A stretch of 64,000 nucleotides of DNA from positions 682,001 through 746,000 of the forward strand of contig NC_015707.1 of assembly GCF_000217815.1 (NCBI RefSeq). Reading direction: 5' to 3'. Below the pieces are notes generated by a model. It was not told where the DNA came from, did not search any database, and was given only the letters and a program-made list of their open reading frames with translations. The stretch comes from Pseudothermotoga thermarum DSM 5069. GTDB taxonomy: Bacteria; Thermotogota; Thermotogae; Thermotogales; DSM-5069. Position numbers and translations under genes: made by a program. How positions within the stretch are numbered: position 1 is the first letter of the stretch; every line of letters starts with the position of its first letter. Positions 1 to 64,000 of the stretch are shown piece after piece.

Positions 1-2
1 TT

Positions 3-641
3 GATTTTACCCCTATTCAACAAGCAAGCTGGTTTGATATACCAAAGTTCATGCTCCCAATTTTTGAATGGTCAGCAATTGTTACAATCGCACCTGTGGC
101 TTTGGCAACAGTTATGGAGCATATAGGGGATATAACTACCAATGGGGCTGTGGTTGGAAAGAACTTTTTCGAATACCCTGGACTTCACAGAACCTTGATT
201 GGTGATGGCCTTGCCACATCTGTTGCAGGTTTGGTTGGAGGGCCTGCAAACACAACTTACAGTGAAAACACAGGAGTTCTAGCGCTCACAAGAGTTTATG
301 ATCCAAGGGTTTTAAGAGGGGCGGCTTTGCTAGCAATTGTTGCATCGTTCATTGCAAAATTTGGTGCTGTGCTTAGAACTCTTCCAAGCTCAGTGATTGG
401 TGGAATCAGTTTGATACTTTTTGGAATGATTGCATCAATTGGAATAAGGACTTTGGTAAACGCAAAGGTTGATTTTTCAAAACCAAAAAATTTGCTTGTA
501 GCTTCTTTGATTCTCACGATAGGCCTGGGAGGAGCTTCCTTCAAAATTGGAGTAGTTGAGCTTAAAGGGATCAGTCTTGCAGCGATTGTTGGTATATTGG
601 CCAACATTTTAATACCAGATAAATTTGCCAACGATTGTTAA
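3..641 (+). CDS. Uracil/xanthine permease, C-terminal part (gene starts before the window)
   Basis: Membrane nucleobase transporter of the UraA/PyrP (NCS2) family, probably uracil:proton symport. The reading frame is open from the window edge (residues DFTPIQQASW before the first Met), so the gene is cut by the window rather than starting at 51. Visible family features are the glutamate-bearing segment TVMEHIGDI, the GPANTTYSEN motif that lines the substrate site, and several hydrophobic helices through to the C-terminus. The next gene overlaps or abuts the stop codon, and it also belongs to nucleotide metabolism, so a nucleotide-related operon is plausible. The exact substrate (uracil rather than xanthine) is inferred from similarity only. 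Confidence 0.88.
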   Translation, partial: DFTPIQQASWFDIPKFMLPIFEWSAIVTIAPVALATVMEHIGDITTNGAVVGKNFFEYPGLHRTLIGDGLATSVAGLVGGPANTTYSENTGVLALTRVYDPRVLRGAALLAIVASFIAKFGAVLRTLPSSVIGGISLILFGMIASIGIRTLVNAKVDFSKPKNLLVASLILTIGLGGASFKIGVVELKGISLAAIVGILANILIPDKFANDC

Positions 642-673
642 AATTTGCTACAATTTTGCTGGGAGGAAGGAAG

Positions 674-1261
674 CTGAATATTCATAGAGTTTTAATCAGT
701 GTTTGGGATAAGACAGGAATACTTGATTTTGTCAGTGCCTTGAGTGGTAAGGGAATTGAAATTATAGCCACTCAAGGTACTGCTTCTTTTTTGGCAAGCC
801 ACAATATTCCAGTGAAACCAATAGAGGAGCTAACTGGTTCTTCCAATTTACTGGATGGATCGTTGAAGACAATTCATCATCGAATTTTTGCGGCTATATT
901 GGCAAAGTCTACAGAAGAACACATAGATCAGTTGAAAAAACTTGGTGTTGAACCGATCGACATGGTTGTGGTAAATTTAAGACCTTTGAATTATGAATCA
1001 ACCACGGACGAAAAGCAATTGCTCGAAAGAATCGACATCGGTGGGGTTGCCTTGTTGAGGGCAGCTGCAAAAAATTATAGAAACGTGGTTCCAGTTTGCG
1101 ATTACAATGACTTTAAAGAGATACTTGATTCGATAGAAAAATGTGGGGATATAACACTTTATCACAGAAGAAAACTGTGCGTCAAAGCTTTCAAAAAATG
1201 CGCAGAATATGATATGCAGGTTAGTCAAATTTTGGCACAGCTTTTTGCTGTCGAGTTGTAA
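674..1261 (+). CDS. Stand-alone IMP cyclohydrolase (PurH N-terminal domain only)
   Basis: Corresponds to the IMP cyclohydrolase half of bifunctional PurH, which closes formyl-AICAR to IMP in the last purine step. Seen: MGS-like fold start RVLISVWDKTGI, the ATQGTASFL loop, KTIHHRIFAAIL (canonical KTLHPxIHGGIL) and the conserved DIGGVALLRAAAKN. The protein ends after about 195 residues; the roughly 250-residue AICAR transformylase domain is absent and the next gene is unrelated, so this is a separate single-domain protein, not a frameshift. Start choice: a strong GGGAGGAAGG site at 661-670 lies 7 nt before CTG 674, which gives the family-like N-terminus; the TTG at 635 lies before that site and has no good one of its own. 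A different AICAR transformylase must exist elsewhere if the pathway is complete. Confidence 0.8.
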   Translation: MNIHRVLISVWDKTGILDFVSALSGKGIEIIATQGTASFLASHNIPVKPIEELTGSSNLLDGSLKTIHHRIFAAILAKSTEEHIDQLKKLGVEPIDMVVVNLRPLNYESTTDEKQLLERIDIGGVALLRAAAKNYRNVVPVCDYNDFKEILDSIEKCGDITLYHRRKLCVKAFKKCAEYDMQVSQILAQLFAVEL

Positions 1262-1271
1262 AGGAAGATTT

Positions 1272-1910
1272 ATGATTGTTCTTTCTTTTTTGGAAAAAGT
1301 TTTTCTTGAATTCTTTCCCAATTCTTGTCCGTTGTGTGGAAAAAGAATTGGAATTAAAGAGCTTCTTTGTCAAACGTGCGAAAAAGAAATAAAAAATGGT
1401 CCTTTGCCGATAGTTCACAAATCGAAGTTTTTCACGGCTTATTTCTATGGTAAATATGAGTCAAAGCTACGCGATTTGATTCTTGCTTACAAAAACGGCA
1501 AGCACTGGCGGCTTTCCAAGGTTATTGCATATTGTATGGCAGATTTGATAACTCGTTATCCATCTTCAGCTGATTTATTAACATGGGTTCCGTCAAGTTA
1601 TAAAGCCACTGAAGAACGAGGTTTTGAAACAATGCGGCTTGTGGCTGAAAATCTATCAAAAGCTTTGAAGATACCTGCAAAAAAATTGCTCGAATCTAAA
1701 GCTAAAACTAGTAGACGTGGAATTGCGGGAAATGATAGAATTAGAATTGTGGATGGTATGATATATCCTGTTGGACAAATAAGTGGTGACATTGTGTTGA
1801 TTGACGATGTTTTTACAACTGGTAAAACTGTCGCAGAATGCGTGCATGTTCTAAAAAACAATGGTGCTAGAAACGTGACAGTTTATTGTTTAGCTATTGT
1901 GCAGCGTTGA
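1272..1910 (+). CDS. ComF family phosphoribosyltransferase-like protein
   Basis: 212-residue member of the ComF/GntX family, linked in other bacteria to DNA uptake during transformation, although many members sit outside competence loci. Seen: an N-terminal zinc-binding pair (CPLC, then CQTC about 16 residues later) and the C-terminal PRPP-binding motif VLIDDVFTTG with downstream GKTVAECV, as in type I phosphoribosyltransferases. The start is ATG 1272, preceded by AAGGAAG at 1261-1267; the upstream in-frame codons overlap the previous gene and have no ribosome site. It follows the cyclohydrolase gene by 10 nt, so the two are probably cotranscribed. The true substrate is unknown for the family. 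Confidence 0.85.
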   Translation: MIVLSFLEKVFLEFFPNSCPLCGKRIGIKELLCQTCEKEIKNGPLPIVHKSKFFTAYFYGKYESKLRDLILAYKNGKHWRLSKVIAYCMADLITRYPSSADLLTWVPSSYKATEERGFETMRLVAENLSKALKIPAKKLLESKAKTSRRGIAGNDRIRIVDGMIYPVGQISGDIVLIDDVFTTGKTVAECVHVLKNNGARNVTVYCLAIVQR

Positions 1911-1913
1911 AAT

Positions 1914-2190
1914 ATGAATAAAAAGATTAGTTTGATTGGTGTGCTGACTTTGTTAGTTGTAATCATATTGGCTTTGAGGTTTTCTGAAAAGCCAAAGTTT
2001 AGTTTTTACTTTGAATGCAATGAGCAACTAAAAAAATCTGTTTTTGATCTACTAGCAGAAATGAAGATTAAATATAGACTTTTGGAACGTCCCGATGAAC
2101 GGTGCGTACAAGTATTTGATGATAGAATAATTGGACCTGTCAACTTAAGAAGGAAAACTGCACTAATAGAAGAAATGGAAATAGCCACTT
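1914..2190 (+). pseudogene. Membrane-anchored protein of unknown function, cut off by the transposase remnant
   Basis: The intact part begins MNKKISLIGVLTLL, a single N-terminal hydrophobic segment that could be a signal anchor, followed by about 75 soluble, charged residues. No family is recognised. The start lies 3 nt after the comF-like stop codon, so it belonged to that operon. At about 2185-2200 the DNA changes to sequence that encodes, on the other strand, the C-terminal end of a transposase. The plus-strand frame runs on only to a stop at 2237 with cysteine- and serine-rich junk residues. I read it as a 3'-truncated gene; whether the short product is made is unknown. Confidence 0.6.
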
Positions 2191-2546
2191 CACTATGTCC
2201 TCATCCCTCCTCTTGTACCATAACCTGCTTATGTTAAAACGCCTCAGCTTGTACCTTGTTATCCCTATCACACTCTCAACAAGACTTCTTTCCCCAAACC
2301 TCATTTATGTTCACCTTCATCTCGTCTATAGCTACTACTGCATTGCCTTCTATCTTCTCAGCAAATATCTCTTCTTTCATTCTTGTCCACCATTTCCTCA
2401 AGGCTTCATGACTGACTCCAATTATGGCTGCTGCCTTCCTTAATGCAAGTTCATACTTTCGCCTCATGTGGAACTCTTTGTCTTTGAAAAAGGTTTGGTA
2501 TAATTTGGTATAGGTACTCGGTGATGTTTGTTGTTGTAACTTTCAT
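2188..2546 (-). pseudogene. Transposase remnant (DDE type, IS6-like)
   Basis: The start region reads MKVTTTNITEYLYQ from ATG 2546, after an AAAGGAGG site. It then needs a +1 frame change near the T-run around 2495 to continue as FKDKEFHMRRKYELALRKAAA, a helix-turn-helix (IGVSHEALRKWW), and VAIDEMKVNIN, which resembles the first catalytic aspartate block of IS6-type and related transposases. About 170 nt downstream the frame closes (GKKSC, stop), and the C-terminal block RSLVESVIGIT follows in another frame. Two frame breaks plus loss of the central catalytic core make it non-functional. Family assignment is tentative. Confidence 0.6.
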
Positions 2547-2550
2547 CTTT

Positions 2551-2588
2551 ACGGGAACCTCCTTTCGGTGAGAAGAGTTGGTTCCCGT
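2551..2588 (-). promoter_or_regulatory. Hairpin in the transposase leader overlapping its ribosome binding site
   Basis: Perfect 9-bp inverted repeat ACGGGAACC (2551-2559) and GGTTCCCGT (2580-2588). On the transposase (minus) strand the GGAGG of the ribosome site overlaps the base of the second arm, a few bases before ATG 2546. Transcripts entering from outside would fold this stem and hide the ribosome site, a known IS strategy (IS10, IS50) against expression from flanking promoters. The function is inferred. Confidence 0.5.
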
Positions 2589-2626
2589 TTATTTTATCTT
2601 ATTCCCCGGCTTAAGTTGACACCTCC

Positions 2627-3418
2627 GTTAAAAGATCGTGGTTTAGAAACGAATACTTCAGGAAAGCTGTCGCTTATGCTATGCCGAAAGATCTCATGAT
2701 AGATACTCTGTTGGCTGGACTTGGAAGACCACAGTGGGGACCAATAAGCGAAGCAGCGGCTGCTTATTACAACGACGCCGTTTTGAGAAAATATCCATAT
2801 GATTTGGATTATGCAAGAATGATGCTTGAACTTGGTGGATTCAAGTGGGATGCACAAGGCAACCTTATAGATGCAAATGGCAACAAGGTAGAGTTCATTC
2901 TTATGACTAACGCAGGAAATACTGTACGCGAGGGAATCTGCAATATCTTAAGAGATGAGCTTGCAAAGCTTGGTATGAAGGTCACCTTTGTGCCACTTGA
3001 TTTCAACTTGCTTGTCGAAAAAATGTTGAACACCGGTGATTGGGAAGCCATAGTCATTGGTTTGACTGGATCTGATGAACCGCAAGGTGGAAGAAACGTT
3101 TGGGCTTTGAAAGGAACATTACATTTCTGGAATTTCCATCCAGAAGTCAAACCATTTGTCGATCCAGCCATTTACGAGGCGCCGTGGTGGGAAGTTGAGA
3201 TCGATAGAATCTTTGCAGAAAACGTCAGAATACTTGATCAAAAGAAAGTCTTCGAAATGTTCTCAAGGTTCCAAGAACTCGTTTCAGAATACTTGCCTCT
3301 GATCTACACGTTCCAACAAGATTATTTGTACGCATACACAAATAAACTACAAAATGTTGAACCAACCGCATTTGGTGGAATGCTTTGGAACATCGATTGG
3401 ATCTGGAAAAAACAGTAA
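2627..3418 (+). pseudogene. Oligopeptide ABC transporter substrate-binding protein, N-terminus lost
   Basis: C-terminal part of a periplasmic solute-binding protein of family 5 (OppA/DppA type). The homology-like frame starts abruptly with WFRNEYFRKAVAYAM, normally an internal motif of this family (xFRKAxAYAIDR), and runs to the natural end WIWKKQ. The lipoprotein or signal peptide and roughly the first 300 residues are missing, replaced by the transposase remnant. The first available start is ATG 2681. A protein starting there would lack an export signal and the N-terminal lobe, so it is almost surely non-functional. Two permease genes follow, so this was the binding protein of that transporter. 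Confidence 0.75.
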
Positions 3419-3428
3419 AAATCACATC

Positions 3429-3451
3429 GGGGTGGGGTTTTTCCCCACCCC
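3429..3451 (+). terminator. GC-rich hairpin between binding protein and permease genes
   Basis: Perfect 9-bp stem GGGGTGGGG / CCCCACCCC with a TTTTT loop, 11 nt after the stop of the binding-protein fragment. It is not followed by a T-run, so it looks less like a full terminator than like the mRNA-stabilising or partial-termination hairpin often found after binding-protein genes, where it sets higher binding-protein than permease expression. Confidence 0.6.
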
Positions 3452-3476
3452 ATAAACTGCAAGGGGTGAGGAAAAA

Positions 3477-4442
3477 TTGCTTAAGTATATCGCTCGAAGA
3501 CTTGTAATTGCCATACCAGAATTGCTTGTGATATCTTTTTTGGTCTTCATGATCATGTATGCTGCTCCTGGAGATTTTTTAGATCAATTCAAGTTGGATC
3601 CAACCATTTCTCAGGAAACACTTGAGGCGATGAGAAAAGAATATGGGTTGGACAAACCTGCTATAATTCAATATTTGACTTGGTTGAAGAACTTGTTCAA
3701 GGGTAATTTGGGATACTCTTTCTATTACCGTAGGCCTGTGTCAAGTTTGATCTGGGCAAGGGTCAATGCGACGCTTTTACTTTCCGTAACATCGCTGCTT
3801 TTCTCGTGGGGGCTTGGCATAGGAACAGGAATATATTCGGCGCTGAAGAAGTATTCTATAGGTGATAGAATTTTAACCGTATTTGCTCTGACCCTTATTG
3901 CAACACCTTCATTTTTCTTGGGGCTTTTGATGCTGTACTTGGCGGCGAAAACTGGATGGTTCCCAATATCTGGTATGATTTCGATCAATTATCCTCAGTT
4001 ATCTGCTTGGGAAAAATTCAAAGATGTTTTGTGGCATATGATTCTTCCTGTGGCTGCCTTGAGTTTGGGATCTTTTGCGAGTTTGATGAGATACATGAGG
4101 GGATCATTGCTAGATGTTTTGAACGAAGATTACGTGATTTTTGCACGTGCGAAGGGAATGCCTGAAAGGGTTGTTATATACAAGCACGCACTTAGAAATG
4201 CTATCAACCCAATGATAACTTTCCTTGGCTTTAGCATTTCTGGTCTTTTAGGAGGGGCATTGTTTATAGAAAATGTCTTTGGTTGGCCAGGTATGGGAAG
4301 GTTGATTTATCAAGCGTTGATACAACAAGATATGTATCTTGTTATAGCCAGTGGTTTGATCAGCGCTATTCTTTTGGTAATTGGAAACCTTGTAGCTGAT
4401 ATACTCCTTGCACTTGTAGATCCACGTGTAAGACTTTCTTAA
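3477..4442 (+). CDS. Oligopeptide/dipeptide ABC transporter permease, OppB/DppB type
   Basis: Inner-membrane subunit of a peptide or oligosaccharide importer, 321 residues. The N-terminal helix MLKYIARRLVIAIPELL is typical of the OppB branch, the AAPGDF segment follows, and the cytoplasmic EAA loop for ATPase contact (ARAKGMPERVVIYKHALRNA) lies at about residues 220-242. The start is TTG 3477 after GGGGTGAGG. It pairs with the next permease, 9 nt downstream. No ATPase gene (OppD/OppF) lies in this cluster and the local binding protein is broken, so function would need subunits encoded elsewhere. In Thermotoga, transporters of this family often carry oligosaccharides, so the substrate is open. 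Confidence 0.9.
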   Translation: MLKYIARRLVIAIPELLVISFLVFMIMYAAPGDFLDQFKLDPTISQETLEAMRKEYGLDKPAIIQYLTWLKNLFKGNLGYSFYYRRPVSSLIWARVNATLLLSVTSLLFSWGLGIGTGIYSALKKYSIGDRILTVFALTLIATPSFFLGLLMLYLAAKTGWFPISGMISINYPQLSAWEKFKDVLWHMILPVAALSLGSFASLMRYMRGSLLDVLNEDYVIFARAKGMPERVVIYKHALRNAINPMITFLGFSISGLLGGALFIENVFGWPGMGRLIYQALIQQDMYLVIASGLISAILLVIGNLVADILLALVDPRVRLS

Positions 4443-4451
4443 GGAGGATCA

Positions 4452-5999
4452 ATGATGGCGGAAGTCAACGGTAAAGTGATGGAAAAAGAACTTATCAGTG
4501 AAGAAGTTGATTTTCAGGAAAAATATCTTTCAAGGGGACAGCTCATTTGGAGAGCGTTTCTAAAGCACAGGCTAGGAGTTGTGGCGCTTGTAATATTGAT
4601 TGTGCTATATATCATGGCTCTGTTTGCAGATTTTCTTGCACCATATGATCCTTTGGAACAGTCTTTAAGACATACCTATGCTCCTCCTACAAAAATTCAT
4701 AGGACTTACAAAGGACAGAAAGTTAAACCTTATATTCTTCCAATTATTAGTTTTGTCGACAAAGTTACTTATGAGAGAACTTATAAAGAAATGCTTTTTC
4801 CAAGCAGAATAGTCGTGGAAAAACCAGATGGCCAAAGAGAAGCTTACGAACTTGGAAAAGATGGTGTGGAAAGCATAAGGTTTCAAATTTCATCTGTTGA
4901 AAGCATAAAGATCAATGGAGAATGGGTTGATGTAAAGCGAAGTCCAAGGATTGCCGAATATCTTTTGTTTGGATATAATGACGAAGCCTTGGCAAAAGGT
5001 CAGGCGCGTTTTGAAACAAGTTCTGCTGTAGCACAAGAGGTTTATTTCAAATCTTATGGTTCTCGGTTTGGATTGACAGATGAAGAACAAATAGAAGCTG
5101 TGGCTATAACGGAAACGATAGAAAGTATAGTTATTCGAAAAGATGGAAGGCCGCAAATAGTAACAGGAAAAATAGTTGACTATGATTACAAGATTTATCC
5201 TGTCAAGTGGTTTGTAAAAAGCTGGACTGGGAAGTTGTTTTGGTTGTTTCCTTTGAGTGTTCATTTATTTGGAGTAGATAATTACGATAACAATCCGTAT
5301 GTAAAATTGTTCATAATGGGTGCGGATTTGTATGGAAGAGACGTTTGGTCTCGAATAGTTTTTGCTTCGAGAATATCGCTTTCAATAGGTTTCATTGGAA
5401 TGGTGATTACTTTTGCTCTTGCTATGGTTTTCGGAGGAATATCTGGTTACTATGGTGGACTGATCGACGAAGCATTGATGAGGTTTGCCGAAATAATAAT
5501 GTCAATACCTAACTTTTACCTTTTGATCATGCTTCGGGCGATGCTTCCTCTTGATTTACCTTCAACTCAGATATACATCCTTTTAGTTTTCATCTTAGCG
5601 TTTATTGGATGGGCTGGTACATCGCGTGTCATAAGAGGTATGGTTCTTTCAATCAGGCAAAGGGAATTTGTTGAAGCAGCTATTGCAATAGGTCTTCCAA
5701 ATTGGAAAGTTTTAACTCGCCATGTTTTGCCGAATACCGCAACTTACTTGATTGTTGCATCAACGTTGAGAATTCCAGGTTATATCCTTGGTGAAGCGGG
5801 TTTGAGCTTTCTTGGACTTGGAATAAGAGAGCCATATGCATCTTGGGGATTAATGCTTGCACAAGCACAGGATGTCTATGTGATAACAAGAGCACCTTGG
5901 TTGCTTATTCCAGGACTTTTCATAATAATAACTTGTCTATCCTTCAACACAGTGGGTGATGCTTTAAGAGACGCGCTTGATCCTAGATCGCTTGGATAA
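4452..5999 (+). CDS. Oligopeptide/dipeptide ABC transporter permease, OppC/DppC type, with large external insert
   Basis: Second membrane subunit, 515 residues, much longer than the usual 280-300 of this family. The first helix (LGVVALVILIVLYIMALFAD) is near residue 45. It is followed by about 200 mostly charged residues before the permease core starts at about residue 290 (GADLYGRDVWSRIV, a family hallmark). The extra part should lie outside the membrane. The EAA loop (EFVEAAIAIGLPNWKVL) is near residue 406. The start is ATG 4452 after AAGGAGG; ATG 4455 is equally possible. A hairpin terminator follows directly. Long inserts at this place occur in some Thermotogota permeases and may contact the binding protein; that role is inferred. 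Confidence 0.9.
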   Translation: MMAEVNGKVMEKELISEEVDFQEKYLSRGQLIWRAFLKHRLGVVALVILIVLYIMALFADFLAPYDPLEQSLRHTYAPPTKIHRTYKGQKVKPYILPIISFVDKVTYERTYKEMLFPSRIVVEKPDGQREAYELGKDGVESIRFQISSVESIKINGEWVDVKRSPRIAEYLLFGYNDEALAKGQARFETSSAVAQEVYFKSYGSRFGLTDEEQIEAVAITETIESIVIRKDGRPQIVTGKIVDYDYKIYPVKWFVKSWTGKLFWLFPLSVHLFGVDNYDNNPYVKLFIMGADLYGRDVWSRIVFASRISLSIGFIGMVITFALAMVFGGISGYYGGLIDEALMRFAEIIMSIPNFYLLIMLRAMLPLDLPSTQIYILLVFILAFIGWAGTSRVIRGMVLSIRQREFVEAAIAIGLPNWKVLTRHVLPNTATYLIVASTLRIPGYILGEAGLSFLGLGIREPYASWGLMLAQAQDVYVITRAPWLLIPGLFIIITCLSFNTVGDALRDALDPRSLG

Positions 6000-6001
6000 A
6001 A

Positions 6002-6035
6002 AAGCGGTCCGAAAGGACCGCTTAATTTTTCTTTT
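6002..6035. terminator. Bidirectional Rho-independent terminator
   Basis: 9-bp stem AAGCGGTCC / GGACCGCTT with GAAA loop (6002-6023), followed on the plus strand by a T-rich tract, with an A-run on the other side that serves the minus strand. It sits between the convergent permease and murC genes, and its right arm overlaps the murC stop codon at 6022. Confidence 0.9.
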
Positions 6036-7356
6036 TTATCGTTTGGACAAATCTTTGACTGGCTTTTATAACATCTCCTGCTCCAACGAAAAGATAGACG
6101 GTGTTTTCGGTAACAGGTAGCAGGGATTCCACCAAGTCCAGCGAAGGTACATAGAAAGCTTTTTTTCCACTCGTTATCAGACCTTCGACTATAATCTTCG
6201 ACGAAATTTTTGGAACATCAACTTCGAACGCATCGTAAACTTCTGTAACGTAAACTTCATCTGCAAGCTCTAACGCACGGGAAAATTTTCCATCTTCCCT
6301 TGCCAAGCGCGTGTAGCGATGAGGTTGGAACACAACAACCTTCTTTTCGTTTGGAAATCTTTCTTGTGCTGCTTTAAGCAAACATTGAATCTCGTCTGGT
6401 GTATGGGCATAATCATCGACCACAAAGATTCTTCGTTCTTCATCGATTACTGTAACAGTGAACCTTCTGTAGGTGTTGACAAAGCTCTCAAGAGCTTTGA
6501 TTACAGCTAAAACATCGTGTCCAATTGCCCAAAGTAAAGTTATAACTGCCATCGCATTTAAAACGTTGTGTTCGCCTGGGACTTTCAAAATCAGTTCGTA
6601 TTTTTTTCCATCTAGTTCTATAGTTGCCGCTTGTACCAACCTATTTACCTTACGTTCCAAAAGTCTACACACGCCAGCGGTTTTGCCAAAGGTTAGATGC
6701 CCAAGCTTTCCTGTGGTTTCATCCTCGCGATATGTAACTGCTAAATCCTTTGTGTTCAAAACAAGATTTTCAAAACATTTTTTATAGAATGAAGGATCAG
6801 ATTTAAAATTCTCCATGTGATCTCCTCTGGCGTTCGTTATGATGAGATAGTTTGGAGAAAAATTACAAAATTCAGGTTGACTTTCATCAAGTTCATAAAC
6901 GACTTTTTCGCATCCTTTTCTGTAATTGCCATACTCAAGAGAGGTATGAAGTCCACCCAAAAAGACTGTGGGATTTTCACCTATTGTTTTCAACACATGG
7001 GCCAACATGGCGGTGGTTGTAGTTTTACCATCCGAGCCGGTGACTGCATATTGAAGATGTCTTTGTACAATTGAGCGTAAAAACTCAAACCTGTTAATCA
7101 CTGGTACGTGTTCTTCCTTCGCTCTTGATATCTCCGGATTATCTTTGTGAACCGCAGGAGTGTAAACTACCAAATCCGGATTCAACCAGTTGTTGTAACT
7201 GTGTCCGAGAAATACCTTTACACCTAATTTTTGTAGAAGCCTAATTTGTTCATTTTCATACAAATCCGAACCATAGACAAGCTTGCCTTCAAAGTGAGAG
7301 TGCAAAGCCAAAGAACTCATTCCAATACCGCCGATTCCAACAAAATGTATTTTCAT
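6022..7356 (-). CDS. murC: UDP-N-acetylmuramate--L-alanine ligase
   Basis: Cytoplasmic Mur ligase that adds the first amino acid, L-alanine, to UDP-MurNAc in peptidoglycan synthesis. 444 residues in the usual three domains: N-terminal nucleotide-sugar Rossmann domain (HFVGIGGIGMSSLA), central ATPase (P-loop VTGSDGKTTTT, then YELDESQPEF and NARGDHMENF) and C-terminal domain (DDYAHTPDEI, FQPHRYTR). The P-loop has GSDGKT where most MurC proteins have GTHGKT; Thermotoga MurC is similar from memory. It is the last gene of the murD-ftsW-murG-murC operon, and its ATG overlaps the murG stop by 4 nt, indicating translational coupling. Confidence 0.97.
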   Translation of the reverse strand: MKIHFVGIGGIGMSSLALHSHFEGKLVYGSDLYENEQIRLLQKLGVKVFLGHSYNNWLNPDLVVYTPAVHKDNPEISRAKEEHVPVINRFEFLRSIVQRHLQYAVTGSDGKTTTTAMLAHVLKTIGENPTVFLGGLHTSLEYGNYRKGCEKVVYELDESQPEFCNFSPNYLIITNARGDHMENFKSDPSFYKKCFENLVLNTKDLAVTYREDETTGKLGHLTFGKTAGVCRLLERKVNRLVQAATIELDGKKYELILKVPGEHNVLNAMAVITLLWAIGHDVLAVIKALESFVNTYRRFTVTVIDEERRIFVVDDYAHTPDEIQCLLKAAQERFPNEKKVVVFQPHRYTRLAREDGKFSRALELADEVYVTEVYDAFEVDVPKISSKIIVEGLITSGKKAFYVPSLDLVESLLPVTENTVYLFVGAGDVIKASQRFVQTIKKKN

Positions 7357-8372
7357 AGAATCTCCTCCAAAATAATTTTTGCAATCTGCGTGGCTGGGTT
7401 ATCTTTTTTTTCTTCTTGTCGTTGCAATCTTTGAGCTTTTTTCAAAGCAGCTAGAAGGTTATCACGGTTGCAATCTTTTTGCCTCAGCACAACAGCCCTT
7501 CCTGTTTTTTCTAGGTACATTGCGTTTTTAACTTGATGTCTTCCTGCTGAACCCTCCCACGGTATCAAAACACCTGGAACTCCAAAATACAACATTTCAC
7601 TTACAGTTAAAGCACCTGCCCTTGCAATCACCAACCTAGCTCTGCGCCACACAGATGCCATTGAATATATGTAGTCGTAAGCCAGCACGTTTTTGAACTT
7701 CGACAGTCTTTTAGTCCAATTTGAATCGCCGGTTATATGGACGAAGGTAGTTTCATGGTCTATGGAATAGATTTGTTCCATAATTGAATTTAAGAATTCG
7801 CTACCTTTGCTTCCTCCCATGACTAGAACGAAATCTTTTGCTTCATTCCATTCATCATTTTCTTTGATTCTTATTGGATTTCCAGTGACGATTACGTTTT
7901 TTCTGACAGATCGAGGAAAATACCTTACAGTTTCTTCAAATCCCACGAATATTTTCCTTGCATTTTTGCTCAAAACTTTGTTCGTCAAACCTGGTACGAT
8001 GTTTTGTTCCTGTATGAAAATGGGCTTGTGCTGCGAAAGCAAAGCTTTACCAACCGGAAACGATACATATCCACCTGTCAAAAAGCCGAAGTCACATTCT
8101 TTTGTTTCCGAAGAAATCATACTCTTAATTTTAGCAATTTTCAATAGCCTTTTTATATTCACAGGGTTGATTATCGGTCTTTTCAATCCCATTATATCAA
8201 CAACAACTCTTTTGTACTCAGGATGTTCAAGCGGTATTATCTTGTTCTCTAAACCGCGCGCTACACAAAAATAAACGACATCAATATCTTTAATTTTTAC
8301 AATGGACTCCAAAACAGCCAAAGCTGGGTAAAGATGTCCACCTGTTCCCCCTCCTGCAGCTGCTATTTTCAT
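7353..8372 (-). CDS. murG: UDP-N-acetylglucosamine--N-acetylmuramyl-(pentapeptide) pyrophosphoryl-undecaprenol GlcNAc transferase
   Basis: Peripheral membrane glycosyltransferase that converts lipid I to lipid II. 339 residues from ATG 8372, chosen because MKIAAAGGGTGGHLYPAL is the canonical MurG N-terminus with its glycine-rich lipid-facing loop and GGAGGAAGAGG precedes it; the longer frame from 8429 lies inside ftsW. The C-terminal donor-site motifs RAGALTVSEM and VLIPWEGSAGRHQ are present (in most MurG proteins the latter reads PxPxAxxxHQ). The start overlaps the ftsW stop by 4 nt. A hydrophobic patch for membrane docking is expected but cannot be proven here. Confidence 0.97.
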   Translation of the reverse strand: MKIAAAGGGTGGHLYPALAVLESIVKIKDIDVVYFCVARGLENKIIPLEHPEYKRVVVDIMGLKRPIINPVNIKRLLKIAKIKSMISSETKECDFGFLTGGYVSFPVGKALLSQHKPIFIQEQNIVPGLTNKVLSKNARKIFVGFEETVRYFPRSVRKNVIVTGNPIRIKENDEWNEAKDFVLVMGGSKGSEFLNSIMEQIYSIDHETTFVHITGDSNWTKRLSKFKNVLAYDYIYSMASVWRRARLVIARAGALTVSEMLYFGVPGVLIPWEGSAGRHQVKNAMYLEKTGRAVVLRQKDCNRDNLLAALKKAQRLQRQEEKKDNPATQIAKIILEEIL

Positions 8373-9454
8373 CTTTGTTCCTCTTCCTCCCTCCTTGTCA
8401 AAATGTTGATAACTATCCCAAAACCGCAAAGCATTGTGACCATTGAGCTTCCTCCGTAGCTGATGAACGGCAAGGTTACTCCAGTGATTGGTACAAGTCC
8501 AGTGATAACCCCAAGGTTCACCAAAACTTGAAGTAATATCAAAAAGGCATAACCTGTGATAAAAGATGTTGCAAATGTATCGGAAAGTTTTTCAATGCTC
8601 TTTAGAAGTATAAAAATCAAAATTAAAAACAACAAGGTTATACCGATTATACCAATGATACCAAATTCTTCCCCAGCAACCGCCAGAATAAAATCTGTAA
8701 CCACCGCCGGAACTGCAAGCTTGACGTTCCCAAGTCCAACACCTTTCCCAACTAGCCCTCCTTCTTTAATGGCTTGCAAAGCTTTGGCAAGTTGCTGAGG
8801 AATTTGCTCTTCAAAGAAAACTTTCAAACGCCAAAGTTGATAGTCGTGAAAAAATAGATTCATTTTTGCACAAACAAAAAGCACAACAATTGAAGAAATT
8901 ACAGTTGCAAGCACGTAAAACCCGTTTGCACCATGAGAGTAAAGTAAAAGCAAAGTCAAGGCAAACATTATGGAGGCTGTGCTCATATCTGGTTCGAGAA
9001 AAACTAAAACAACCATTGGAAAGATCAGAAGTAGCGGAATTAGAAAACCTTTGAAAAATTCTTTCATATGTTGTTTATTGTGCGAAATATAACTTGATAA
9101 AAAGATTATGAGGGCTAACTTTGCAAATTCAGAGGGTTGAAAGTTGAAAGCACCTAAGTCAATCCAACGTCTTGATCCACCAGCTGGAGAATAAAAAAAT
9201 GGCGTGAAGAGCAAGCTTATGGATAAAAGATAATAAAAGCCTGAGATTTTTTCGTGTATTTTGTAGTCTATCATGGTAGTTATCGTCATGACAAGTACAC
9301 CGATCACAAGATTTTCAATGTGCTTTTTCAAAATGTTTCTATGCAAATTTCCAAATAAAACAAGCTGAGAAGCTACATCAACACTTGATATCAAGATCAT
9401 TCCAACTACGATCAGAATAGCCACGACAAAAACAATTGACAACTGTTCCGACAA
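8369..9454 (-). CDS. ftsW: SEDS-family peptidoglycan glycosyltransferase, FtsW/RodA type
   Basis: Polytopic membrane protein of 361 residues that polymerises lipid II at the septum (FtsW) or side wall (RodA). Seen: about ten hydrophobic helices, the motif GGSRRWIDLGAFNFQPSE with the conserved WIDLG..FQPSE block, the catalytic-loop aspartate region LEPDMSTA, the KEGGLVGKGVGLG loop, AGEEFG and the C-terminal FISYGGSS. The position in a mur operon favours FtsW over RodA. It lies between murD (3 nt upstream) and murG (4-nt overlap). Confidence 0.93.
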   Translation of the reverse strand: MSEQLSIVFVVAILIVVGMILISSVDVASQLVLFGNLHRNILKKHIENLVIGVLVMTITTMIDYKIHEKISGFYYLLSISLLFTPFFYSPAGGSRRWIDLGAFNFQPSEFAKLALIIFLSSYISHNKQHMKEFFKGFLIPLLLIFPMVVLVFLEPDMSTASIMFALTLLLLYSHGANGFYVLATVISSIVVLFVCAKMNLFFHDYQLWRLKVFFEEQIPQQLAKALQAIKEGGLVGKGVGLGNVKLAVPAVVTDFILAVAGEEFGIIGIIGITLLFLILIFILLKSIEKLSDTFATSFITGYAFLILLQVLVNLGVITGLVPITGVTLPFISYGGSSMVTMLCGFGIVINILTRREEEEQR

Positions 9455-9457
9455 AAT

Positions 9458-10741
9458 TTAACCCCCCAGCAAAGATTTTACCACCCTTTCAAAATGTTCT
9501 CCCCTTTCGGTATAGTTCTTGTAAAGATCAAAACTTGCTCCTGCAGGGCTAAGTAAAACAACTTCGCCTGGTTCTGCCATTGAAAAGGCTTCTTTTACAG
9601 CTTGATCCATGTTTTCCACGATTTTGCTTTGAACATTTGCTTTTTCTATCAGGTCTTTTATCAAACTAGCCATTTCTCCAAACATTACGACTGCTTTTGC
9701 TTTTTCACAAATTTTGTTTATCAAAGGTTCATAATTTTCGTTTTTTCCTTTACCTGTTAGTATCAACACGACTTTTTTATCTTCAAAGTTTTCCAATGCT
9801 TCGATAGTTGCAGCGGCACTTGTGGATTTTGAATCGTTGTAAAAGCTAACCCCGTTGATTTCAGCAACAAATTGCATCCTGTGTTTTGGCGGGGTGAAAT
9901 CTTCCAAAAGTTTTAAAGCCTCGCTTATTTGAAATCCAATTATTCTCAGCACTTGAACTACTGCCGATAAGTTCCAAAGATTCTGCGTGGTGTACAAGTT
10001 TGCATTTGAAAATGGATAAAGTTTTCCTTCCAGCTCAATGGTTTTTTCTTGTTTGTTTGCTTTTATCCGATCAAAGCCAACCGTGTTATCGTAAGACATT
10101 GCCAGTGAGGAAAGTAAAGGATCTTGCGAGTTGTAAACTCTTATAGAAGAGAAATCGAACAATTTCAGCTTTGAGCGATAATAATGTTCAAAGCTTGGAT
10201 GCCAATCCAAATGGTTTGGCTTTATGTTAGTGATCACGCCAATATCAATCGGTAATTTTCTACTCCAAAAAAGTTGGAAGCTGCTAAGTTCAAGCACCAA
10301 GTAATCTATGTCTTTTTCCACAAGTTTTGCGATGGGATTACCTATGTTACCAAGACATTCGACACTCTTTCCAGCTTTTTTCAAAGCGTGTGTTAACATA
10401 CTGCAGGTTGTGGTTTTCCCATTGGTTCCAGTGATCCCTATTACGACTTTTGGCTTTTTCAAAGCAAGAATTACATCAAGATCTGTCAGCACTTTTTCAT
10501 CTGCTTTGGAAACGACAGGATGGTCCGGTTTAACAGACGGACTTACAACGATTCGATCAGCCCTCAAAATTGCGTCACTGTTTTGCCCTTCTTCATATTC
10601 AACACCAAGTGATTCAAGTTCCGTTTTTTCCTCTAAGTTGAGCAAACGAATTTCACTCACAAAAACATTGTGACCCAACTGTCGAAGAACTTTACACAAT
10701 TCTTTGTTGCTGATGCCATAACCCACTAGTGCATACAACAA
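9458..10741 (-). CDS. murD: UDP-N-acetylmuramoylalanine--D-glutamate ligase
   Basis: Adds D-glutamate to UDP-MurNAc-L-Ala in the cytoplasm. 427 residues with the N-terminal UDP-binding domain (ALVGYGISNKEL), P-loop ITGTNGKTTTCSML, LELSSFQLFW and NHLDWHPSFE in the ATPase domain, and NDSKSTSAAAT and LLSPAGASFDLY in the C-terminal domain, all diagnostic of MurD. The start is TTG 10741 after GGAGGAATG; an adjacent TTG one codon later is possible. First gene of the mur operon, with a promoter at 10766-10794 close upstream. Confidence 0.96.
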   Translation of the reverse strand: MLYALVGYGISNKELCKVLRQLGHNVFVSEIRLLNLEEKTELESLGVEYEEGQNSDAILRADRIVVSPSVKPDHPVVSKADEKVLTDLDVILALKKPKVVIGITGTNGKTTTCSMLTHALKKAGKSVECLGNIGNPIAKLVEKDIDYLVLELSSFQLFWSRKLPIDIGVITNIKPNHLDWHPSFEHYYRSKLKLFDFSSIRVYNSQDPLLSSLAMSYDNTVGFDRIKANKQEKTIELEGKLYPFSNANLYTTQNLWNLSAVVQVLRIIGFQISEALKLLEDFTPPKHRMQFVAEINGVSFYNDSKSTSAAATIEALENFEDKKVVLILTGKGKNENYEPLINKICEKAKAVVMFGEMASLIKDLIEKANVQSKIVENMDQAVKEAFSMAEPGEVVLLSPAGASFDLYKNYTERGEHFERVVKSLLGG

Positions 10742-10765
10742 AATATCATTCCTCCAGCAAGTTCA

Positions 10766-10794
10766 ATTATAAAATTTTCGCTCGAATGAAGCAA
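10766..10794 (-). promoter_or_regulatory. Promoter of the murD-ftsW-murG-murC operon
   Basis: On the minus strand TTGCTT (10794-10789), a 17-nt spacer, then TATAAT (10771-10766), a good sigma-70 type match. Transcription would start near 10759, only a few bases before the murD ribosome site, giving a short leader. It faces away from the aldolase promoter 42 nt further right. Confidence 0.7.
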
Positions 10795-10835
10795 CGTTCA
10801 TTTGAAAAGCTTTTCTTTCTAAATAGTTAAAAAAA

Positions 10836-10865
10836 TTGACTTTTGTTCAATCAAAAGCTTATACT
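10836..10865 (+). promoter_or_regulatory. Promoter of the KDPG aldolase gene
   Basis: TTGACT (10836-10841), 18-nt spacer, TATACT (10860-10865), followed after about 20 nt by the AAAGGAGGG ribosome site. Close to the sigma-70 consensus. No clear operator palindrome was seen around it. Confidence 0.7.
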
Positions 10866-10899
10866 ATGTGTGGATGAACAACAAAAGGAGGGAAAATTG

Positions 10900-11532
10900 A
10901 TGTTACAGGTTGTTGATAGGATCATTGAATCAGGTATTGTTGCGGTTATTCGTGCAGAGACTCCTGAAAGGGCTATAGAGATCTGTCGAGCTTGTAAAGA
11001 AGGTGGAATAGTTGCCATAGAAGTGACTTTTAGCGTTCCCCACGCAGCTGAAGTAATTTATCAACTTGACAAAGAATTTGGTAAAGAAATTCTCCTTGGA
11101 GCAGGAACGGTTCTTGATCCCTACACTGCTAAAATAGCAATCGAGGCTGGAGCGAGGTACATTATCGCACCAAATCTTTCAGAGGAAACAGCACTTCTTT
11201 GTAACAAACACAGGGTACCTTATATTCCCGGAGTTTTGACACCAACGGAAATAGTGAGAGCATTGGAATTGGGTGTGCCTTTGATGAAGCTTTTCCCAGC
11301 ATCGGCAGTCGGACCTTCTTACATTAAGGCAATACACGGTCCTCTGCCACAGGCAAAACTCATACCAACTGGCGGTGTGGAACTTGACAACGTCAAAGAA
11401 TGGATTAAAGCTGGAGCGGTGGCTGTAGGTGTCGGCGGCGGTTTAACGAAGGGAACTAGAGAGCAGATAGTAGAGACTGCCAGAAAATTTGTGCAACTCA
11501 TAGCTGAGGCAAGAAAAGAAAAGGAAACTTAA
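10900..11532 (+). CDS. eda: 2-dehydro-3-deoxyphosphogluconate (KDPG) aldolase
   Basis: Class I aldolase of the Entner-Doudoroff and uronate pathways that cleaves KDPG to pyruvate and glyceraldehyde 3-phosphate. 210 residues, TIM barrel. Seen: AVIRAETPERA at the start, AIEVTFSVPHA with the catalytic glutamate, GAGTVLDPY, LMKLFPAS with the Schiff-base lysine, and the phosphate-binding PTGGVELDNV. ATG 10900 is preceded by AAAGGAGGG; the upstream in-frame codons lie in the promoter. It has its own promoter and terminator, so it is monocistronic. A 4-hydroxy-2-oxoglutarate aldolase activity is also usual for the family. Confidence 0.93.
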   Translation: MLQVVDRIIESGIVAVIRAETPERAIEICRACKEGGIVAIEVTFSVPHAAEVIYQLDKEFGKEILLGAGTVLDPYTAKIAIEAGARYIIAPNLSEETALLCNKHRVPYIPGVLTPTEIVRALELGVPLMKLFPASAVGPSYIKAIHGPLPQAKLIPTGGVELDNVKEWIKAGAVAVGVGGGLTKGTREQIVETARKFVQLIAEARKEKET

Positions 11533-11554
11533 ATTTTGAAAAACAAAATTTTGG

Positions 11555-11584
11555 GGGCAAGACACGGTATCTTGCCCTTTTTTT
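11555..11584 (+). terminator. Rho-independent terminator after the KDPG aldolase gene
   Basis: 8-bp stem GGGCAAGA / TCTTGCCC with a 7-nt loop (11555-11577), followed by seven T residues. A textbook intrinsic terminator 22 nt after the stop codon. Confidence 0.93.
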
Positions 11585-11590
11585 GTTGGG

Positions 11591-11596
11591 TATAAT
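11591..11596 (+). promoter_or_regulatory. Probable -10 element for cinA and genes after it
   Basis: Perfect TATAAT directly after the terminator T-run and about 20 nt before the cinA start. No convincing -35 hexamer stands at 16-18 nt, because that space is taken by the terminator stem. Confidence 0.5.
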
Positions 11597-11616
11597 CTTT
11601 AAATGAGGTGGTGCTT

Positions 11617-12837
11617 TTGCAAAAAGCCGTTGTTATAAACACTGGGAGCGAGCTTGTTGAGGGACGTACTTTGAATTCAAACGCAAAATATATATGTGAG
11701 AAACTTGCAGAGAGAGGTTTTGTGGTCAAGAAGGTTCTAATGCTCGATGACGATCTTGATTTGATTTCCTCGACTGTAAGCCAAGAGCTTTTGGATAACG
11801 ATTTACTGATCATAACAGGTGGATTGGGACCAACAGAGGATGACAAAACAAGGGAAGCTGTTGCAAAAGCTTTGAATAGATCTCTTTACGTTGATCAAGA
11901 GTTAGCCAATAAAATTCTAGATAGGGTGAAAAAATATTACTCTAAAATTCCTGAGAACATCGTGAAGCAAGCAGAGGTTATAGAAGGTGCAAAAGTAATT
12001 CCAAACGAAGTGGGAACAGCTCCTGGTCAGTTGATAGAATTACCCGGCAAAAAAATCGTGATTCTACCTGGCCCGCCTCAGGAATTAATTCCAATGTTTG
12101 AAAAGATTGTAAATGATTTAAAAGCTTCTGAAGATCTCATTATAGTTGTGATGACCTTCTTTGGGATACCAGAATCAGTCATCGATGAAACAATTTCGCA
12201 GCTGGAACCTTCTAAAGAAATCAAGGTTACCACGCAGGCCACTTACGACAACGGTGTTAAAGTTAGATTGATTGCCAACAAATCTATATCTTGCAAGGTA
12301 AATGAGTTTGCAGAAAAGCTTATCAAAAAGTTTAAAGAAGCCTTTGTGGGATTCGGAGATTTAAAGCTCGAGGAAGTGGTGGTTAATTTACTCAAAGAAC
12401 GTGGTAAAAAGCTTGCGGTTGCCGAATCGTGCACAGGAGGTTTGATATCCTCAAGGATAGTTTCAGTTCCTGGTGCTTCACAAGTTTTTTTAGGAAGTGT
12501 TGTGGCTTACGATAACGACGTTAAAATAAAGGTACTTGGAGTTTCAAGTGATACTCTGAAAAAATTTGGCGCTGTTTCGCAAGAATGTGCTATGGAAATG
12601 GCTTTGGGAATAGAAAAACTAACAGGTGCAGATATATGTGTTGCGGTGACTGGAATAGCTGGTCCGACAGGTGGAACAGTTGACAAACCCGTTGGGACTG
12701 TTTATATTGCGGTAAAATACGAAAACAACTGCCAAGTTATAAGGCTTTTTTATCCGCACGAAAGAAACATTTTTCGAATGAGAATTTCTGGTCATGCACT
12801 GTTTGAAGTTGTGAAAAGGTTGAAGGGTATGATATGA
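11617..12837 (+). CDS. cinA: CinA family protein: nicotinamide mononucleotide deamidase / competence-damage protein
   Basis: About 406 residues, two-domain CinA. The N-terminal MoCF/COG1058 domain (INTGSELVEGRTLNSNAKYI, ITGGLGPTEDDKTREA, LPGPPQELIPMFE) is an ADP-ribose pyrophosphatase type domain. The C-terminal CinA domain (AVAESCTGGLISSRI, GSVVAYDNDVK, AVTGIAGPTGGT) carries the NMN amidohydrolase active site used in pyridine nucleotide recycling. The start is uncertain: GAGGTG at 11605-11610 is best placed for TTG 11617, with GTG 11608 and 11611 as alternatives. It ends 33 nt before cheA and may be cotranscribed with it, but the functional link is unclear. Confidence 0.93.
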   Translation: MQKAVVINTGSELVEGRTLNSNAKYICEKLAERGFVVKKVLMLDDDLDLISSTVSQELLDNDLLIITGGLGPTEDDKTREAVAKALNRSLYVDQELANKILDRVKKYYSKIPENIVKQAEVIEGAKVIPNEVGTAPGQLIELPGKKIVILPGPPQELIPMFEKIVNDLKASEDLIIVVMTFFGIPESVIDETISQLEPSKEIKVTTQATYDNGVKVRLIANKSISCKVNEFAEKLIKKFKEAFVGFGDLKLEEVVVNLLKERGKKLAVAESCTGGLISSRIVSVPGASQVFLGSVVAYDNDVKIKVLGVSSDTLKKFGAVSQECAMEMALGIEKLTGADICVAVTGIAGPTGGTVDKPVGTVYIAVKYENNCQVIRLFYPHERNIFRMRISGHALFEVVKRLKGMI

Positions 12838-12870
12838 TATTTTGTAGAATCCTCCCAAGGAGGAATAAAA

Positions 12871-14895
12871 ATGGTTAATGAGCAATATTTGAGTGTGTTC
12901 ATCGCTGAAAGCAAAGAATACATTCAAACTCTTAACGATAGCTTACTTGCTTTGGAAAAGGATCCAAACAACATGGAAGCTGTCAACGAAGCTTTCAGAG
13001 CTTTGCATACGCTCAAGGGAATGGCCGGAACAATGGGTTTTGATAGGATGTCAAAATTCTGTCATGTTGTTGAACAATTTTTGGACAAAGTTAGAAACAA
13101 AAAAGTAGCTTTGACTTCGGATTATCTAGATGGGTTGTTTGCCAGCATAGATATACTCGACAAGATGTTGAATTCGATTGTGAACACAGGCACGGATCAA
13201 GTTGGGGAAGCAGAAATGGAAATATTGATCAAAAGCTTCGAAAGTGCAAAAGTTACTCAAGATACCGAAAAAACCATTGAGCAAGAAGCGAAAAGTAAGA
13301 CATCGAAGGCTGAGGAAATGAACGAATTTTCAATAGAGCTATCTCCAGAAGTTTTGAACGTGATAAGAGAGGCAAAAAAACAAGGCTACAATGCCTACAA
13401 AGTAAAAGTTGTGCTTGAACAGGGGACGCAGTTTAAAGCTGTTAGAATGTTCATGGTTTTCAAGCAGATCGAAGACAACGGTGGACAGATTCTCAGCTCT
13501 TTACCATCCGTTGAGGATATAGAACAAGAAAAGTTTGATCTTGAAGTTGAATTAGTCGTTGTGACTAAGCAAGAAAAGGAAGATCTTAGAAATTCTCTGT
13601 TAGCGATATCAGAAATAGAAAAGGTGATGATAGCTGACATTTCACCAGAACAACAAGTTGAAATTGTCAAAGAACATGTGAAACCTCAGCCAACTGTTGA
13701 GGAAACAAAGCAAGCCGTTGAAGAGGAATCTAAAACTGCAAAACGTAAAAGAATTGTACAGACTGTTAGAGTCGATATAGATAAACTCGACACACTTATG
13801 AACCTCATGGGTGAGTTGGTCATTTCTCGCAGTAGAATTGCCGATACCTTGAGAAAATACAACATAAAAGAAGTTGACGAAAGTTTAGCCCAGCTAACCA
13901 GAGTAACTCTTGATCTACAAAACGTTGTGATGAAAATGAGAATGGTTCCAATCGCTTTTGTTTTCAACAGATTTCCAAGAATGGTTCGTGATTTGGCAAA
14001 ACAGTTGAACAAGGAGATAAACTTCATCATCGAAGGTGAGGAAACAGAACTTGATAGAACGTTTGTTGAAGATATAGGCGAACCGATACTCCATCTGTTG
14101 CGCAACGCCATCGACCATGGTATAGAAAGTAAGGAAGAGCGCTTGGCAAAGGGAAAACCAGCCGTTGGAACAGTTGTGCTTTCCGCAAGGCACGAGGGTA
14201 ACAACGTTGTAATAGAGGTAAAGGACGATGGAAGAGGAATAGATAGAAACGCCGTTTTGAAAAAAGCTATAGAAAAAGGTTTAATAACGGAAGCGCAAGC
14301 AGAATCTCTATCCGACGAAAAAGTTTATGAGTTTTTGTTCTTGCCAGGATTTTCGACCAAGTCTGAGGCGACGGAACTTTCTGGCAGAGGGGTTGGGATG
14401 GACGTTGTAAAGAACGTCGTAGAATCTTTAAATGGTTCAGTGAGTATACAAAGTGTCCGAGGGAAAGGAACTACTGTTACAATACGATTACCTTTAACTT
14501 TGGCAATAATACAAGCTTTGCTTGTTAAGGTTGGAAAGTACGTTTACGCGATACCTATTGCAAATATTGACAGCACTCTCAACATTGATCGCTCGCAGAT
14601 AAAGAAAATCCAGGATCGCGAGGTTACGGTGATAAGAGGTGAAATTGTTCCTATTGTGAAACTTTGGGAAGTGCTTGGTATTCCACACGAACTTCAAGAT
14701 GGCTTTTATAACACAGTTATAGTTAGATCTGGAAATAGGAAAATAGGAATAGCTGTTGACACCTTGATAGGTCAAGAAGATATCGTTATAAAATCGCTTG
14801 GCAAGATCTTCTCAGATGTGAAACTTTTCAGTGGTGGAGCAATACTTGGTGACGGTAGTATTGCTTTGATTTTGGATGTAACAAACATCGCGTAA
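12871..14895 (+). CDS. cheA: Chemotaxis sensor histidine kinase CheA
   Basis: Soluble histidine kinase of the chemoreceptor array, 674 residues with all five domains. P1 has the phosphorylated His46 in [11 protein letters not shown]; a P2 CheY-docking domain lies at about 150-270 between flexible linkers; P3 (dimerisation) starts near [18 protein letters not shown]4 has the N box [12 protein letters not shown]1 box [16 protein letters not shown] and G2 box GRGVGMDVV; the P5 CheW-like regulatory domain is at the end. ATG 12871 has an AAGGAGG site. It heads a row with cheW and cheY, so its partners are made together. Confidence 0.98.
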
Positions 14896-14911
14896 TGTTG
14901 GGGGTGCTATC

Positions 14912-15361
14912 ATGGCTGAACAAAAGATTTTTGAAGTGTTTGTTTTTAGTATAGGAGATCAAGAAATGGCTTTTGATATCGAATACGTTAGCATGGTTAT
15001 TGATAAAGCAGAGATAACCCCAGTTCCAAGGTCAAAACCAACAGTTCTTGGGGTTATGAACTTGAGAGGTAGGATTGTTCCGGTTATAAGCTTGCCAAAG
15101 TTGCTTGGATTGCAAGACTCAGCGAGTGAAGAGGTGGGAAAGATAGTTGTTGTAAATTGGGAAGAAATAGAAGCAGGCTTTGCAGTTTCAAAGGTGAAGG
15201 GAGTAACAAGGTGTAGCATCGAAGAGGTTGAAAAACTGTACAAACTGGATAAGTTTGGTGAAAAATGCAAAGGTATTATCAAAAAAGGAGATGAATTGAT
15301 TGTATATCTTAGTCTTGATAAAATCTTAGAGGAATTAACAGCTGCTTATGAACATGTTTAA
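14912..15361 (+). CDS. cheW: Chemotaxis coupling protein CheW
   Basis: 149-residue adaptor that links CheA (P5) to the receptors. Single CheW SH3-like domain: FEVFVFSIGDQEMAFDIEYV at the start, PVPRSKPTVLGVMNLRGRIVPVI in the middle with the conserved NLRG loop, then the second subdomain. GGGGGTGC-type ribosome site; 16 nt after cheA and 17 nt before cheY. Confidence 0.96.
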   Translation: MAEQKIFEVFVFSIGDQEMAFDIEYVSMVIDKAEITPVPRSKPTVLGVMNLRGRIVPVISLPKLLGLQDSASEEVGKIVVVNWEEIEAGFAVSKVKGVTRCSIEEVEKLYKLDKFGEKCKGIIKKGDELIVYLSLDKILEELTAAYEHV

Positions 15362-15378
15362 CAAGGAGGGCATTGTAA

Positions 15379-15738
15379 ATGGCAAAAAGGGTTTTGATAG
15401 TTGATGATGCAGCTTTTATGAGAATGCTATTGAGGGACATAATAACTAAAGCGGGGTATGAAGTTGTTGGAGAAGCGGCAAACGGTGTGGAAGCTGTTGA
15501 AAAGTACAAGGAACTAAAACCTGATATCGTCACGATGGACATAACCATGCCGGAGATGAATGGTATAGAAGCCATAAAAAAAATTCGAGAAATTGATCCC
15601 AACGCCAAGATAATAGTTTGCAGCGCTATGGGACAGCAAGCGATGGTTATTGAGGCCATCCAAGCTGGTGCAAAGGATTTCATAGTCAAGCCTTTCCAGC
15701 ACTCTCGTGTGATTGAAGCGCTTCAAAAAGTTGGTTAA
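15379..15738 (+). CDS. cheY: Chemotaxis response regulator CheY
   Basis: Single receiver domain of 119 residues that carries the signal from CheA to the flagellar switch. Phospho-acceptor Asp54 (VTMDITMPEM), acidic pocket Asp9/Asp10 (LIVDDA), Ser82 (CSAMG) and Lys104 (IVKPF) are all present. No output domain. AAGGAGG site before ATG 15379. It probably binds FliM, and CheC (encoded downstream at 23628) is its likely phosphatase. Confidence 0.97.
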   Translation: MAKRVLIVDDAAFMRMLLRDIITKAGYEVVGEAANGVEAVEKYKELKPDIVTMDITMPEMNGIEAIKKIREIDPNAKIIVCSAMGQQAMVIEAIQAGAKDFIVKPFQHSRVIEALQKVG

Positions 15739-15744
15739 ACCGAG

Positions 15745-16086
15745 GTGGGGATTATAGGAGCGCTCTTTTTTCAAGTTCTTTTGGCTTTTCTTCTTTTGAT
15801 CGGTTTTCTTGCGTTCGTTTATTTTTTTGTCCGACGAAAAACGATATCTTTTGGGAAAAATATCCGTGTTGTTGAGAGATTTTACCTTGATAGATCTACC
15901 TCGATTGTTTTGGTTAGACTGATGGATGACTATTATTTTATCCTTGTAACTCCTTCTGGTGCAACTGTTTTGAAAAAGTTGACAGAGGAAGAAATGGGTT
16001 CTTTGGAACAAGCCAAAGAATCTTCTTTCTCCGAGATCTTCTTCAAGCACATAGCGCGAAAAAGCAAGAAAGGTGAAAATCAGTGA
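15745..16086 (+). CDS. fliO: FliO/FliZ-like flagellar export component
   Basis: 113 residues: one N-terminal membrane helix (LFFQVLLAFLLLIGFLAFVYFF) followed by a small cytoplasmic domain (RVVERFYLDRSTSIVLVRLMDDYYFILVT, split here into its recognisable pattern of FliO family strands). FliO helps assemble the FliP ring of the export gate, which fits its place just before fliP, with which it overlaps by 4 nt. The start is unclear: GTG 15745 gives the full helix but lies inside the only ribosome-like stretch (GAGGTGGGG 15742-15750), so translation may instead begin at ATT 15751 or ATA 15754. Confidence 0.8.
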   Translation: MGIIGALFFQVLLAFLLLIGFLAFVYFFVRRKTISFGKNIRVVERFYLDRSTSIVLVRLMDDYYFILVTPSGATVLKKLTEEEMGSLEQAKESSFSEIFFKHIARKSKKGENQ

Positions 16087-16841
16087 GAAAGCTGTTGTTA
16101 TCCTTGCTTTTGGTGCTCTTTCTCACGACTGGTTTCCCGCAAGAGGAAATTCCATTTCCTTCGATCAGGATAGGTATATCACCCGCAGAAAGCCCGCGAG
16201 ATCTTGTTACAACGTTGGAAATACTTCTTATATTGACAGTTTTAGCTCTTGCGCCGAGTATTCTTGTTTTGTTCACATCTTTTACAAGGATAATAGTTGT
16301 CTTTTCGTTTTTGAGGAATGCCCTCGGTACGCGACAAACTCCTCCGGCGCAAGTTTTAGTTGGATTGGCTCTTTTTCTGACTTTTTTGATAATGCAGCCA
16401 GTTTGGAATGACATTTACAACAATGCTTTACAACCCTACATGAACGGGCAGATAGGTTATCAAGAGATGTTCTCCAGGATTATGAATCGAGTGAGGATTT
16501 TCATGATAAATGAACTTAAAAATCATCACAACGAAGGAAAAGTTTTTTTGCTTGCATCGTCTGTTGGACAAAAATTTGACAAATTGGAAGACGCTCCGAA
16601 CAGCATTTTGATTCCAGCTTTTGTTCTTGGAGAACTTGAGCTTGGTTTTAAGATGGGAATGCTGTTGTACATACCGTTCATAGTCATAGACATGGTTGTT
16701 TCGAGCATTCTTCTGGCCATGGGTATGATAATGATTCCACCTGTTTTGATATCTCTTCCCTTCAAGGTATTACTCTTTGTAGCGGTGAACGGTTGGGACC
16801 TTTTGATATCCGGATTGATAAAAAGCTTTGCGGGAGGATGA
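16083..16841 (+). CDS. fliP: Flagellar type III export gate protein FliP
   Basis: 252 residues with a cleavable signal peptide (RKLLLSLLLVLFLTTGFPQE) and four membrane segments, forming the pentameric export gate core. Hallmarks seen: LTVLALAPSILVLFTSFTRI, FSFLRNALGTRQTPPAQVL, and the C-terminal IPFIVIDMVVSSILLAMGM. The start is GTG 16083, overlapping the fliO stop. fliQ follows after 3 nt. Confidence 0.97.
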   Translation: MRKLLLSLLLVLFLTTGFPQEEIPFPSIRIGISPAESPRDLVTTLEILLILTVLALAPSILVLFTSFTRIIVVFSFLRNALGTRQTPPAQVLVGLALFLTFLIMQPVWNDIYNNALQPYMNGQIGYQEMFSRIMNRVRIFMINELKNHHNEGKVFLLASSVGQKFDKLEDAPNSILIPAFVLGELELGFKMGMLLYIPFIVIDMVVSSILLAMGMIMIPPVLISLPFKVLLFVAVNGWDLLISGLIKSFAGG

Positions 16842-16844
16842 ACT

Positions 16845-17111
16845 ATGACGATAGACGTTTTTGTGGACATCGTCAAGCAAGGTGTTCAAACTGTAATTTT
16901 GGTTATAACCCCGCCTTTGTTGGTCAGCTTGATCGTAGGACTTGTGATAAGCATATTCCAAGCTGTTACGCAGATACATGAACAAACATTGACGTTTGCT
17001 CCGAAGATTATTCTGGTCCTTTTGACAGTGGCTTTGCTGGGTAGTTGGATGCTTCAAAAACTTGTTGAGTATTCGCAGGAATTGTTGGAAAAGTACATGG
17101 GAATGATCTAG
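16845..17111 (+). CDS. fliQ: Flagellar type III export gate protein FliQ
   Basis: 88-residue protein with two membrane helices; FliQ stabilises the FliP/FliR gate. Seen: ITPPLLVSLIVGLVISIFQA, AVTQIHEQTLTFAPKI (the conserved QExTLxFxPK loop) and GSWMLQKLVEY. ATG 16845 with GGGAGG 8 nt upstream. Confidence 0.97.
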   Translation: MTIDVFVDIVKQGVQTVILVITPPLLVSLIVGLVISIFQAVTQIHEQTLTFAPKIILVLLTVALLGSWMLQKLVEYSQELLEKYMGMI

Positions 17112-17112
17112 G

Positions 17113-17883
17113 TTGGATTGGAAAGTCTTTCTTGAAACCAAGTTTTTGGTTTGGGTTTTGTTTGTTACAAGGTTAGCGGGCATGTTCATGATCGCTCCTT
17201 TTTTTGCAGATTGGTTTTTCCCCTTGCAGCTTAAAATTCCGCTTGTGGTGTTTTTCAGCTGGGCGGCTCTTCCGATGATAAACGAAGTTATTCCTTTGAG
17301 TATAAACGTGATGAGTTTAGTTCTTTCCATGCTGGCAAACTACTTTTTGGGGTTTTTGATTGGTTTTTTTGCAATATTACCTTTTGCCGCTATCTCAATT
17401 GCTGGAGAAATTTTTGGAACACAGATGGTTTTAGCTTTATCGTCGGTCTTCGATCCTCAGCGTGAAGAAACACCAATCCTTGGAGAATTCGTTTACGTTG
17501 TTGGTTTATACGTGTTTGTGGCTTTGAACGGACATTTGTTGCTCCTGCAAGCAATTGTTGAGTCAACCAGCAAAGTACCTTTGTCACAGACGATTTTAAA
17601 GCCAAATATCGTATCATTGGTTTTGGAAAAAAGCGGAGAAATGTTTGTAGTCGCGATGAAATTTGGTTTTCCGATAATTGCGTTCATGCTTGTCGTAACT
17701 TTGGCACTTGGAATACTCTCACGATTGATTCCGCAGATGAACGTTTTTATGGTCGGAATGCCTTTAAAGATTTTGGTTGGTTTAATCTTGTTTCTTGGGA
17801 TGATACCGGTATGGGCGGACGTTTTTTCGCAAATTTCGGTGCGTCTGATGAATTTTGTGGAGAATTTTGTCAAAAATCTTTGA
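17113..17883 (+). CDS. fliR: Flagellar type III export gate protein FliR
   Basis: 256 residues, about six membrane helices, completing the FliPQR gate. Recognisable blocks: VLFVTRLAGMFMIAPFF near the start, AISIAGEIFGTQMVLAL in the middle, and LSRLIPQMNVFMVGMPLKILVG near the end. TTG start one nucleotide after the fliQ stop. Coupled to flhB, whose ATG follows 2 nt after the fliR stop. Confidence 0.96.
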   Translation: MDWKVFLETKFLVWVLFVTRLAGMFMIAPFFADWFFPLQLKIPLVVFFSWAALPMINEVIPLSINVMSLVLSMLANYFLGFLIGFFAILPFAAISIAGEIFGTQMVLALSSVFDPQREETPILGEFVYVVGLYVFVALNGHLLLLQAIVESTSKVPLSQTILKPNIVSLVLEKSGEMFVVAMKFGFPIIAFMLVVTLALGILSRLIPQMNVFMVGMPLKILVGLILFLGMIPVWADVFSQISVRLMNFVENFVKNL

Positions 17884-17885
17884 GG

Positions 17886-18947
17886 ATGGATATACAACTT
17901 TTTGCCGATCCTGAGAAAACGGAAAAACCAACTCCGCGTAGAAGAAAAAAAGCTAGAGAAGAAGGTCAAGTCGCAACCTCTAGGGAACTAAACATGGCTG
18001 TTTCTTTCATTGCATCGGCTTTTGCGATGAGGTTTCTTTTTCAAAGATTGGTTTTGGCTTTGGAAAAAACCAGTTTTGAGTTTTTCACGTTAAATGGATA
18101 TGAGCAACAGCTGGATTCTTTCGGCCAAAACTTGCTGTGGCAATTCACGCATGTTTTGTTGATAGTCGCAATGATTTTCATGGTGACAATACTTGCCGCG
18201 GTCTTTGTTGGAAGCCTTCAAACTAAATTCTTCTTTTCCTTTAAACCTTTAAGAATTGATCTAAAAAGAATCAATCCAGTTGAAGGTTTTAAAAGGATGT
18301 TTTCGTTAAGAAGTCTTTTTGAGCTTATTAAATCGATCTTCAAGATGGTCATAGTTGGATACGTGGGTTATTCGATCGTAAGAAAAAATTGGAAAACTTT
18401 TGCACTTTACAGCGATATGGATCTTTTTGAAGCTTCGAAAAAACTTTTTGTTCTTCTTTATGAAGTCATGTTTCAATGCGGGTTAGCGTTGTTGGCGCTT
18501 GCTTTTTTTGATTATTTTTACCAATGGTGGGAATTTGAAAAAAGCCTTCGAATGACCAGGCAAGAACTCAAAGAAGAGTACAGAGAAGTCGAAGGAAGTC
18601 CAGAGATAAAGCGAAAACAACGCGAAATTATGATAAGGCTTGCTCGTGGACGTATGTTGCAAGAGGTGCCCAAAGCGGATGTTGTTGTTACAAATCCAAC
18701 CCACATTGCCGTTGCTTTAAAATACGATGCGGAGGAAATGGAAGCACCAATTGTACTTGCAAAAGGGTTGGATGAACTTGCCCAAAAAATCGTTGAAATT
18801 GCAAGGCAAAATAACATTCCAATCGTGAGAAACCCACAGGTTGCAAGGCAGCTTTATTATTCTGTTGAAGTTGGAGAACAGATCCCTCCAACACTTTACC
18901 GCGCCGTTGCAGAAATTCTTGCTTATGTTTACTCACTTAAAACTTAA
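17886..18947 (+). CDS. flhB: Flagellar type III secretion substrate-switch protein FlhB
   Basis: 353 residues: four-helix membrane part plus cytoplasmic domain with the autocleavage motif NPTH (VVVTNPTHIAVALKYD), which controls the switch from hook to filament export. The start MDIQLFADPEKTEKPTPRRR matches the usual FlhB N-terminus, so ATG 17886 is chosen; the longer frame runs through fliR. GAGG directly abuts this ATG, so initiation is probably by coupling to fliR termination. Confidence 0.95.
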   Translation: MDIQLFADPEKTEKPTPRRRKKAREEGQVATSRELNMAVSFIASAFAMRFLFQRLVLALEKTSFEFFTLNGYEQQLDSFGQNLLWQFTHVLLIVAMIFMVTILAAVFVGSLQTKFFFSFKPLRIDLKRINPVEGFKRMFSLRSLFELIKSIFKMVIVGYVGYSIVRKNWKTFALYSDMDLFEASKKLFVLLYEVMFQCGLALLALAFFDYFYQWWEFEKSLRMTRQELKEEYREVEGSPEIKRKQREIMIRLARGRMLQEVPKADVVVTNPTHIAVALKYDAEEMEAPIVLAKGLDELAQKIVEIARQNNIPIVRNPQVARQLYYSVEVGEQIPPTLYRAVAEILAYVYSLKT

Positions 18948-18974
18948 GTTATAATTTTTAAAGGGAGTTTCAGT

Positions 18975-21011
18975 ATGAAAAACATAGACGTTGTGGTTGC
19001 AATTTTGATAGTTTCGATAGTGTTTTTAATGATTCTGCCTTTACCAGCCTTCGTGCTGGATTTTTTCCAATTGCTGAACATTTCCATCTCCATGGTCATA
19101 TTGTTTTCAACCATGTACGTCAAACATGCCCTTGATATATCCTCATTTCCCACCTTGCTCCTCATAGTCACGCTTTTCAGACTTGGGCTAAACGTTGCCT
19201 CCACGAGATTGATTCTACTTGAAGGTGAGAAATTTCAAGGAAAAGTTATAAGAACCTTTGGAGAGTTTGTTGTTAAGGGTGATTACGTCGTCGGTTTGAT
19301 AGTGTTCATAATTTTGGTTATAATTCAGTTCATCGTCATCACCAGGGGTGCTGAAAGAATTGCCGAAGTCGCTGCAAGGTTTACGCTCGATGCAATGCCA
19401 GGAAAACAGATGAGTGTGGATGCAGATTTGAACGCAGGCCTTATAACTGAAGAAGAAGCAAGAAAAAGAAGGGATCTCATCAGAAGAGAGGCAGACTTTT
19501 ATGGAGCAATGGATGGTGCCACAAAGTTTGTGCGAGGCGATGCGATAGCAAGCATAATAATCGTTTTTGTCAACATTCTTGGGGGTCTTTTGATAGGAAT
19601 TTTGAAACATGGTTTAAGCGTAGCCGAAGCCGCTAGAGTTTATGCCTTGTTGACCGTCGGAGATGGTTTGGTAACGCAGATTCCTGCCCTTTTGGTTTCA
19701 ACTGCGACTGGTATTTTAGTTTCCAGAGCGGCTTCAAAGGAAAACCTTGGGCAGGATTTGGTAAGGGAGCTTACGGCAGAAAGAAAGGTACTTTTCATCA
19801 GTGGAGTAATGTTGATTTTTCTTGGAATTGCCACACCATTGCCTTTCACAAGCACCATAATTGGCTTAGCTTTTGTGTTGCTTGCAATTTACACAACCAG
19901 ATTGGCGCCACAACCTGAAAAAACACCGGCGGTTGCGGCTCCAACCGTTGTAAAGCCAATATTGACGACACCTCAAGAGGTAGCAGATGTTTTGCAGACT
20001 GATACAGTGGAAATCGAAATAGGATACGGTTTGTTGCCGCTTGCCGATCCATCTCAAGGTGGAGATCTTTTGGAAAGAATCACCATGATAAGAAAGCAAA
20101 TTGCCTTCGATTTGGGGTTGGTTCTTTCACCTATAAGGGTGCGTGACAGTGTTTTACTTAAGCCGAACGAGTACGTCATAAAAATACGCGGTGCAGAAGT
20201 TTCAAGATATGAACTAGTTCCAAACAGGTTGCTTGCAATCAACCCCGGTACTGCTTCTCAGAAAATAGCTGGAATACCAACGAAAGAGCCTGCCTTTGGA
20301 ATGCAAGCTTTTTGGATAGAACCAGCGAGAAAAGATGAGGCTACAAAGTTAGGTTATACAGTTGTGGATCCTCCGACTGTTTTTGCAACTCATTTGACGG
20401 AAACTCTCAAACGTAATGCGGCAGATTTGCTTGGTACAAGAGAATTCAACCTGTTGCTCGATGGTTTAAGGGAAAAGTTCCCGCAACTTGTCAGTGACCT
20501 TATACCATCTGTTCTAAAAGCAGGAGATGTTAAAAAGATTTTGCAAAGACTTTTGGCTGAACAAGTTTCCATCAGGAATCTTCCCTTGATTTTCGAAACT
20601 CTTCTTGAATACGGTGAAAAGAGTACAGATATAGTGTATTTGACTGAGCAAGTTAGAAGGGCTTTAAAGCGGCAAATTGCACAATCGGTTCAAGCCGAGG
20701 ATGGAAAGATCCACGCCGTTGGGCTTGACCATGGACTTGAAAAAAGATTGGCCGAATCAATCCAAGATGTGGCTGGTGAAAGAAAAATAGTTTTAAACCC
20801 GCAGATTTTAAGGGAGATAATGGAAAGTATATCCAAGCAGCTTGAACTGCTTATGAGAAAAGGTTATATGCCGGTTGTGGTGTGCTCTGGTGCCATCAGA
20901 CCGTACTTGGCTTCAACGGTGAGAAAGTTTTTGCCAAACGTCCCTGTTATCGCTTATGAAGAAATTCCTGAAGACATTACCTTGCAAGTGGAAGGTGTGG
21001 TTAAACTGTGA
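18975..21011 (+). CDS. flhA: Flagellar type III export apparatus protein FlhA
   Basis: 678 residues. The N-terminal membrane domain contains the FHIPEP signature region (FPTLLLIVTLFRLGLNVASTRLIL, and EVAARFTLDAMPGKQMSVDADLNAG with the conserved charged residues of the proton channel). The C-terminal cytoplasmic ring domain docks export chaperones and substrates. ATG 18975 after AAAGGGAG. The start of flhF overlaps its stop by 4 nt. Confidence 0.97.
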   Translation: MKNIDVVVAILIVSIVFLMILPLPAFVLDFFQLLNISISMVILFSTMYVKHALDISSFPTLLLIVTLFRLGLNVASTRLILLEGEKFQGKVIRTFGEFVVKGDYVVGLIVFIILVIIQFIVITRGAERIAEVAARFTLDAMPGKQMSVDADLNAGLITEEEARKRRDLIRREADFYGAMDGATKFVRGDAIASIIIVFVNILGGLLIGILKHGLSVAEAARVYALLTVGDGLVTQIPALLVSTATGILVSRAASKENLGQDLVRELTAERKVLFISGVMLIFLGIATPLPFTSTIIGLAFVLLAIYTTRLAPQPEKTPAVAAPTVVKPILTTPQEVADVLQTDTVEIEIGYGLLPLADPSQGGDLLERITMIRKQIAFDLGLVLSPIRVRDSVLLKPNEYVIKIRGAEVSRYELVPNRLLAINPGTASQKIAGIPTKEPAFGMQAFWIEPARKDEATKLGYTVVDPPTVFATHLTETLKRNAADLLGTREFNLLLDGLREKFPQLVSDLIPSVLKAGDVKKILQRLLAEQVSIRNLPLIFETLLEYGEKSTDIVYLTEQVRRALKRQIAQSVQAEDGKIHAVGLDHGLEKRLAESIQDVAGERKIVLNPQILREIMESISKQLELLMRKGYMPVVVCSGAIRPYLASTVRKFLPNVPVIAYEEIPEDITLQVEGVVKL

Positions 21012-22117
21012 AGATGAAGAAATACATTGTAACGGATATCAGGCAGGCTTTAGAGCAAATAAGGAAAGATCTTGGCGAGGACGCCATAATCTTGAGCACG
21101 CGAAGTTTTAGAAAAGGTGGTTTTTTCGGCATAGGAGGTAAAAAGTTTCTTGAGGTAACAGCCGTTGTGGATGAAAAGGAAGAGAAAAAGAAAGAAGACT
21201 TGGAAGTTTACAAATTGCAGGAATTACTTGTAAAAAGCAAGGAAAAAAGATATGAGGAAGAACTTACCGAAATAAAACAGATGTTGAAAGAAATGAAAAC
21301 AATGGTTCTTTCGATCAAGCGAGAAGACTTGTCAGAGGATTTGAAGGCACTTTCGAAAGCTTTTGAAATTCAAGATATAGATTCTGAAATTTCCAATAAG
21401 ATTTTGGAGTACATCAGGTTAAGCTACGGTAATCTCAAAGTCGATGAAACCATTCTTGAAAAGTTGACCGATTACTTTCAACCATTTTTGAAAACAGAAA
21501 TTCCCATCCTTCAAGGTGTTGTTATGTTTGTAGGTCCAACCGGGGTTGGAAAGACAACAACGCTTGCAAAAATAGCTGCAAGGTTGAAACTTGTCGAGAA
21601 AAAGAATGTTGCGATTCTCACCCTGGATACATATCGAATTGCCGCGGCGGAGCAATTGAAAATCTATGCAAATATCATGGATATTCCCATGAGAGTTGCT
21701 TACACACCTATGGAGGCAAAGATCGAACTGGAAGCCATGAGATCGTTTGATGTGGTTTTAATCGATACCGCTGGAAGAAGCCCTAACAACGAAATACAGA
21801 TAAGTGAACTTAAAGCCCTTGCTGAAACTATTTCTCCCAACATTTGTTTTCTCGTGCTAGCCATGAATTACAAATATTCGGACATAAAGGACATGGTCAA
21901 AAGATTCTCGGTGGCGAAATTTTCACACGTGATACTCACGAAAATGGATGAGACCAAATCTTACGGTCATCTTTTGAACGTGCCATACACAACTGGTGTG
22001 CCATTGGCCTACGTCACCAACGGCCAAAGGGTCCCTGAGGATATAATTGAAGCAAACAGAATAGAACTTTCACATCTTTTGGCAAAAGAGGTGCTGCGCT
22101 CTGTCAGATCAAGCTGA
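21008..22117 (+). CDS. flhF: SRP-type GTPase FlhF, flagellar placement factor
   Basis: 369-residue SIMIBI GTPase, homologous to Ffh and FtsY, that controls where and how many flagella are built. N-terminal basic B domain (KKYIVTDIRQALEQIRKDLGEDA), then NG domain with G1 GPTGVGKTTTL, DTYRIAAAEQL, G3 DTAGRS and G4 TKMDE. GTG 21008 overlaps the flhA stop. Its activator FlhG is encoded directly after. Confidence 0.97.
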   Translation: MKMKKYIVTDIRQALEQIRKDLGEDAIILSTRSFRKGGFFGIGGKKFLEVTAVVDEKEEKKKEDLEVYKLQELLVKSKEKRYEEELTEIKQMLKEMKTMVLSIKREDLSEDLKALSKAFEIQDIDSEISNKILEYIRLSYGNLKVDETILEKLTDYFQPFLKTEIPILQGVVMFVGPTGVGKTTTLAKIAARLKLVEKKNVAILTLDTYRIAAAEQLKIYANIMDIPMRVAYTPMEAKIELEAMRSFDVVLIDTAGRSPNNEIQISELKALAETISPNICFLVLAMNYKYSDIKDMVKRFSVAKFSHVILTKMDETKSYGHLLNVPYTTGVPLAYVTNGQRVPEDIIEANRIELSHLLAKEVLRSVRSS

Positions 22118-22928
22118 GGGTTTGCGGGCCGACGGCACAAAGATAATAAGTGTAACGAGTGGAAAAGGCGGGGTTGGAAAAACGGTTATAGCCGTAAATC
22201 TTGCCATTGTTTTGGCTCAAAGGGGTCATAGTGTTTTGCTCTTCGATGCGGATGTTGGATTTGCCAACGCGGAAATATTGATGGGAATAGTACCAAAATA
22301 CACGATAAAGGATTTTCTTAGAGGTAAAATCTCATTGGAAGAGACTATTTTTAGAACACCATTTCAGGTTGATTTGATAAGTTCCGGCATGGATGTGGAA
22401 GACATAATCACCTTCAACCTTCAAACAAAAAGCGATTTGTACAATGAATTTCAACGCATCGTAAGCAGGTACGAATACATAGTTTTTGATTTTCCACCTG
22501 GTTTCAACGAGAAATTGGAGGAATTTTATGTTCAATCCGATCATCTTGTTTTAGTGACAACAACGGAACCCACATCGCTTGTGAATGCTTACACCTTTTT
22601 GAAGATCATGACCATCAAAGGTTTGGATCCTGAAAGTTTTCACCTTGTGGTTAATATGGTTAAAGATATGCGCGACGGAAGAAGGATAGCGGACAAGTTC
22701 ATCGCAGTAGTTGAAAAGTTCACTGGCGTACTGATAACTTCTGCACATGTTGTGAAAAACGATTCAACGGTTAAAGAAAGTGTCACACACCAAGTGCCTT
22801 TTGTTGTAAGCAAAGCAAATTCTCAGCCGGTGTTTGCGATCCACGGTATAGCGGATACCATAACCAAAAAAGCTGTTCAAAGAAAACTCAGCTTTTTTGA
22901 CAGACTAAGAATGATCTTTGGAGGATAA
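22101..22928 (+). CDS. flhG: MinD-like ATPase FlhG (YlxH), flagellar number regulator
   Basis: Deviant-Walker ATPase with TSGKGGVGKT, FDADVGFAN and FDFPPGFNE; it stimulates FlhF GTPase activity and limits flagella. Established for the family: the activating N-terminal motif is DQAxxLR. Here in-frame codons before the nominal TTG 22122 read SDQAEGLR, so the true start must lie upstream. The only well-placed codon is CTG 22101, 7 nt after GAGGTG (22088-22093), giving a 275-residue protein that overlaps flhF by 17 nt. A start at TTG 22122 would delete the activation motif. Confidence 0.93.
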   Translation: MSDQAEGLRADGTKIISVTSGKGGVGKTVIAVNLAIVLAQRGHSVLLFDADVGFANAEILMGIVPKYTIKDFLRGKISLEETIFRTPFQVDLISSGMDVEDIITFNLQTKSDLYNEFQRIVSRYEYIVFDFPPGFNEKLEEFYVQSDHLVLVTTTEPTSLVNAYTFLKIMTIKGLDPESFHLVVNMVKDMRDGRRIADKFIAVVEKFTGVLITSAHVVKNDSTVKESVTHQVPFVVSKANSQPVFAIHGIADTITKKAVQRKLSFFDRLRMIFGG

Positions 22929-22942
22929 AGGGTGATTTTTTC

Positions 22943-23626
22943 ATGACAGAACACGCCATGCCCGTTGAGGCAAGTTCCGTACTCAGACCTGGTATGCCTT
23001 TGATTATAAAGTACATCGACAAAAAGGGTGATGAATGGGATTTCAAAAGCACGATACACGATATAAACTTTGAACGAGGAATAATGAAAATTGGTATGCC
23101 TAGTTATAAGGGACGTTTTGTTCCAATTGCAGCTGGAGAACCCATTCATGTCACGGCCGTAGCTGAAAAAGTCGTTTACACTTTCGACAGCAGAGTGATA
23201 AATTATGGCAGAGACGAGCAAAACTTTTTGGTGATGTACATAGCGTTCCCAAGGACAGTCAAACGCGTTCAAAGAAGAAGGTACGTCAGAATACCGTTGG
23301 TTCTAGAAGGAACGTTTAAAATACCTGGGCAAGAGGAAGTTTATAGATTTGTGACTAAAGATTTCAGTGCCGGTGGCATTTTGATGTGTACAAAGCAGCT
23401 TTTACAGGTAGGTCAACCTATTTTGATAACCCTTGACCTTGGCTCAATCAAACTTGAAGATCAAAAAGCCCAAGTGGTTAGATACGTGGGAAAAAATGAT
23501 GTCACTGGGCTGCACGAATACGGTGTACAATTCTTAGAGGTACCGCCGCAACTTGAGAAAGCCTTGGTTGTTTACGTTTTCCAACAAGAATTGAAGATGA
23601 GGAAAGCTTCAGGAAGGGAGGATTGA
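22943..23626 (+). CDS. PilZ domain protein, YcgR-like flagellar brake
   Basis: 227 residues. The N-terminal half resembles the YcgR N-domain and the C-terminal half is a PilZ domain with both cyclic di-GMP signatures: RRRYVRIP (RxxxR) near residue 115 and DFSAGG (DxSxxG) about 35 residues later. By analogy it would bind c-di-GMP and slow flagellar rotation. It sits between flhG and cheC in the motility operon. ATG 22943 has a weak site (AAAGGGTGA). Confidence 0.9.
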   Translation: MTEHAMPVEASSVLRPGMPLIIKYIDKKGDEWDFKSTIHDINFERGIMKIGMPSYKGRFVPIAAGEPIHVTAVAEKVVYTFDSRVINYGRDEQNFLVMYIAFPRTVKRVQRRRYVRIPLVLEGTFKIPGQEEVYRFVTKDFSAGGILMCTKQLLQVGQPILITLDLGSIKLEDQKAQVVRYVGKNDVTGLHEYGVQFLEVPPQLEKALVVYVFQQELKMRKASGRED

Positions 23627-23627
23627 C

Positions 23628-24236
23628 ATGGAACTCACGGAAAGACAATTGGACCTTTTGAAAGAGATAGGGAATATAGGAACTGGGAACGCGGCAACTG
23701 CCTTGTCAACTTTGGTCAACAAGAAGGTGGAAATATCGGTTCCAAGCGCTCAAGTTGTGCCAATATCAAAACTTCTTTTCATGTTTGAAAATCCGGAAGA
23801 TATTGTTGTAGGAGTAAGGATGAGCGTGTCTGGGGATTTGAAAATGGATGTACTTTTGATCCTGGATAGGCCGACCACAAGAAGGATAATAACAGATTTG
23901 CTTGGTAATCCTTGTGAAGATATAACCCAGCTTGACGAGTTAACCGCATCGGCTTTAAAGGAAATAGGAAATATAATGTGTGGTTCTTACATAACCGCGC
24001 TTGCAGAATTCACGGAATTCTACCTTGACCCAACTCCCCCAGAGCTTACTATAGACATGCTTGCAGCTATAGTTGCCGAAGCAGTTTTGGAAAGGTATTA
24101 TGAATTCGAAGAAAACGTTGTAGTAGTTGAAACGCAAATAAGTATGGAAGGCGTGCAATCGATAACTTCTTACATGTTCTTGATTCCCGGAAAGGATTGC
24201 CTTGATAAGATCTTCAAGAAGGTGGGAATAGCATGA
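23628..24236 (+). CDS. cheC: CheY-P phosphatase CheC
   Basis: 202 residues, the CheC/CheX/FliY fold with both pseudo-symmetric active sites: LLKEIGNIGTGNAATAL with E13/N16 and a second copy ALKEIGNIMCGSYITAL. It dephosphorylates CheY-P in adaptation, stimulated by CheD. ATG 23628 has a GGGAGG site. The cheD gene overlaps its stop codon, matching the known physical CheC-CheD complex (well studied in T. maritima). Confidence 0.97.
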   Translation: MELTERQLDLLKEIGNIGTGNAATALSTLVNKKVEISVPSAQVVPISKLLFMFENPEDIVVGVRMSVSGDLKMDVLLILDRPTTRRIITDLLGNPCEDITQLDELTASALKEIGNIMCGSYITALAEFTEFYLDPTPPELTIDMLAAIVAEAVLERYYEFEENVVVVETQISMEGVQSITSYMFLIPGKDCLDKIFKKVGIA

Positions 24237-24715
24237 CAAGGAAAGTGATAATTGGTATAGGCGAAATAGCAATAGAAAGTAATCCTTGTGTGCTTGTGAC
24301 ACTTGGACTTGGGTCTTGCGTTGGCGTGTGCATGAGAGACCCTGTTGCTAAAATTGGAGGAATGGCTCATGTAATGCTTCCAGAAAGTCCTGGTAAGGAT
24401 GTCAAAACACCCGGAAAGTATGCGGATACCGCTGTGGACTATTTGGTGGAGAAACTCGTCGAAAGGGGAGCTGTGAAATCCAGACTGGAAGCAAAGATAG
24501 CCGGAGGAGCTTCGATGTTTGAGTCAGGTTCAATGAACATCGGCCAAAGAAACGTTGAGGCAGTTAAAAATCGATTGAAATTTCACGGTATACCGTTGAA
24601 AGCCGAGGACACAGGTGGCAACCGTGCAAGGAGTATTGAATACAACATAGAGACTGGTAAGCTTCTTATCAGAAAAGTTGGAGGAGGAGAAACTGTTCAA
24701 ATCATCGAAATATAA
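24233..24715 (+). CDS. cheD: Chemoreceptor glutamine deamidase CheD
   Basis: 160 residues. It deamidates glutamines on methyl-accepting chemoreceptors and binds CheC. Catalytic Cys29 (LGLGSCVGVCM) and His46 (GGMAHVMLP) are visible. The ATG overlaps the cheC stop (ATGA). It completes the chemotaxis adaptation pair. Confidence 0.97.
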   Translation: MTRKVIIGIGEIAIESNPCVLVTLGLGSCVGVCMRDPVAKIGGMAHVMLPESPGKDVKTPGKYADTAVDYLVEKLVERGAVKSRLEAKIAGGASMFESGSMNIGQRNVEAVKNRLKFHGIPLKAEDTGGNRARSIEYNIETGKLLIRKVGGGETVQIIEI

Positions 24716-24733
24716 CAAGAAAGGTGAAATGTC

Positions 24734-25471
24734 GTGTTCAAGCAAGACGAAGAGAAGATAATCAAAGAAATGCTGCCAATGGTGAAGATGATAGCACTTG
24801 ATTTGAAAAACAACCTTCCAAAAAACGTTGAACTGGACGATTTGATACAGGAAGGAGTTCTCGCTTTAATTGCGGCAATAAGAAGGTACGACCCGAAGAA
24901 AGGTGTAAACATCCACAGATATGCAATAAAAAGAGTCAAGGGGGCAATGTACGATTATCTCAGAAAGATAGATTGGATGCCAAGAAATCTTAGAAGAAAC
25001 ATAAAAGAAGTGGAAAAGGCCATTTACGAACTTGAGCCAAGCTTGGGGCGTTTTCCAACGATTGAGGAAATTTCGATGTACACTGGTTTGACGACAGCGG
25101 AAGTGAAAAGAGCCTTAGATGAAATGGTTAGAAAACAGTTTCTAATGCTTGATCAATATTTGTACGACGAGGAAACGTTTTTGGATCAACTTAAAGACGA
25201 CGACGAACCGTTTAAGCAAGCTCAGAGGGAAATTTTGCTTGAAGATCTTACCCAAGCTATATCGAGGCTTGATCCAAAGGAACAACTGGTTCTTTCCTTG
25301 AGATTTGAACAAGATCTTTCTTTGAAAGAAATAGGTCTAATAATAGGAGCAAGTGAATCGCGAGTTTCGCAAATAATTTCTTCGGCGTTGATAAAGATAA
25401 AGAACTTTTTGATGGGTGGAGAGCATGATAACTCCGGTGGATCTTCAGGTAGTGATAGTGAGGGGAAATGA
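24734..25471 (+). CDS. fliA: RNA polymerase sigma factor for flagellar operons (sigma-28, FliA)
   Basis: 245-residue sigma-70 family factor. Region 2 (LDDLIQEGVLALIAAIRRYDPKKG, RYAIKRVKGAMYDYLRKIDW), region 3 and a region 4 helix-turn-helix (LSLKEIGLIIGASESRVSQI) match FliA/SigD. GTG start 24734. It directs late flagellar and chemotaxis genes; no clear sigma-28 promoter was recognised in this window. The next small gene begins inside its 3' end. Confidence 0.96.
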   Translation: MFKQDEEKIIKEMLPMVKMIALDLKNNLPKNVELDDLIQEGVLALIAAIRRYDPKKGVNIHRYAIKRVKGAMYDYLRKIDWMPRNLRRNIKEVEKAIYELEPSLGRFPTIEEISMYTGLTTAEVKRALDEMVRKQFLMLDQYLYDEETFLDQLKDDDEPFKQAQREILLEDLTQAISRLDPKEQLVLSLRFEQDLSLKEIGLIIGASESRVSQIISSALIKIKNFLMGGEHDNSGGSSGSDSEGK

Positions 25472-25730
25472 ATTATCACAAAATGCTGCGCAGGTTTTGA
25501 ATGCGCATTCTGTTGTGCTACAACTTTTACAATCGGAATTGATTAGAAAATCTCAACAAGAGACAAAACAAGTTAATCCTGAAAATAAAATCGAAGACAA
25601 GCTGGTTAAATCCTCCGTTGAAGAGGAAGCAAAAAGAGGCAGTTATCAGATGAACTACAGCCGTCGCCAAAAAATCATCGAACCTTTGAAAGAAGAAAGC
25701 AAAGGCTGCATTTTGGATGTGAGACTATGA
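25425..25730 (+). CDS. Small protein of unknown function encoded after fliA
   Basis: 101 residues, no signal or membrane segment. The N-terminal third is MITPVDLQVVIVRGNEL plus a helical, glutamine-rich stretch; the rest is strongly charged (many K/E) and probably disordered or coiled. ATG 25425 has GGAG at 25418-25421 and lies within the fliA 3' end (47-nt overlap). From memory, short PxDLQ-starting proteins occur near fliA in other flagellated bacteria, but no function is known to me. Tight packing in the motility operon suggests a flagellar role. Confidence 0.75.
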   Translation: MITPVDLQVVIVRGNELSQNAAQVLNAHSVVLQLLQSELIRKSQQETKQVNPENKIEDKLVKSSVEEEAKRGSYQMNYSRRQKIIEPLKEESKGCILDVRL

Positions 25731-26218
25731 TTGGTTACATTTCCACCAAAAAGATAGATGAAAAATACGTTGGAGGGCTTTTGATCGTTGATCAAGCCGG
25801 AATTCCTTTGGAATTCAAATATACAGAGCCTGTGATTCCAACTCAGCTACAAAAAATACTTTACGGAAAGTCCCTCGAAACGTATCTCTACGTTGAAGTC
25901 ATAGGAAAAAATTTGCTTAAAAAAGCCGAGAACAAGTGTGAATTTTATTTCACCGATACCCCCATATTAGTTGATTGTGCAGAAAATGTTTTCTTCATCA
26001 CTTACCATCCCTCAATTGTTGAAGAGGTTCAAAAAATTTCTGCCGAGGAATGTGTAATTCCAGCTCAAAGTGGTTCAATAAAAGTCTCGGCGGCGAAAGA
26101 GATCAAGCAGGAAACTTTGGAAAAATTGGTAAAAATGCTTGAAGAAATCGATGTCATGGAACCTTTTCAAAGGCTTCAGAAGGCGCTTGAATACGTATGC
26201 AGATCATCCGCTGGTTGA
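25727..26218 (+). CDS. Conserved protein of unknown function in the motility operon
   Basis: 163 residues, soluble, ATGA overlap with the preceding gene. The notable block is GYISTKKIDEKYVGGLLIVD, then GIPLEFKYTEPVIPTQLQ and KILYGKSLETYLYVEVIG. I recall a similar pattern (GGxxVVDxxGxPLEF ... LYG) in uncharacterised proteins of Planctomycetes and others, so it is likely a real domain family. The second half has an amphipathic helical end (LEKLVKMLEEIDVMEPF). The pairing with the two neighbours suggests a small complex. Function not assigned. Confidence 0.75.
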   Translation: MIGYISTKKIDEKYVGGLLIVDQAGIPLEFKYTEPVIPTQLQKILYGKSLETYLYVEVIGKNLLKKAENKCEFYFTDTPILVDCAENVFFITYHPSIVEEVQKISAEECVIPAQSGSIKVSAAKEIKQETLEKLVKMLEEIDVMEPFQRLQKALEYVCRSSAG

Positions 26219-26901
26219 TTGAAAGCTTGAAAATGGAACTTGGCCTTTTGAAGGTAAATACGGTTGATTTACATGTGGATTTGCCAGATGTGCACGTTGA
26301 GAAAACCCAGGCAAACGTTATTGATCGAACTGAACGAATTGAGAATCAAGTTAGGTTTTTGGACGAAAGCTTCCAACTGGTCGTTAAAAAATTTGCAAAG
26401 CCGGAAAATGACTTACGCATCGTTTCCTTTGAACTTGGTTCTAACAACGTGGCGGTAAAAGAAATAAAACTTTCCACCACAATGGTTAGCTGTTTACTTT
26501 TCAACGACAAAAGATTTTCCAGCGCTGTTAAAGAGGTAAAAGGTTTAAGTTGTACAAGTGTTTTTTCCATCCAACCACTGCACTGTAACATTTCGAGTCG
26601 AGATTTGCCGGTGCTCAAAGTAGCAAGGTTTAAGCCGATTGCTTTACCAAAGGATGAAAGAGTGATCAAAGCGATTGTGAAAGTGATTTCAAAAGAAAAA
26701 ATTCCACAGCAATTCAAGTTTGTCGGATTTTACAAATCTGTACCAATTCAAAGCGCAAAGAAAGTTCTTACGATAAACGATGAGTTGCTAATCGAATTGA
26801 GTGATAAGACATCTAAAAGGATGGATGTTCTAGTTTTTAAAAATGGCCAAGAGTACAGGTTTGTGGTTTTCTCACTCAAGGAACTGATGAAGAATCTTTA
26901 A
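26197..26901 (+). CDS. Protein of unknown function, last gene of the motility operon
   Basis: 234 residues, no signal peptide or membrane helix, rich in beta-type alternating hydrophobics. An internal positively charged stretch (KVARFKPIALPKDERVIKAI) is visible; no family recognised. It overlaps the preceding gene by 22 nt, and ATG 26233 is an alternative start because the ribosome site at 26197 is weak. Its last 30 nt overlap the end of the convergent mfd gene, with no terminator between. Confidence 0.65.
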   Translation: MQIIRWLIESLKMELGLLKVNTVDLHVDLPDVHVEKTQANVIDRTERIENQVRFLDESFQLVVKKFAKPENDLRIVSFELGSNNVAVKEIKLSTTMVSCLLFNDKRFSSAVKEVKGLSCTSVFSIQPLHCNISSRDLPVLKVARFKPIALPKDERVIKAIVKVISKEKIPQQFKFVGFYKSVPIQSAKKVLTINDELLIELSDKTSKRMDVLVFKNGQEYRFVVFSLKELMKNL

Positions 26902-29712
26902 AACTTCCTGTGGTTCAACGCCGTAGATCAGTAGGCAATCTTCTTTTTCGTTGTAAATGTGCTTTTTGTTCAATTTTATTTGTTTTAAAGCCGATGCACC
27001 CGTTATTTTCAAAGTTTCGCCATCGTAGCTTATCTTTTTCAAGCCAACTTTATGTGACAAAATGCGTATTTTAAACAAATCCAGCAAGAGGTTTACCTGC
27101 TGTGGTATTTTACCAAATCTATCCAAAAGTTCGTTTCTTACTTCTTCAATTTCCTTCAAATCTCTGCATGCTGCAAGTTTCCTATAAAGTCTCATTCTTT
27201 CCATCGGATTTGCAACGTAACTTTCTGGTATCACAAGTTCACCAGGTATGCCCTCTATTTCCACATCGATTCTGTTTTCTTCCTCTAGAACAGGTTCATA
27301 AGTTTGCAACGATAAAGCTTGCTTGATTTCACGATTTAATATTTCAAGGTAAAGGCTCAGTCCAACTGAATTGATGTTACCATGCTGTTCAAAACCGAAG
27401 ATAGAACCAATACCTCTCATTTGCATGTCCAACATGGCGAGTTGCAAACCACTACCAGCCCCTTTAAAAGCTTCCAAAGCTTTGAGCCTGTATTTTGCGC
27501 TTGGACTTGGTTCAACATCGTACAAAAAATAGGCAAACCCCCTTTTGTCACTTCTTCCAACTCTTCCTCTTAGCTGATAAAGTTGTGCTATTCCGTATCT
27601 GTAAGAGTCGTCTACTATCAAAGTGTTGGCTGTTGGTACGTCCACACCGTTTTCTATTATCGATGTGCAAACTATCATGTCAACTTCGTGCTCGTAGAAC
27701 ATCCTAACTGCTTTTGAAAGTTTTGAACTGCTCATTTGACCATGTGCCATGACCATCTTGACTTCTGGAATGAGTTCTTGAAGATGTCTGAATATCCTTT
27801 CCAAATCGTTTACTCTGTTGTGAACGTAGATCACTTGGCCACCGCGGTTGACTTCTCTAAGAACAGCACTTCTGACCAAAAGATCGTTGTACTTACCCAC
27901 GTAGGTTATAACTGGAAGTCTTCCTTGAGGAGGAGTGTTCAAAACACTCAAATCCTTCATGCCAGACAAAGCCATGTGCAGGGTTCTTGGAATTGGGGTA
28001 GCACTCATTGAAATTATATTCACGTTCAACCTCATCTTTTTGAATTTTTCCTTCTGCTCAACTCCGAAATTTTGTTCTTCATCTATTATCACAAGACCAA
28101 GGTCGAAAAATTTCACCTTGTCTGAAAGCAAAGAATGAGTTCCAACTATGACGTCTATTTTCCCACTTTTAAGGTCAAAAAGGATTTGCTTCCTTTCCTT
28201 TTGACTTATCGTTCTATCGAGAAGCTTTACTGAGACGCTGAATTTTTCCATTCTGGATTTAAAAGTTTCGTAGTGCTGCCTGGCCAAAACCGTCGTTGGT
28301 GCAAGAACTGCAACTTGCTTACCGGAAACAACGCAACGAAATGCCGCTCGCAAAGCTACCTCTGTTTTACCAAAGCCTGCATCGCCACAGATCAAACGAT
28401 CTGCAGGTTTATCACTTGCAAGATCTTCAAGAACTTCTTCGATGGCTTTCATTTGGTCTTCGGTTTCCACGTATGGGAAAGTTTTTGCGAATTCGGTTTC
28501 CAAATCTGGGTCACCTTTCAAACTCAAACCTGTCACTTGTTGCCTTTTAAAGTAAAGTTCCACAAGTTCTTGTATTTTTTCACGAACATCCTTTTTAACC
28601 TTTTCCAACCTTTTGTTCCAAGTAGAGAGACGAATTTTGTCTATTTTGACCTTACCTTTGTCGCCTATGTACTTTTGAACTCGATCCAACCTTTCGACGG
28701 GAACGTAAACCGTTGAATCCTCATATTTGATGCAAAGGTACTCTTTTGTCCCAAATACGTTTGAAATTCTTCTCACACCTTCAAAGATTCCTATTCCATA
28801 ATCGACATGAACAACGTAATCTCCTTCGACAAGTTCTTCCTCGTCAACCACTGGGATTTGACTAACTGCGGAGGTTTGGATTTTGACCGTTTTCAATTTG
28901 TCAAGATCTGCTTCGACGAAAATAGGATTTGATATTTTTTCTAGGATTTGGGAAAGCGGCACTTGCGAATAAAGCTGGTATTCCTCCATTTGTTGATCGG
29001 TTAGTATTTCTCTTATTTCCTTTTCGCGCTTTACATACTCCTCCTGGCACTTTTTGTAATTTACAAAAACAACCTCAAATTTGGCGTAATCAAGTATGGT
29101 GGAATTTGACATTGCCTTGCCGGGGATTGTATCAAGATCGTGGTTTTCGCTGATATATTCTCTGACTGGTAAAATTGTGACTTCCTTGATCGAATCTATC
29201 GATCTTTGTGTTGCAGGATCGAAGATTCTAATGCTCTCTACCTTTCTTCCAAAAAATTCCACGCGCACTGGGATGTTTTGAAGTGGCCCGAAAAAATCCA
29301 GTATGTCACCTCTGATCGCGTATTCACCACCACTTCTAACAAGGAAAGTTCTTTCGTATCCCATTAAGTACAACAGTTTTTCGAAGTCGATTTCTTTCAA
29401 CTCTTGCCCGATGGTTATTTGAAAACAGTGTTTTCTCAACACCTCAGGTGAGAGAGTTTTTCTTGTGATTGCGTGCAAAGTTGAAACAACTTTTGCCTTT
29501 TGGAAAAACAATATTTTCCAAAGAGTTTTGATTCTGGCAGAACGAACAAAGAAAGAGACGTCAACATTCTCAAAAGGAAAAACATCGTGGGATGGAAAGT
29601 AATCAAAACCAAAGTGGTCAGCAAGTTTTTGTGCATCGTATTCGGTTGGTACAACTATGAGAATGCAATCTGACTGAAGATCTTCAAAAAGCTTATCCAG
29701 CGTCAATTTCAT
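26872..29712 (-). CDS. mfd: Transcription-repair coupling factor Mfd (short form)
   Basis: DNA translocase that removes RNA polymerase stalled at lesions and recruits UvrA. Seen: shortened UvrB-like N-terminal module (GGEYAIRGDILDFFG), RNA polymerase interaction domain starting near residue 290 (VEGDYVVHVDYGIGIFEG), superfamily 2 helicase motifs (GDAGFGKTE near residue 442, DEEQNFG, SATPIPRTL, RGRVGRS) and the C-terminal TRCF domain. At 946 residues it is about 200 shorter than E. coli Mfd, the missing part being in the N-terminal region; the Thermotoga protein is also short. ATG 29712 overlaps the preceding gene by 20 nt. Confidence 0.96.
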   Translation of the reverse strand: MKLTLDKLFEDLQSDCILIVVPTEYDAQKLADHFGFDYFPSHDVFPFENVDVSFFVRSARIKTLWKILFFQKAKVVSTLHAITRKTLSPEVLRKHCFQITIGQELKEIDFEKLLYLMGYERTFLVRSGGEYAIRGDILDFFGPLQNIPVRVEFFGRKVESIRIFDPATQRSIDSIKEVTILPVREYISENHDLDTIPGKAMSNSTILDYAKFEVVFVNYKKCQEEYVKREKEIREILTDQQMEEYQLYSQVPLSQILEKISNPIFVEADLDKLKTVKIQTSAVSQIPVVDEEELVEGDYVVHVDYGIGIFEGVRRISNVFGTKEYLCIKYEDSTVYVPVERLDRVQKYIGDKGKVKIDKIRLSTWNKRLEKVKKDVREKIQELVELYFKRQQVTGLSLKGDPDLETEFAKTFPYVETEDQMKAIEEVLEDLASDKPADRLICGDAGFGKTEVALRAAFRCVVSGKQVAVLAPTTVLARQHYETFKSRMEKFSVSVKLLDRTISQKERKQILFDLKSGKIDVIVGTHSLLSDKVKFFDLGLVIIDEEQNFGVEQKEKFKKMRLNVNIISMSATPIPRTLHMALSGMKDLSVLNTPPQGRLPVITYVGKYNDLLVRSAVLREVNRGGQVIYVHNRVNDLERIFRHLQELIPEVKMVMAHGQMSSSKLSKAVRMFYEHEVDMIVCTSIIENGVDVPTANTLIVDDSYRYGIAQLYQLRGRVGRSDKRGFAYFLYDVEPSPSAKYRLKALEAFKGAGSGLQLAMLDMQMRGIGSIFGFEQHGNINSVGLSLYLEILNREIKQALSLQTYEPVLEEENRIDVEIEGIPGELVIPESYVANPMERMRLYRKLAACRDLKEIEEVRNELLDRFGKIPQQVNLLLDLFKIRILSHKVGLKKISYDGETLKITGASALKQIKLNKKHIYNEKEDCLLIYGVEPQEVLKILHQFLE

Positions 29713-30673
29713 ATCCTACCACTTGAAAGGTTCTAAGCCTATTGTTGGTGGATTTTATCCATTCTGCCTTCAAAGGCACGGCAAAATCTCTTTGAATGAA
29801 CCCCATGAAGATGTCTTGTCTTGCCTTTTCGTCGTTGTATATGCCCGGATTTGCCAAGATTCTCAGCTTAATTGGCTGTTTTACGACATGGATTTCATCG
29901 ATACAATTTATCTTGAGTCTTTCTATCAGCTTTTGTTCGTATTCCAATGGTAAAAACGGTTGAACGTTCACCAAAGCTATGTTTTTCGAAAGTGGTCCAA
30001 TTATTTTTACGTTTGCAAGCTCAGCCTTATATCCAATTTCATCCAGGAACGAAAGTAAAATTTCGTTTGATTCCCAAACTGCTCGCCCGTGAAAGTTAGG
30101 ATTTATGAGCATTTTTAAAAGGTGTTTCATCTTGCAGCCTTCTCTGAAAGATGATTCTCCTGCTTTTGCAACAGGAATTTGGAAAAGCTTCACCATTTTT
30201 CTTATTTCATCTTTGCGCAAATCAAACAGCGGTGAATATAATCGACCAAAGAATTTCAAGCCGGTAAGTCCCCAGCTATCAGATTTGTTCGCACCGGTTG
30301 CAACAACTGAGCTTGGAAAAGCTTCCAAAACGCTACCAAGTTTTGCTTCTCGCGTGCAGGCGTTACAGTTTGGACCATACCTCAGTATTTTTCTTTGTTT
30401 CTTTGTCCCATCTATGATGATGTGTTTTAAACCAAGTTTTTGGGCATTAAGCTTCGCTTGTTCGCGTATCTTGGTGTATGTTGCAGGTCCGAAATCAACG
30501 GTTGCAAGAATCACCCTGTCAGGTCCAAGAGCTTCTTTTGCAAGGTAAGCAACCAAGCTGCTGTCTTCTCCACCAGAAAAGGCTACGACCAAACCTTGAG
30601 AAAAGTTTTGTTTTATTTCGTTTATTATGATTTCTGCAAGCGTTTGAATTCGACCTTCACAAAGTCCTTGCAT
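29693..30673 (-). CDS. PP-loop ATPase, LarE/TtuA-like sulfur transferase candidate
   Basis: 326 residues. An N-type ATP pyrophosphatase P-loop (VVAFSGGEDSSLVAYLA) starts the domain and ATGANKSDSWGL lies downstream. Three cysteines stand near the expected active site: Cys103 and Cys106 (PNCNACTRE) and Cys180 (REGCKMKHL). CxxC plus a third distant Cys is the pattern of [4Fe-4S]-dependent PP-loop sulfurtransferases such as TtuA, and single-Cys LarE keeps its sacrificial Cys at about 176. Zinc fingers typical of TtuA are absent. The C-terminal 130 residues are not recognised. ATG 30673 has GGTGGAG but overlaps the upstream gene by 49 nt. Substrate unknown. Confidence 0.65.
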   Translation of the reverse strand: MQGLCEGRIQTLAEIIINEIKQNFSQGLVVAFSGGEDSSLVAYLAKEALGPDRVILATVDFGPATYTKIREQAKLNAQKLGLKHIIIDGTKKQRKILRYGPNCNACTREAKLGSVLEAFPSSVVATGANKSDSWGLTGLKFFGRLYSPLFDLRKDEIRKMVKLFQIPVAKAGESSFREGCKMKHLLKMLINPNFHGRAVWESNEILLSFLDEIGYKAELANVKIIGPLSKNIALVNVQPFLPLEYEQKLIERLKINCIDEIHVVKQPIKLRILANPGIYNDEKARQDIFMGFIQRDFAVPLKAEWIKSTNNRLRTFQVVGYEIDAG

Positions 30674-31107
30674 AGCTCCACCACAGCGTAGTTGCCACTT
30701 TCGCCTAAGGAACCGGGGTTTACAAACGTAGTACCCGACAGCTTTGAATGATCAGTTTCGTGGGTGTGACCGTAAAAAATGATCTGAGGTTTGGGACTAA
30801 AAAGGTTTAGAATTTTTTCCCTAAGTCCAAAGGGAGGTCCCCAACCGTGACACAAACCTATCGTGTATCCCATCAAGTTTATCGTCAAGGTTGCAGGTAA
30901 ATATTCCTTAACATCTGGATAATCCATGTTGCCGTGAACACCGTAAAATTGCTTTGAAAACTTTTTCAAAACCAAAACGGTATCCAAATCAACGTAATCT
31001 CCTAATCCAATAACGCAATCAAAATTTGGAAGTTGTTCGATCAGTTCTTCAGGAAAACTTGAAAGTCTCACAGGGATGTGTAGATCTGAAACCAAAAGAA
31101 TTTTCAC
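30625..31107 (-). CDS. YfcE/MJ0936-type metallophosphoesterase
   Basis: 160-residue calcineurin-like phosphoesterase. Metal-binding motifs in order: LLVSDLHIP, GLGDYVD, VHGNMDYP, CHGWGPP, YGHTHETDH and a NPGSLGE motif. Small members hydrolyse phosphodiesters in vitro; the physiological substrate is unknown. The start overlaps the glucokinase stop by 4 nt (ATGA), so it is coupled to the sugar kinase gene. Confidence 0.9.
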   Translation of the reverse strand: MKILLVSDLHIPVRLSSFPEELIEQLPNFDCVIGLGDYVDLDTVLVLKKFSKQFYGVHGNMDYPDVKEYLPATLTINLMGYTIGLCHGWGPPFGLREKILNLFSPKPQIIFYGHTHETDHSKLSGTTFVNPGSLGESGNYAVVELCKDFVKVEFKRLQKS

Positions 31108-32048
31108 GTTTTATTCATCCTCTCAAAAACAATCGATGCTGCTCCAAGTATTCCTGCGTCTTTTCCAAGCTTGCTGAGCTTTATTTCAAAGGTGCCCAAC
31201 ATGCTTGGTAAAACGTGGTCTTTAACTTTTTCAGCGACGGGTTTTAACAACTTTTCACCTGCGTTTGAAATACCACCACCGAGTATCACCAATTGGGGGT
31301 TGAAAATGTTTACAAAACTTCCTATTGCAACGGCTAAAGCGTCGGTTAAAAGGGAAATTATACTTTTTGCAAACTCATCGCCTTGCTCGGCACATCGAAA
31401 GATATCCTCAGGGGAAACTTCGCTTGGCTTTTTTCCGTGGAAAAGCAGTGAGTCTTTGTGCCTTTCGTATCCTTCTTGAACAAATCTTTTTAAAGCCGTG
31501 GCTGATGCAAAAGCTTCTAGACATCCTTTTGCACCGCAACCACAGGTAGGACCGTTGGGCATAACCGTGACATGGCCTAATTCTGCTCCTATGCCACTGC
31601 TACCTCTAAGAAGAATCCCATGAGTTATAACTCCTCCACCAACACCTGTTCCAAGCGTTAAGCAAACTATGTGATCGTATCCTTTTCCCACACCAAACGT
31701 ATGTTCACCTAAAGCATAAGCGTTTGCATCGTTTTCGACATAGACTTTCAAACCAGTTTCAAGTGATAGCTTTTCTGCCAGCGGAAAATCATGCCAACCA
31801 GGAAAATTGGGGGAAAATCTAACAACTCCTAACTTATGGTCAATACTTCCAGGACATCCAACTCCTATTGCTTCAACTTCGTAGTTTGAAAGAACGTTTT
31901 TCACCGCTTGATTTAAACGCTTTATCACAGCATCAGGACCTTCTTGCACCAGCGTTTTGCCTTGTTCTTTTGCCAGAATTTTACCTTGTTCGTCAACAAC
32001 ACCAACCGCAAAGTTCGTTCCACCCAGGTCTATTCCGATAACCTTCAA
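31104..32048 (-). CDS. glk: ROK family glucokinase
   Basis: 314-residue sugar kinase, probably ATP-dependent glucokinase for glycolysis. Seen: phosphate-1 motif GIDLGGTNFAVGVVD, sugar-binding VENDANAYALGEH, ROK signature LGTGVGGGVI, and the zinc motif CGCGAKGCLEAFAS. TTG 32048 is chosen, 8 nt after GGGAGG; the longer frame from 32066 covers that site and the rho 3' end. In Thermotoga the glucokinase gene also lies next to rho (from memory). Confidence 0.93.
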   Translation of the reverse strand: MKVIGIDLGGTNFAVGVVDEQGKILAKEQGKTLVQEGPDAVIKRLNQAVKNVLSNYEVEAIGVGCPGSIDHKLGVVRFSPNFPGWHDFPLAEKLSLETGLKVYVENDANAYALGEHTFGVGKGYDHIVCLTLGTGVGGGVITHGILLRGSSGIGAELGHVTVMPNGPTCGCGAKGCLEAFASATALKRFVQEGYERHKDSLLFHGKKPSEVSPEDIFRCAEQGDEFAKSIISLLTDALAVAIGSFVNIFNPQLVILGGGISNAGEKLLKPVAEKVKDHVLPSMLGTFEIKLSKLGKDAGILGAASIVFERMNKT

Positions 32049-32062
32049 CTGTTTTACCTCCC

Positions 32063-33358
32063 TCAATATTTTACTTTTTGTTGGTCGATGAGTGCAAGGA
32101 AATCTTCGTTCGATTTTGTTTCCTGAAGTTTTCTGAGTATCAGCGTTAATCCTTCTTCTTCAGTCATGTTGCTCAACATTCTTCTAAGAATCCAAACTTT
32201 CTTCAAAGTGCTTTCATCAAGAAGGAGTTCTTCTTTTCTTGTTCCAGAGAGTTGCAAGTTGACCGCTGGAAAAATCCTTTTGTTCGCAAGTTGTCTTGAA
32301 AGAACCAATTCCATGTTACCAGTACCTTTGAACTCTTCAAATATGACCTCGTCCATTTTTGATCCAGTTTCAATGAGAGCAGTTGCTATAATTGTTAAAC
32401 TACCACCTTCTCTGGTATTTCTAGCTGCACCAAAGAAATGTTTTGGCTTGTACAAAGCAGCTGGATCAACTCCACCACTGAGGAGTTTTCCACTTGGAGG
32501 AACTTGAATGTTGTAAACTCTAGCTAACCTTGTCAAGCTGTCTAGGAGTATTACAACGTGATAACCACATTCTACCAATCTTTTTGCCATTTCCAGCGTT
32601 AATTCAGCAACCTTGATTTGCTTGTCGGGCGGCATGTCAAAAGGAGCAGCTATAACTTTTGCATCAACGGATTCTCTGATATCTGTAACTTCTTCAGGTC
32701 TTTCATCTATAAGAAGAACTATTCTGTAAGTGTCAGGATGGTTGTGAGCTATTCCGTTTGCTATTTCTTTGAGTAAAGTCGTTTTTCCAGCTTTTGGTGG
32801 AGCTACTATCATTCCCCTCTGACCTTTCCCTATTGGAGCGAATAAATCTATAACTCTTGTCGAAAGAATGTGAGGTTCTGTTTCTAGGATAAACCTTTCT
32901 CTTGGATAATCCGGTGTGAGGTTTTCAAAGTTAATTCTTTCGCTGGTCAGTTCCGGTGGCTTGTAGTTCACCGCTTCGATCTTTATCATCGCAAAGTATT
33001 TTTCTCCCTCTTTTGGAGGACGTATGACACCAGAGATTATGTCTCCTGTGTTCAGGTTGAATTTTCTTATCTGCGATTGGGATATGTATATATCGTTGGC
33101 GCTTGGCAGAAGGTTGTTGCCACTTCTTAGAAATCCGTAACCTTCTGGAAGTATTTCAAGCACACCTTCTCCAAAGAAATAACCATGTTGTTTGGCTTGG
33201 GCTTCAAGGATTGCAAAGATCAAGTCCCTTTTTGCCATGCTGGTGTAACGTGGTATGTCGAATTGCTTGGCGAGATTGTAAAGTTCCTTAACTGTCATTT
33301 TTTCAAGATCAGCAATACTTATGGTATTTTGTTCCTTTTGTTGATCGTTGTTATTCAT
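32063..33358 (-). CDS. rho: Transcription termination factor Rho
   Basis: Hexameric RNA helicase, 431 residues. N-terminal helical domain (MTVKELYNLAKQFDIP), RNA-binding cold-shock-like domain (GEGVLEILPEGYGFLRS), then the ATPase with Walker A APPKAGKTTLL, Walker B VVILLDSLTRL and Q-loop/R-loop blocks. ATG 33358 (MNNNDQQKE) has GGAGGTG at the right distance; the longer frame has none. Upstream lies the terminator of the ribosomal superoperon. Confidence 0.97.
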   Translation of the reverse strand: MNNNDQQKEQNTISIADLEKMTVKELYNLAKQFDIPRYTSMAKRDLIFAILEAQAKQHGYFFGEGVLEILPEGYGFLRSGNNLLPSANDIYISQSQIRKFNLNTGDIISGVIRPPKEGEKYFAMIKIEAVNYKPPELTSERINFENLTPDYPRERFILETEPHILSTRVIDLFAPIGKGQRGMIVAPPKAGKTTLLKEIANGIAHNHPDTYRIVLLIDERPEEVTDIRESVDAKVIAAPFDMPPDKQIKVAELTLEMAKRLVECGYHVVILLDSLTRLARVYNIQVPPSGKLLSGGVDPAALYKPKHFFGAARNTREGGSLTIIATALIETGSKMDEVIFEEFKGTGNMELVLSRQLANKRIFPAVNLQLSGTRKEELLLDESTLKKVWILRRMLSNMTEEEGLTLILRKLQETKSNEDFLALIDQQKVKY

Positions 33359-33407
33359 AAATTGGTACACCTCCACAAAACGATTGCAGGCTGAGAAATG
33401 TTCATTG

Positions 33408-33436
33408 ATGATAACAAGAGGGGGATAACACAACAA
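33408..33436 (-). promoter_or_regulatory. Candidate rho promoter
   Basis: On the minus strand TTGTTG (33436-33431), 17-nt spacer, TATCAT (33413-33408): a moderate sigma-70 match located between the ribosomal-operon hairpin and the rho ribosome site. No autoregulatory leader structure was recognised. Confidence 0.45.
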
Positions 33437-33505
33437 AAAAGATGAGTAAAACTCTTCGCTAAAGATTTAACCAGATAACTATGAAAATGTCAAGTTTGAA
33501 AAGGG

Positions 33506-33537
33506 AAAATGTCCCCTCCGTGAGGAGGGGATATTTT
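33506..33537 (-). terminator. Hairpin ending the ribosomal protein superoperon
   Basis: Core CCCCTCC / GGAGGGG with a 4-nt loop, extended by A/T pairs (one G-U) to a 14-bp stem at 33506-33519 and 33524-33537, just after the rplQ stop. On the minus strand it is followed by ATTTTCCCTTTTC, a weak T-tract, so termination may be partial. Confidence 0.8.
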
Positions 33538-33542
33538 AGATT

Positions 33543-33929
33543 TTACTCTTCTTTAGAGGTCACGATTTGAATCAGAGCCATTTCTGCGGCGTCTCCTCTT
33601 CTTGTTCCAATTCTTACTATCCTTGTGAATCCACTTGTTCTGCCAACTTCTTTCGCTATTTCATCCACAAGTTTGTTCACAAGTCTTCTGTCCTGCAGAT
33701 GACGGTATATTTGCCTTCTGAGTGCAACTTGGGTTGCTTTATCGCTGGCTTGGTTAGCCTTTATTGCCTTTGTCATGAGTTTTTCAAAGTATATTCTTAC
33801 CACCTTCGCTTTTTTGACCGTTGTAATGATGCTTCCGTGTTCTATCAATTCTCTCATTTGGTTTCTGATTATCGATAGGCCATGGCTTTTATAATGTCCT
33901 ATTTTGGTTCTAAGCATTCTGTGCCTCAT
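33543..33929 (-). CDS. rplQ: 50S ribosomal protein L17
   Basis: 128 residues. The N-terminus [16 protein letters not shown] and the internal [11 protein letters not shown] block are standard L17, which binds 23S rRNA near the exit tunnel. Its start overlaps the rpoA stop (ATGA). Last gene of the superoperon, directly before the terminator hairpin. Confidence 0.97.
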
Positions 33930-34939
33930 TGAGAATCTCCTCCCTTCCTGAGGGTCAGTCCAAATTTTTCCATGAGTTTTTGTTTGATTTCCTCCAAGGA
34001 TTTTGGACCCAAATTCTTGATTTTTAAAAGATCCTCTTCAGTTCTTTTTAGAAGATCTCCGATTGTTTCTATCTTATCTCTTCTCAAACAGTTTAGAGAT
34101 CTTATCGAAAGCTCAAGTTCTTCGATTTTTCTAGAGTAAATGGCCTCTTCTTCTGATGTTGTTTGCTCAACCTTTGCTTCTTCTTGAGAAATCGGTACAA
34201 ACTCCCCGCTGAAAGCCGTAAATTCTTCTGGTAAACTATCAGAGATTATCTGTAAGTGGTTCATCAAAATTTTCACAGCTTGTTTCAACGCCTCGTTTGG
34301 AAAGATGTTTTTCTTGGTCCAGATTTCAAGTATGAGCTTGTCGTAGTCAGTCCTCTTTTCTACTCTTGCACTTTCAACTGTGAAGTTTACCTTTACAACG
34401 GGCGAGAAAACGCCATCTATGGTTATCCATCCTATCTCTTGGTTTTCCTCCATAAGATCTATGGCTGGTACAAAGCCTTTTCCAGGTTGCGCGTACAATT
34501 CGAAGAACAGGTCTGCTTCCTCATCCAAAGTCGCTATCTTCAGAGAAGGATTTACCACCTCTATTCCAGCAGGGGTTTTGATATCTCCAGCTGTTAAAAT
34601 CCCTGGGCCTTTCTTTTCAACTTGCATTCTTATTTTATCCTGTACGGTGATTTCTGCTCTCAGCTGAACCTTTTTGAGATTCAGTATTATTTCAAGAATG
34701 TCTTCCTTAACACCAGGCAAAGTGTCGAATTCATGATATTTTTCTGGTTTTATGAATCTCAAACCAGTGATCGCAATGGAAGGTATCGATGAGAGCAAAA
34801 CTCTTCTCAAAGCATTTCCTATAGTTGTTCCATATCCTTTTTCAAGTGGAGAAAGCACATACCTTCCGTAATAGTATTCTCCTTCGGATCTTTCTTCTTC
34901 CACTCTCAACTTTTTTGGAATAACGTATTCCAGTTTCAT
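33926..34939 (-). CDS. rpoA: DNA-directed RNA polymerase subunit alpha
   Basis: 337 residues: N-terminal dimerisation domain ([20 protein letters not shown]), linker with acidic residues, and a C-terminal helix-hairpin-helix domain ([16 protein letters not shown]) that binds UP elements and regulators. ATG 34939 has CGAGGTG 7 nt upstream; GTG 34948 overlaps that site and is less likely. Standard place between rpsD and rplQ in the alpha operon. Confidence 0.97.
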
Positions 34940-34944
34940 AGGTA

Positions 34945-35568
34945 TCACCTCGAGTAGAACTCAACAACTGCTTGCATATCTGCTGGCAGATCGGTGACTT
35001 CCTCCAACTTTGGATACCTTAGGAAAGTTCCTTTTAGATTTTCAAAATCAGTTTCAACCCATGGTACTCTGGTTCTATCTTTTGTAAGTTCGACAACTTG
35101 TCTGACAACAGCAAGTGATTTGTCCTTCAGTTCAACAACATCACCAGGTTTCAAAAGCATAGAAGGTATGTTGACTTTCTTGCCGTTGACTAAAAAGTGC
35201 CCGTGGTTGACCAGTTGGCGTGCCTGTCTTCGGTTTATGGCAAAGCCAAGCCTATAAACAACGTTGTCCAAACGAGATTCCAAAAGTCTCACAAGATTTT
35301 CACGTGTATCTCCAGGCATCTTCAAAGCTTTTTCGAAGTATCGCTTGAACTGTCTTTCGAGTATTCCGTAGATCCTCTTGACTATCTGTTTTGAGCGCAG
35401 TTGTAAACCATATTGTGAAAGTTTTCCACGGTTTCTACCGTGCATTCCAGGTGCATAAGGTCTTCTTTCAAAAGCACAACGATCTGTGAAACATCTTTCA
35501 CCTTTTAGATAAAGCTTCATTCCTTCTCTGCGGCAAAGGCGGCAAAGTGGGCCTGTATATCTTGCCAT
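34945..35568 (-). CDS. rpsD: 30S ribosomal protein S4
   Basis: 207 residues, a primary 16S rRNA binder. The N-terminal cysteines (CRLCRREG ... CFTDRC) form a zinc-binding site of the C+ type, followed by the S4 RNA-binding domain ([13 protein letters not shown]). In other bacteria S4 represses the alpha operon, but no target structure was identified here. AAAGGAGGG ribosome site. Confidence 0.97.
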
Positions 35569-35583
35569 TCAAATTTCCCTCCT

Positions 35584-35970
35584 TTAAACTCTTCGCTTCT
35601 TCTTTGGTCGACAGCCGTTGAATGGTATTGGAGTTACGTCTTTGATGTTATCGATCTCTAAACCAGCAGCTTGAAGCGTTCTTATGGCTGCCTCTCTACC
35701 AGGTCCTGGGCCTTTGACCAATATGTCAACTTTCTTGATTCCAAGCCTGAGGGCTTCTTTGGCGACTTTGTCTGCGGCAAGCTGTGCAGCGTAAGGTGTC
35801 CCTTTCCTTGTTCCCTCAAATCCAGCTGTTCCACTGCTTGCCCAATAGAGCGTGTTACCAGCTGTATCTGTTAAAGTTATTATCGTGTTGTTGAAAGTGG
35901 ATTTTATATGAACTATCGCTCGTTCAGATACTGCTCGTCTGCGCTTTTTGCTTTCCGATTTTCTGGCCAT
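35584..35970 (-). CDS. rpsK: 30S ribosomal protein S11
   Basis: 128 residues. [16 protein letters not shown] and [17 protein letters not shown] are family hallmarks, and the basic C-terminus ends PKKKRRV. A platform protein of the small subunit. 15 nt before rpsD, 21 nt after rpsM. Confidence 0.97.
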
Positions 35971-35991
35971 ACACCTTTCTCCTCCCTAAAA

Positions 35992-36372
35992 TTATTCTTC
36001 CTTTTTCTTCTTCGTTTTGATTCTGCTTGGTCTTGGACCTTTCCTGGTTCTGGCGTTATGTCTTGTGCTTTGACCTCGTACTGGTAAACCAAGCTTATGT
36101 CTAACTCCGCGGTAACAACCAATGTCTATCAAACGTTTTATGTTGCGACTAACTTCAGCCCTCAACTCTCCCTCAACTTTGAAGTGATCTTGTATGTACT
36201 TTGTTATTTTGTTAACTTCTTCATCCGTTAAATCCTTGACGCGTTTATCAGGGTCTACACCGGCGTTTCTGAGTATCTCAAGTGCTCGGCTTCTGCCAAT
36301 TCCGTAAATATAGGTCAAAGCAACGAAACATTTCTTGTTGCTTGGTAACTCCACACCCATTATACGAGCCAT
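35992..36372 (-). CDS. rpsM: 30S ribosomal protein S13
   Basis: 126 residues, head protein contacting the P-site tRNA through its basic tail ([16 protein letters not shown]). The N-terminal [21 protein letters not shown] and the [14 protein letters not shown] block identify it. 28 nt after rpmJ. Confidence 0.97.
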
Positions 36373-36400
36373 CTAGTTCCCTCCTTGATATTGCCAATTG

Positions 36401-36517
36401 TTAACCCTGTCTTTGGTTGTGTTTTGGATTGGCTTTACATATAACCATGACTTTGCCACGTCTTCTAATGATCTGACAGTGTTCGCATCTCTTCTTAACA
36501 GAAGATCTAACTTTCAT
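36401..36517 (-). CDS. rpmJ: 50S ribosomal protein L36
   Basis: 38 residues, short enough to be missed by length cut-offs. It reads [14 protein letters not shown] from ATG 36517 and ends in NPKHNTKTG. The zinc ligands Cys11, Cys14, Cys27 and His33 are all present, so this is the zinc (C+) form. It lies between infA and rpsM as in most bacteria, with AAAGGAGTGG upstream. Confidence 0.96.
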
Positions 36518-36533
36518 ACTTTATCCACTCCTT

Positions 36534-36785
36534 TCACTCTTCATCTTCGTCTTCTTCTCTTTTACCCAATTGTTTGCGATAGACAATTCTACCTTTTGAA
36601 AGATCGTATATCGAAAGTTCCACAACTACCCTGTCTCCGGGTACCAAACGTATGAAATTTTTTCGCATTCTACCTGAAATTTGAGCCAAAACTTCTTTGC
36701 CGTTGTCAAGCTTTACCAAAAATGTTGCGTTTCTTCTTGCTTCAACTATTGTTCCTTCCATCTTTACAACATCGTCTTTCGGCAA
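36534..36785 (-). CDS. infA: Translation initiation factor IF-1
   Basis: 83 residues, single OB fold that blocks the A site during initiation ([35 protein letters not shown]). A short acidic tail (EEDEDEE) extends beyond the usual 72-residue length. 13 nt after map, 16 nt before rpmJ. Confidence 0.97.
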
Positions 36786-36798
36786 GTAAAATCACCTC

Positions 36799-37548
36799 TC
36801 ACCATGGTGTTAAAATCTCAGCGCAATCTTTTCTAACAACCACGGTGTGTTCGAAATGAGCGCTTCTTTTACCGTCAGCCATGACTACTGTCCAACCATC
36901 GTCCAAAAGCTTTGTCTCATAACTTCCCTCACATGCCATGACCTCTATGGCAAGCGTCATACCATCCAGTAAGATTCTTCCTGTTCCAGGTTGACCGTAA
37001 TTGGGTATCTCTGGTTCTTCGTGAAGTTGTCTACCTATACCATGTCCAACATAGTCTCTCAAAACATTGAAACCATAAGCTTCAACAGTGCTTTGTATTG
37101 CATGTGAAATATCTCCGATCCTTGCACCAGCTTTGACGACATCCAAAGCTTTAAACAAAGCAAGTTTTGTGACTTCTACCAGTTTTAAACCAACCTCATC
37201 GCATTCACCAACTATGTAAGTCACAGCGGCATCACCGTAATAGTTGTTGTAAACCGCTCCTACGTCTATTGACACTATATCGCCCTTTTTGAAGACCTTG
37301 GTTTTGAGTGGTGCCCCATGCAGTATTTCATGATTTACGGAAACACATGTTGCGTATTTGTATCCTCTGTAACCTTTAAAAGCTGGTTTGACGTTCAACT
37401 GTTTGAGCCTTTCAAGGACGTACCTTTCAATATCATACGCATTGTTTCCTTCTTGCACAAGGTTTTTGAGTTCTTTTAACACAGTTGCAACCGCTTCGCA
37501 TGCAATTCTCATATCTGCGATTTCTTTTTCTGATTTAATCCTTACCAC
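36799..37548 (-). CDS. map: Methionine aminopeptidase, type I
   Basis: 249 residues. Removes initiator methionine from nascent proteins. The five metal ligands of the pita-bread fold are visible in SIDVGAVYNNYYGDAA, GHGIGRQLHEEP, LAIEVMA and SAHFEHTVVV. No N-terminal zinc finger, so type Ia. GTG 37548 overlaps the adk 3' end by 14 nt. Confidence 0.97.
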   Translation of the reverse strand: MVRIKSEKEIADMRIACEAVATVLKELKNLVQEGNNAYDIERYVLERLKQLNVKPAFKGYRGYKYATCVSVNHEILHGAPLKTKVFKKGDIVSIDVGAVYNNYYGDAAVTYIVGECDEVGLKLVEVTKLALFKALDVVKAGARIGDISHAIQSTVEAYGFNVLRDYVGHGIGRQLHEEPEIPNYGQPGTGRILLDGMTLAIEVMACEGSYETKLLDDGWTVVMADGKRSAHFEHTVVVRKDCAEILTPW

Positions 37549-38200
37549 TTTTTCTCACCTTTTCAAGAACTTCAAGTGCGTTTTTTATAAGTTCTTCGTG
37601 TTCACAGTCGGAATTAATTTTGAAAAGAATCCCACGCTTTTCGTAGAAATTGACAAGCGGTTCTGTAGCTTGAATGTAGACTTTGTATCTGTTTCTGACA
37701 ACTTCTTCTTTGTCGTCATCTCGGGTTATAAGCCTTTCTCCACAGTCGTCGCATGTTTCGTCGAATTTTGGAGGCATGGATACCATGTTGTAAATTTTAC
37801 CACACTTTGGGCATATACGCCTGTTTGTAAGTCTTTTTACAACGGCATCTTCACTGATTTGAAGATACAAGACAGCGTCTATGTTTTTTCCTAAAGCTGA
37901 AAGTTCTTTCTCCAAAAATTCTGCTTGAGCTATGGTGCGTGGATAGCCGTCCAAGATGAAACCACTTTTACAATCTTCTTTTCTAAGCCTTTCTGCAACC
38001 ACTTGGTTGACGATTTCATCAGGTACAAGCTTACCTGCTGTTAAAATTTCACGAACCATTTTGCCAAGTTCTGTGCCAGCAGCCACGGCTTCCCTAAAAA
38101 GATCACCTGTAGAGATATGGGGTATGTTAAATTCCTTACAAAGATCCTTGGCGAGCGTACCCTTTCCCGCACCTGGGGGACCAAGCAAAATGATTCTCAT
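37535..38200 (-). CDS. adk: Adenylate kinase with zinc-binding lid
   Basis: 221 residues. P-loop GPPGAGKGT, NMP site (HISTGDLFR), and a LID domain with CPKC ... CDDC, the structural zinc site typical of thermophilic and Gram-positive enzymes. Balances AMP, ADP and ATP. Between secY (1 nt gap) and map, the usual spc-operon place. Confidence 0.98.
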   Translation of the reverse strand: MRIILLGPPGAGKGTLAKDLCKEFNIPHISTGDLFREAVAAGTELGKMVREILTAGKLVPDEIVNQVVAERLRKEDCKSGFILDGYPRTIAQAEFLEKELSALGKNIDAVLYLQISEDAVVKRLTNRRICPKCGKIYNMVSMPPKFDETCDDCGERLITRDDDKEEVVRNRYKVYIQATEPLVNFYEKRGILFKINSDCEHEELIKNALEVLEKVRKSGKD

Positions 38201-38201
38201 A

Positions 38202-39482
38202 CTATATTTTCCCCTTCTTTATGAATCCTTCATAATGTCTCATTATCATGTGAGCTTCCATTTGTTGTACAACATCCAAAGCAACACCAACTGCTATGAG
38301 GGTTGATGTTCCGCCTATCACTATGTCAACCTTTGAAACTGCTTGGACAAAATGTGGGAGCAAAGCAATTATAACCAAGAATACCGCTCCCATGAAAGTA
38401 ACTTTGTTTACGATTTTTTGGATGTACTCTTCCGTTGGCTTCCCTGGTCTTATACCAGGTATGAATCCACCGTATTTTTTGATGTTTTCAGCCACTTCGT
38501 GCGGGTCGAAGACTATTACGCTGTAGAAATACGTGAAAAAGAAAACTAGCAAACCATAAAGGATCACGTAAAATGGACTCGTCGCGCCAAAAATTTTTTG
38601 CAAGGCCGTCCATCCGGTCATTTGAGCAATCGCAGCGGGTATCATAACGATCGCGCTTGCGAAGATTATTGGAATGACCCCAGCCTGGTTGACCTTAACA
38701 GGTATATAAGTTGATGCTCCACCGTAGACTCTACGACCAGTTATTCTTGTGGCGTATTGAATGGAAATCCTGCGCTCAGCTTGTTGAACGTAGATGATGC
38801 CAGCAACTGTTACCAAAGCAATGGTTATCAAGAAGATCCAACCGAAAAGGTCTAACCTTCCAAGCAGAATTCTACCGAAATAGTTTGGATATCTTGCAAC
38901 GATGCCTGCAAAGATTATGATCGATATACCATTTCCAATACCTCTTTCAGTTATCCTATCGCCAAGCCAAAGCAAAAACATCGTTCCGCTCAACATTGTG
39001 ATTGTTGCAACCATAACAAAAACCATCGGATGAAGTCCATAGGCAACTATGTCTGGGCTTTGCCTAACCAAACTGAAGGATACAACAAAGGATTGGAATG
39101 CACCAAGAATTACTGTCAGATTTCTTGTGTACCTTGCAAATTTCTTTCTGCCTTCTTCTCCCTCTCTGAGCATTTCTCGCAGGCTTGGTATCACCGAGGA
39201 CAGAAGTTGTAGAACAATTGAAGCGTTTATGTATGGGGTAACGCTCATGGCGAAGATCGAAAAGTTTTCCAAAGCACCTCCGGTGAAAACATCATAAAAG
39301 CTAATTATTCCACCGATCGCGCCTTCTCCAAATCTTTTGAAAGCCTCCGCCCATGCTATTATGTTGATACCGGGTATTGGTATGTATATTCCTAGTCTGA
39401 ATACAATCAAAGCGGCTATGGTGAATAGAATCCTATCCCTCAATTCTTTTATCTTAAATGCGTTTTTCAAAGCTTGCCACAC
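38202..39482 (-). CDS. secY: Protein translocase subunit SecY
   Basis: 426 residues with ten membrane helices forming the Sec channel. Seen: FRLGIYIPIPGI near the start, the plug region after it, GIGNGISIIIFAGI, and the cytoplasmic loop GGFIPGIRPGKPTEEYI. GTG start directly after the rplO stop, with its GAGGTG site inside the last codons of rplO. Confidence 0.98.
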   Translation of the reverse strand: MWQALKNAFKIKELRDRILFTIAALIVFRLGIYIPIPGINIIAWAEAFKRFGEGAIGGIISFYDVFTGGALENFSIFAMSVTPYINASIVLQLLSSVIPSLREMLREGEEGRKKFARYTRNLTVILGAFQSFVVSFSLVRQSPDIVAYGLHPMVFVMVATITMLSGTMFLLWLGDRITERGIGNGISIIIFAGIVARYPNYFGRILLGRLDLFGWIFLITIALVTVAGIIYVQQAERRISIQYATRITGRRVYGGASTYIPVKVNQAGVIPIIFASAIVMIPAAIAQMTGWTALQKIFGATSPFYVILYGLLVFFFTYFYSVIVFDPHEVAENIKKYGGFIPGIRPGKPTEEYIQKIVNKVTFMGAVFLVIIALLPHFVQAVSKVDIVIGGTSTLIAVGVALDVVQQMEAHMIMRHYEGFIKKGKI

Positions 39483-39932
39483 CTAAATCACCTCAGCTTT
39501 GCCACCTACGGCTTCTATTGCCTTCTTTGCTTTCTCGCTGAACGCATGGGCTCTGACTATGAGAGGCTTTGTCAAATCGCCATCTCCGAGTATTTTAACG
39601 CCATCTTTGATCTTCTTGATTATCCCCATTTCCAAAAGGCGTTCAGGAGTGACTTCTTCATTTGCTTGGAACTTTTCCTCCAAAGTTTTGAGATTAACTA
39701 TAGCATATTCCTTATGTGTGAAGCTTTTGAAACCAATTTTTGGCAACCTTCTATGCAAAGGTGTTTGACCACCTTCGAACCAGGGATGCACTTTACCTGT
39801 ACCGCGTGCTTTTTGTCCCTTGTGACCTCTTCCGCATGTTCTTCCATGACCAGAACTTTTTCCTCTTCCGACTCTTTTTCTTTCTTTAACAGCACCCGGT
39901 GTTGGTCTGAGATCCTCCAACCTCATTGCCAT
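39483..39932 (-). CDS. rplO: 50S ribosomal protein L15
   Basis: 149 residues. Glycine- and arginine-rich N-terminus ([21 protein letters not shown]) followed by the globular domain ([15 protein letters not shown]) is diagnostic. A late-assembling large-subunit protein. Packed between rpmD and secY. Confidence 0.97.
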
Positions 39933-39935
39933 CTG

Positions 39936-40127
39936 TTATTCCCCCTTCTCTATTTCTCTGACTCTCACCAGATGCTTAATCTTTTCTATCATCCCTCTGA
40001 TTTGTGGAGTATCATCTTTAACAACTTTGTCACGTATTTTCCTAAGTCCCAGGGCTTTAACTGTGCTTCTTTGATCGGGTTTATAACCAATAGGACTTTT
40101 CACAAGTTCTATCTCGAGCTTAGCCAT
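39936..40127 (-). CDS. rpmD: 50S ribosomal protein L30
   Basis: 63 residues from ATG 40127 ([16 protein letters not shown]), which follows GGAGG; the longer frame from 40148 runs inside rpsE. The [14 protein letters not shown] block is typical of L30. Overlaps the rpsE stop by 8 nt. Confidence 0.96.
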
Positions 40128-40662
40128 TTTTACGACCTCCCTGGCCATACAATACTTGACTTATTGAAACATCCCTAAGTTTTGCTGCTTTATCTGGTGG
40201 CACCAAGTTTTGCAAAGCTTTAATCGTGGCAATTGCCAGGTTAACAGGATTCGTTGAACCGAGAGATTTAGTCAAAGCATTTCGTACTCCGGCAAGCTCA
40301 AGAACTGCTCTTACGACTGCTCCAGCGATTATTCCAGTACCAGGTGCAGCAGGTTTTATCAAAACTCTTGAGGCATCCTGCTTTGCTTCTGTCTCGTGTG
40401 GAATTGTGTGTTTGTAAAGAGGAACTTCTATCATTGAAGCTTTTGCAGCTGCGATGGCTTTCTTTATGGCATCTGGTACTTCCCTAGCTTTTCCTATTCC
40501 TATTCCCACTTTCCCTTTTCTGTTTCCAACAACGGCAAGGACTCTAAAACTAAGAGTCTTTCCACCCTTGGTAACTTTTGCTGTTCTTCTTATTTCAACT
40601 ATTCTTTCTTCTATTTCAGACGATTCTTGTCTTTCAATTTCTTCTTCAAGAATTTGCTCCAT
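40120..40662 (-). CDS. rpsE: 30S ribosomal protein S5
   Basis: 180 residues. [26 protein letters not shown] is the RNA-binding S5 signature, followed by the C-terminal domain ([18 protein letters not shown]). It helps proofreading at the decoding site. ATG 40662 fits the AAGGAGGG site better than TTG 40668. Confidence 0.97.
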
Positions 40663-40677
40663 GCTCAACCACCCTCC

Positions 40678-41046
40678 TTAGAACTTCAAGCCGGCTTCTC
40701 TTGCCGCGTCGGCAAGAGCTTTAACTCTGCCATGGAATTTGAAACCCCCGCGATCGAAAACCACTTGGGTGATACCCTTTGCAAGAGCTCTTTGAGCTAT
40801 GAGTTTACCAACTTCTCTTGCAGCTTCTATGTTGTAAGTTTTCTTGAGCTTTCCAGCCAGTTCTCGGTCCAAAGTAGAAGCTGCCACAAGAGTGTGACCA
40901 ATTGTATCATCGATGATTTGAGCATAAATGTGCTTTTCACTTCTGTAAACGCACAACCTAGGTCTTTCAGGAGTACCGAATATTTTCTTTCTAATTCTCA
41001 AATGTCTCTTTTTTCTTTTGAGTTTTCTATCTTCCTTCTTGATCAC
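40678..41046 (-). CDS. rplR: 50S ribosomal protein L18
   Basis: 122 residues, binds 5S rRNA. Very basic N-terminus ([15 protein letters not shown]), [18 protein letters not shown] and the C-terminal [21 protein letters not shown] are standard. Confidence 0.97.
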
Positions 41047-41061
41047 TTTCTCATGCCTCCT

Positions 41062-41616
41062 TTAAGCTTTCTTACCTTCTTTACGTCTTATGACTTCACC
41101 TTTGTACATGATACCCTTACCGGTGTAAACGTTCGGTTCTCTGACTTTTCTGATTTCTGCAGCAAATTGTCCAACTTTTTGTTTATCTGCTCCTCTGACT
41201 ATTATTGACGTAGGTGTGGGAGTTTCAACAGAAAGACCTTCTGGTACTTCCATCACAACTGGGTGTGTGTAACCAACTTGGAGTGTCAATTTTTTGCCTT
41301 GAACCTGTGCTCTGTAACCAACTCCAACTATTTCCAGTTGTTTTTCGTAGCCTTGAGTTACTCCTATTACCATGTTTCGGATCAAAGCCCAATAGGTACC
41401 CTGGTGCATTTTCAAAGTTTTTCTCATTGATCTTCTCACCAAGGCAGCTTCGTTTTGTTTGACGTAAATTTTTCCATCCTCAACGCTGACGACTACATAT
41501 GGAGACAAAGTTTGTTCAAGGGTTCCTTTTGGGCCCTTTACAATTACTTTATTTTCAATCAGTTGAACTTGAACGTTCGGTGGAATCACAATGGGTCTTT
41601 TAGCCAGCTTTGACAT
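41062..41616 (-). CDS. rplF: 50S ribosomal protein L6
   Basis: 184 residues with the two duplicated L6 domains; the C-terminal signature reads [16 protein letters not shown]. It sits near the factor-binding site of the large subunit. 14 nt after rpsH. Confidence 0.97.
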
Positions 41617-41630
41617 GGTTGCTTACCTCC

Positions 41631-42035
41631 TTACCATACGTAGGCTATGACTTCTCCGCCTACTCCAAGAGCGCGTGCTTCCTTGTCCGTAAGTACTCCT
41701 TTGGATGTTGTGAGTATGGCAATGCCTATGCCGTTTTTTACTTTCGGTATCTCATCTTTGCCAACGTATATTCTTCTACCAGGTTTTGAAACCCTAACGA
41801 TACCTTTGATAACCCGCTCGCGATTTTTCCTTTGACCTTTATATTTCAACTGAATTCTGAGTATACCTTGTTTTCCATCTTCAATGTATTTGAAGTCTTG
41901 TATAAAACCTTCACGTTTGAGAATTTCACAAATAGCTTTTTTCAAATTTGAAGCCGGAACATCCACAAAGTCTTTCATTGCTGCGTTTGCATTTCTGATG
42001 CGAGTTAGCATATCGGCTATTGGGTCACTCCACAT
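41631..42035 (-). CDS. rpsH: 30S ribosomal protein S8
   Basis: 134 residues from ATG 42035 ([17 protein letters not shown]), the normal S8 N-terminus; the longer open frame to 42158 runs over rpsN. The C-terminal [18 protein letters not shown] is the RNA-binding signature. In E. coli S8 represses the spc operon. Confidence 0.97.
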
Positions 42036-42051
42036 CGCTTTCCCTCCCTTT

Positions 42052-42237
42052 TTACCAGCTGGCTTTCTTGACACCAGGGAGTTTTCCTTCCAGTGCCATT
42101 TTTCTGAAGCAAACCCTGCACAAGTTGAATTCTCTGTAAACTGATCTAGCTCTTCCACAGATTTTGCATCTTGTGTATTCTCTTACCTTGAACTTCTTGG
42201 GTTTTTTCCATCTTTCGATAAGCGCTTTTCTTGGCAT
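42052..42237 (-). CDS. rpsN: 30S ribosomal protein S14, zinc-binding type Z
   Basis: 61 residues from ATG 42237. Cys24, Cys27, Cys40 and Cys43 (CKIC ... CRVC) form the zinc site of the short S14 form. The reading frame to 42273 extends into rplE and is not used. Confidence 0.97.
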
Positions 42238-42250
42238 TGTATACCTCCTC

Positions 42251-42802
42251 TCACTTTCTGAAGGGCAGTCCAAGTAATTCCAAAAGCCTGCGGGCTTCCT
42301 CGTCGGTCTTTGCCGTTGTGACTATTGTTATGTCCATACCTTGGGCTCTGGGGGATTGATCTGGAGTAATCTCTGGAAAGACGTATTGTTCGGTCAACCC
42401 AAAGGAATAGTTTCCACGTCCGTCAAAAGAATTTGGATTCAGTCCTCTGAAGTCTCTAACTTTTGGAAGAACTATGTTAGCCAATTTGTACAAAAAGTTC
42501 CACATTCTCACGCCACGTAGAGTTACTTTCAAACCAATACTCATTCCTTTTCTAATCTTGAAGTTTGAAATGCTCTTTTTTGCCTTGGTTATAACTGGTC
42601 TTTGACCTGTTATTGCCGCAAGCTCCTGCAAATGTCTGTTGAGCAAGTCAGGATTCCTTGCTCCTTCTCCGATTCCCATGTTTATAACTATTTTCTCGAT
42701 TTTTGGAACTTGATGGATATTTTTGTAATTGAACTCTTTCATCAAGGTTGGTACTACTTCATTCAAGTACTTGTCTTTCAGTGGAACATAATTGTTGCCC
42801 AT
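42251..42802 (-). CDS. rplE: 50S ribosomal protein L5
   Basis: 183 residues. [14 protein letters not shown] and the C-terminal [20 protein letters not shown] are standard L5, which binds 5S rRNA and contacts P-site tRNA. ATG 42802 follows GGAGGAATTC at good spacing; the codons further upstream belong to the leader. Confidence 0.97.
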
Positions 42803-42816
42803 TTTTGAATTCCTCC

Positions 42817-43140
42817 TCACGCTTTGTCAATTATTTCGCCACACTTTTTGCAAACTCTCACTTTTCTTCCATCTTCTAGGAATTTCATACCTACGCGTGT
42901 TGGCTTATCGCAGTTTGGACAAACAAGCATGACTTTGCAAGCGTAAATTGGGGCTTCCCTTTCTATTATTCCACCTTCGCGAAGCTGTGGAATCGGTCTT
43001 TGGTGCTTTTTCACTATATTTACACCTTGGACGATTACCTTTCCTTCCTTTGGTAAAGCAGCCAATATTTTACCACGTTTGCCTTTGTCTTTACCGGAAA
43101 TAACTTCTACAAGATCTCCTTTTTTAATCTTCAACTTCAT
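42817..43140 (-). CDS. rplX: 50S ribosomal protein L24
   Basis: 107 residues. N-terminal KOW domain ([20 protein letters not shown]), an assembly initiator. The C-terminal part carries CPNC and CKKC pairs about 20 residues apart, a zinc ribbon found in only some L24 proteins. ATG 43140 after AAAGGTGG; the codons before it overlap that site. Confidence 0.96.
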
Positions 43141-43170
43141 AGCTCTTACCACCTTTCAGCAAAACAAATT

Positions 43171-43539
43171 TTATAAAACCTCTGGGGCAAGAGAAACTAT
43201 TTTCATGAAGCCTTTCTCGCGTATTTCACGAGCCACAGGCCCAAAGACTCTTGTTCCTCTTGGTTCATTGAACTTGTCGAGCACCACTGCTGCGTTGTCA
43301 TCGAACCTTATGTATGTACCGTCTGGTCTTCTAATTGTCTTTTTGGTTCGCACGATGACAGCTCTAACGATTTCGCCTTTCTTTATACCCGTGTTTGGTA
43401 CGACTTCTCTAACGGAACAAACCACTATATCCCCTACGGTTCCGTACTTTTTGTGGAAACCGCCTAAAACGTGTATAACTCTCAATTTTTTTGCTCCAGA
43501 GTTGTCGGCAACATCCAAATACGTTTCCTTTTGAATCAT
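43171..43539 (-). CDS. rplN: 50S ribosomal protein L14
   Basis: 122 residues. [31 protein letters not shown] and [20 protein letters not shown] are the known blocks. It forms an intersubunit bridge. Start overlaps the rpsQ stop by 4 nt. Confidence 0.98.
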
Positions 43540-43820
43540 ACTTCCTCACCCTCCTCGGGCACTTGCGAAGCTATTTTTTCTTCATGTCCGAGAATTCTTA
43601 CCAGTCTCCATCTTTTTGTCTTGCTCAAAGGCCGGCATTCTTCTATCTCAACTATGTCCCCAACTTTGCATTGATTAAATTCATCGTGTGCGTGATATTT
43701 TTTAGATCTTTCTATGGTTTTCTTGTACAAAGGATGCTGAAATTTTCTTGTGACTTTAACTACGATTGTTTTGTCCATTTTATCGCTGACAACAACCCCA
43801 ATCAACCTTTTTCTCGGCAT
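43536..43820 (-). CDS. rpsQ: 30S ribosomal protein S17
   Basis: 94 residues, OB fold binding 16S rRNA early in assembly. [18 protein letters not shown] and [19 protein letters not shown] identify it. The C-terminal tail ([16 protein letters not shown]) is longer than in E. coli. Confidence 0.97.
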
Positions 43821-43825
43821 AATTT

Positions 43826-44026
43826 TTACCTCCTTATACCAAGCTCTCTTTCACGAAGAATTGTCTTGATCCTTGCTATATCCCTTCTGACTTCCTTCAA
43901 AAGGGCTGTATTTCTCAACTGACCCATTGCATGTTGAAATCTCAATTCCATGAATTGTTTTTTCTTTTCTTCCAGCAATTTTTTGAGTTCTTCATCTGTG
44001 TAATTTCTCAATTCCTTTGCTTTCAT
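43826..44026 (-). CDS. rpmC: 50S ribosomal protein L29
   Basis: 66 residues, mostly helical coiled structure ([33 protein letters not shown]). Located at the tunnel exit, near the trigger-factor site. Overlaps the rplP stop by 4 nt. Confidence 0.97.
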
Positions 44027-44451
44027 GCCGGCTCACCCCCGAGTGGGTTTCTGGCAACTATTTTTGTGGGGATCGGCAATTTTGAAGCTGCGTATTGCAA
44101 TGCCTCTTTGGCTGTTTGTTCGTCTACACCTGCAACTTCGAAAATAATTTTGCCAGGTTTGACGACGCTGACCCATCCTTCAACGTTTCCCTTTCCTTTA
44201 CCCATCCTGCTTTCAGCCGGCTTTTTGGTGTACGGTTTATCCGGAAACACTCTGATCCAAATCTTACCTGATTTTTTCAGATACCTCATTATGGCAAGCC
44301 TTCCTGCTTCTATTTGTTGAGATGTTATCCAAGCCGGAGCGAGGGCTTTTAATCCCCATTCTCCAAAGGCAACAGTTGTTCCACCTTTTGCTTCGCCTTT
44401 CATTCTTCCGCGTTGCTGTTTTCTGTATTTAACCCTTTTTGGCATCAGCAT
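44023..44451 (-). CDS. rplP: 50S ribosomal protein L16
   Basis: 142 residues. [17 protein letters not shown], the [17 protein letters not shown] block and the [20 protein letters not shown] region are diagnostic. It organises the A-site region of the large subunit. ATG 44451 has GGAGG 10 nt upstream; ATG 44445 is a possible alternative. Confidence 0.97.
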
Positions 44452-44471
44452 GGTATCAAAACCTCCTTGTG

Positions 44472-45101
44472 TCAGGTCTGAACATCACCTTTGTAAATCC
44501 AAACTTTAACTCCTATGGTTCCATATTTTGTTTTTGCTATCGCTGTACCGTAGTCGATAATCGCCTTGACTTTTTGCAAAGGCAAGCGGCCACTTAGGTA
44601 CCATTCTCTTCTGGCTATTTCAGCACCAGCAAGTCTTCCAGCAACCATAACTTTGATCCCAAGAGCACCTTTTCTTAGCGCGTCAGAGATGGCTCTTTTC
44701 ATAGCTCTTTTGTAAGAAGCTCTTTTTTCTATTCTCGATGCCAAAGTTTCTGCAACCAATCTTGCATCAGTCTCGGGCGTCTTAACCTCTTCAACGTTTA
44801 TCACGACACGTCTATTTAAAAGCTTTTCAAGATCTTCTCTGAACTTTCCGATTTCCGCCCCTTTCTTGCCTATGATCATACCTGGGCGGGCAGTTTTTAT
44901 GGTGATCGTTACTGCTTCATTTCCAGCTCTTTCTATGAAGACTTCACTTATGCCAGCTTGACCATAAGTCTTTTTAACAATCTCCCTTATTTTTTCGTCT
45001 TCCAGCAACCAAGAAGCGTAGTCTTTCTCGTTGAACCATTGTGCTTGCCAATCTGCACTTATACCAAGCCTAAATCCCCTGGGATGTACTTTCTGACCCA
45101 C
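44472..45101 (-). CDS. rpsC: 30S ribosomal protein S3
   Basis: 209 residues. GTG 45101 gives the standard start [13 protein letters not shown] and has GAGAGGTG 6 nt before; the longer frame to 45131 overlaps rplV. KH domain ([16 protein letters not shown]) and the C-terminal S3 domain ([13 protein letters not shown]) are present. Part of the mRNA entry helicase. Confidence 0.97.
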
Positions 45102-45114
45102 CGTATCACCTCTC

Positions 45115-45537
45115 TTAAGCTTTTGTTTCAATAGGTTTGAGTTTCACAGTTATGTGGCACATTCGCTTTTGAATTATATCAGCTCTTCCGCGACCACGGT
45201 ACCATATTCTCTTCAAACGTGGACCATCATTCACAACACAATGTGAGATATAAAGAGAGCTTACATCGAGTTTTGCGTTGTTTTCGGCATTTGCAATGGC
45301 AGACTGTAAAACTTTTTCAACTAACCTTGCGGCTTTTTTTGGTGACATTTGAAGAATTTGTAGTGCTTCAGCTACGGTTTTGCCTCTTATTGCGTTGATT
45401 ACGCACCTTGCCTTTCTAGGTGATAGTCTTAAATATTTTCCGGTTGCGCTAACTTCAATAGGTTTTTGCTGGTTTTGTTCTTCTTGTCTTTTTTGGACAG
45501 ATCTCTTTGGTCTTTTTTTGTCCGTTTCATTGGACAT
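45115..45537 (-). CDS. rplV: 50S ribosomal protein L22 with N-terminal extension
   Basis: 140 residues versus about 110 in E. coli. The core ([37 protein letters not shown]) is preceded by about 30 charged residues rich in K, R, Q and E. L22 lines the exit tunnel. ATG 45537; alternative internal starts were not seen. Confidence 0.96.
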
Positions 45538-45551
45538 GATTTCTTACCCCC

Positions 45552-45839
45552 TTACTTAACTTGACCTTTCGTCGCGGCTTTTTTATCGGCGTGTCCACCG
45601 AACCTTCTGGTAAGAGCAAATTCTCCAAGTCTATGTCCAACCATATTTTCGGTTATATAAACAGGTATGTGTTTCAAACCGTTGTGTACAGCTATCGTAT
45701 GTCCAACCATTTCTGGCACGATTGTAGAAGCTCTACTCCAAGTTTTTATGATCTTTTTCTCCCCTGTCTCGTTCAGTATCCTTATTTTTTTCAAAAGTTT
45801 TGGATCGACATAAGGGCCCTTTTTCTTGGAACGAGCCAT
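45552..45839 (-). CDS. rpsS: 30S ribosomal protein S19
   Basis: 95 residues. [31 protein letters not shown] and [13 protein letters not shown] are standard S19, which pairs with S13 in the head. 15 nt after rplB. Confidence 0.98.
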
Positions 45840-45854
45840 TCATTCCACACCTCC

Positions 45855-46682
45855 TTATGTTTCGTTGCGTCTTCTGACTATGAACTTGTCTGATGGTCTC
45901 TTACCACGTCTAGTCTTGTAACCCTTCGTTGGAATACCCCAAGGAGTAACTGGGTGTTGTCCTTTTCCTCTACCTTCTCCTCCACCCATTGGGTGATCGA
46001 CAGGGTTCATAACCATACCTCTAACATGAGGTCTTCGACCTTTCCAACGAGGTCTTCCAGCTTTTCCATCTACTTCGTTTTTGTGATCTTCGTTGCCCAC
46101 AACACCAATCGTGGCATAGCATTTGATGTGAATCTTTCGTAGCTCTCCCGATGGCATTCTAAGAAGTGCATAATCTCCTTCCTTTGCCATGACTTGGCAA
46201 TATGTACCGGCTGCCCTGGCAATTTTTCCACCAGAACCAGGTCTAAATTCAACGTTGTGAACGAGAGTACCAAGTGGAATTTTTTCAAGTGGCAGAGCAT
46301 TTCCCGGTTTTATCTCAGCATCAGGACCACTCATGACAATGTCTCCAACCTGAAGGCCATTTGGAGCCAAAATATAGCGTCTCTCGCCATCGGCGTAAAG
46401 CAAAAGGGCAATTCTAGCTGTTCTATTCGGATCGTACTCTATTGCTTCCACTCTGGCGGGAATTCCTATTTTATCGCGTTTGAAGTCGATGATTCTGTAC
46501 ATTCGTTTATGTCCGCCGCCTCGAAATCTTACGGTTATGCGACCATGATGATTTCTTCCACCTGTTTTCTTCAAAGGTACTATAAGGGATTTTTCGGGCT
46601 CGGTTTTGGTTATTTCGGAAAAGTCAGGTATTACCATGAACCTTCTACCAGGTGTGACGGGTTTGAATTTCTTAAGACCCAT
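45855..46682 (-). CDS. rplB: 50S ribosomal protein L2
   Basis: 275 residues. It carries the conserved C-terminal [15 protein letters not shown] with the histidine important near the peptidyl transferase centre, and the OB/SH3 domains before it. One of the most conserved ribosomal proteins. Between rplW and rpsS. Confidence 0.98.
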
Positions 46683-46697
46683 GTTTTTTCACCTCTC

Positions 46698-47000
46698 TCA
46701 TTGTTGACCTTCCAGTTCCTTAATTGTATAGCCTTCTTCAAGTGTAACTACGGCTTTTTTCCATGATCTTGTTTTACCCTCAAACAGTCCCCTTCTTTTC
46801 GGTTTTGGTTTCACGTTTGAAACGTTTACGCTTTTGACTTTAACGTTGAAAATGGTTTCAACAGCTTGTTTTATCATACTTTTGTTGGCAGAAGGATGGA
46901 CCTCAAAGACATACTTGTTCTGTGCCCTAAGGTTCATGCTCTTTTCTGTAATTATTGGTCTGATGATGACATCGTAGACAGTTAGTTTTTCAGTTTTCAT
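46698..47000 (-). CDS. rplW: 50S ribosomal protein L23
   Basis: 100 residues from ATG 47000, which overlaps the rplD stop by 4 nt; the longer frame lies in rpl[15 protein letters not shown] and [17 protein letters not shown] are typical. Tunnel-exit docking site for SRP and trigger factor. Confidence 0.97.
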
Positions 47001-47677
47001 TTGAGCACCTCCTCGATTTTCACTACCGTGTCCCATGCTAGGACCAATTTGTCGTGGTTCATTATATCGTATACGTTCAGACCATCTATTCGAATGGCTC
47101 TTTCATCTTCGCGCCTTGCCCCAGGATTATCAGCGATGATGACTTTGACGGTTTCTAAGTTCCTGGCGGAAAGCTTCACGTTTTCATACTCTGGATTTTT
47201 CCAAGGTAGAACAATTAAAACCTTTTGTCCGTCTAAACCAAGGTTTTTAAGTATTCCTATCATTTCTTTAGTCGAAGGTTTCTCAAGTTTTATATCATCG
47301 ACGACGATTAGGTTACCTTCCCTAAATCTTTGTGATAAAGCGGATCTCAAAGCAAGCTTTTTCATCTTCTTTGGAAGTTTCTTGCTCCAATCTCTTGGTT
47401 TTGGACCATGTGCCACTCCACCGTGGCGCCATATTGGTGATCTAATGGAACCGTGTCTAGCCCTTCCCGTATGTTTCTGTGGCCAAGGTTTGCGGCCACC
47501 TCCGCTGACTTCGCCGCGGGTTTTTGTACTGGCAGTACCAGCTCTGCGCAAGGATAATTGATAATCAACGTACCGCCACATTACGTCGTAATTAGGATCA
47601 ATGTTGAAAACTTCATCGCTGATTTCTCTTGTTCCGATTTTCTGTCCTTTCACGTTGTACAGGTCTATTACAGCCAT
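46997..47677 (-). CDS. rplD: 50S ribosomal protein L4
   Basis: 226 residues. The tunnel loop ([20 protein letters not shown]) and [19 protein letters not shown] are diagnostic. In E. coli L4 represses the S10 operon; no matching leader structure was recognised. Confidence 0.97.
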
Positions 47678-47696
47678 ATCAATTCCTCCCTAAAGA

Positions 47697-48332
47697 TTAC
47701 ACTCGGACCTTCTTTGGACTTCTTATTATAACCAAACTACCCCTTGCACCTGGTACCGAGCCCTTAACTACCAACAGGTTGTTTTCAGGATCCACTTTCA
47801 CGACTTCTAGGTTGTGTATGGTCACTCGTTCGTTACCATATCGACCAGGCATCTTCTTACCTTTGAAGATTTTTGCTGGCTCTGTGTGTTGTCCCAATGA
47901 ACCTAGTTCTCTGTGAAATTTCGAACCGTGAGATCTTGGTCCACCGGAAAAGCCCCAACGCTTAATTGCTCCGGCAAATCCTCTACCTTTTGTCCAACCG
48001 ATGACATCGACTTTTTCGCCTTCTTTGAATATATCAACCTTTATTTCTTGACCTATTTGATACTTTTCAACTTCAGAATCATCGTTTAAGCGAAGCTCTT
48101 TCAAAAATCTCAAAGGTTTTACACCGGCTTTGGCAAAATGGCCAGCCATCGGTTTGTTGACTTTTTTCGCTAGATCAAAGCCTATTTGAACAGCAGAATA
48201 TCCATCTGTTGCTGTTGTTTTCTTTTGAATAACATAGCAAGGACCAGCCAATATGACGGTAACTGGTATTGCCACGTTGTCCTTGAACAAAGTTGTCATA
48301 CCAATTTTCTTTCCCAAGATCATTTTCGCCAT
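47697..48332 (-). CDS. rplC: 50S ribosomal protein L3
   Basis: 211 residues. [13 protein letters not shown] at the start and the loop [20 protein letters not shown] (reaching toward the peptidyl transferase centre) with [12 protein letters not shown] identify L3. 16 nt after rpsJ. Confidence 0.98.
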
Positions 48333-48348
48333 GGTTGCACCTCCAAGA

Positions 48349-48657
48349 TCAGAGTTTGATCTCTACGTCGACGCCTGCTGGAAGATTTATTTTCATCAAC
48401 GCATCGATAGTTTTCGGCGAAGGATCGATTATATCGATAAGTCTTTTATGAACGCACTTTTCAAATTGTTCTCTCGAGTCTTTGTGCTTGTGTGGTGATC
48501 TCAACACAACGTACAAAGTTCGTTCCGTCGGCAGAGGAACGGGTCCAGATATCTTTGCATTCGTGGCTCTTGCAACCTCTACGATTTTCTTAGCCGACTC
48601 GTCAAGAACTTTATGATCGTAAGCTTTAAGTTTTATTCTGATTCTTTGTCCAGGCAT
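48349..48657 (-). CDS. rpsJ: 30S ribosomal protein S10
   Basis: 102 residues. [20 protein letters not shown] and the loop [19 protein letters not shown] with KDSREQFE are standard; it is also the NusE partner of NusB in antitermination. It starts the S10 section after a 68-nt gap that contains a hairpin. Confidence 0.98.
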
Positions 48658-48694
48658 AAATTTTGTCCCCTCCTTTTGTTGTGAAAGACCAAGA

Positions 48695-48716
48695 CCGGGG
48701 AGCTTGTGCCCCCCGG
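48695..48716 (-). terminator. Hairpin between tuf and rpsJ
   Basis: CCGGGG (48695-48700) pairs with CCCCGG (48711-48716); inside, GC pairs with GC around a 4-nt loop with one mismatch. On the minus strand only a modest T-rich stretch follows, so this looks like a partial terminator or processing signal separating the str section from the S10 section. Confidence 0.55.
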
Positions 48717-48725
48717 AAAAATTGT

Positions 48726-49925
48726 TTACTCGATGATTTCAGCAACAACGCCTGCTCCAACTGTCTTTCCACCTTCACGTATAGCAAATCGCATTCCTTT
48801 TTCGATTGCAACTGGGTATATCAGCTTGATCGTAAGCATGGCGTTGTCTCCAGGCATGACCATTTCCGCGTTGTTTCCAAGTTCAATAATTTCTCCCGTT
48901 ACGTCCGCTGTTCTTATGTAGAACTGCGGTCTGTAGCCTTTCATGAATGGTGTGTGGCGTCCACCTTCTTCTTTCTTCAAGACGTAGACGTTTGCAACGA
49001 ATGTTGTGTGTGGTGTAACAGTACCGGGAGCTGCAATAACCATGCCGCGCTCGACTTCGTCTTTGTCAATACCTCTCAGCAAGCATCCAACGTTGTCACC
49101 TGCAATTCCTTCATCGAGTTCTTTTCTGAACATTTCGACGCTCGTGACAACTGTTCTCTTCTTTTCAAAGCTTAGTCCAACTATTTCCACTTCATCACCG
49201 GGTCTAATTCTTCCGCGCTCAATTCTTCCGGTGACAACTGTTCCACGGCCAGTTATCGAGAAAACGTCTTCTATTGGCATCAAGAACGGTTTATCGACTT
49301 CTCTTACAGGCTCAGGAATGTAGTTGTCAAGAGCATCCAAAAGTTCCTGAATCGGTTTGAACGCAGGATCATTTGGATCTTCTGCTTGCATTGCCAACAA
49401 AGCAGAACCGCGAATAACAGGAACTTCGTCGCCAGGATATTGATATTTTGTCAAAAGTTCTCTAACTTCCATCTCCACTAAATCAATCAGTTCTGGGTCA
49501 TCAACAGCGTCGACTTTGTTCAAAAACACGACCATAGAAGGAACGTTAACCTGTCTTGCAAGCAGCACGTGTTCTCTTGTCTGTGGCATTGGACCATCTG
49601 TTGCTGCGACAACCAAGATTGCTCCGTCCATTTGAGCTGCACCGGTGATCATGTTCTTTATGTAGTCAGCGTGTCCAGGACAATCGATGTGTGCGTAGTG
49701 CCTTTTTTCCGTCTGATATTCAACGTGTGTGATGTTGATGGTTATACCTCTTGCTTTTTCTTCCGGTGCCTTGTCGATTTGATCGTACGGTACGTATTGG
49801 GCAAGTCCCTTGAAGGACAAGTACTTTGTCATAGCTGCCGTCAAGGTAGTTTTACCGTGGTCGATGTGACCAATTGTACCAACGTTGACATGCGGTTTTG
49901 TTCTCACAAATTTTTCCTTAGCCAT
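48726..49925 (-). CDS. tuf: Translation elongation factor Tu
   Basis: 399-residue GTPase delivering aminoacyl-tRNA. G1 [11 protein letters not shown]2 [14 protein letters not shown] with the conserved Thr, G3 DCPGHADY, G4 NKVD, and domains 2 and 3 complete. 21 nt after fusA. Only one tuf gene lies in this window. Confidence 0.99.
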
Positions 49926-49946
49926 TAATACTCCCTCCTTTTAGAT

Positions 49947-52025
49947 TTAGACCGCTTTAAGTACTTTTTCAAGGATTTTCTCTGGCATTTCTTGATAGTG
50001 TGAGAATTGTACAACATGACTTGCTCTACCTTGGCTCAAAGATCTCAGTACAGTTGCATAGCCAAATAGCTCAGAAAGAGGAGCCAGTGCTCTTATTACT
50101 CTCAAGTTGCCTCTAGTTTCTAGTGCAACGATTTGTGCCCTTCTTGAGTTCAAATCAGCGATTATTCCACCAACGTATTCTTCCGGCGTAACTATTTCAA
50201 CTTTCATGATTGGCTCCAGAAGAACAGGATCACATTGCTTTACGGCGTTTTTAAAAGCCAAGCTTGCTGCTATTTTGAAAGCCATTTCGGATGAGTCAAC
50301 TTCGTGGTATGATCCATCTAGCAGTATTGCTCTTATTCCAACCATTGGATATCCAGCTACGATTCCTGTTGCCATGGCTTCTTTTACTCCTTCTTCTATA
50401 GCTGGTATGTATTCCTTTGGAATAACTCCTCCAACGGTTTTATCGATAAATTCAAAGATTTTATTCTCATTCAGCGGTAAAGGTTCAAACCTCATGATAA
50501 CGTGACCATATTGACCGCGACCACCAGTTTGGCGAATGTACTTACCTTCAGCTTCAGCAGCTTTGCGTATGGTTTCACGGTATGCAACTTGAGGTTTACC
50601 GGTTCTCACATTGACGTTGAATTCTCTCTTAAGACGATCTGTTACTATTTCAAGGTGAAGCTCGCCCATTCCCGAGAGTATTATTTGACCGCTTTCTTTG
50701 TCAACTGAAACGCGTAGGGTTGGGTCTTCCTCTGCAAGGGCATTTATCGCCTTCATCATTTTTTCCTCATCGTCATGCGTAACAGCTTCAACAGCAATGG
50801 ATATAACCGGTTCTGGAAAGTCGATTTTTTCGAGCAAAACTGGTGTTCCCGTACACAGTGTATCCCCGGTCGTTGTGCTCTTCATGCCCACGATTCCAAC
50901 TATATCTCCTGCTCTGACCACATCAACGTCTTCTCTTCTATCTGCGTGCATGAAAACAAGTCTTGATACTCTCTCGCGAACTTGTTTGGTTGAATTGTAT
51001 ACGTAACTGCCTTTTTCAAGTTTTCCAGCGTAAACACGAACATAAGTAAGTTTGCCAACATAAGGATCTGTTTGTATTTTAAATGCAAGCCCAACAAAAT
51101 CATGGTCGATTGATGGTGGTATTTCAATTTCTTTTCCATCGAGTGTGAAACCTTTGGCAGGTGGAATGTCAAGTGGCGATGGTAAGTAATCAACCACAGC
51201 ATCTAAAAGTGGTTGGATACCCTTATTTCTAGCAGCCGCTCCGCATAAGACTGGAACTATTTTGTTTTGAATTGTCAGCTTTCTTATGGCGGATTTGATT
51301 TTTTCCTCTGGTATTTCTCCTTCGTTTAGATACAATTCCAAAATTTCATCGTCTTCTTCTGCAAGAGCTGATATCATCTCTTCTCGCACTTCTTCGGCTT
51401 TATCTATCAAATAAGCCGGTATTTCTTTTTCGATGAAAACAGATCCGTCTTCACTTTCCCAATATATCGCTTTCATCCGCACAAGGTCGATAACTCCAAC
51501 AAAGTCTTTTTCAGAACCAATTGGTATTTGAATTGGTACTGGTTTTGTGTGAAGGCGTTCAACCATGCTTTTTATCGACATAAAAAAGTCCGCACCAATT
51601 TTGTCCATCTTGTTCATGAAAGCAATTCGTGGAACGCCGTATTTGTTTGCTTGCCGCCAAACAGTTTCAGTTTGTGGCTCAACTCCTGCCGTTGCATCGA
51701 AGACTGCTATAGCGCCATCGAGCACTCTCAAAGCTCTTTCAACCTCAATGGTAAAATCCACATGCCCGGGCGTATCTATAATGTTAATTCGATGTCCTTT
51801 CCAAAAACATGTCGTTGCAGCGGCAGTTATGGTTATACCACGTTCTTTTTCTTGGATCATCCAATCCATTGTTGCAGTTCCTTCGTCGACGCTTCCAAGC
51901 ACGTGCTTTCTGCCGGTGTAATAAAGTATGCGCTCCGTGGTTGTTGTTTTACCGGCATCTATGTGAGCCATTATTCCTATGTTGCGAATCTTTTCAAGTG
52001 GCAAATAGATTTTCTCGTAGTCCAT
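49947..52025 (-). CDS. fusA: Translation elongation factor G
   Basis: 692-residue translocase GTPase. G1 [14 protein letters not shown]3 DTPGHVDF, G4 NKMDKIGA, domain IV with GGRGQYGHV and the C-terminal domain V. ATG 52025 ([12 protein letters not shown]) has AAAGGAG upstream; the GTG 52043 frame overlaps the rpsG end. 11 nt after rpsG. Confidence 0.98.
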
Positions 52026-52036
52026 AATTACTCCTT

Positions 52037-52504
52037 TCACCACCGCAGATGTGCAAACGCTCTGTTTGCTTCAGCCATTTTGTGAACGTCGTCTCTTTTC
52101 TTGATTGCTGCTCCTGTGCCTTGGTAAGCAGCTATCAATTCCTCACCAAGTTTTAAATACATTGGCTTTCCTTTCTTTGCGCGAGCTGCTTCGATTATCC
52201 ATTTCAAAGCCAAAGAGGTCCGACGTGGTTCTTGAACTTCTATTGGAACTTGGTAAGTTGCTCCTCCCACACGTCTTGGTCTGACTTCCAAGACTGGTTT
52301 GACATTTTCAACAGCTTGCTTGAAAACTTCCAATGGATCTTTACCAAGCTTTTGCTTGATGTAGTCAAAGGCACGGTAAACAATTTTTTGAGCTACAGTT
52401 TTTTTGCCATCCCACATGATTTTATTGATAAACTTTGCCACTAAAACATCACCGTAAACAGGATCAGGTGCTATTTGTCTAATTTTCGCGCGTCTTCGCC
52501 TCAC
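52037..52504 (-). CDS. rpsG: 30S ribosomal protein S7
   Basis: 155 residues. [19 protein letters not shown] and the [17 protein letters not shown] signature are standard. Head-assembly initiator and, in E. coli, translational repressor of the str operon. 18 nt after rpsL. Confidence 0.98.
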
Positions 52505-52522
52505 AAAAAATCCTCCTTCCGC

Positions 52523-52897
52523 TTATTTCTTGGGTCTCTTTGCACCGTATTTGCTGCGAGACTGTTTTCTGTTTTCAACACCAGCTGCGTCCAATGCTCC
52601 TCTGATTATCTTGTATCTTACTCCTGGTAGGTCTTTAACCCTTCCTCCTCTTACAAGAACAACAGAGTGTTCCTGCAAGTTATGACCGATACCAGGTATA
52701 TAGGCTGTAACTTCTATGCCGTTCGACAGCCTAACCCTTGCGATTTTTCTCAAAGCAGAGTTTGGTTTCTTTGGAGTCATCGTTGTGACACGGATACAAA
52801 CACCACGTTTTTGTGGGTTGCCTCTTAGTGCAGGTGCTTTAGATTTTCTTACCTTCTCTTCCCTACCGAACCTGATAAGCTGATTTATCGTCGGCAT
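52523..52897 (-). CDS. rpsL: 30S ribosomal protein S12
   Basis: 124 residues from ATG 52897 ([15 protein letters not shown]) after GGGAGG; upstream in-frame codons lie in the promoter and leader. The decoding-site loops [11 protein letters not shown] and [12 protein letters not shown] are present with the streptomycin-site lysine of wild type (PKKPNS). First gene of the superoperon. Confidence 0.98.
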
Positions 52898-52931
52898 TCG
52901 TATCCTCCCTTCGTTTTGATGCCAAAGCTTC

Positions 52932-52960
52932 ATTTTATTATAAAGAAAAAATTTTGTCAA
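52932..52960 (-). promoter_or_regulatory. Promoter of the rpsL-led ribosomal superoperon
   Basis: On the minus strand a perfect TTGACA (52960-52955), 17-nt A/T-rich spacer, then TAAAAT (52937-52932). Transcription would start near 52925, about 28 nt before ATG 52897. Strong sigma-70 match, fitting a highly expressed operon. A further TATAAT on the minus strand at 53055-53050 could be a second, weaker start. Confidence 0.75.
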
Positions 52961-53124
52961 CTGAATAAATATCCTTTCAAGTTGACCACAAAAAATCTGT
53001 TTTGTCTTTACTTGAGTTTGTTACTGCGAAAACAACCTTCGCAAGCTTTATTATACCTCGTGCGGGGAATTTCAATACAACAATCATTTGAACTTTATAT
53101 AACAAAATATCTGATTAGCATCCC
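52961..53124. other. Intergenic region between tmcAL and the superoperon promoter
   Basis: 164 nt without a gene. It holds A/T-rich DNA upstream of the rpsL promoter and one isolated minus-strand TATAAT (53055-53050) with no well-spaced -35 element. No clear terminator follows tmcAL, so readthrough from the uvrC-tmcAL operon into the ribosomal genes is possible. Confidence 0.5.
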
Positions 53125-54411
53125 TCAAACTATGGTTGGAGTGGCTTTGAAATCTTCATCGCCTTTTCTTTCAGACTGTTTTGTAAAAAGAAGGTTGTAA
53201 ATTGCCGTTGACTTTATATCCAACAGTATTTGTTTTTCAAACAAATCAGGAGATATTGAAAATCTTTTATCTTCATCCTTCAAACAACGCTCGATAACTT
53301 TCTTGTAATCGGCACAGTTGGTTATTATTGGAAGATTTGCCTTTTTCTTAATGACTGAAAGAATTTTTCTACCTTTTTCCGTGAATCCCAGGATTCTTAA
53401 ATACTGTGGACCTAGTTGATTACATGATTCAAGAAATTCTTGGGTTATACCAAAGAACGCGTAAAGCGATAATCTTCTTATCTTACTCAGCGTGAATCTT
53501 TTGCTCTTGACGCAGTTGAAAAAATCCTTCAAGTTTGTTGTTTTGTAAGAACAATCGAGAAAACGTTTTTCAATACCTTCGCTGAAACCATAAAAACGCG
53601 ATAAAGTTTGTCTATCTGAAAGCCTCAAAACGGAAAGAATCATCTTTTCCATATCTTCCAAGGTTACAGGTCCTCTTCCTGATTCTATTTCTCTTTTGAT
53701 GATCTCGTAACTCACCGTCGGAACGGATTCTGCAACTTTGTCCCAATTACCAGCAAGTATTTGCTTTCTTACTGCTGTAGCACTTGAAAATTTGCCTTTA
53801 AAATCTTCATCACGATCCTCGGCACCAACTCTTTTTACAGTATGGAAATTCACTTTGAAGTTCAATTCCATTGCCGATCGAACATATTCTAAGCCAAGTA
53901 TATCGTTGGATTTTTCTATCTTTGAGACTTCCAAGGGGTTCAACTCTCCAGAGAATTCAAAATATCTGCGAAGCGCGTTTTTACGGGCGTTTGGAAAAGA
54001 AAATCCCTTTTTCAGCTCTTCGCGCATTAAGACTGGAAATGGTTCGGGTTGTTTGATCAGTACTTCTGCGACTTTCTTTAAAAAATCAAGGTCACCTGAT
54101 TCGCTTCCAAAAACTATATCTGTCACAACGTTCGTTGATTTCAAAATCCATATGGCTCCTTTTGCAAACCCGCCAGCATCTTGCACCGCAAAAACAAATG
54201 GTAGTTCAAAAACCACATCGATACCACTTCTTAAAGCTATCTCAGCTCTTGCAAATTTGCTTATTATTGCTGGTTCGCCCCTTTGACAGAAATTCCCGCT
54301 CATAACCGCTATTGTAAAATCGGGATTGACAATTTCTTTAGCCTTTTTTAAGTGGTATTCATGCCCGTTGTGAAATGGATTGTACTCGACCACGATACCA
54401 AGGACTTTCAT
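53125..54411 (-). CDS. tmcAL: tRNA(Met) cytidine acetate ligase
   Basis: 428 residues, family long known as UPF0348/YlbM. The N-terminal nucleotidyltransferase-like motif GIVVEYNPFHNGHEYHL, VMSGNFCQRGEPAI and the KFSSATAVRKQI block (SATxxR) match TmcAL, which makes N4-acetylcytidine at the wobble position of elongator tRNA-Met using acetate and ATP. C-terminal half helical. ATG overlaps the stop of the preceding membrane protein gene. Confidence 0.9.
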   Translation of the reverse strand: MKVLGIVVEYNPFHNGHEYHLKKAKEIVNPDFTIAVMSGNFCQRGEPAIISKFARAEIALRSGIDVVFELPFVFAVQDAGGFAKGAIWILKSTNVVTDIVFGSESGDLDFLKKVAEVLIKQPEPFPVLMREELKKGFSFPNARKNALRRYFEFSGELNPLEVSKIEKSNDILGLEYVRSAMELNFKVNFHTVKRVGAEDRDEDFKGKFSSATAVRKQILAGNWDKVAESVPTVSYEIIKREIESGRGPVTLEDMEKMILSVLRLSDRQTLSRFYGFSEGIEKRFLDCSYKTTNLKDFFNCVKSKRFTLSKIRRLSLYAFFGITQEFLESCNQLGPQYLRILGFTEKGRKILSVIKKKANLPIITNCADYKKVIERCLKDEDKRFSISPDLFEKQILLDIKSTAIYNLLFTKQSERKGDEDFKATPTIV

Positions 54412-54860
54412 TTGTTTCTTCTTTCCTCCCTTATCAAGACATAGCAGAATGTTAATAAAACGATGTTGAAAAGCAAAAAAATCATTGAGAAAATTTTGAC
54501 CACACCAATATTTGCGTAGTTTCCAAGCAATTCAATCCCAATCCACGCAAGGCCTGTGACAATCGTTCTCCATATTTGAACTATTGTGGACAGAGTGATC
54601 GAAGCAATACAAGTAAGCAGAAAAAGCAAACCACTTTGATCAGAACTTTTTCTCAAAGTGTAGAATGATAAACTCAAACCTGTCAAAAGTGTGAAAACGG
54701 CTACAAGCAAGAACCATTTTGAGGATGTTACAGAAACGTTGAGCAAATCTTTCACAAACGGCATCAAATGGTTCAACAAAACATAAGCAAGGACAAACAA
54801 AAAGCCTATTGTTGCAATCACGATTCCAAGAAGAAGTATAAAATATGGCAAAAACTTCAC
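54408..54860 (-). CDS. Small membrane protein of unknown function
   Basis: 150 residues with four clear hydrophobic segments (FILLLGIVIATIGFLFVLAYVL; WFLLVAVFTLLTGLSLSF; LLFLLTCIASITLSTIV; IFSMIFLLFNIVLLTFCYVL) and a basic C-terminus. No family recognised. GTG 54860 overlaps the uvrC stop and its own stop overlaps tmcAL, so the three genes are translationally coupled. Any role in repair or tRNA modification is only suggested by position. Confidence 0.8.
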   Translation of the reverse strand: MKFLPYFILLLGIVIATIGFLFVLAYVLLNHLMPFVKDLLNVSVTSSKWFLLVAVFTLLTGLSLSFYTLRKSSDQSGLLFLLTCIASITLSTIVQIWRTIVTGLAWIGIELLGNYANIGVVKIFSMIFLLFNIVLLTFCYVLIREERRNK

Positions 54861-56545
54861 GAAGATTCCCCCTTTAGCTTTTTGAGAATTTCCTCAGCCA
54901 ACTTTTTGTTCTTGATCACTTTGGCTATTTCTTCAACGGACGCTTCCTTTATTTTCTGAACCGAACCAAAATGCGCAAGTAACTTCTCCTTTCTCTTTGA
55001 ACCGATTCCTTTTATTTGGTCAAAAACAGTCTGCTGCAGTTTTTTCAACCTTAATTTAGCGTGGAAACTGTTTGCAAATCTGTGTGCTTCGTCCCTAATT
55101 TTGACCAAAATTCTAAGTACTGGGTTATCCAAAGGTAATCGGACGGGTCCATTGATTGTGTGGATAATTTCTTCTTTTTTTGCGAGTCCAACAACGTCGC
55201 AATCTTTTCCAATCGATTTTAACGCTTCTTTGACAGTTTTAACCTGTTCTTGTCCACCATCGACGAAGATCAAATCTGGAAGCGAATGCTTTGAATATCT
55301 TCTAAGAACAAGTTGTCTTATAACTGCTAAATCGTCCATCGATTGTGTGTCGAACCTGTAATGTCTGTATTCATCTTTTTGTGCATTTCCTTCTACAAAG
55401 ACCACAACTGATGCTACCGTCAACTCCCCATGAAGATGCGATACATCAATTCCTTCTATCCTAATAGGAATTTTTGAAAGGTTGAGAATTTCTTGCATTT
55501 TTCTGAGGTATTCCAAATTGGTTTGAATGTGCTGTAAACTTTCTTGAGCGTTAATCATGGCTTTTTTAAGCAGACCTGATTCAACCTCGTCCATCGGTTT
55601 TCTTGAAACTACAAGATTTTCAACATTAACAGCTTTTTTAGAAACTACAGCTGGTGGAATTTCGTTTCTGTTCACAATGTAGTAGTTGAAAAGAAAATCC
55701 TTTAAATCTCCTTCCATTTCGTATGATAATTTTCCAACCAAGTATCCTCCTCTAACGCGAAATACCACAAAAACGTTCTTGCATTGGCCTATGACATCAA
55801 GGTTTCTCCAAGGTTCAACCACAACCTGTTGTTTTTGCATAACTTTTTCAAATTTGAATAGCAAGTCACGGTATTTTGCGGCGTTTTCAAAATCAAGCAT
55901 ATCAGCGTGTATTTTCATTTTCCTTTTGATTAGTTCAAGCGTGGAGAGAATATCTCCTTTCAGGAAGTTTTTGGTCGGAAGAATGCATTTTTCAAAATAC
56001 TCTTGGTGTGTAATGTTACCAACGCAAGGGGCTTCGCATCTGTGAAGGTAATAGTCCATACAAGGTTTTCTGATTGGTTTGGACAAATCTTTCTCGCAAG
56101 TTCTAAACTTGTAGACTTGTTGTAGAAAATCGACAAGGTCTCTCACAAAATTTGCATCAGTGTACGGCCCAAAGTATTCTGAATTGGCAATTTTGTTTCT
56201 GGTTATTCTGATGGTCGGAAACAGATCATTTGTGATTTCTATATAAGGATAATGTTGCGAATCTTTAAGCATGACGTTGTACTTCGGCTTGTAAGTGTAT
56301 ATCAAATTTGCTTCAAGCAAAAGTGCTTCCCGCTCGTTTTCGACTATCGTGAAATCTAGATCTATTGCTTCTTGAAGTAGTTGTTGCATTTTTCTGTTAG
56401 TTTTTGAACTGTTTGAAAAATAGCTCTTTAACCTTTTTCTAAGGTTTTTGGCTTTTCCAATGTACAAATATTCTCCATTTGGACCGTAAAAGATGTACAC
56501 GCCAGGCAGATTTGGAGCTTGTTTGGCTTTTTCTTCTATTGACAG
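54857..56545 (-). CDS. uvrC: UvrABC excinuclease subunit C
   Basis: Makes both incisions in nucleotide excision repair. 562 residues: GIY-YIG domain at the N-terminus (PNLPGVYIFYGPNGEYLYIGKAKNLRKRL, read as its GVYIF and YIGKA motifs), UVR motif, RNase H-like domain with IEGIDVSHLHG and VDGGQEQ, and tandem helix-hairpin-helix at the end. The GTG at 56500 would cut into the GIY motif. The in-frame upstream codons SIEEKAKQAPNLPG match the family, and the best start is CTG 56545, 9 nt after GGAGG in GGGAGGAAGG (56560-56551). Confidence 0.95.
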   Translation of the reverse strand: MSIEEKAKQAPNLPGVYIFYGPNGEYLYIGKAKNLRKRLKSYFSNSSKTNRKMQQLLQEAIDLDFTIVENEREALLLEANLIYTYKPKYNVMLKDSQHYPYIEITNDLFPTIRITRNKIANSEYFGPYTDANFVRDLVDFLQQVYKFRTCEKDLSKPIRKPCMDYYLHRCEAPCVGNITHQEYFEKCILPTKNFLKGDILSTLELIKRKMKIHADMLDFENAAKYRDLLFKFEKVMQKQQVVVEPWRNLDVIGQCKNVFVVFRVRGGYLVGKLSYEMEGDLKDFLFNYYIVNRNEIPPAVVSKKAVNVENLVVSRKPMDEVESGLLKKAMINAQESLQHIQTNLEYLRKMQEILNLSKIPIRIEGIDVSHLHGELTVASVVVFVEGNAQKDEYRHYRFDTQSMDDLAVIRQLVLRRYSKHSLPDLIFVDGGQEQVKTVKEALKSIGKDCDVVGLAKKEEIIHTINGPVRLPLDNPVLRILVKIRDEAHRFANSFHAKLRLKKLQQTVFDQIKGIGSKRKEKLLAHFGSVQKIKEASVEEIAKVIKNKKLAEEILKKLKGESS

Positions 56546-56587
56546 CTTTACCTTCCTCCCATCATTTATTCTATCTCACTATTTAAC

Positions 56588-56616
56588 TTGACTGCTGAAG
56601 TGCCTAAGGTTATAAT
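56588..56616 (+). promoter_or_regulatory. Promoter of the feo operon
   Basis: TTGACT (56588-56593), 17-nt spacer, TATAAT (56611-56616). Near-consensus sigma-70 promoter. The following Fur-like palindrome covers the end of the -10 element and the likely transcription start. Confidence 0.8.
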
Positions 56617-56632
56617 TGAGAATGAGTCTCAA
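56616..56632 (+). promoter_or_regulatory. Fur-like iron operator on the feo promoter
   Basis: Palindrome TTGAGAATGAGTCTCAA: perfect 6-bp arms (TTGAGA / TCTCAA), and as a 7-1-7 Fur box the arms TGAGAAT and AGTCTCA match at 6 of 7 positions. Binding here would block RNA polymerase under high iron. Whether the protein is Fur or a DtxR-type regulator cannot be told. Confidence 0.7.
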
Positions 56633-56669
56633 CAACTTAAAAACTGCTCTTAACCAGGGGGACTGCAAA

Positions 56670-57116
56670 ATGACACTTGCAGAAGTACCAGTTGGCTTTT
56701 ACGCAAAAGTTAAGGCACTAAAAAATCATCCATTAGCCAACAAGTTGGCAGCTATGGGATTTGCACCCAATTCAAACGTTAAGGTTGTCAACGAAGCTCC
56801 TTTAGGTGATCCAAAGATTTATTTGATCAAAGACAAACTCATCGCTTTGAGAAATTCAGATGCAAGTCTCATAGAAGTGGAACTTCTTGAAGAAGTATTA
56901 CCTTTGTCTTTGGCACAGGAAGGGGTTTACGAAGTTGTTGGTATTGATATACCAAAAGCTTATGGGTTAAAAAGAAGGTTTTCAGACTTAGGTATAAACG
57001 AAGGCGCTCGAATTTTAGTTGATTCGCATGGGAATGTTACGACTTTGGATGGAAAACATATTCGAATTGGAAAAGGAATGGCAAGTAGAGTTTTTGTAAG
57101 GAGGGTTCAAGAGTGA
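56670..57116 (+). CDS. feoA: FeoA-like protein with two FeoA domains
   Basis: 148 residues made of two SH3-like FeoA domains in tandem: the first with LANKLAAMGFAPNSNVKVV, the second with GLKRRFSDLGINEGARIL. Single-domain FeoA is about 75 residues. FeoA assists FeoB in ferrous iron uptake. ATG 56670 follows CAGGGGGA; the in-frame TTG 56616 lies in the operator and is not used. Its stop overlaps the feoB start. Confidence 0.88.
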   Translation: MTLAEVPVGFYAKVKALKNHPLANKLAAMGFAPNSNVKVVNEAPLGDPKIYLIKDKLIALRNSDASLIEVELLEEVLPLSLAQEGVYEVVGIDIPKAYGLKRRFSDLGINEGARILVDSHGNVTTLDGKHIRIGKGMASRVFVRRVQE

Positions 57117-59041
57117 GCTTGCGTGTTGCGCTCTGTGGTAATCCAAACGTTGGTAAAACCAGTTTGTTCAACGCTTTGACGGGTTTAAGACAGTATGTTG
57201 CAAATTGGGCTGGTGTCACCGTGGAAATAAAAAAAGGTGTTCGAAACCACAGAGGTGTTCAAATAGAATTTATAGATCTTCCTGGCACATACAGTTTATC
57301 CGCTTTCAGCGAAGATGAAAAAGTTGCAAGAAATTATCTTCTTTACAATCCACCAAATGTTTTAGTTGTTGTCATGGATGCTTTGGCACTTCGGCAAAGC
57401 ATGTACTTACTTTTTGAAGTCATTGACCTTGATGTAAAAATTGTAGGAGTCGTTAATGCCATAGATGAAGCAAGAAGGGAAAATATAGTCATCGACAAAG
57501 GTGAACTGTCAAAGCATCTTGGTATTCCAATAATCTTCACATCAGCTGTCACGGGAGAAGGTATTGAAGAGCTTTTGGATACTATTGTGAGCTTATCGCG
57601 GTATCCAAGAAAGGTTTCGAAGTTTTTTTTCGGCGAAGAAATCGAAAAACAAATCGAAAAGATTGCACAATATCTTTCAAAGCAAACTTCTTTTAGTTCT
57701 TTTCCAACAAGGTGGCTAGCTATTAAGTACCTTGAAGGTGATCCAGAAACTGTGACACTTGTTGGAAAAATCGAAGGAATTGAGCCAGGACAGTTACGCG
57801 AAAAAATCATATCCCAGAAGTATGAACATGTGGAACTCATTCTAAAGGAAGCCTTGAAGAAACCGTCAAACAACTGGTCTTTCAGCGAAATTCTTGATCA
57901 TGCTTTTACACACAAGTACATAGGTATACCGATTTTCTTTTCTCTAATGTATTTGGTTTTTTCGTTTGCTTTCGACGTAGTTCAACCAGTGGTTGAGTAT
58001 TTTGAGGATCTTATGGCTAGTTTGGGAAGATTTTTTGCCTCGTTTTTCACCACTCCTTTTGTTGCATCTTTAATAGAAGAAGGTATCTTCGGTGCTTTGG
58101 GAGCAGTTCTTGTGTTTATACCAAATATTTTTGCATTGTTTTTTGTTCTTGGAATAATGGAAGAAAGTGGATATTTACCTAGAGCAGCTTTTGTGATGGA
58201 CAGATTGCTGCACTTTTTCAAACTTACTGGCAGATCTTTTATATCTTTTTTGCTCGGTTTTGGTTGTTCAGTTCCCGCGATCATGTCAACGCGTGGAATA
58301 ATGGATAGAAGGGAAAAAACGATAGTAGCCCTTTCTATCCCGTTTGTGTCGTGTAGCGCTAGGTTGCCAGTTTATATGTTGATCGCAAGCATATTTTTTG
58401 AAAGAAACAAAGGATTGGTCGTTTTCTTTCTGTACTTGTTAAGTATTTCCATTGCTATGATAAGTTCTGTTGTTTTGAACAAAATACTCTTCAAAGGTCA
58501 GCCCAGTCATTTGATTTTGGAACTTCCTCGTTACAGGATGCCAACGTTGAAAAACCTAGTTATATACGTTTGGAACAGAGGAAAACATTTTCTAATCAAA
58601 GCTGGAACGATCATATTCTCAGCCTCCATATTGCTTTGGGTTTTGACTTACTTTCCATACGGTACGCCAGATAATTCTTTTGCTTCCCAGTTGGGAAAAT
58701 TTCTTCATCCAATTCTAAAGCCTTTGGGTTTTGATTGGAAGTTGAGTGCTGCACTTGTCTTTGGTGTTGGAGCCAAGGAGATAATCGTTTCTGCGCTGGG
58801 TATATTCTTTGGCTTTACAAGCGAGGAGCAGTTTAGATTGAATATTCTATCTTCAGTGGACCCTTCGACTGCTTTAGCTTTTTTGGTATTTGTTATGGCT
58901 TACATTCCGTGTATAGCAACTATAGCCACCATTTCCAGCGAACTTGGGAAAAAGTACGCACTTTTCTCGATTGTTTATAGCTTCACCTTTGCGTACGCTT
59001 TAGCACTTTTAGTTAAGTTGCTTGGAGGTGTTGTTGCATGA
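57113..59041 (+). CDS. feoB: Ferrous iron transporter FeoB
   Basis: 642 residues. N-terminal G domain: G1 GNPNVGKTS (residues 9-17), G3 DLPGTYSL, G4 NAIDEA, then a GDI-like helical region and the membrane domain with two Gate repeats (GFGCSVPAIMSTRGI; FGVGAKEIIVSALGI). Imports Fe(II) across the inner membrane. GTG 57113 (GTGA) overlaps the feoA stop. Iron regulation is implied by the operator at 56616-56632. Confidence 0.96.
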   Translation: MSLRVALCGNPNVGKTSLFNALTGLRQYVANWAGVTVEIKKGVRNHRGVQIEFIDLPGTYSLSAFSEDEKVARNYLLYNPPNVLVVVMDALALRQSMYLLFEVIDLDVKIVGVVNAIDEARRENIVIDKGELSKHLGIPIIFTSAVTGEGIEELLDTIVSLSRYPRKVSKFFFGEEIEKQIEKIAQYLSKQTSFSSFPTRWLAIKYLEGDPETVTLVGKIEGIEPGQLREKIISQKYEHVELILKEALKKPSNNWSFSEILDHAFTHKYIGIPIFFSLMYLVFSFAFDVVQPVVEYFEDLMASLGRFFASFFTTPFVASLIEEGIFGALGAVLVFIPNIFALFFVLGIMEESGYLPRAAFVMDRLLHFFKLTGRSFISFLLGFGCSVPAIMSTRGIMDRREKTIVALSIPFVSCSARLPVYMLIASIFFERNKGLVVFFLYLLSISIAMISSVVLNKILFKGQPSHLILELPRYRMPTLKNLVIYVWNRGKHFLIKAGTIIFSASILLWVLTYFPYGTPDNSFASQLGKFLHPILKPLGFDWKLSAALVFGVGAKEIIVSALGIFFGFTSEEQFRLNILSSVDPSTALAFLVFVMAYIPCIATIATISSELGKKYALFSIVYSFTFAYALALLVKLLGGVVA

Positions 59042-59373
59042 TAAAGGAAAAGATTATGTTGACAATACAAACAATTCTAGGGTTTGTTGCATTTTTTGGT
59101 ATGTTTTCTAAAAGCATAATCCTTTCATTTGTTGTGCTTACTTTTACTCTTGTGTATCTTTTTGGTTTGTTTGAATCTTCCAAAGTTAGGTTGAATTCTC
59201 ATTTGATAGTTGGAGGAATTCTATATTTCATTCTCTCGATATTCATATTGCTTCAAATGTTGGTAAACATTGATTTTGAATTTTCCCTTTCCAATACAAT
59301 TGTATTTGCGTTGGGAATAGTTGGTTTGATTCAATCAATCGTTGTCAGAAGGAAGCTCAAACAATCTTTATGA
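59038..59373 (+). CDS. Small membrane protein, third gene of the feo operon
   Basis: 111 residues with about four hydrophobic segments (IQTILGFVAFFGMF; ILSFVVLTFTLVYLFGLF; LIVGGILYFILSIFILLQML; TIVFALGIVGLIQSIVV) and a basic end. Not FeoC: no winged-helix or cysteines. Its ATG overlaps the feoB stop (ATGA), so it is coupled to feoB. Function unknown; it might assist FeoB assembly. Its 3' end overlaps the convergent phosphate transporter gene by 17 nt. Confidence 0.75.
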   Translation: MIKEKIMLTIQTILGFVAFFGMFSKSIILSFVVLTFTLVYLFGLFESSKVRLNSHLIVGGILYFILSIFILLQMLVNIDFEFSLSNTIVFALGIVGLIQSIVVRRKLKQSL

Positions 59374-60559
59374 ACAATTCGAAAAGAATGGCTGACAATC
59401 CTGCGGCTAGAGGAACAGTTAACAGCCAGGATAACACTATGTTTTTGAGAACCCCCACGTTCACAACTTCCACGCCTCTTGCTAGTCCTACTCCAACAAC
59501 TGCCCCAACAACGGTGTGAGTTGTTGAAATCGGCATCCCTAGAACCGATGCTATTAAAACCGTTGAAGCAGCGCTGAAGTCTATGCAAAATCCTCTGGTG
59601 TTCGTCAACTCAGTTATCGACGTTCCTATCGTCTTCATAACTTTATAACCCAGCAGAAGAACACCTAAGGATATTCCCAAACCACCTATCATCAACGTCC
59701 AAATCGGTATTTCTGCTGTTTGTGTCAACAAACCTGTTTTGACGACCAAATACACGACGGCGAGTGGTCCTATCGCATTCGCCACATCGTTTGCTCCGTG
59801 GGAAAGTGCCATGTAGCAACTTGTCATTACCTGAATGTTTTTGAAAATGTTCTCAACATATTCGATATCTGACCTTGGAGAATTTTTATTCACTTTCAGT
59901 AAAATTGAGGTAACAATTGACGTTGGAGCAGCTAGAAGGATTGAATAAGTGAAAGACCTTAAGAAAGGTATTTTAAGCGTTTTTAAACAGAATAAAAAGG
60001 ATATTATGAAAATCGTTATAAGAACAATCACCGGAGTAGCTTTTATAGCAGCTTTGCGTGGTGAAGGTCTTTTTAAAACAAAAACAGAGAGCGATTTGAA
60101 GGTAACGTACGCTAAAAGTCCTCCAACCAAAGGTGACAAAACCCAGCTTGACACTATTGGTATCATTTTTTGCCAGTTTATAGCTTTCCAACCTGCTGCC
60201 GCTAGTCCAAATCCCATCATACCTCCAACTATGGAATGAGTTGTTGAAACTGGCATTCCCCAAAGCGTGGCAGCGATAACCCATACAAAAGATGATGTCA
60301 AAGCAGCCAAAGCTCCAGCTATAAGTACATTTGAACTTGGTATAACCTCTGGTTTAACTATGCCCCTTGTTATGGTTGCGGCAACGTGGGAACCAAACAA
60401 AACAGCCCCAAGAAATTCAAGAATACCGGCTATGATTGTTGCTTGTCTTGGAGTGATTGCCTTTGCACCGACAGCGGTAGCCATGGAATTGGCAACATCA
60501 TTGGCTCCTATGGCAAAAGCCATCAGAAAACCTGCTACTCCAGTGATTAAAATTAGCAC
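59357..60559 (-). CDS. Inorganic phosphate transporter, PiT family
   Basis: 400 residues, about ten helices, with the two inverted PiT signatures: GANDVANSMATAVGAKAIT near the N-terminus and HGANDVANAIGPLAVVY in the second half. Imports phosphate with protons or sodium. The DUF47 gene precedes it by 11 nt. Ends convergently with the feo operon without a visible terminator. Confidence 0.95.
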   Translation of the reverse strand: MLILITGVAGFLMAFAIGANDVANSMATAVGAKAITPRQATIIAGILEFLGAVLFGSHVAATITRGIVKPEVIPSSNVLIAGALAALTSSFVWVIAATLWGMPVSTTHSIVGGMMGFGLAAAGWKAINWQKMIPIVSSWVLSPLVGGLLAYVTFKSLSVFVLKRPSPRKAAIKATPVIVLITIFIISFLFCLKTLKIPFLRSFTYSILLAAPTSIVTSILLKVNKNSPRSDIEYVENIFKNIQVMTSCYMALSHGANDVANAIGPLAVVYLVVKTGLLTQTAEIPIWTLMIGGLGISLGVLLLGYKVMKTIGTSITELTNTRGFCIDFSAASTVLIASVLGMPISTTHTVVGAVVGVGLARGVEVVNVGVLKNIVLSWLLTVPLAAGLSAILFELFIKIV

Positions 60560-60570
60560 CGTAATCCCTC

Positions 60571-61248
60571 CTAAAAGTGTGTGATCATTCTTATTCTTTC
60601 GGCAACATTCTCAGAATGATCGGCAATCCGCGTTAGCAACCTAACTAATTTCTCAATGTAAAACCAATCGATAGGATGTATTTCGTTCTTCGACGAAAAC
60701 AGTTTTTTTCCTATCTCAAGTGACAGTTTATCCGTTTGACTTTCTTCAGATTCGACTTTTGATACGATCATATTTTCATGTGAAGCCACAGATTTTGAAA
60801 AGGAAAGTTCAACGAAGTTAAGAAGCTCTTCCACGGCTTTAACCATATTCTTCACAGATTCCGTTGTTTCTTCAGCTAGCTCGAGAAAAAGCTTGATCAT
60901 TTCTTCGGATAGTGGTTTTTCAACTTTGTTTATAGTAAGAAGCTTCAAGTAATCGTCTATGGAGTCCATAGTTGCATCTAGCTCGTGTACAATTATCAGC
61001 ATTTCCGTTTTGTCGAAATAAACAAATTTCAACTTCGAATACTCTTCCCTTATAAGTATTTTGAGTTCATCGGCTTTATCTTCAAGTTCATCGACTTTTA
61101 AGCTTATCTGTGACACGTCTTTTCCATCGAAATGATCCTTTGTTGCTTGTGGGATATAGCCTGCCGCTTCACTTGTCAAAAGTGCGTGTTCATAAAGAAG
61201 TTTTAAAGGAGGGTGCTTTGGTAGCATCTTCCCCAAAAACCTTGTCAT
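60571..61248 (-). CDS. DUF47/PhoU-like Pit accessory protein
   Basis: 225 residues, all-helical, PhoU-like (SEAAGYIPQATKDHF; VDELEDKADELKILIREEYSKL; LDATMDSIDDYLKLL). The DUF47 family is typically encoded with PiT transporters and thought to regulate them. Seen directly: an E/D-rich helix that could bind metal. 11 nt upstream of the pit gene. Confidence 0.88.
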   Translation of the reverse strand: MTRFLGKMLPKHPPLKLLYEHALLTSEAAGYIPQATKDHFDGKDVSQISLKVDELEDKADELKILIREEYSKLKFVYFDKTEMLIIVHELDATMDSIDDYLKLLTINKVEKPLSEEMIKLFLELAEETTESVKNMVKAVEELLNFVELSFSKSVASHENMIVSKVESEESQTDKLSLEIGKKLFSSKNEIHPIDWFYIEKLVRLLTRIADHSENVAERIRMITHF

Positions 61249-61262
61249 AGAACTTCACCTCC

Positions 61263-62426
61263 TCAAAAAGCATACATGATGATTGAAAAAACTGCCACAA
61301 CGATAACTAGAAGTAAAATTCTCTTTAATACCTTGAGGAAATCCACTTGGAAATACTTTGCTGTTAAAACTAAACAAAGATGAACTGGGGATAGGAGAAC
61401 CCCCAAAACAGCGAAAATGTATGTCAAAAGTGCATACTCTGCTTTATCAAGACTTATGAGCAGAGGAACTGTTATGCCAACTGTCGCCGATGTTATACCT
61501 GTTGACATACCAACAAGTAGCGGTGCCAAAGTCGAAAGTACAACTGCTTCGTTACCAAGTTTAGTTAGCTCTTTTCCAATAACTTCACCTATTCCAAAAT
61601 CGGTTATTGCATGTTTGTACAAGAATATTACGAAAAGAACGCCAAGAATGTCGAATCTTTTGAGCGTTTCCAAGAAAGCTTGTAAAGCGTGATTTTTTCT
61701 TAAAATTCCATACAAAGTACAGGCAATCAGCAAGACTATCCAACCATCTATTTTGAAAACGACTATTGCCACACCAATTGAAAGGATCATGAAAACAGGC
61801 CAAAGCTTTTTTACATCTTCCCAGTTTATTCTTGTCATTTTTGGTAGTGTAAAACCATTGAACTTTATCCATCCACTTACAAAAGAAATCAAAAAAAGTG
61901 GAAAAAGATTTGCAGAAATTCTTCCAAGAGGCTTCGAAATTAAGCTTGATAACAAATACATCGCGGGATACATCGGCCAGAAAAATTCCAGCGTGTGTCT
62001 AAACCAATAATTCATAGCTGTTTTGGTTAAATTGTCGGTTTCAGGAGTCAATTTTGCAACGATAGGTGCAGAAAACATTGCTCCAGATGGAACAGGTAAA
62101 AGTCCTATCACACTTGCAAGAAAGGATGCGGCAGCCTTTGAAGATCCTTTGAAAAGTTTTTTAACGGCTAAAGAGAGATTTTCCGCATCTTTGGAAATGC
62201 TCATCAGTTGTTCAAGGAAATATATCATGATCACACTCAAGATTAAGGTCAAAAACGATTTATCGCGAAATGTTTCAACAACAAGAAATGGGATTTTTGA
62301 TAGAAGAAATGAGTTTAGCAAGATAAACGCGAAAAATCCTCCAACCATTGATAGAAAAAGTCTTTTAGTTAACCTTTGCAAAATAACGATGCACAAAAGA
62401 GATGTTAACACCGAAAATGTTGCCAT
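61263..62426 (-). CDS. DUF401-like integral membrane permease
   Basis: 387 residues with about ten or more hydrophobic helices. Recognised by the block VIGLLPVPSGAMFSAPIVA and FRHTLEFFWPMYPAMYL, characteristic of the DUF401 (citrate transporter-like, ion transporter superfamily) group. Substrate unknown. ATG 62426 follows AAAGGAG by 9 nt; TTG 62432 is too close. 14 nt before the DUF47 gene, suggesting cotranscription with the phosphate genes. Confidence 0.7.
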   Translation of the reverse strand: MATFSVLTSLLCIVILQRLTKRLFLSMVGGFFAFILLNSFLLSKIPFLVVETFRDKSFLTLILSVIMIYFLEQLMSISKDAENLSLAVKKLFKGSSKAAASFLASVIGLLPVPSGAMFSAPIVAKLTPETDNLTKTAMNYWFRHTLEFFWPMYPAMYLLSSLISKPLGRISANLFPLFLISFVSGWIKFNGFTLPKMTRINWEDVKKLWPVFMILSIGVAIVVFKIDGWIVLLIACTLYGILRKNHALQAFLETLKRFDILGVLFVIFLYKHAITDFGIGEVIGKELTKLGNEAVVLSTLAPLLVGMSTGITSATVGITVPLLISLDKAEYALLTYIFAVLGVLLSPVHLCLVLTAKYFQVDFLKVLKRILLLVIVVAVFSIIMYAF

Positions 62427-62456
62427 TTTCAATGACTCCTTTCAATTTTTATGTCT

Positions 62457-62462
62457 TATAAT
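62457..62462 (+). promoter_or_regulatory. Candidate -10 element for the alaX-like gene
   Basis: TATAAT in the gap between divergent genes, about 22 nt before ATG 62484. The -35 region is poor (TGACTC near 62433), so confidence is low. Confidence 0.4.
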
Positions 62463-62483
62463 CATATTATGAAAGGTGAGACG

Positions 62484-63599
62484 ATGATAAAAATTGAGCA
62501 AGTTTTACAAAAAGATGGAAAAATCTTTGCCGTAAGTTCGGAAAGTCCATTCTATCCAGATGGAAAAGGAGGGCAATTGGGAGACAGAGGACACATTGGT
62601 GATGCGAAGGTATTTTTCGTAAAAGAAAGTGAAGGGAAATTCTTCCATCAAATCGATCGATTCATTGAGCCTGGTGAGTATCCATATCAAATTGATATGG
62701 AAAGAAGGAAGGACATCGCTGCTCAGCATACAGCTCAACACGTTTTGTCAGCAGCCTTTCTAAAGGTAGCTGACGTTCAAACGGTTTCGTTCAGGATGTC
62801 CGAGGAATTTTCTACGATCGATCTTGATGTTCCGACTTTAACACACGAGACACTTTCTGAAGCAGAGGCTTTAGCAAATGAGGTTATAAGAAGTTGCGTC
62901 CAAGTTGAAATCATAAATACAACCAAAGAACAAGCAAATCGAATGAATTTGAGAAAACCGCTCAGCGAAAAAGTGGAGGAGGGATTTGTTAGATTGGTTA
63001 AGATTGGAGATTTCGATCTTTCAGCTTGTGCAGGTTTTCACGTTACAAACACTGGTGAAATTGGTTGTGTAAAAGTTGTGGATTGGGAAAAAGTTAAAGG
63101 TTCTTTGACTCGTGTTTATTTCGTTGCGGCTGAAAGGGCTTTGAAAGATTATGGAAAACGCGTTTTGGTTCTAAAACAACTTTCAACGCTGTTGACCAGT
63201 TCGATAGACGAGATGGTTAAACGTGTAGAATCGCTTTTGGATAAGACAAAGGAACAAGCGGGACTAATTGAAAAGTTGGCGGAAGCTTTGGCTGTTGAGC
63301 AAGCTAGCAAGTTGCCAGAGATTAAAATCAAAGACTTTAAGGTAGCCTTTTACGACGGGATTGATGAAGTAGCAAGATTTTTACCAAAGTATTGCTCAAC
63401 CGATGTGTTGGTTTGTAAAACCAGCGAAGGATATACAATATCAACCAAAACGATTGATTGTTCAAAATTGGTGCAAATTCTCAGCAAAGAATTTAACTGT
63501 TCTGGAGGTGGAGGAAAGACAAAAGGTTCTTTGAAAACATCAGTTAAGCTTGAGCATTTCATCGAATCTCTTTCAAAAGTTTTGGAGGTGATTCAATGA
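62484..63599 (+). CDS. AlaX-type alanyl-tRNA editing protein, long form
   Basis: 371 residues resembling the editing and C-terminal parts of alanyl-tRNA synthetase without the catalytic domain. Zinc ligands of the editing site: His82 and His86 (QHTAQHVLS) and the CAGFH pair later. The C-terminal DHHA1-like domain carries CSGGGGKTKGS. Trans-editing of Ser- or Gly-tRNA-Ala is the expected role. ATG 62484 after AAAGGTGAG; in-frame ATG 62469 lies before that site. Coupled to the next gene by ATGA. Confidence 0.9.
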   Translation: MIKIEQVLQKDGKIFAVSSESPFYPDGKGGQLGDRGHIGDAKVFFVKESEGKFFHQIDRFIEPGEYPYQIDMERRKDIAAQHTAQHVLSAAFLKVADVQTVSFRMSEEFSTIDLDVPTLTHETLSEAEALANEVIRSCVQVEIINTTKEQANRMNLRKPLSEKVEEGFVRLVKIGDFDLSACAGFHVTNTGEIGCVKVVDWEKVKGSLTRVYFVAAERALKDYGKRVLVLKQLSTLLTSSIDEMVKRVESLLDKTKEQAGLIEKLAEALAVEQASKLPEIKIKDFKVAFYDGIDEVARFLPKYCSTDVLVCKTSEGYTISTKTIDCSKLVQILSKEFNCSGGGGKTKGSLKTSVKLEHFIESLSKVLEVIQ

Positions 63600-64000
63600 A
63601 GATTTCACTGGCAAGATTGCCAACGCCGATAGAGTATTTAGCTAGGTTGAGTAAGCAATATGGAAGAGAGATATTTGTTAAGCGTGACGATCTAACTGAA
63701 TTCATTTCAAGTGGAAATAAGATAAGAAAGCTGGAATTTCTTCTTGCCGATGCTCTCAAAAACGGCTGCAACATGGTCTTTACCTGTGGGGGTATCCAGT
63801 CAAACCACGCAAGAGCCACTGCTCATTTGGCTGTGAAACTTGGGTTGAAGCCCGTTTTGTTTTTACGCCAACCTGCAACCGTTGACAAAGAACTGATCAA
63901 CGGGAATTTACTTTTGGACGAGCTTCTTGGTGCCACGATAATACCTGTGACGACTCAACAGTACGCAAAGATTGAAGAAATCTACGAGGAATACAAGAAA
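63596..64000 (+). CDS. PLP-dependent D-cysteine desulfhydrase / ACC deaminase family enzyme (cut by the window end)
   Basis: The first 135 residues are visible. VKRDDLTEFISSGNKIRKLEFLL holds the PLP-binding lysine of fold type II enzymes (SGNKxRKLE), and GGIQSNHARATA is the phosphate/substrate loop. The family includes D-cysteine desulfhydrase and 1-aminocyclopropane-1-carboxylate deaminase; the former is more usual in bacteria of this kind. ATG 63596 has GGAGGTG and overlaps the AlaX stop. The pairing with an Ala-tRNA editing factor suggests amino-acid quality control, which is an inference. Confidence 0.85.
   Translation, partial: MKISLARLPTPIEYLARLSKQYGREIFVKRDDLTEFISSGNKIRKLEFLLADALKNGCNMVFTCGGIQSNHARATAHLAVKLGLKPVLFLRQPATVDKELINGNLLLDELLGATIIPVTTQQYAKIEEIYEEYKK

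Follow-up and report, generated by a model that had tools for sequence, protein, structure and literature searches.

A conserved three-gene module that accompanies flagella in four phyla and encodes a predicted RNase H-like protein without the beta-1 carboxylate

Introduction

Lists of flagellar parts derive mostly from Escherichia coli and Bacillus subtilis. In B. subtilis, the gene for the accessory protein SwrB follows sigD. SwrB activates the flagellar export apparatus of this bacterium and raises the activity of sigma-D, the level of which is not raised (PMC4526659). FipA, which has a coiled region and a DUF2802 domain, binds FlhF (PMC11620751).

Here we describe three genes, orfA, orfB and orfC, that follow the flagellar sigma factor gene fliA in Pseudothermotoga thermarum DSM 5069. 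Literature searches returned nothing on these genes, none of them has a covering family in Pfam or NCBIfam, and they are not named among the genes searched for in the accessible part of a survey of actinobacterial flagella (PMC10746217).

Results

Three overlapping genes follow fliA

The window analyzed is a stretch of 64,000 nucleotides of contig NC_015707.1, and for its flhA and flhF, the matching loci also match TIGR01398 and TIGR03499. The features of the locus, in window coordinates, are as follows.

21008-24715, plus strand: genes that we take to be flhF, flhG, pilZ (YcgR-like), cheC and cheD, upstream in the operon of fliA; order shared with relatives
24734-25471, plus strand: fliA, flagellar sigma factor sigma-28 (context); TIGR02479 FliA_WhiG, E 7.1e-69, above cut-off
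25425-25730, plus strand: orfA, 101 aa; alignment of relatives
25727-26218, plus strand: orfB, 163 aa; AlphaFold2 (AF2) model, fold matches, residue conservation
26197-26901, plus strand: orfC, 234 aa; AF2 model, profile comparison of the C-terminal domain
26872-29712, minus strand: presumably mfd (context), convergent; ORF listing, homolog beside orfC in many relatives

The ORF listing bore out the initial annotation, which had described three open reading frames of 101, 163 and 234 codons after fliA, overlapping by 47, 4 and 22 nt. For orfA, the ATG at 25425 is the supported start rather than the GTG at 25416, since relatives share the N-terminus M[IV].P[VI][DE]. The 3' end of orfC overlaps the convergent gene by 30 nt (26872-26901).

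The module is conserved across Thermotogota

We examined 61 Thermotogota genomes, comprising the window's own and its relatives, and orfB was present in 51. The order cheC-cheD-fliA-orfA-orfB-orfC was found in nearly all loci read, often with mfd next. Homologs of orfA that the first search had missed lay in the same gap and had the same C-terminus, and orfC followed orfB even where that search had missed it (weakly in L047). Such conservation of all three proteins at one position across the phylum far exceeds that of chance open frames.

When orfB was scored against FliA matches above cut-off, 50 genomes had both, 4 had FliA only, 1 had orfB only and 6 had neither (Fisher p 2.5e-5; this and the p-values below overstate independence, as the sampled genomes are related). 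The sole orfB-only genome, G001, is incomplete, with orfB at a contig end and no FliA match above cut-off. Three genomes (G046, G050 and G052) retain orfA between fliA and mfd and have neither orfB nor orfC, and therefore the trio is not always together. In G048 (L046 3810-8529), orfB and orfC lie away from fliA, in the order REC-FapA fusion, 192-aa gene, orfB, a presumably SIR2-like gene and orfC.

The module recurs with flagella in other phyla

Loci of the Thermoleophilia class (Actinomycetota) read flhA-flhF-(pilZ)-small gene-orfA-orfB-orfC, and their orfA C-termini are LDVTA, LIDVFA or LLDVRA. The small unnamed gene upstream of orfA (L206 4874-5206, L208 4981-5394, L209 5327-5686, L136 6306-6680) has apparently hydrophobic stretches, and the one copy tested had no Pfam match. 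A housekeeping-type sigma-70 gene comes after the module in two loci (L195 2-862, L136 3085-4113), overlapping orfC in one of them. Among 99 genomes sampled, FlhA was found in 12 and was absent from 87, and all seven genomes with a strong orfB match have FlhA (Fisher p 5e-8); in five of these seven, orfB lies 2-3.3 kb behind flhA.

In Armatimonadota, an orfA-like ORF ending in LIDLRA or LIDIRV precedes orfB and orfC, and a SwrB/FipA-like gene follows orfC in each of the 12 loci that extend far enough. The module mostly stands apart from the main flagellar operon, and one Armatimonadia genome reads flhA-flhF-flhG-fliA-orfA-orfB. An FlhA-like match was detected in 60 of 101 genomes, including 14 of the 14 that carry the module (p 6e-4), two of them by FlhA fragments at contig ends.

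In Vampirovibrionia-type Cyanobacteria, all 14 genomes found have a sigma gene immediately before orfB, and orfC downstream wherever the sequence allows. In four loci, genes for a PAS kinase and a response regulator come after sigma-orfB-orfC, and in several loci the sigma gene and orfB are too close together to accommodate orfA.

All module genomes tested in these three groups have FlhA, and no complete module-bearing genome without flagella was seen in the samples; the only exception to the restriction of the module to flagellated genomes is the incomplete G001. Several flagellated genomes have no orfB (five in the Thermoleophilia-class sample and about 40 in Armatimonadota), indicating that orfB is not essential. 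FlhF was above cut-off in 14 of 14 Armatimonadota module genomes. A requirement of the module for FlhF was nevertheless rejected, because about half of the flagellated module-free Armatimonadota genomes tested also have FlhF and Vampirovibrionia show no clear FlhF.

Taken together, the module is old, swimming bacteria from four phyla or more carry it, and its flagellar association is well supported. The fixed operon position, the co-occurrence with FliA or FlhA and the recurrence in four phyla lend support to the initial proposal that the three genes are co-produced and have a flagellar role.

Flagellar orfB is separate from a sister clade next to SNF2 ATPases

A degenerate pattern was built on the orfB block, with the Thermotogota codon excluded at one position. 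It matched at least 118 genome contig stretches, and among the matches listed these belonged, by their record titles, mostly to Planctomycetota and also to Chloroflexota, Cyanobacteria, Armatimonadota, Acidobacteria, Actinomycetota and others. The Thermotogota orfB profile matched in 118 of the 118 loci among those listed (E<1e-5). The block GGLLIVD...PLEFKY...LYGKSLE, attributed in the initial annotation to uncharacterised proteins of other phyla, is thus indeed found there.

Among the listed loci with enough sequence, 77 of 96 have an SNF2 ATPase gene next, in the same direction; exceptions with a sigma gene or orfC instead are the Vampirovibrionia-type Cyanobacteria and Thermoleophilia-type Actinomycetota. 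The orfB-type gene immediately precedes the ATPase gene in L107 (2242-4658) and in some 77 loci within L057-L174, the two often overlapping by 4 nt, and in L113 the ATPase additionally bears an Mrr nuclease domain. This unnamed pairing of orfB with SNF2 occurs frequently in Planctomycetota and in other phyla. SNF2-type copies do not track FlhA, which G169, G208 and G256 lack.

In a tree of 175 orfB sequences, the flagellar and SNF2 types split with no misplaced tips (local support 0.905), where shuffled labels misplace at least 62; the SNF2 side also takes in loci that end before the neighbouring gene, and a few in which no SNF2 gene is close by. SNF2-type copies from Armatimonadota group on the SNF2 side, and orfB type tracks gene context rather than organism. 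Most of the wider family does lie outside motility loci, beside SNF2 ATPases, which is one half of what the initial annotation set as counting against its proposal, but those members form the separate clade.

No orfB relatives were present in the viral contigs or plasmids searched. A defence function is unsupported: PADLOC has no anti-phage model matching orfB of either type, and the SNF2 partner matches only the helicase parts of larger models.

orfB has a predicted nuclease-type fold without the beta-1 carboxylate

Endonuclease V, Piwi and NurA form a fold group that binds nucleic acids and in which the first catalytic carboxylate sits on beta-1. The AlphaFold2 model of orfB, built from an alignment of 32 sequences, had a mean pLDDT of 96.1, and both Foldseek and VIA-align grouped it with these RNase H-like proteins. 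In VIA-align, the predicted model best matched endonuclease V (Z 11.5, 157 residues, rmsd 3.8) and also matched NurA (Z 9.6, 155 residues, rmsd 4.0); the best 28 rows were endonuclease V, Piwi or an A. fulgidus protein of unknown function. We predict with high confidence that orfB has an RNase H-like fold of this group, a similarity that is no demonstration of function. By sequence, orfB had no Pfam match to endonuclease V (PF04493), and hhalign against endonuclease V of the same phylum gave E 0.018 over the second half only, too weak for proof of homology. The orfB profile also hit Crov588 in the PDB (E 4e-4), but this hit was made up of seven weak pieces, none individually significant, and was rejected as a repeat artefact.

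The beta-1 strand of orfB reads [IL][GA][YF]L and is virtually acid-free in 103 sequences. At positions 1-5, matched by secondary structure, the acid fraction is at most 0.02 in both clades; no conserved carboxylate occurs at positions 1-8 in either, and the acidic position on beta-4 is not conserved. The residues that are conserved are P27, E29, F30, Q42, Y46, G47, E145, P146 and R149, within the block P.EFKYTEP..P...Q.ILYG and a C-terminal EPF.R. Since beta-1 has no carboxylate, orfB is probably not a nuclease and would represent the nuclease fold minus its chemistry.

orfA and orfC are basic, and orfB is acidic

Median pI values of the flagellar-type proteins are 4.9 for orfB, 9.4 for orfC and 9.4 for orfA. 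orfA has a conserved N-terminus (M..P.[DE]), a variable middle and the C-terminus LDVRL, and a similar motif closes the ORF that immediately precedes orfB in Armatimonadota and Thermoleophilia. The AF2 model of orfC is confident only in an N-terminal helix and a C-terminal domain (about 141-234), with a low-confidence middle. orfC had no recurrent Pfam family and no sequence relative in the PDB, its structural matches were weak throughout (best Z 4.1), and no relation to the N-terminal region of the SNF2 proteins was detectable.

Profile comparison of the orfC C-terminal domain gave E 2e-5 for Thermotogota-Armatimonadota, 6e-9 for Vampirovibrionia-Armatimonadota and 1e-6 for Armatimonadota-Thermoleophilia (two of the six Thermoleophilia sequences are probably wrong frames), each score beating all 60 column shuffles. 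The direct Thermotogota-Vampirovibrionia link is weak alone (E 0.027). These profiles indicate homology of the domain across all four groups, bridged by Armatimonadota.

Discussion

We propose that the flagellar operon has an ancient accessory module, orfA-orfB-orfC, whose products form a cytoplasmic complex, with orfB as a non-catalytic adaptor that binds orfC, a reading whose chances we judge evenly balanced. The opposite charges, the confinement of confident orfC structure to its ends and the fixed orfB-orfC adjacency suggest that acidic orfB would bind basic, largely unstructured orfC and might bind the C-terminal tail of orfA too. Because the neighbours in four phyla are FliA, FlhF, PilZ, SwrB/FipA-like proteins and FapA, we place the putative orfB-orfC complex at flagellar assembly or an assembly checkpoint, where it would share a process with SwrB/FipA-type proteins and FlhF and feed into sigma-28-dependent late gene expression. 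The two effects of SwrB, on export and on sigma-D activity, provide a precedent for one accessory with both. As some flagellated lineages have neither orfB nor orfC, the module would tune flagella rather than enable them.

The same neighbourhoods could also point to the sigma factor itself. orfB-orfC might bind FliA or RNA polymerase and adjust late flagellar transcription, with a parallel in the SNF2 partner of the sister clade, which might act on DNA or polymerase. A FliA/WhiG sigma gene does lie a short way upstream of orfB in Thermotogota, in one Armatimonadia genome and in all Vampirovibrionia-type genomes found, two Thermoleophilia loci have a housekeeping-type sigma gene after the module, SNF2 ATPases adjoin the sister clade and the fold group binds nucleic acids. 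However, orfB is acidic, the module follows flhA-flhF and not a sigma gene in five Thermoleophilia-class loci, and most Armatimonadota loci have no sigma gene within reach, so that we regard this explanation as rather unlikely.

We give still less credence to the genes being passengers, held in place by the layout of the operon while serving functions that have nothing to do with flagella: the mostly non-flagellar wider orfB family and the usual separation of the Armatimonadota module from flagellar genes would fit, but co-occurrence with FlhA persists even without linkage of the genes, and the unlinked Armatimonadota module is itself followed by a flagellar-type accessory gene. The best fold match of orfB would suggest an active endonuclease V/NurA-type nuclease that is in the operon by chance; this reading is highly improbable given beta-1 and beta-4 strands without the conserved acids, in either clade for beta-1, and a separate endonuclease V encoded in the genome.

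More speculatively, and in our estimation improbably, orfB proteins would be widespread catalytically dead RNase H-fold adaptors, one clade working alongside an SNF2 translocase, with DNA or RNA polymerase as the target, and the other recruited with orfC, coupling transcription to flagellar assembly. That four phyla share a conserved module with an enzyme-derived fold points to a step in building or controlling flagella that has gone unrecognised, and the module connects that step to the equally unnamed orfB-SNF2 pair common in Planctomycetota.

Among described systems, endonuclease V (PF04493), Piwi and NurA resemble the predicted orfB in overall fold; orfB differs from them in the absent beta-1 carboxylate, in having no reliable sequence similarity and in its operon context. 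FapA (PF03961) is flagellar-associated and, in a single Thermotogota genome (L046), encoded two genes before orfB, with no sequence relation to the module detected. SwrB (DUF6115) and FipA (DUF2802) are products of flagellar accessory genes and are membrane-bound. orfA, orfB and orfC had no Pfam match to either family; the DUF6115/DUF2802-type match belongs to the fourth gene, the one that follows the module in Armatimonadota. The place after the sigma gene, taken by SwrB in B. subtilis, is taken here by orfA.
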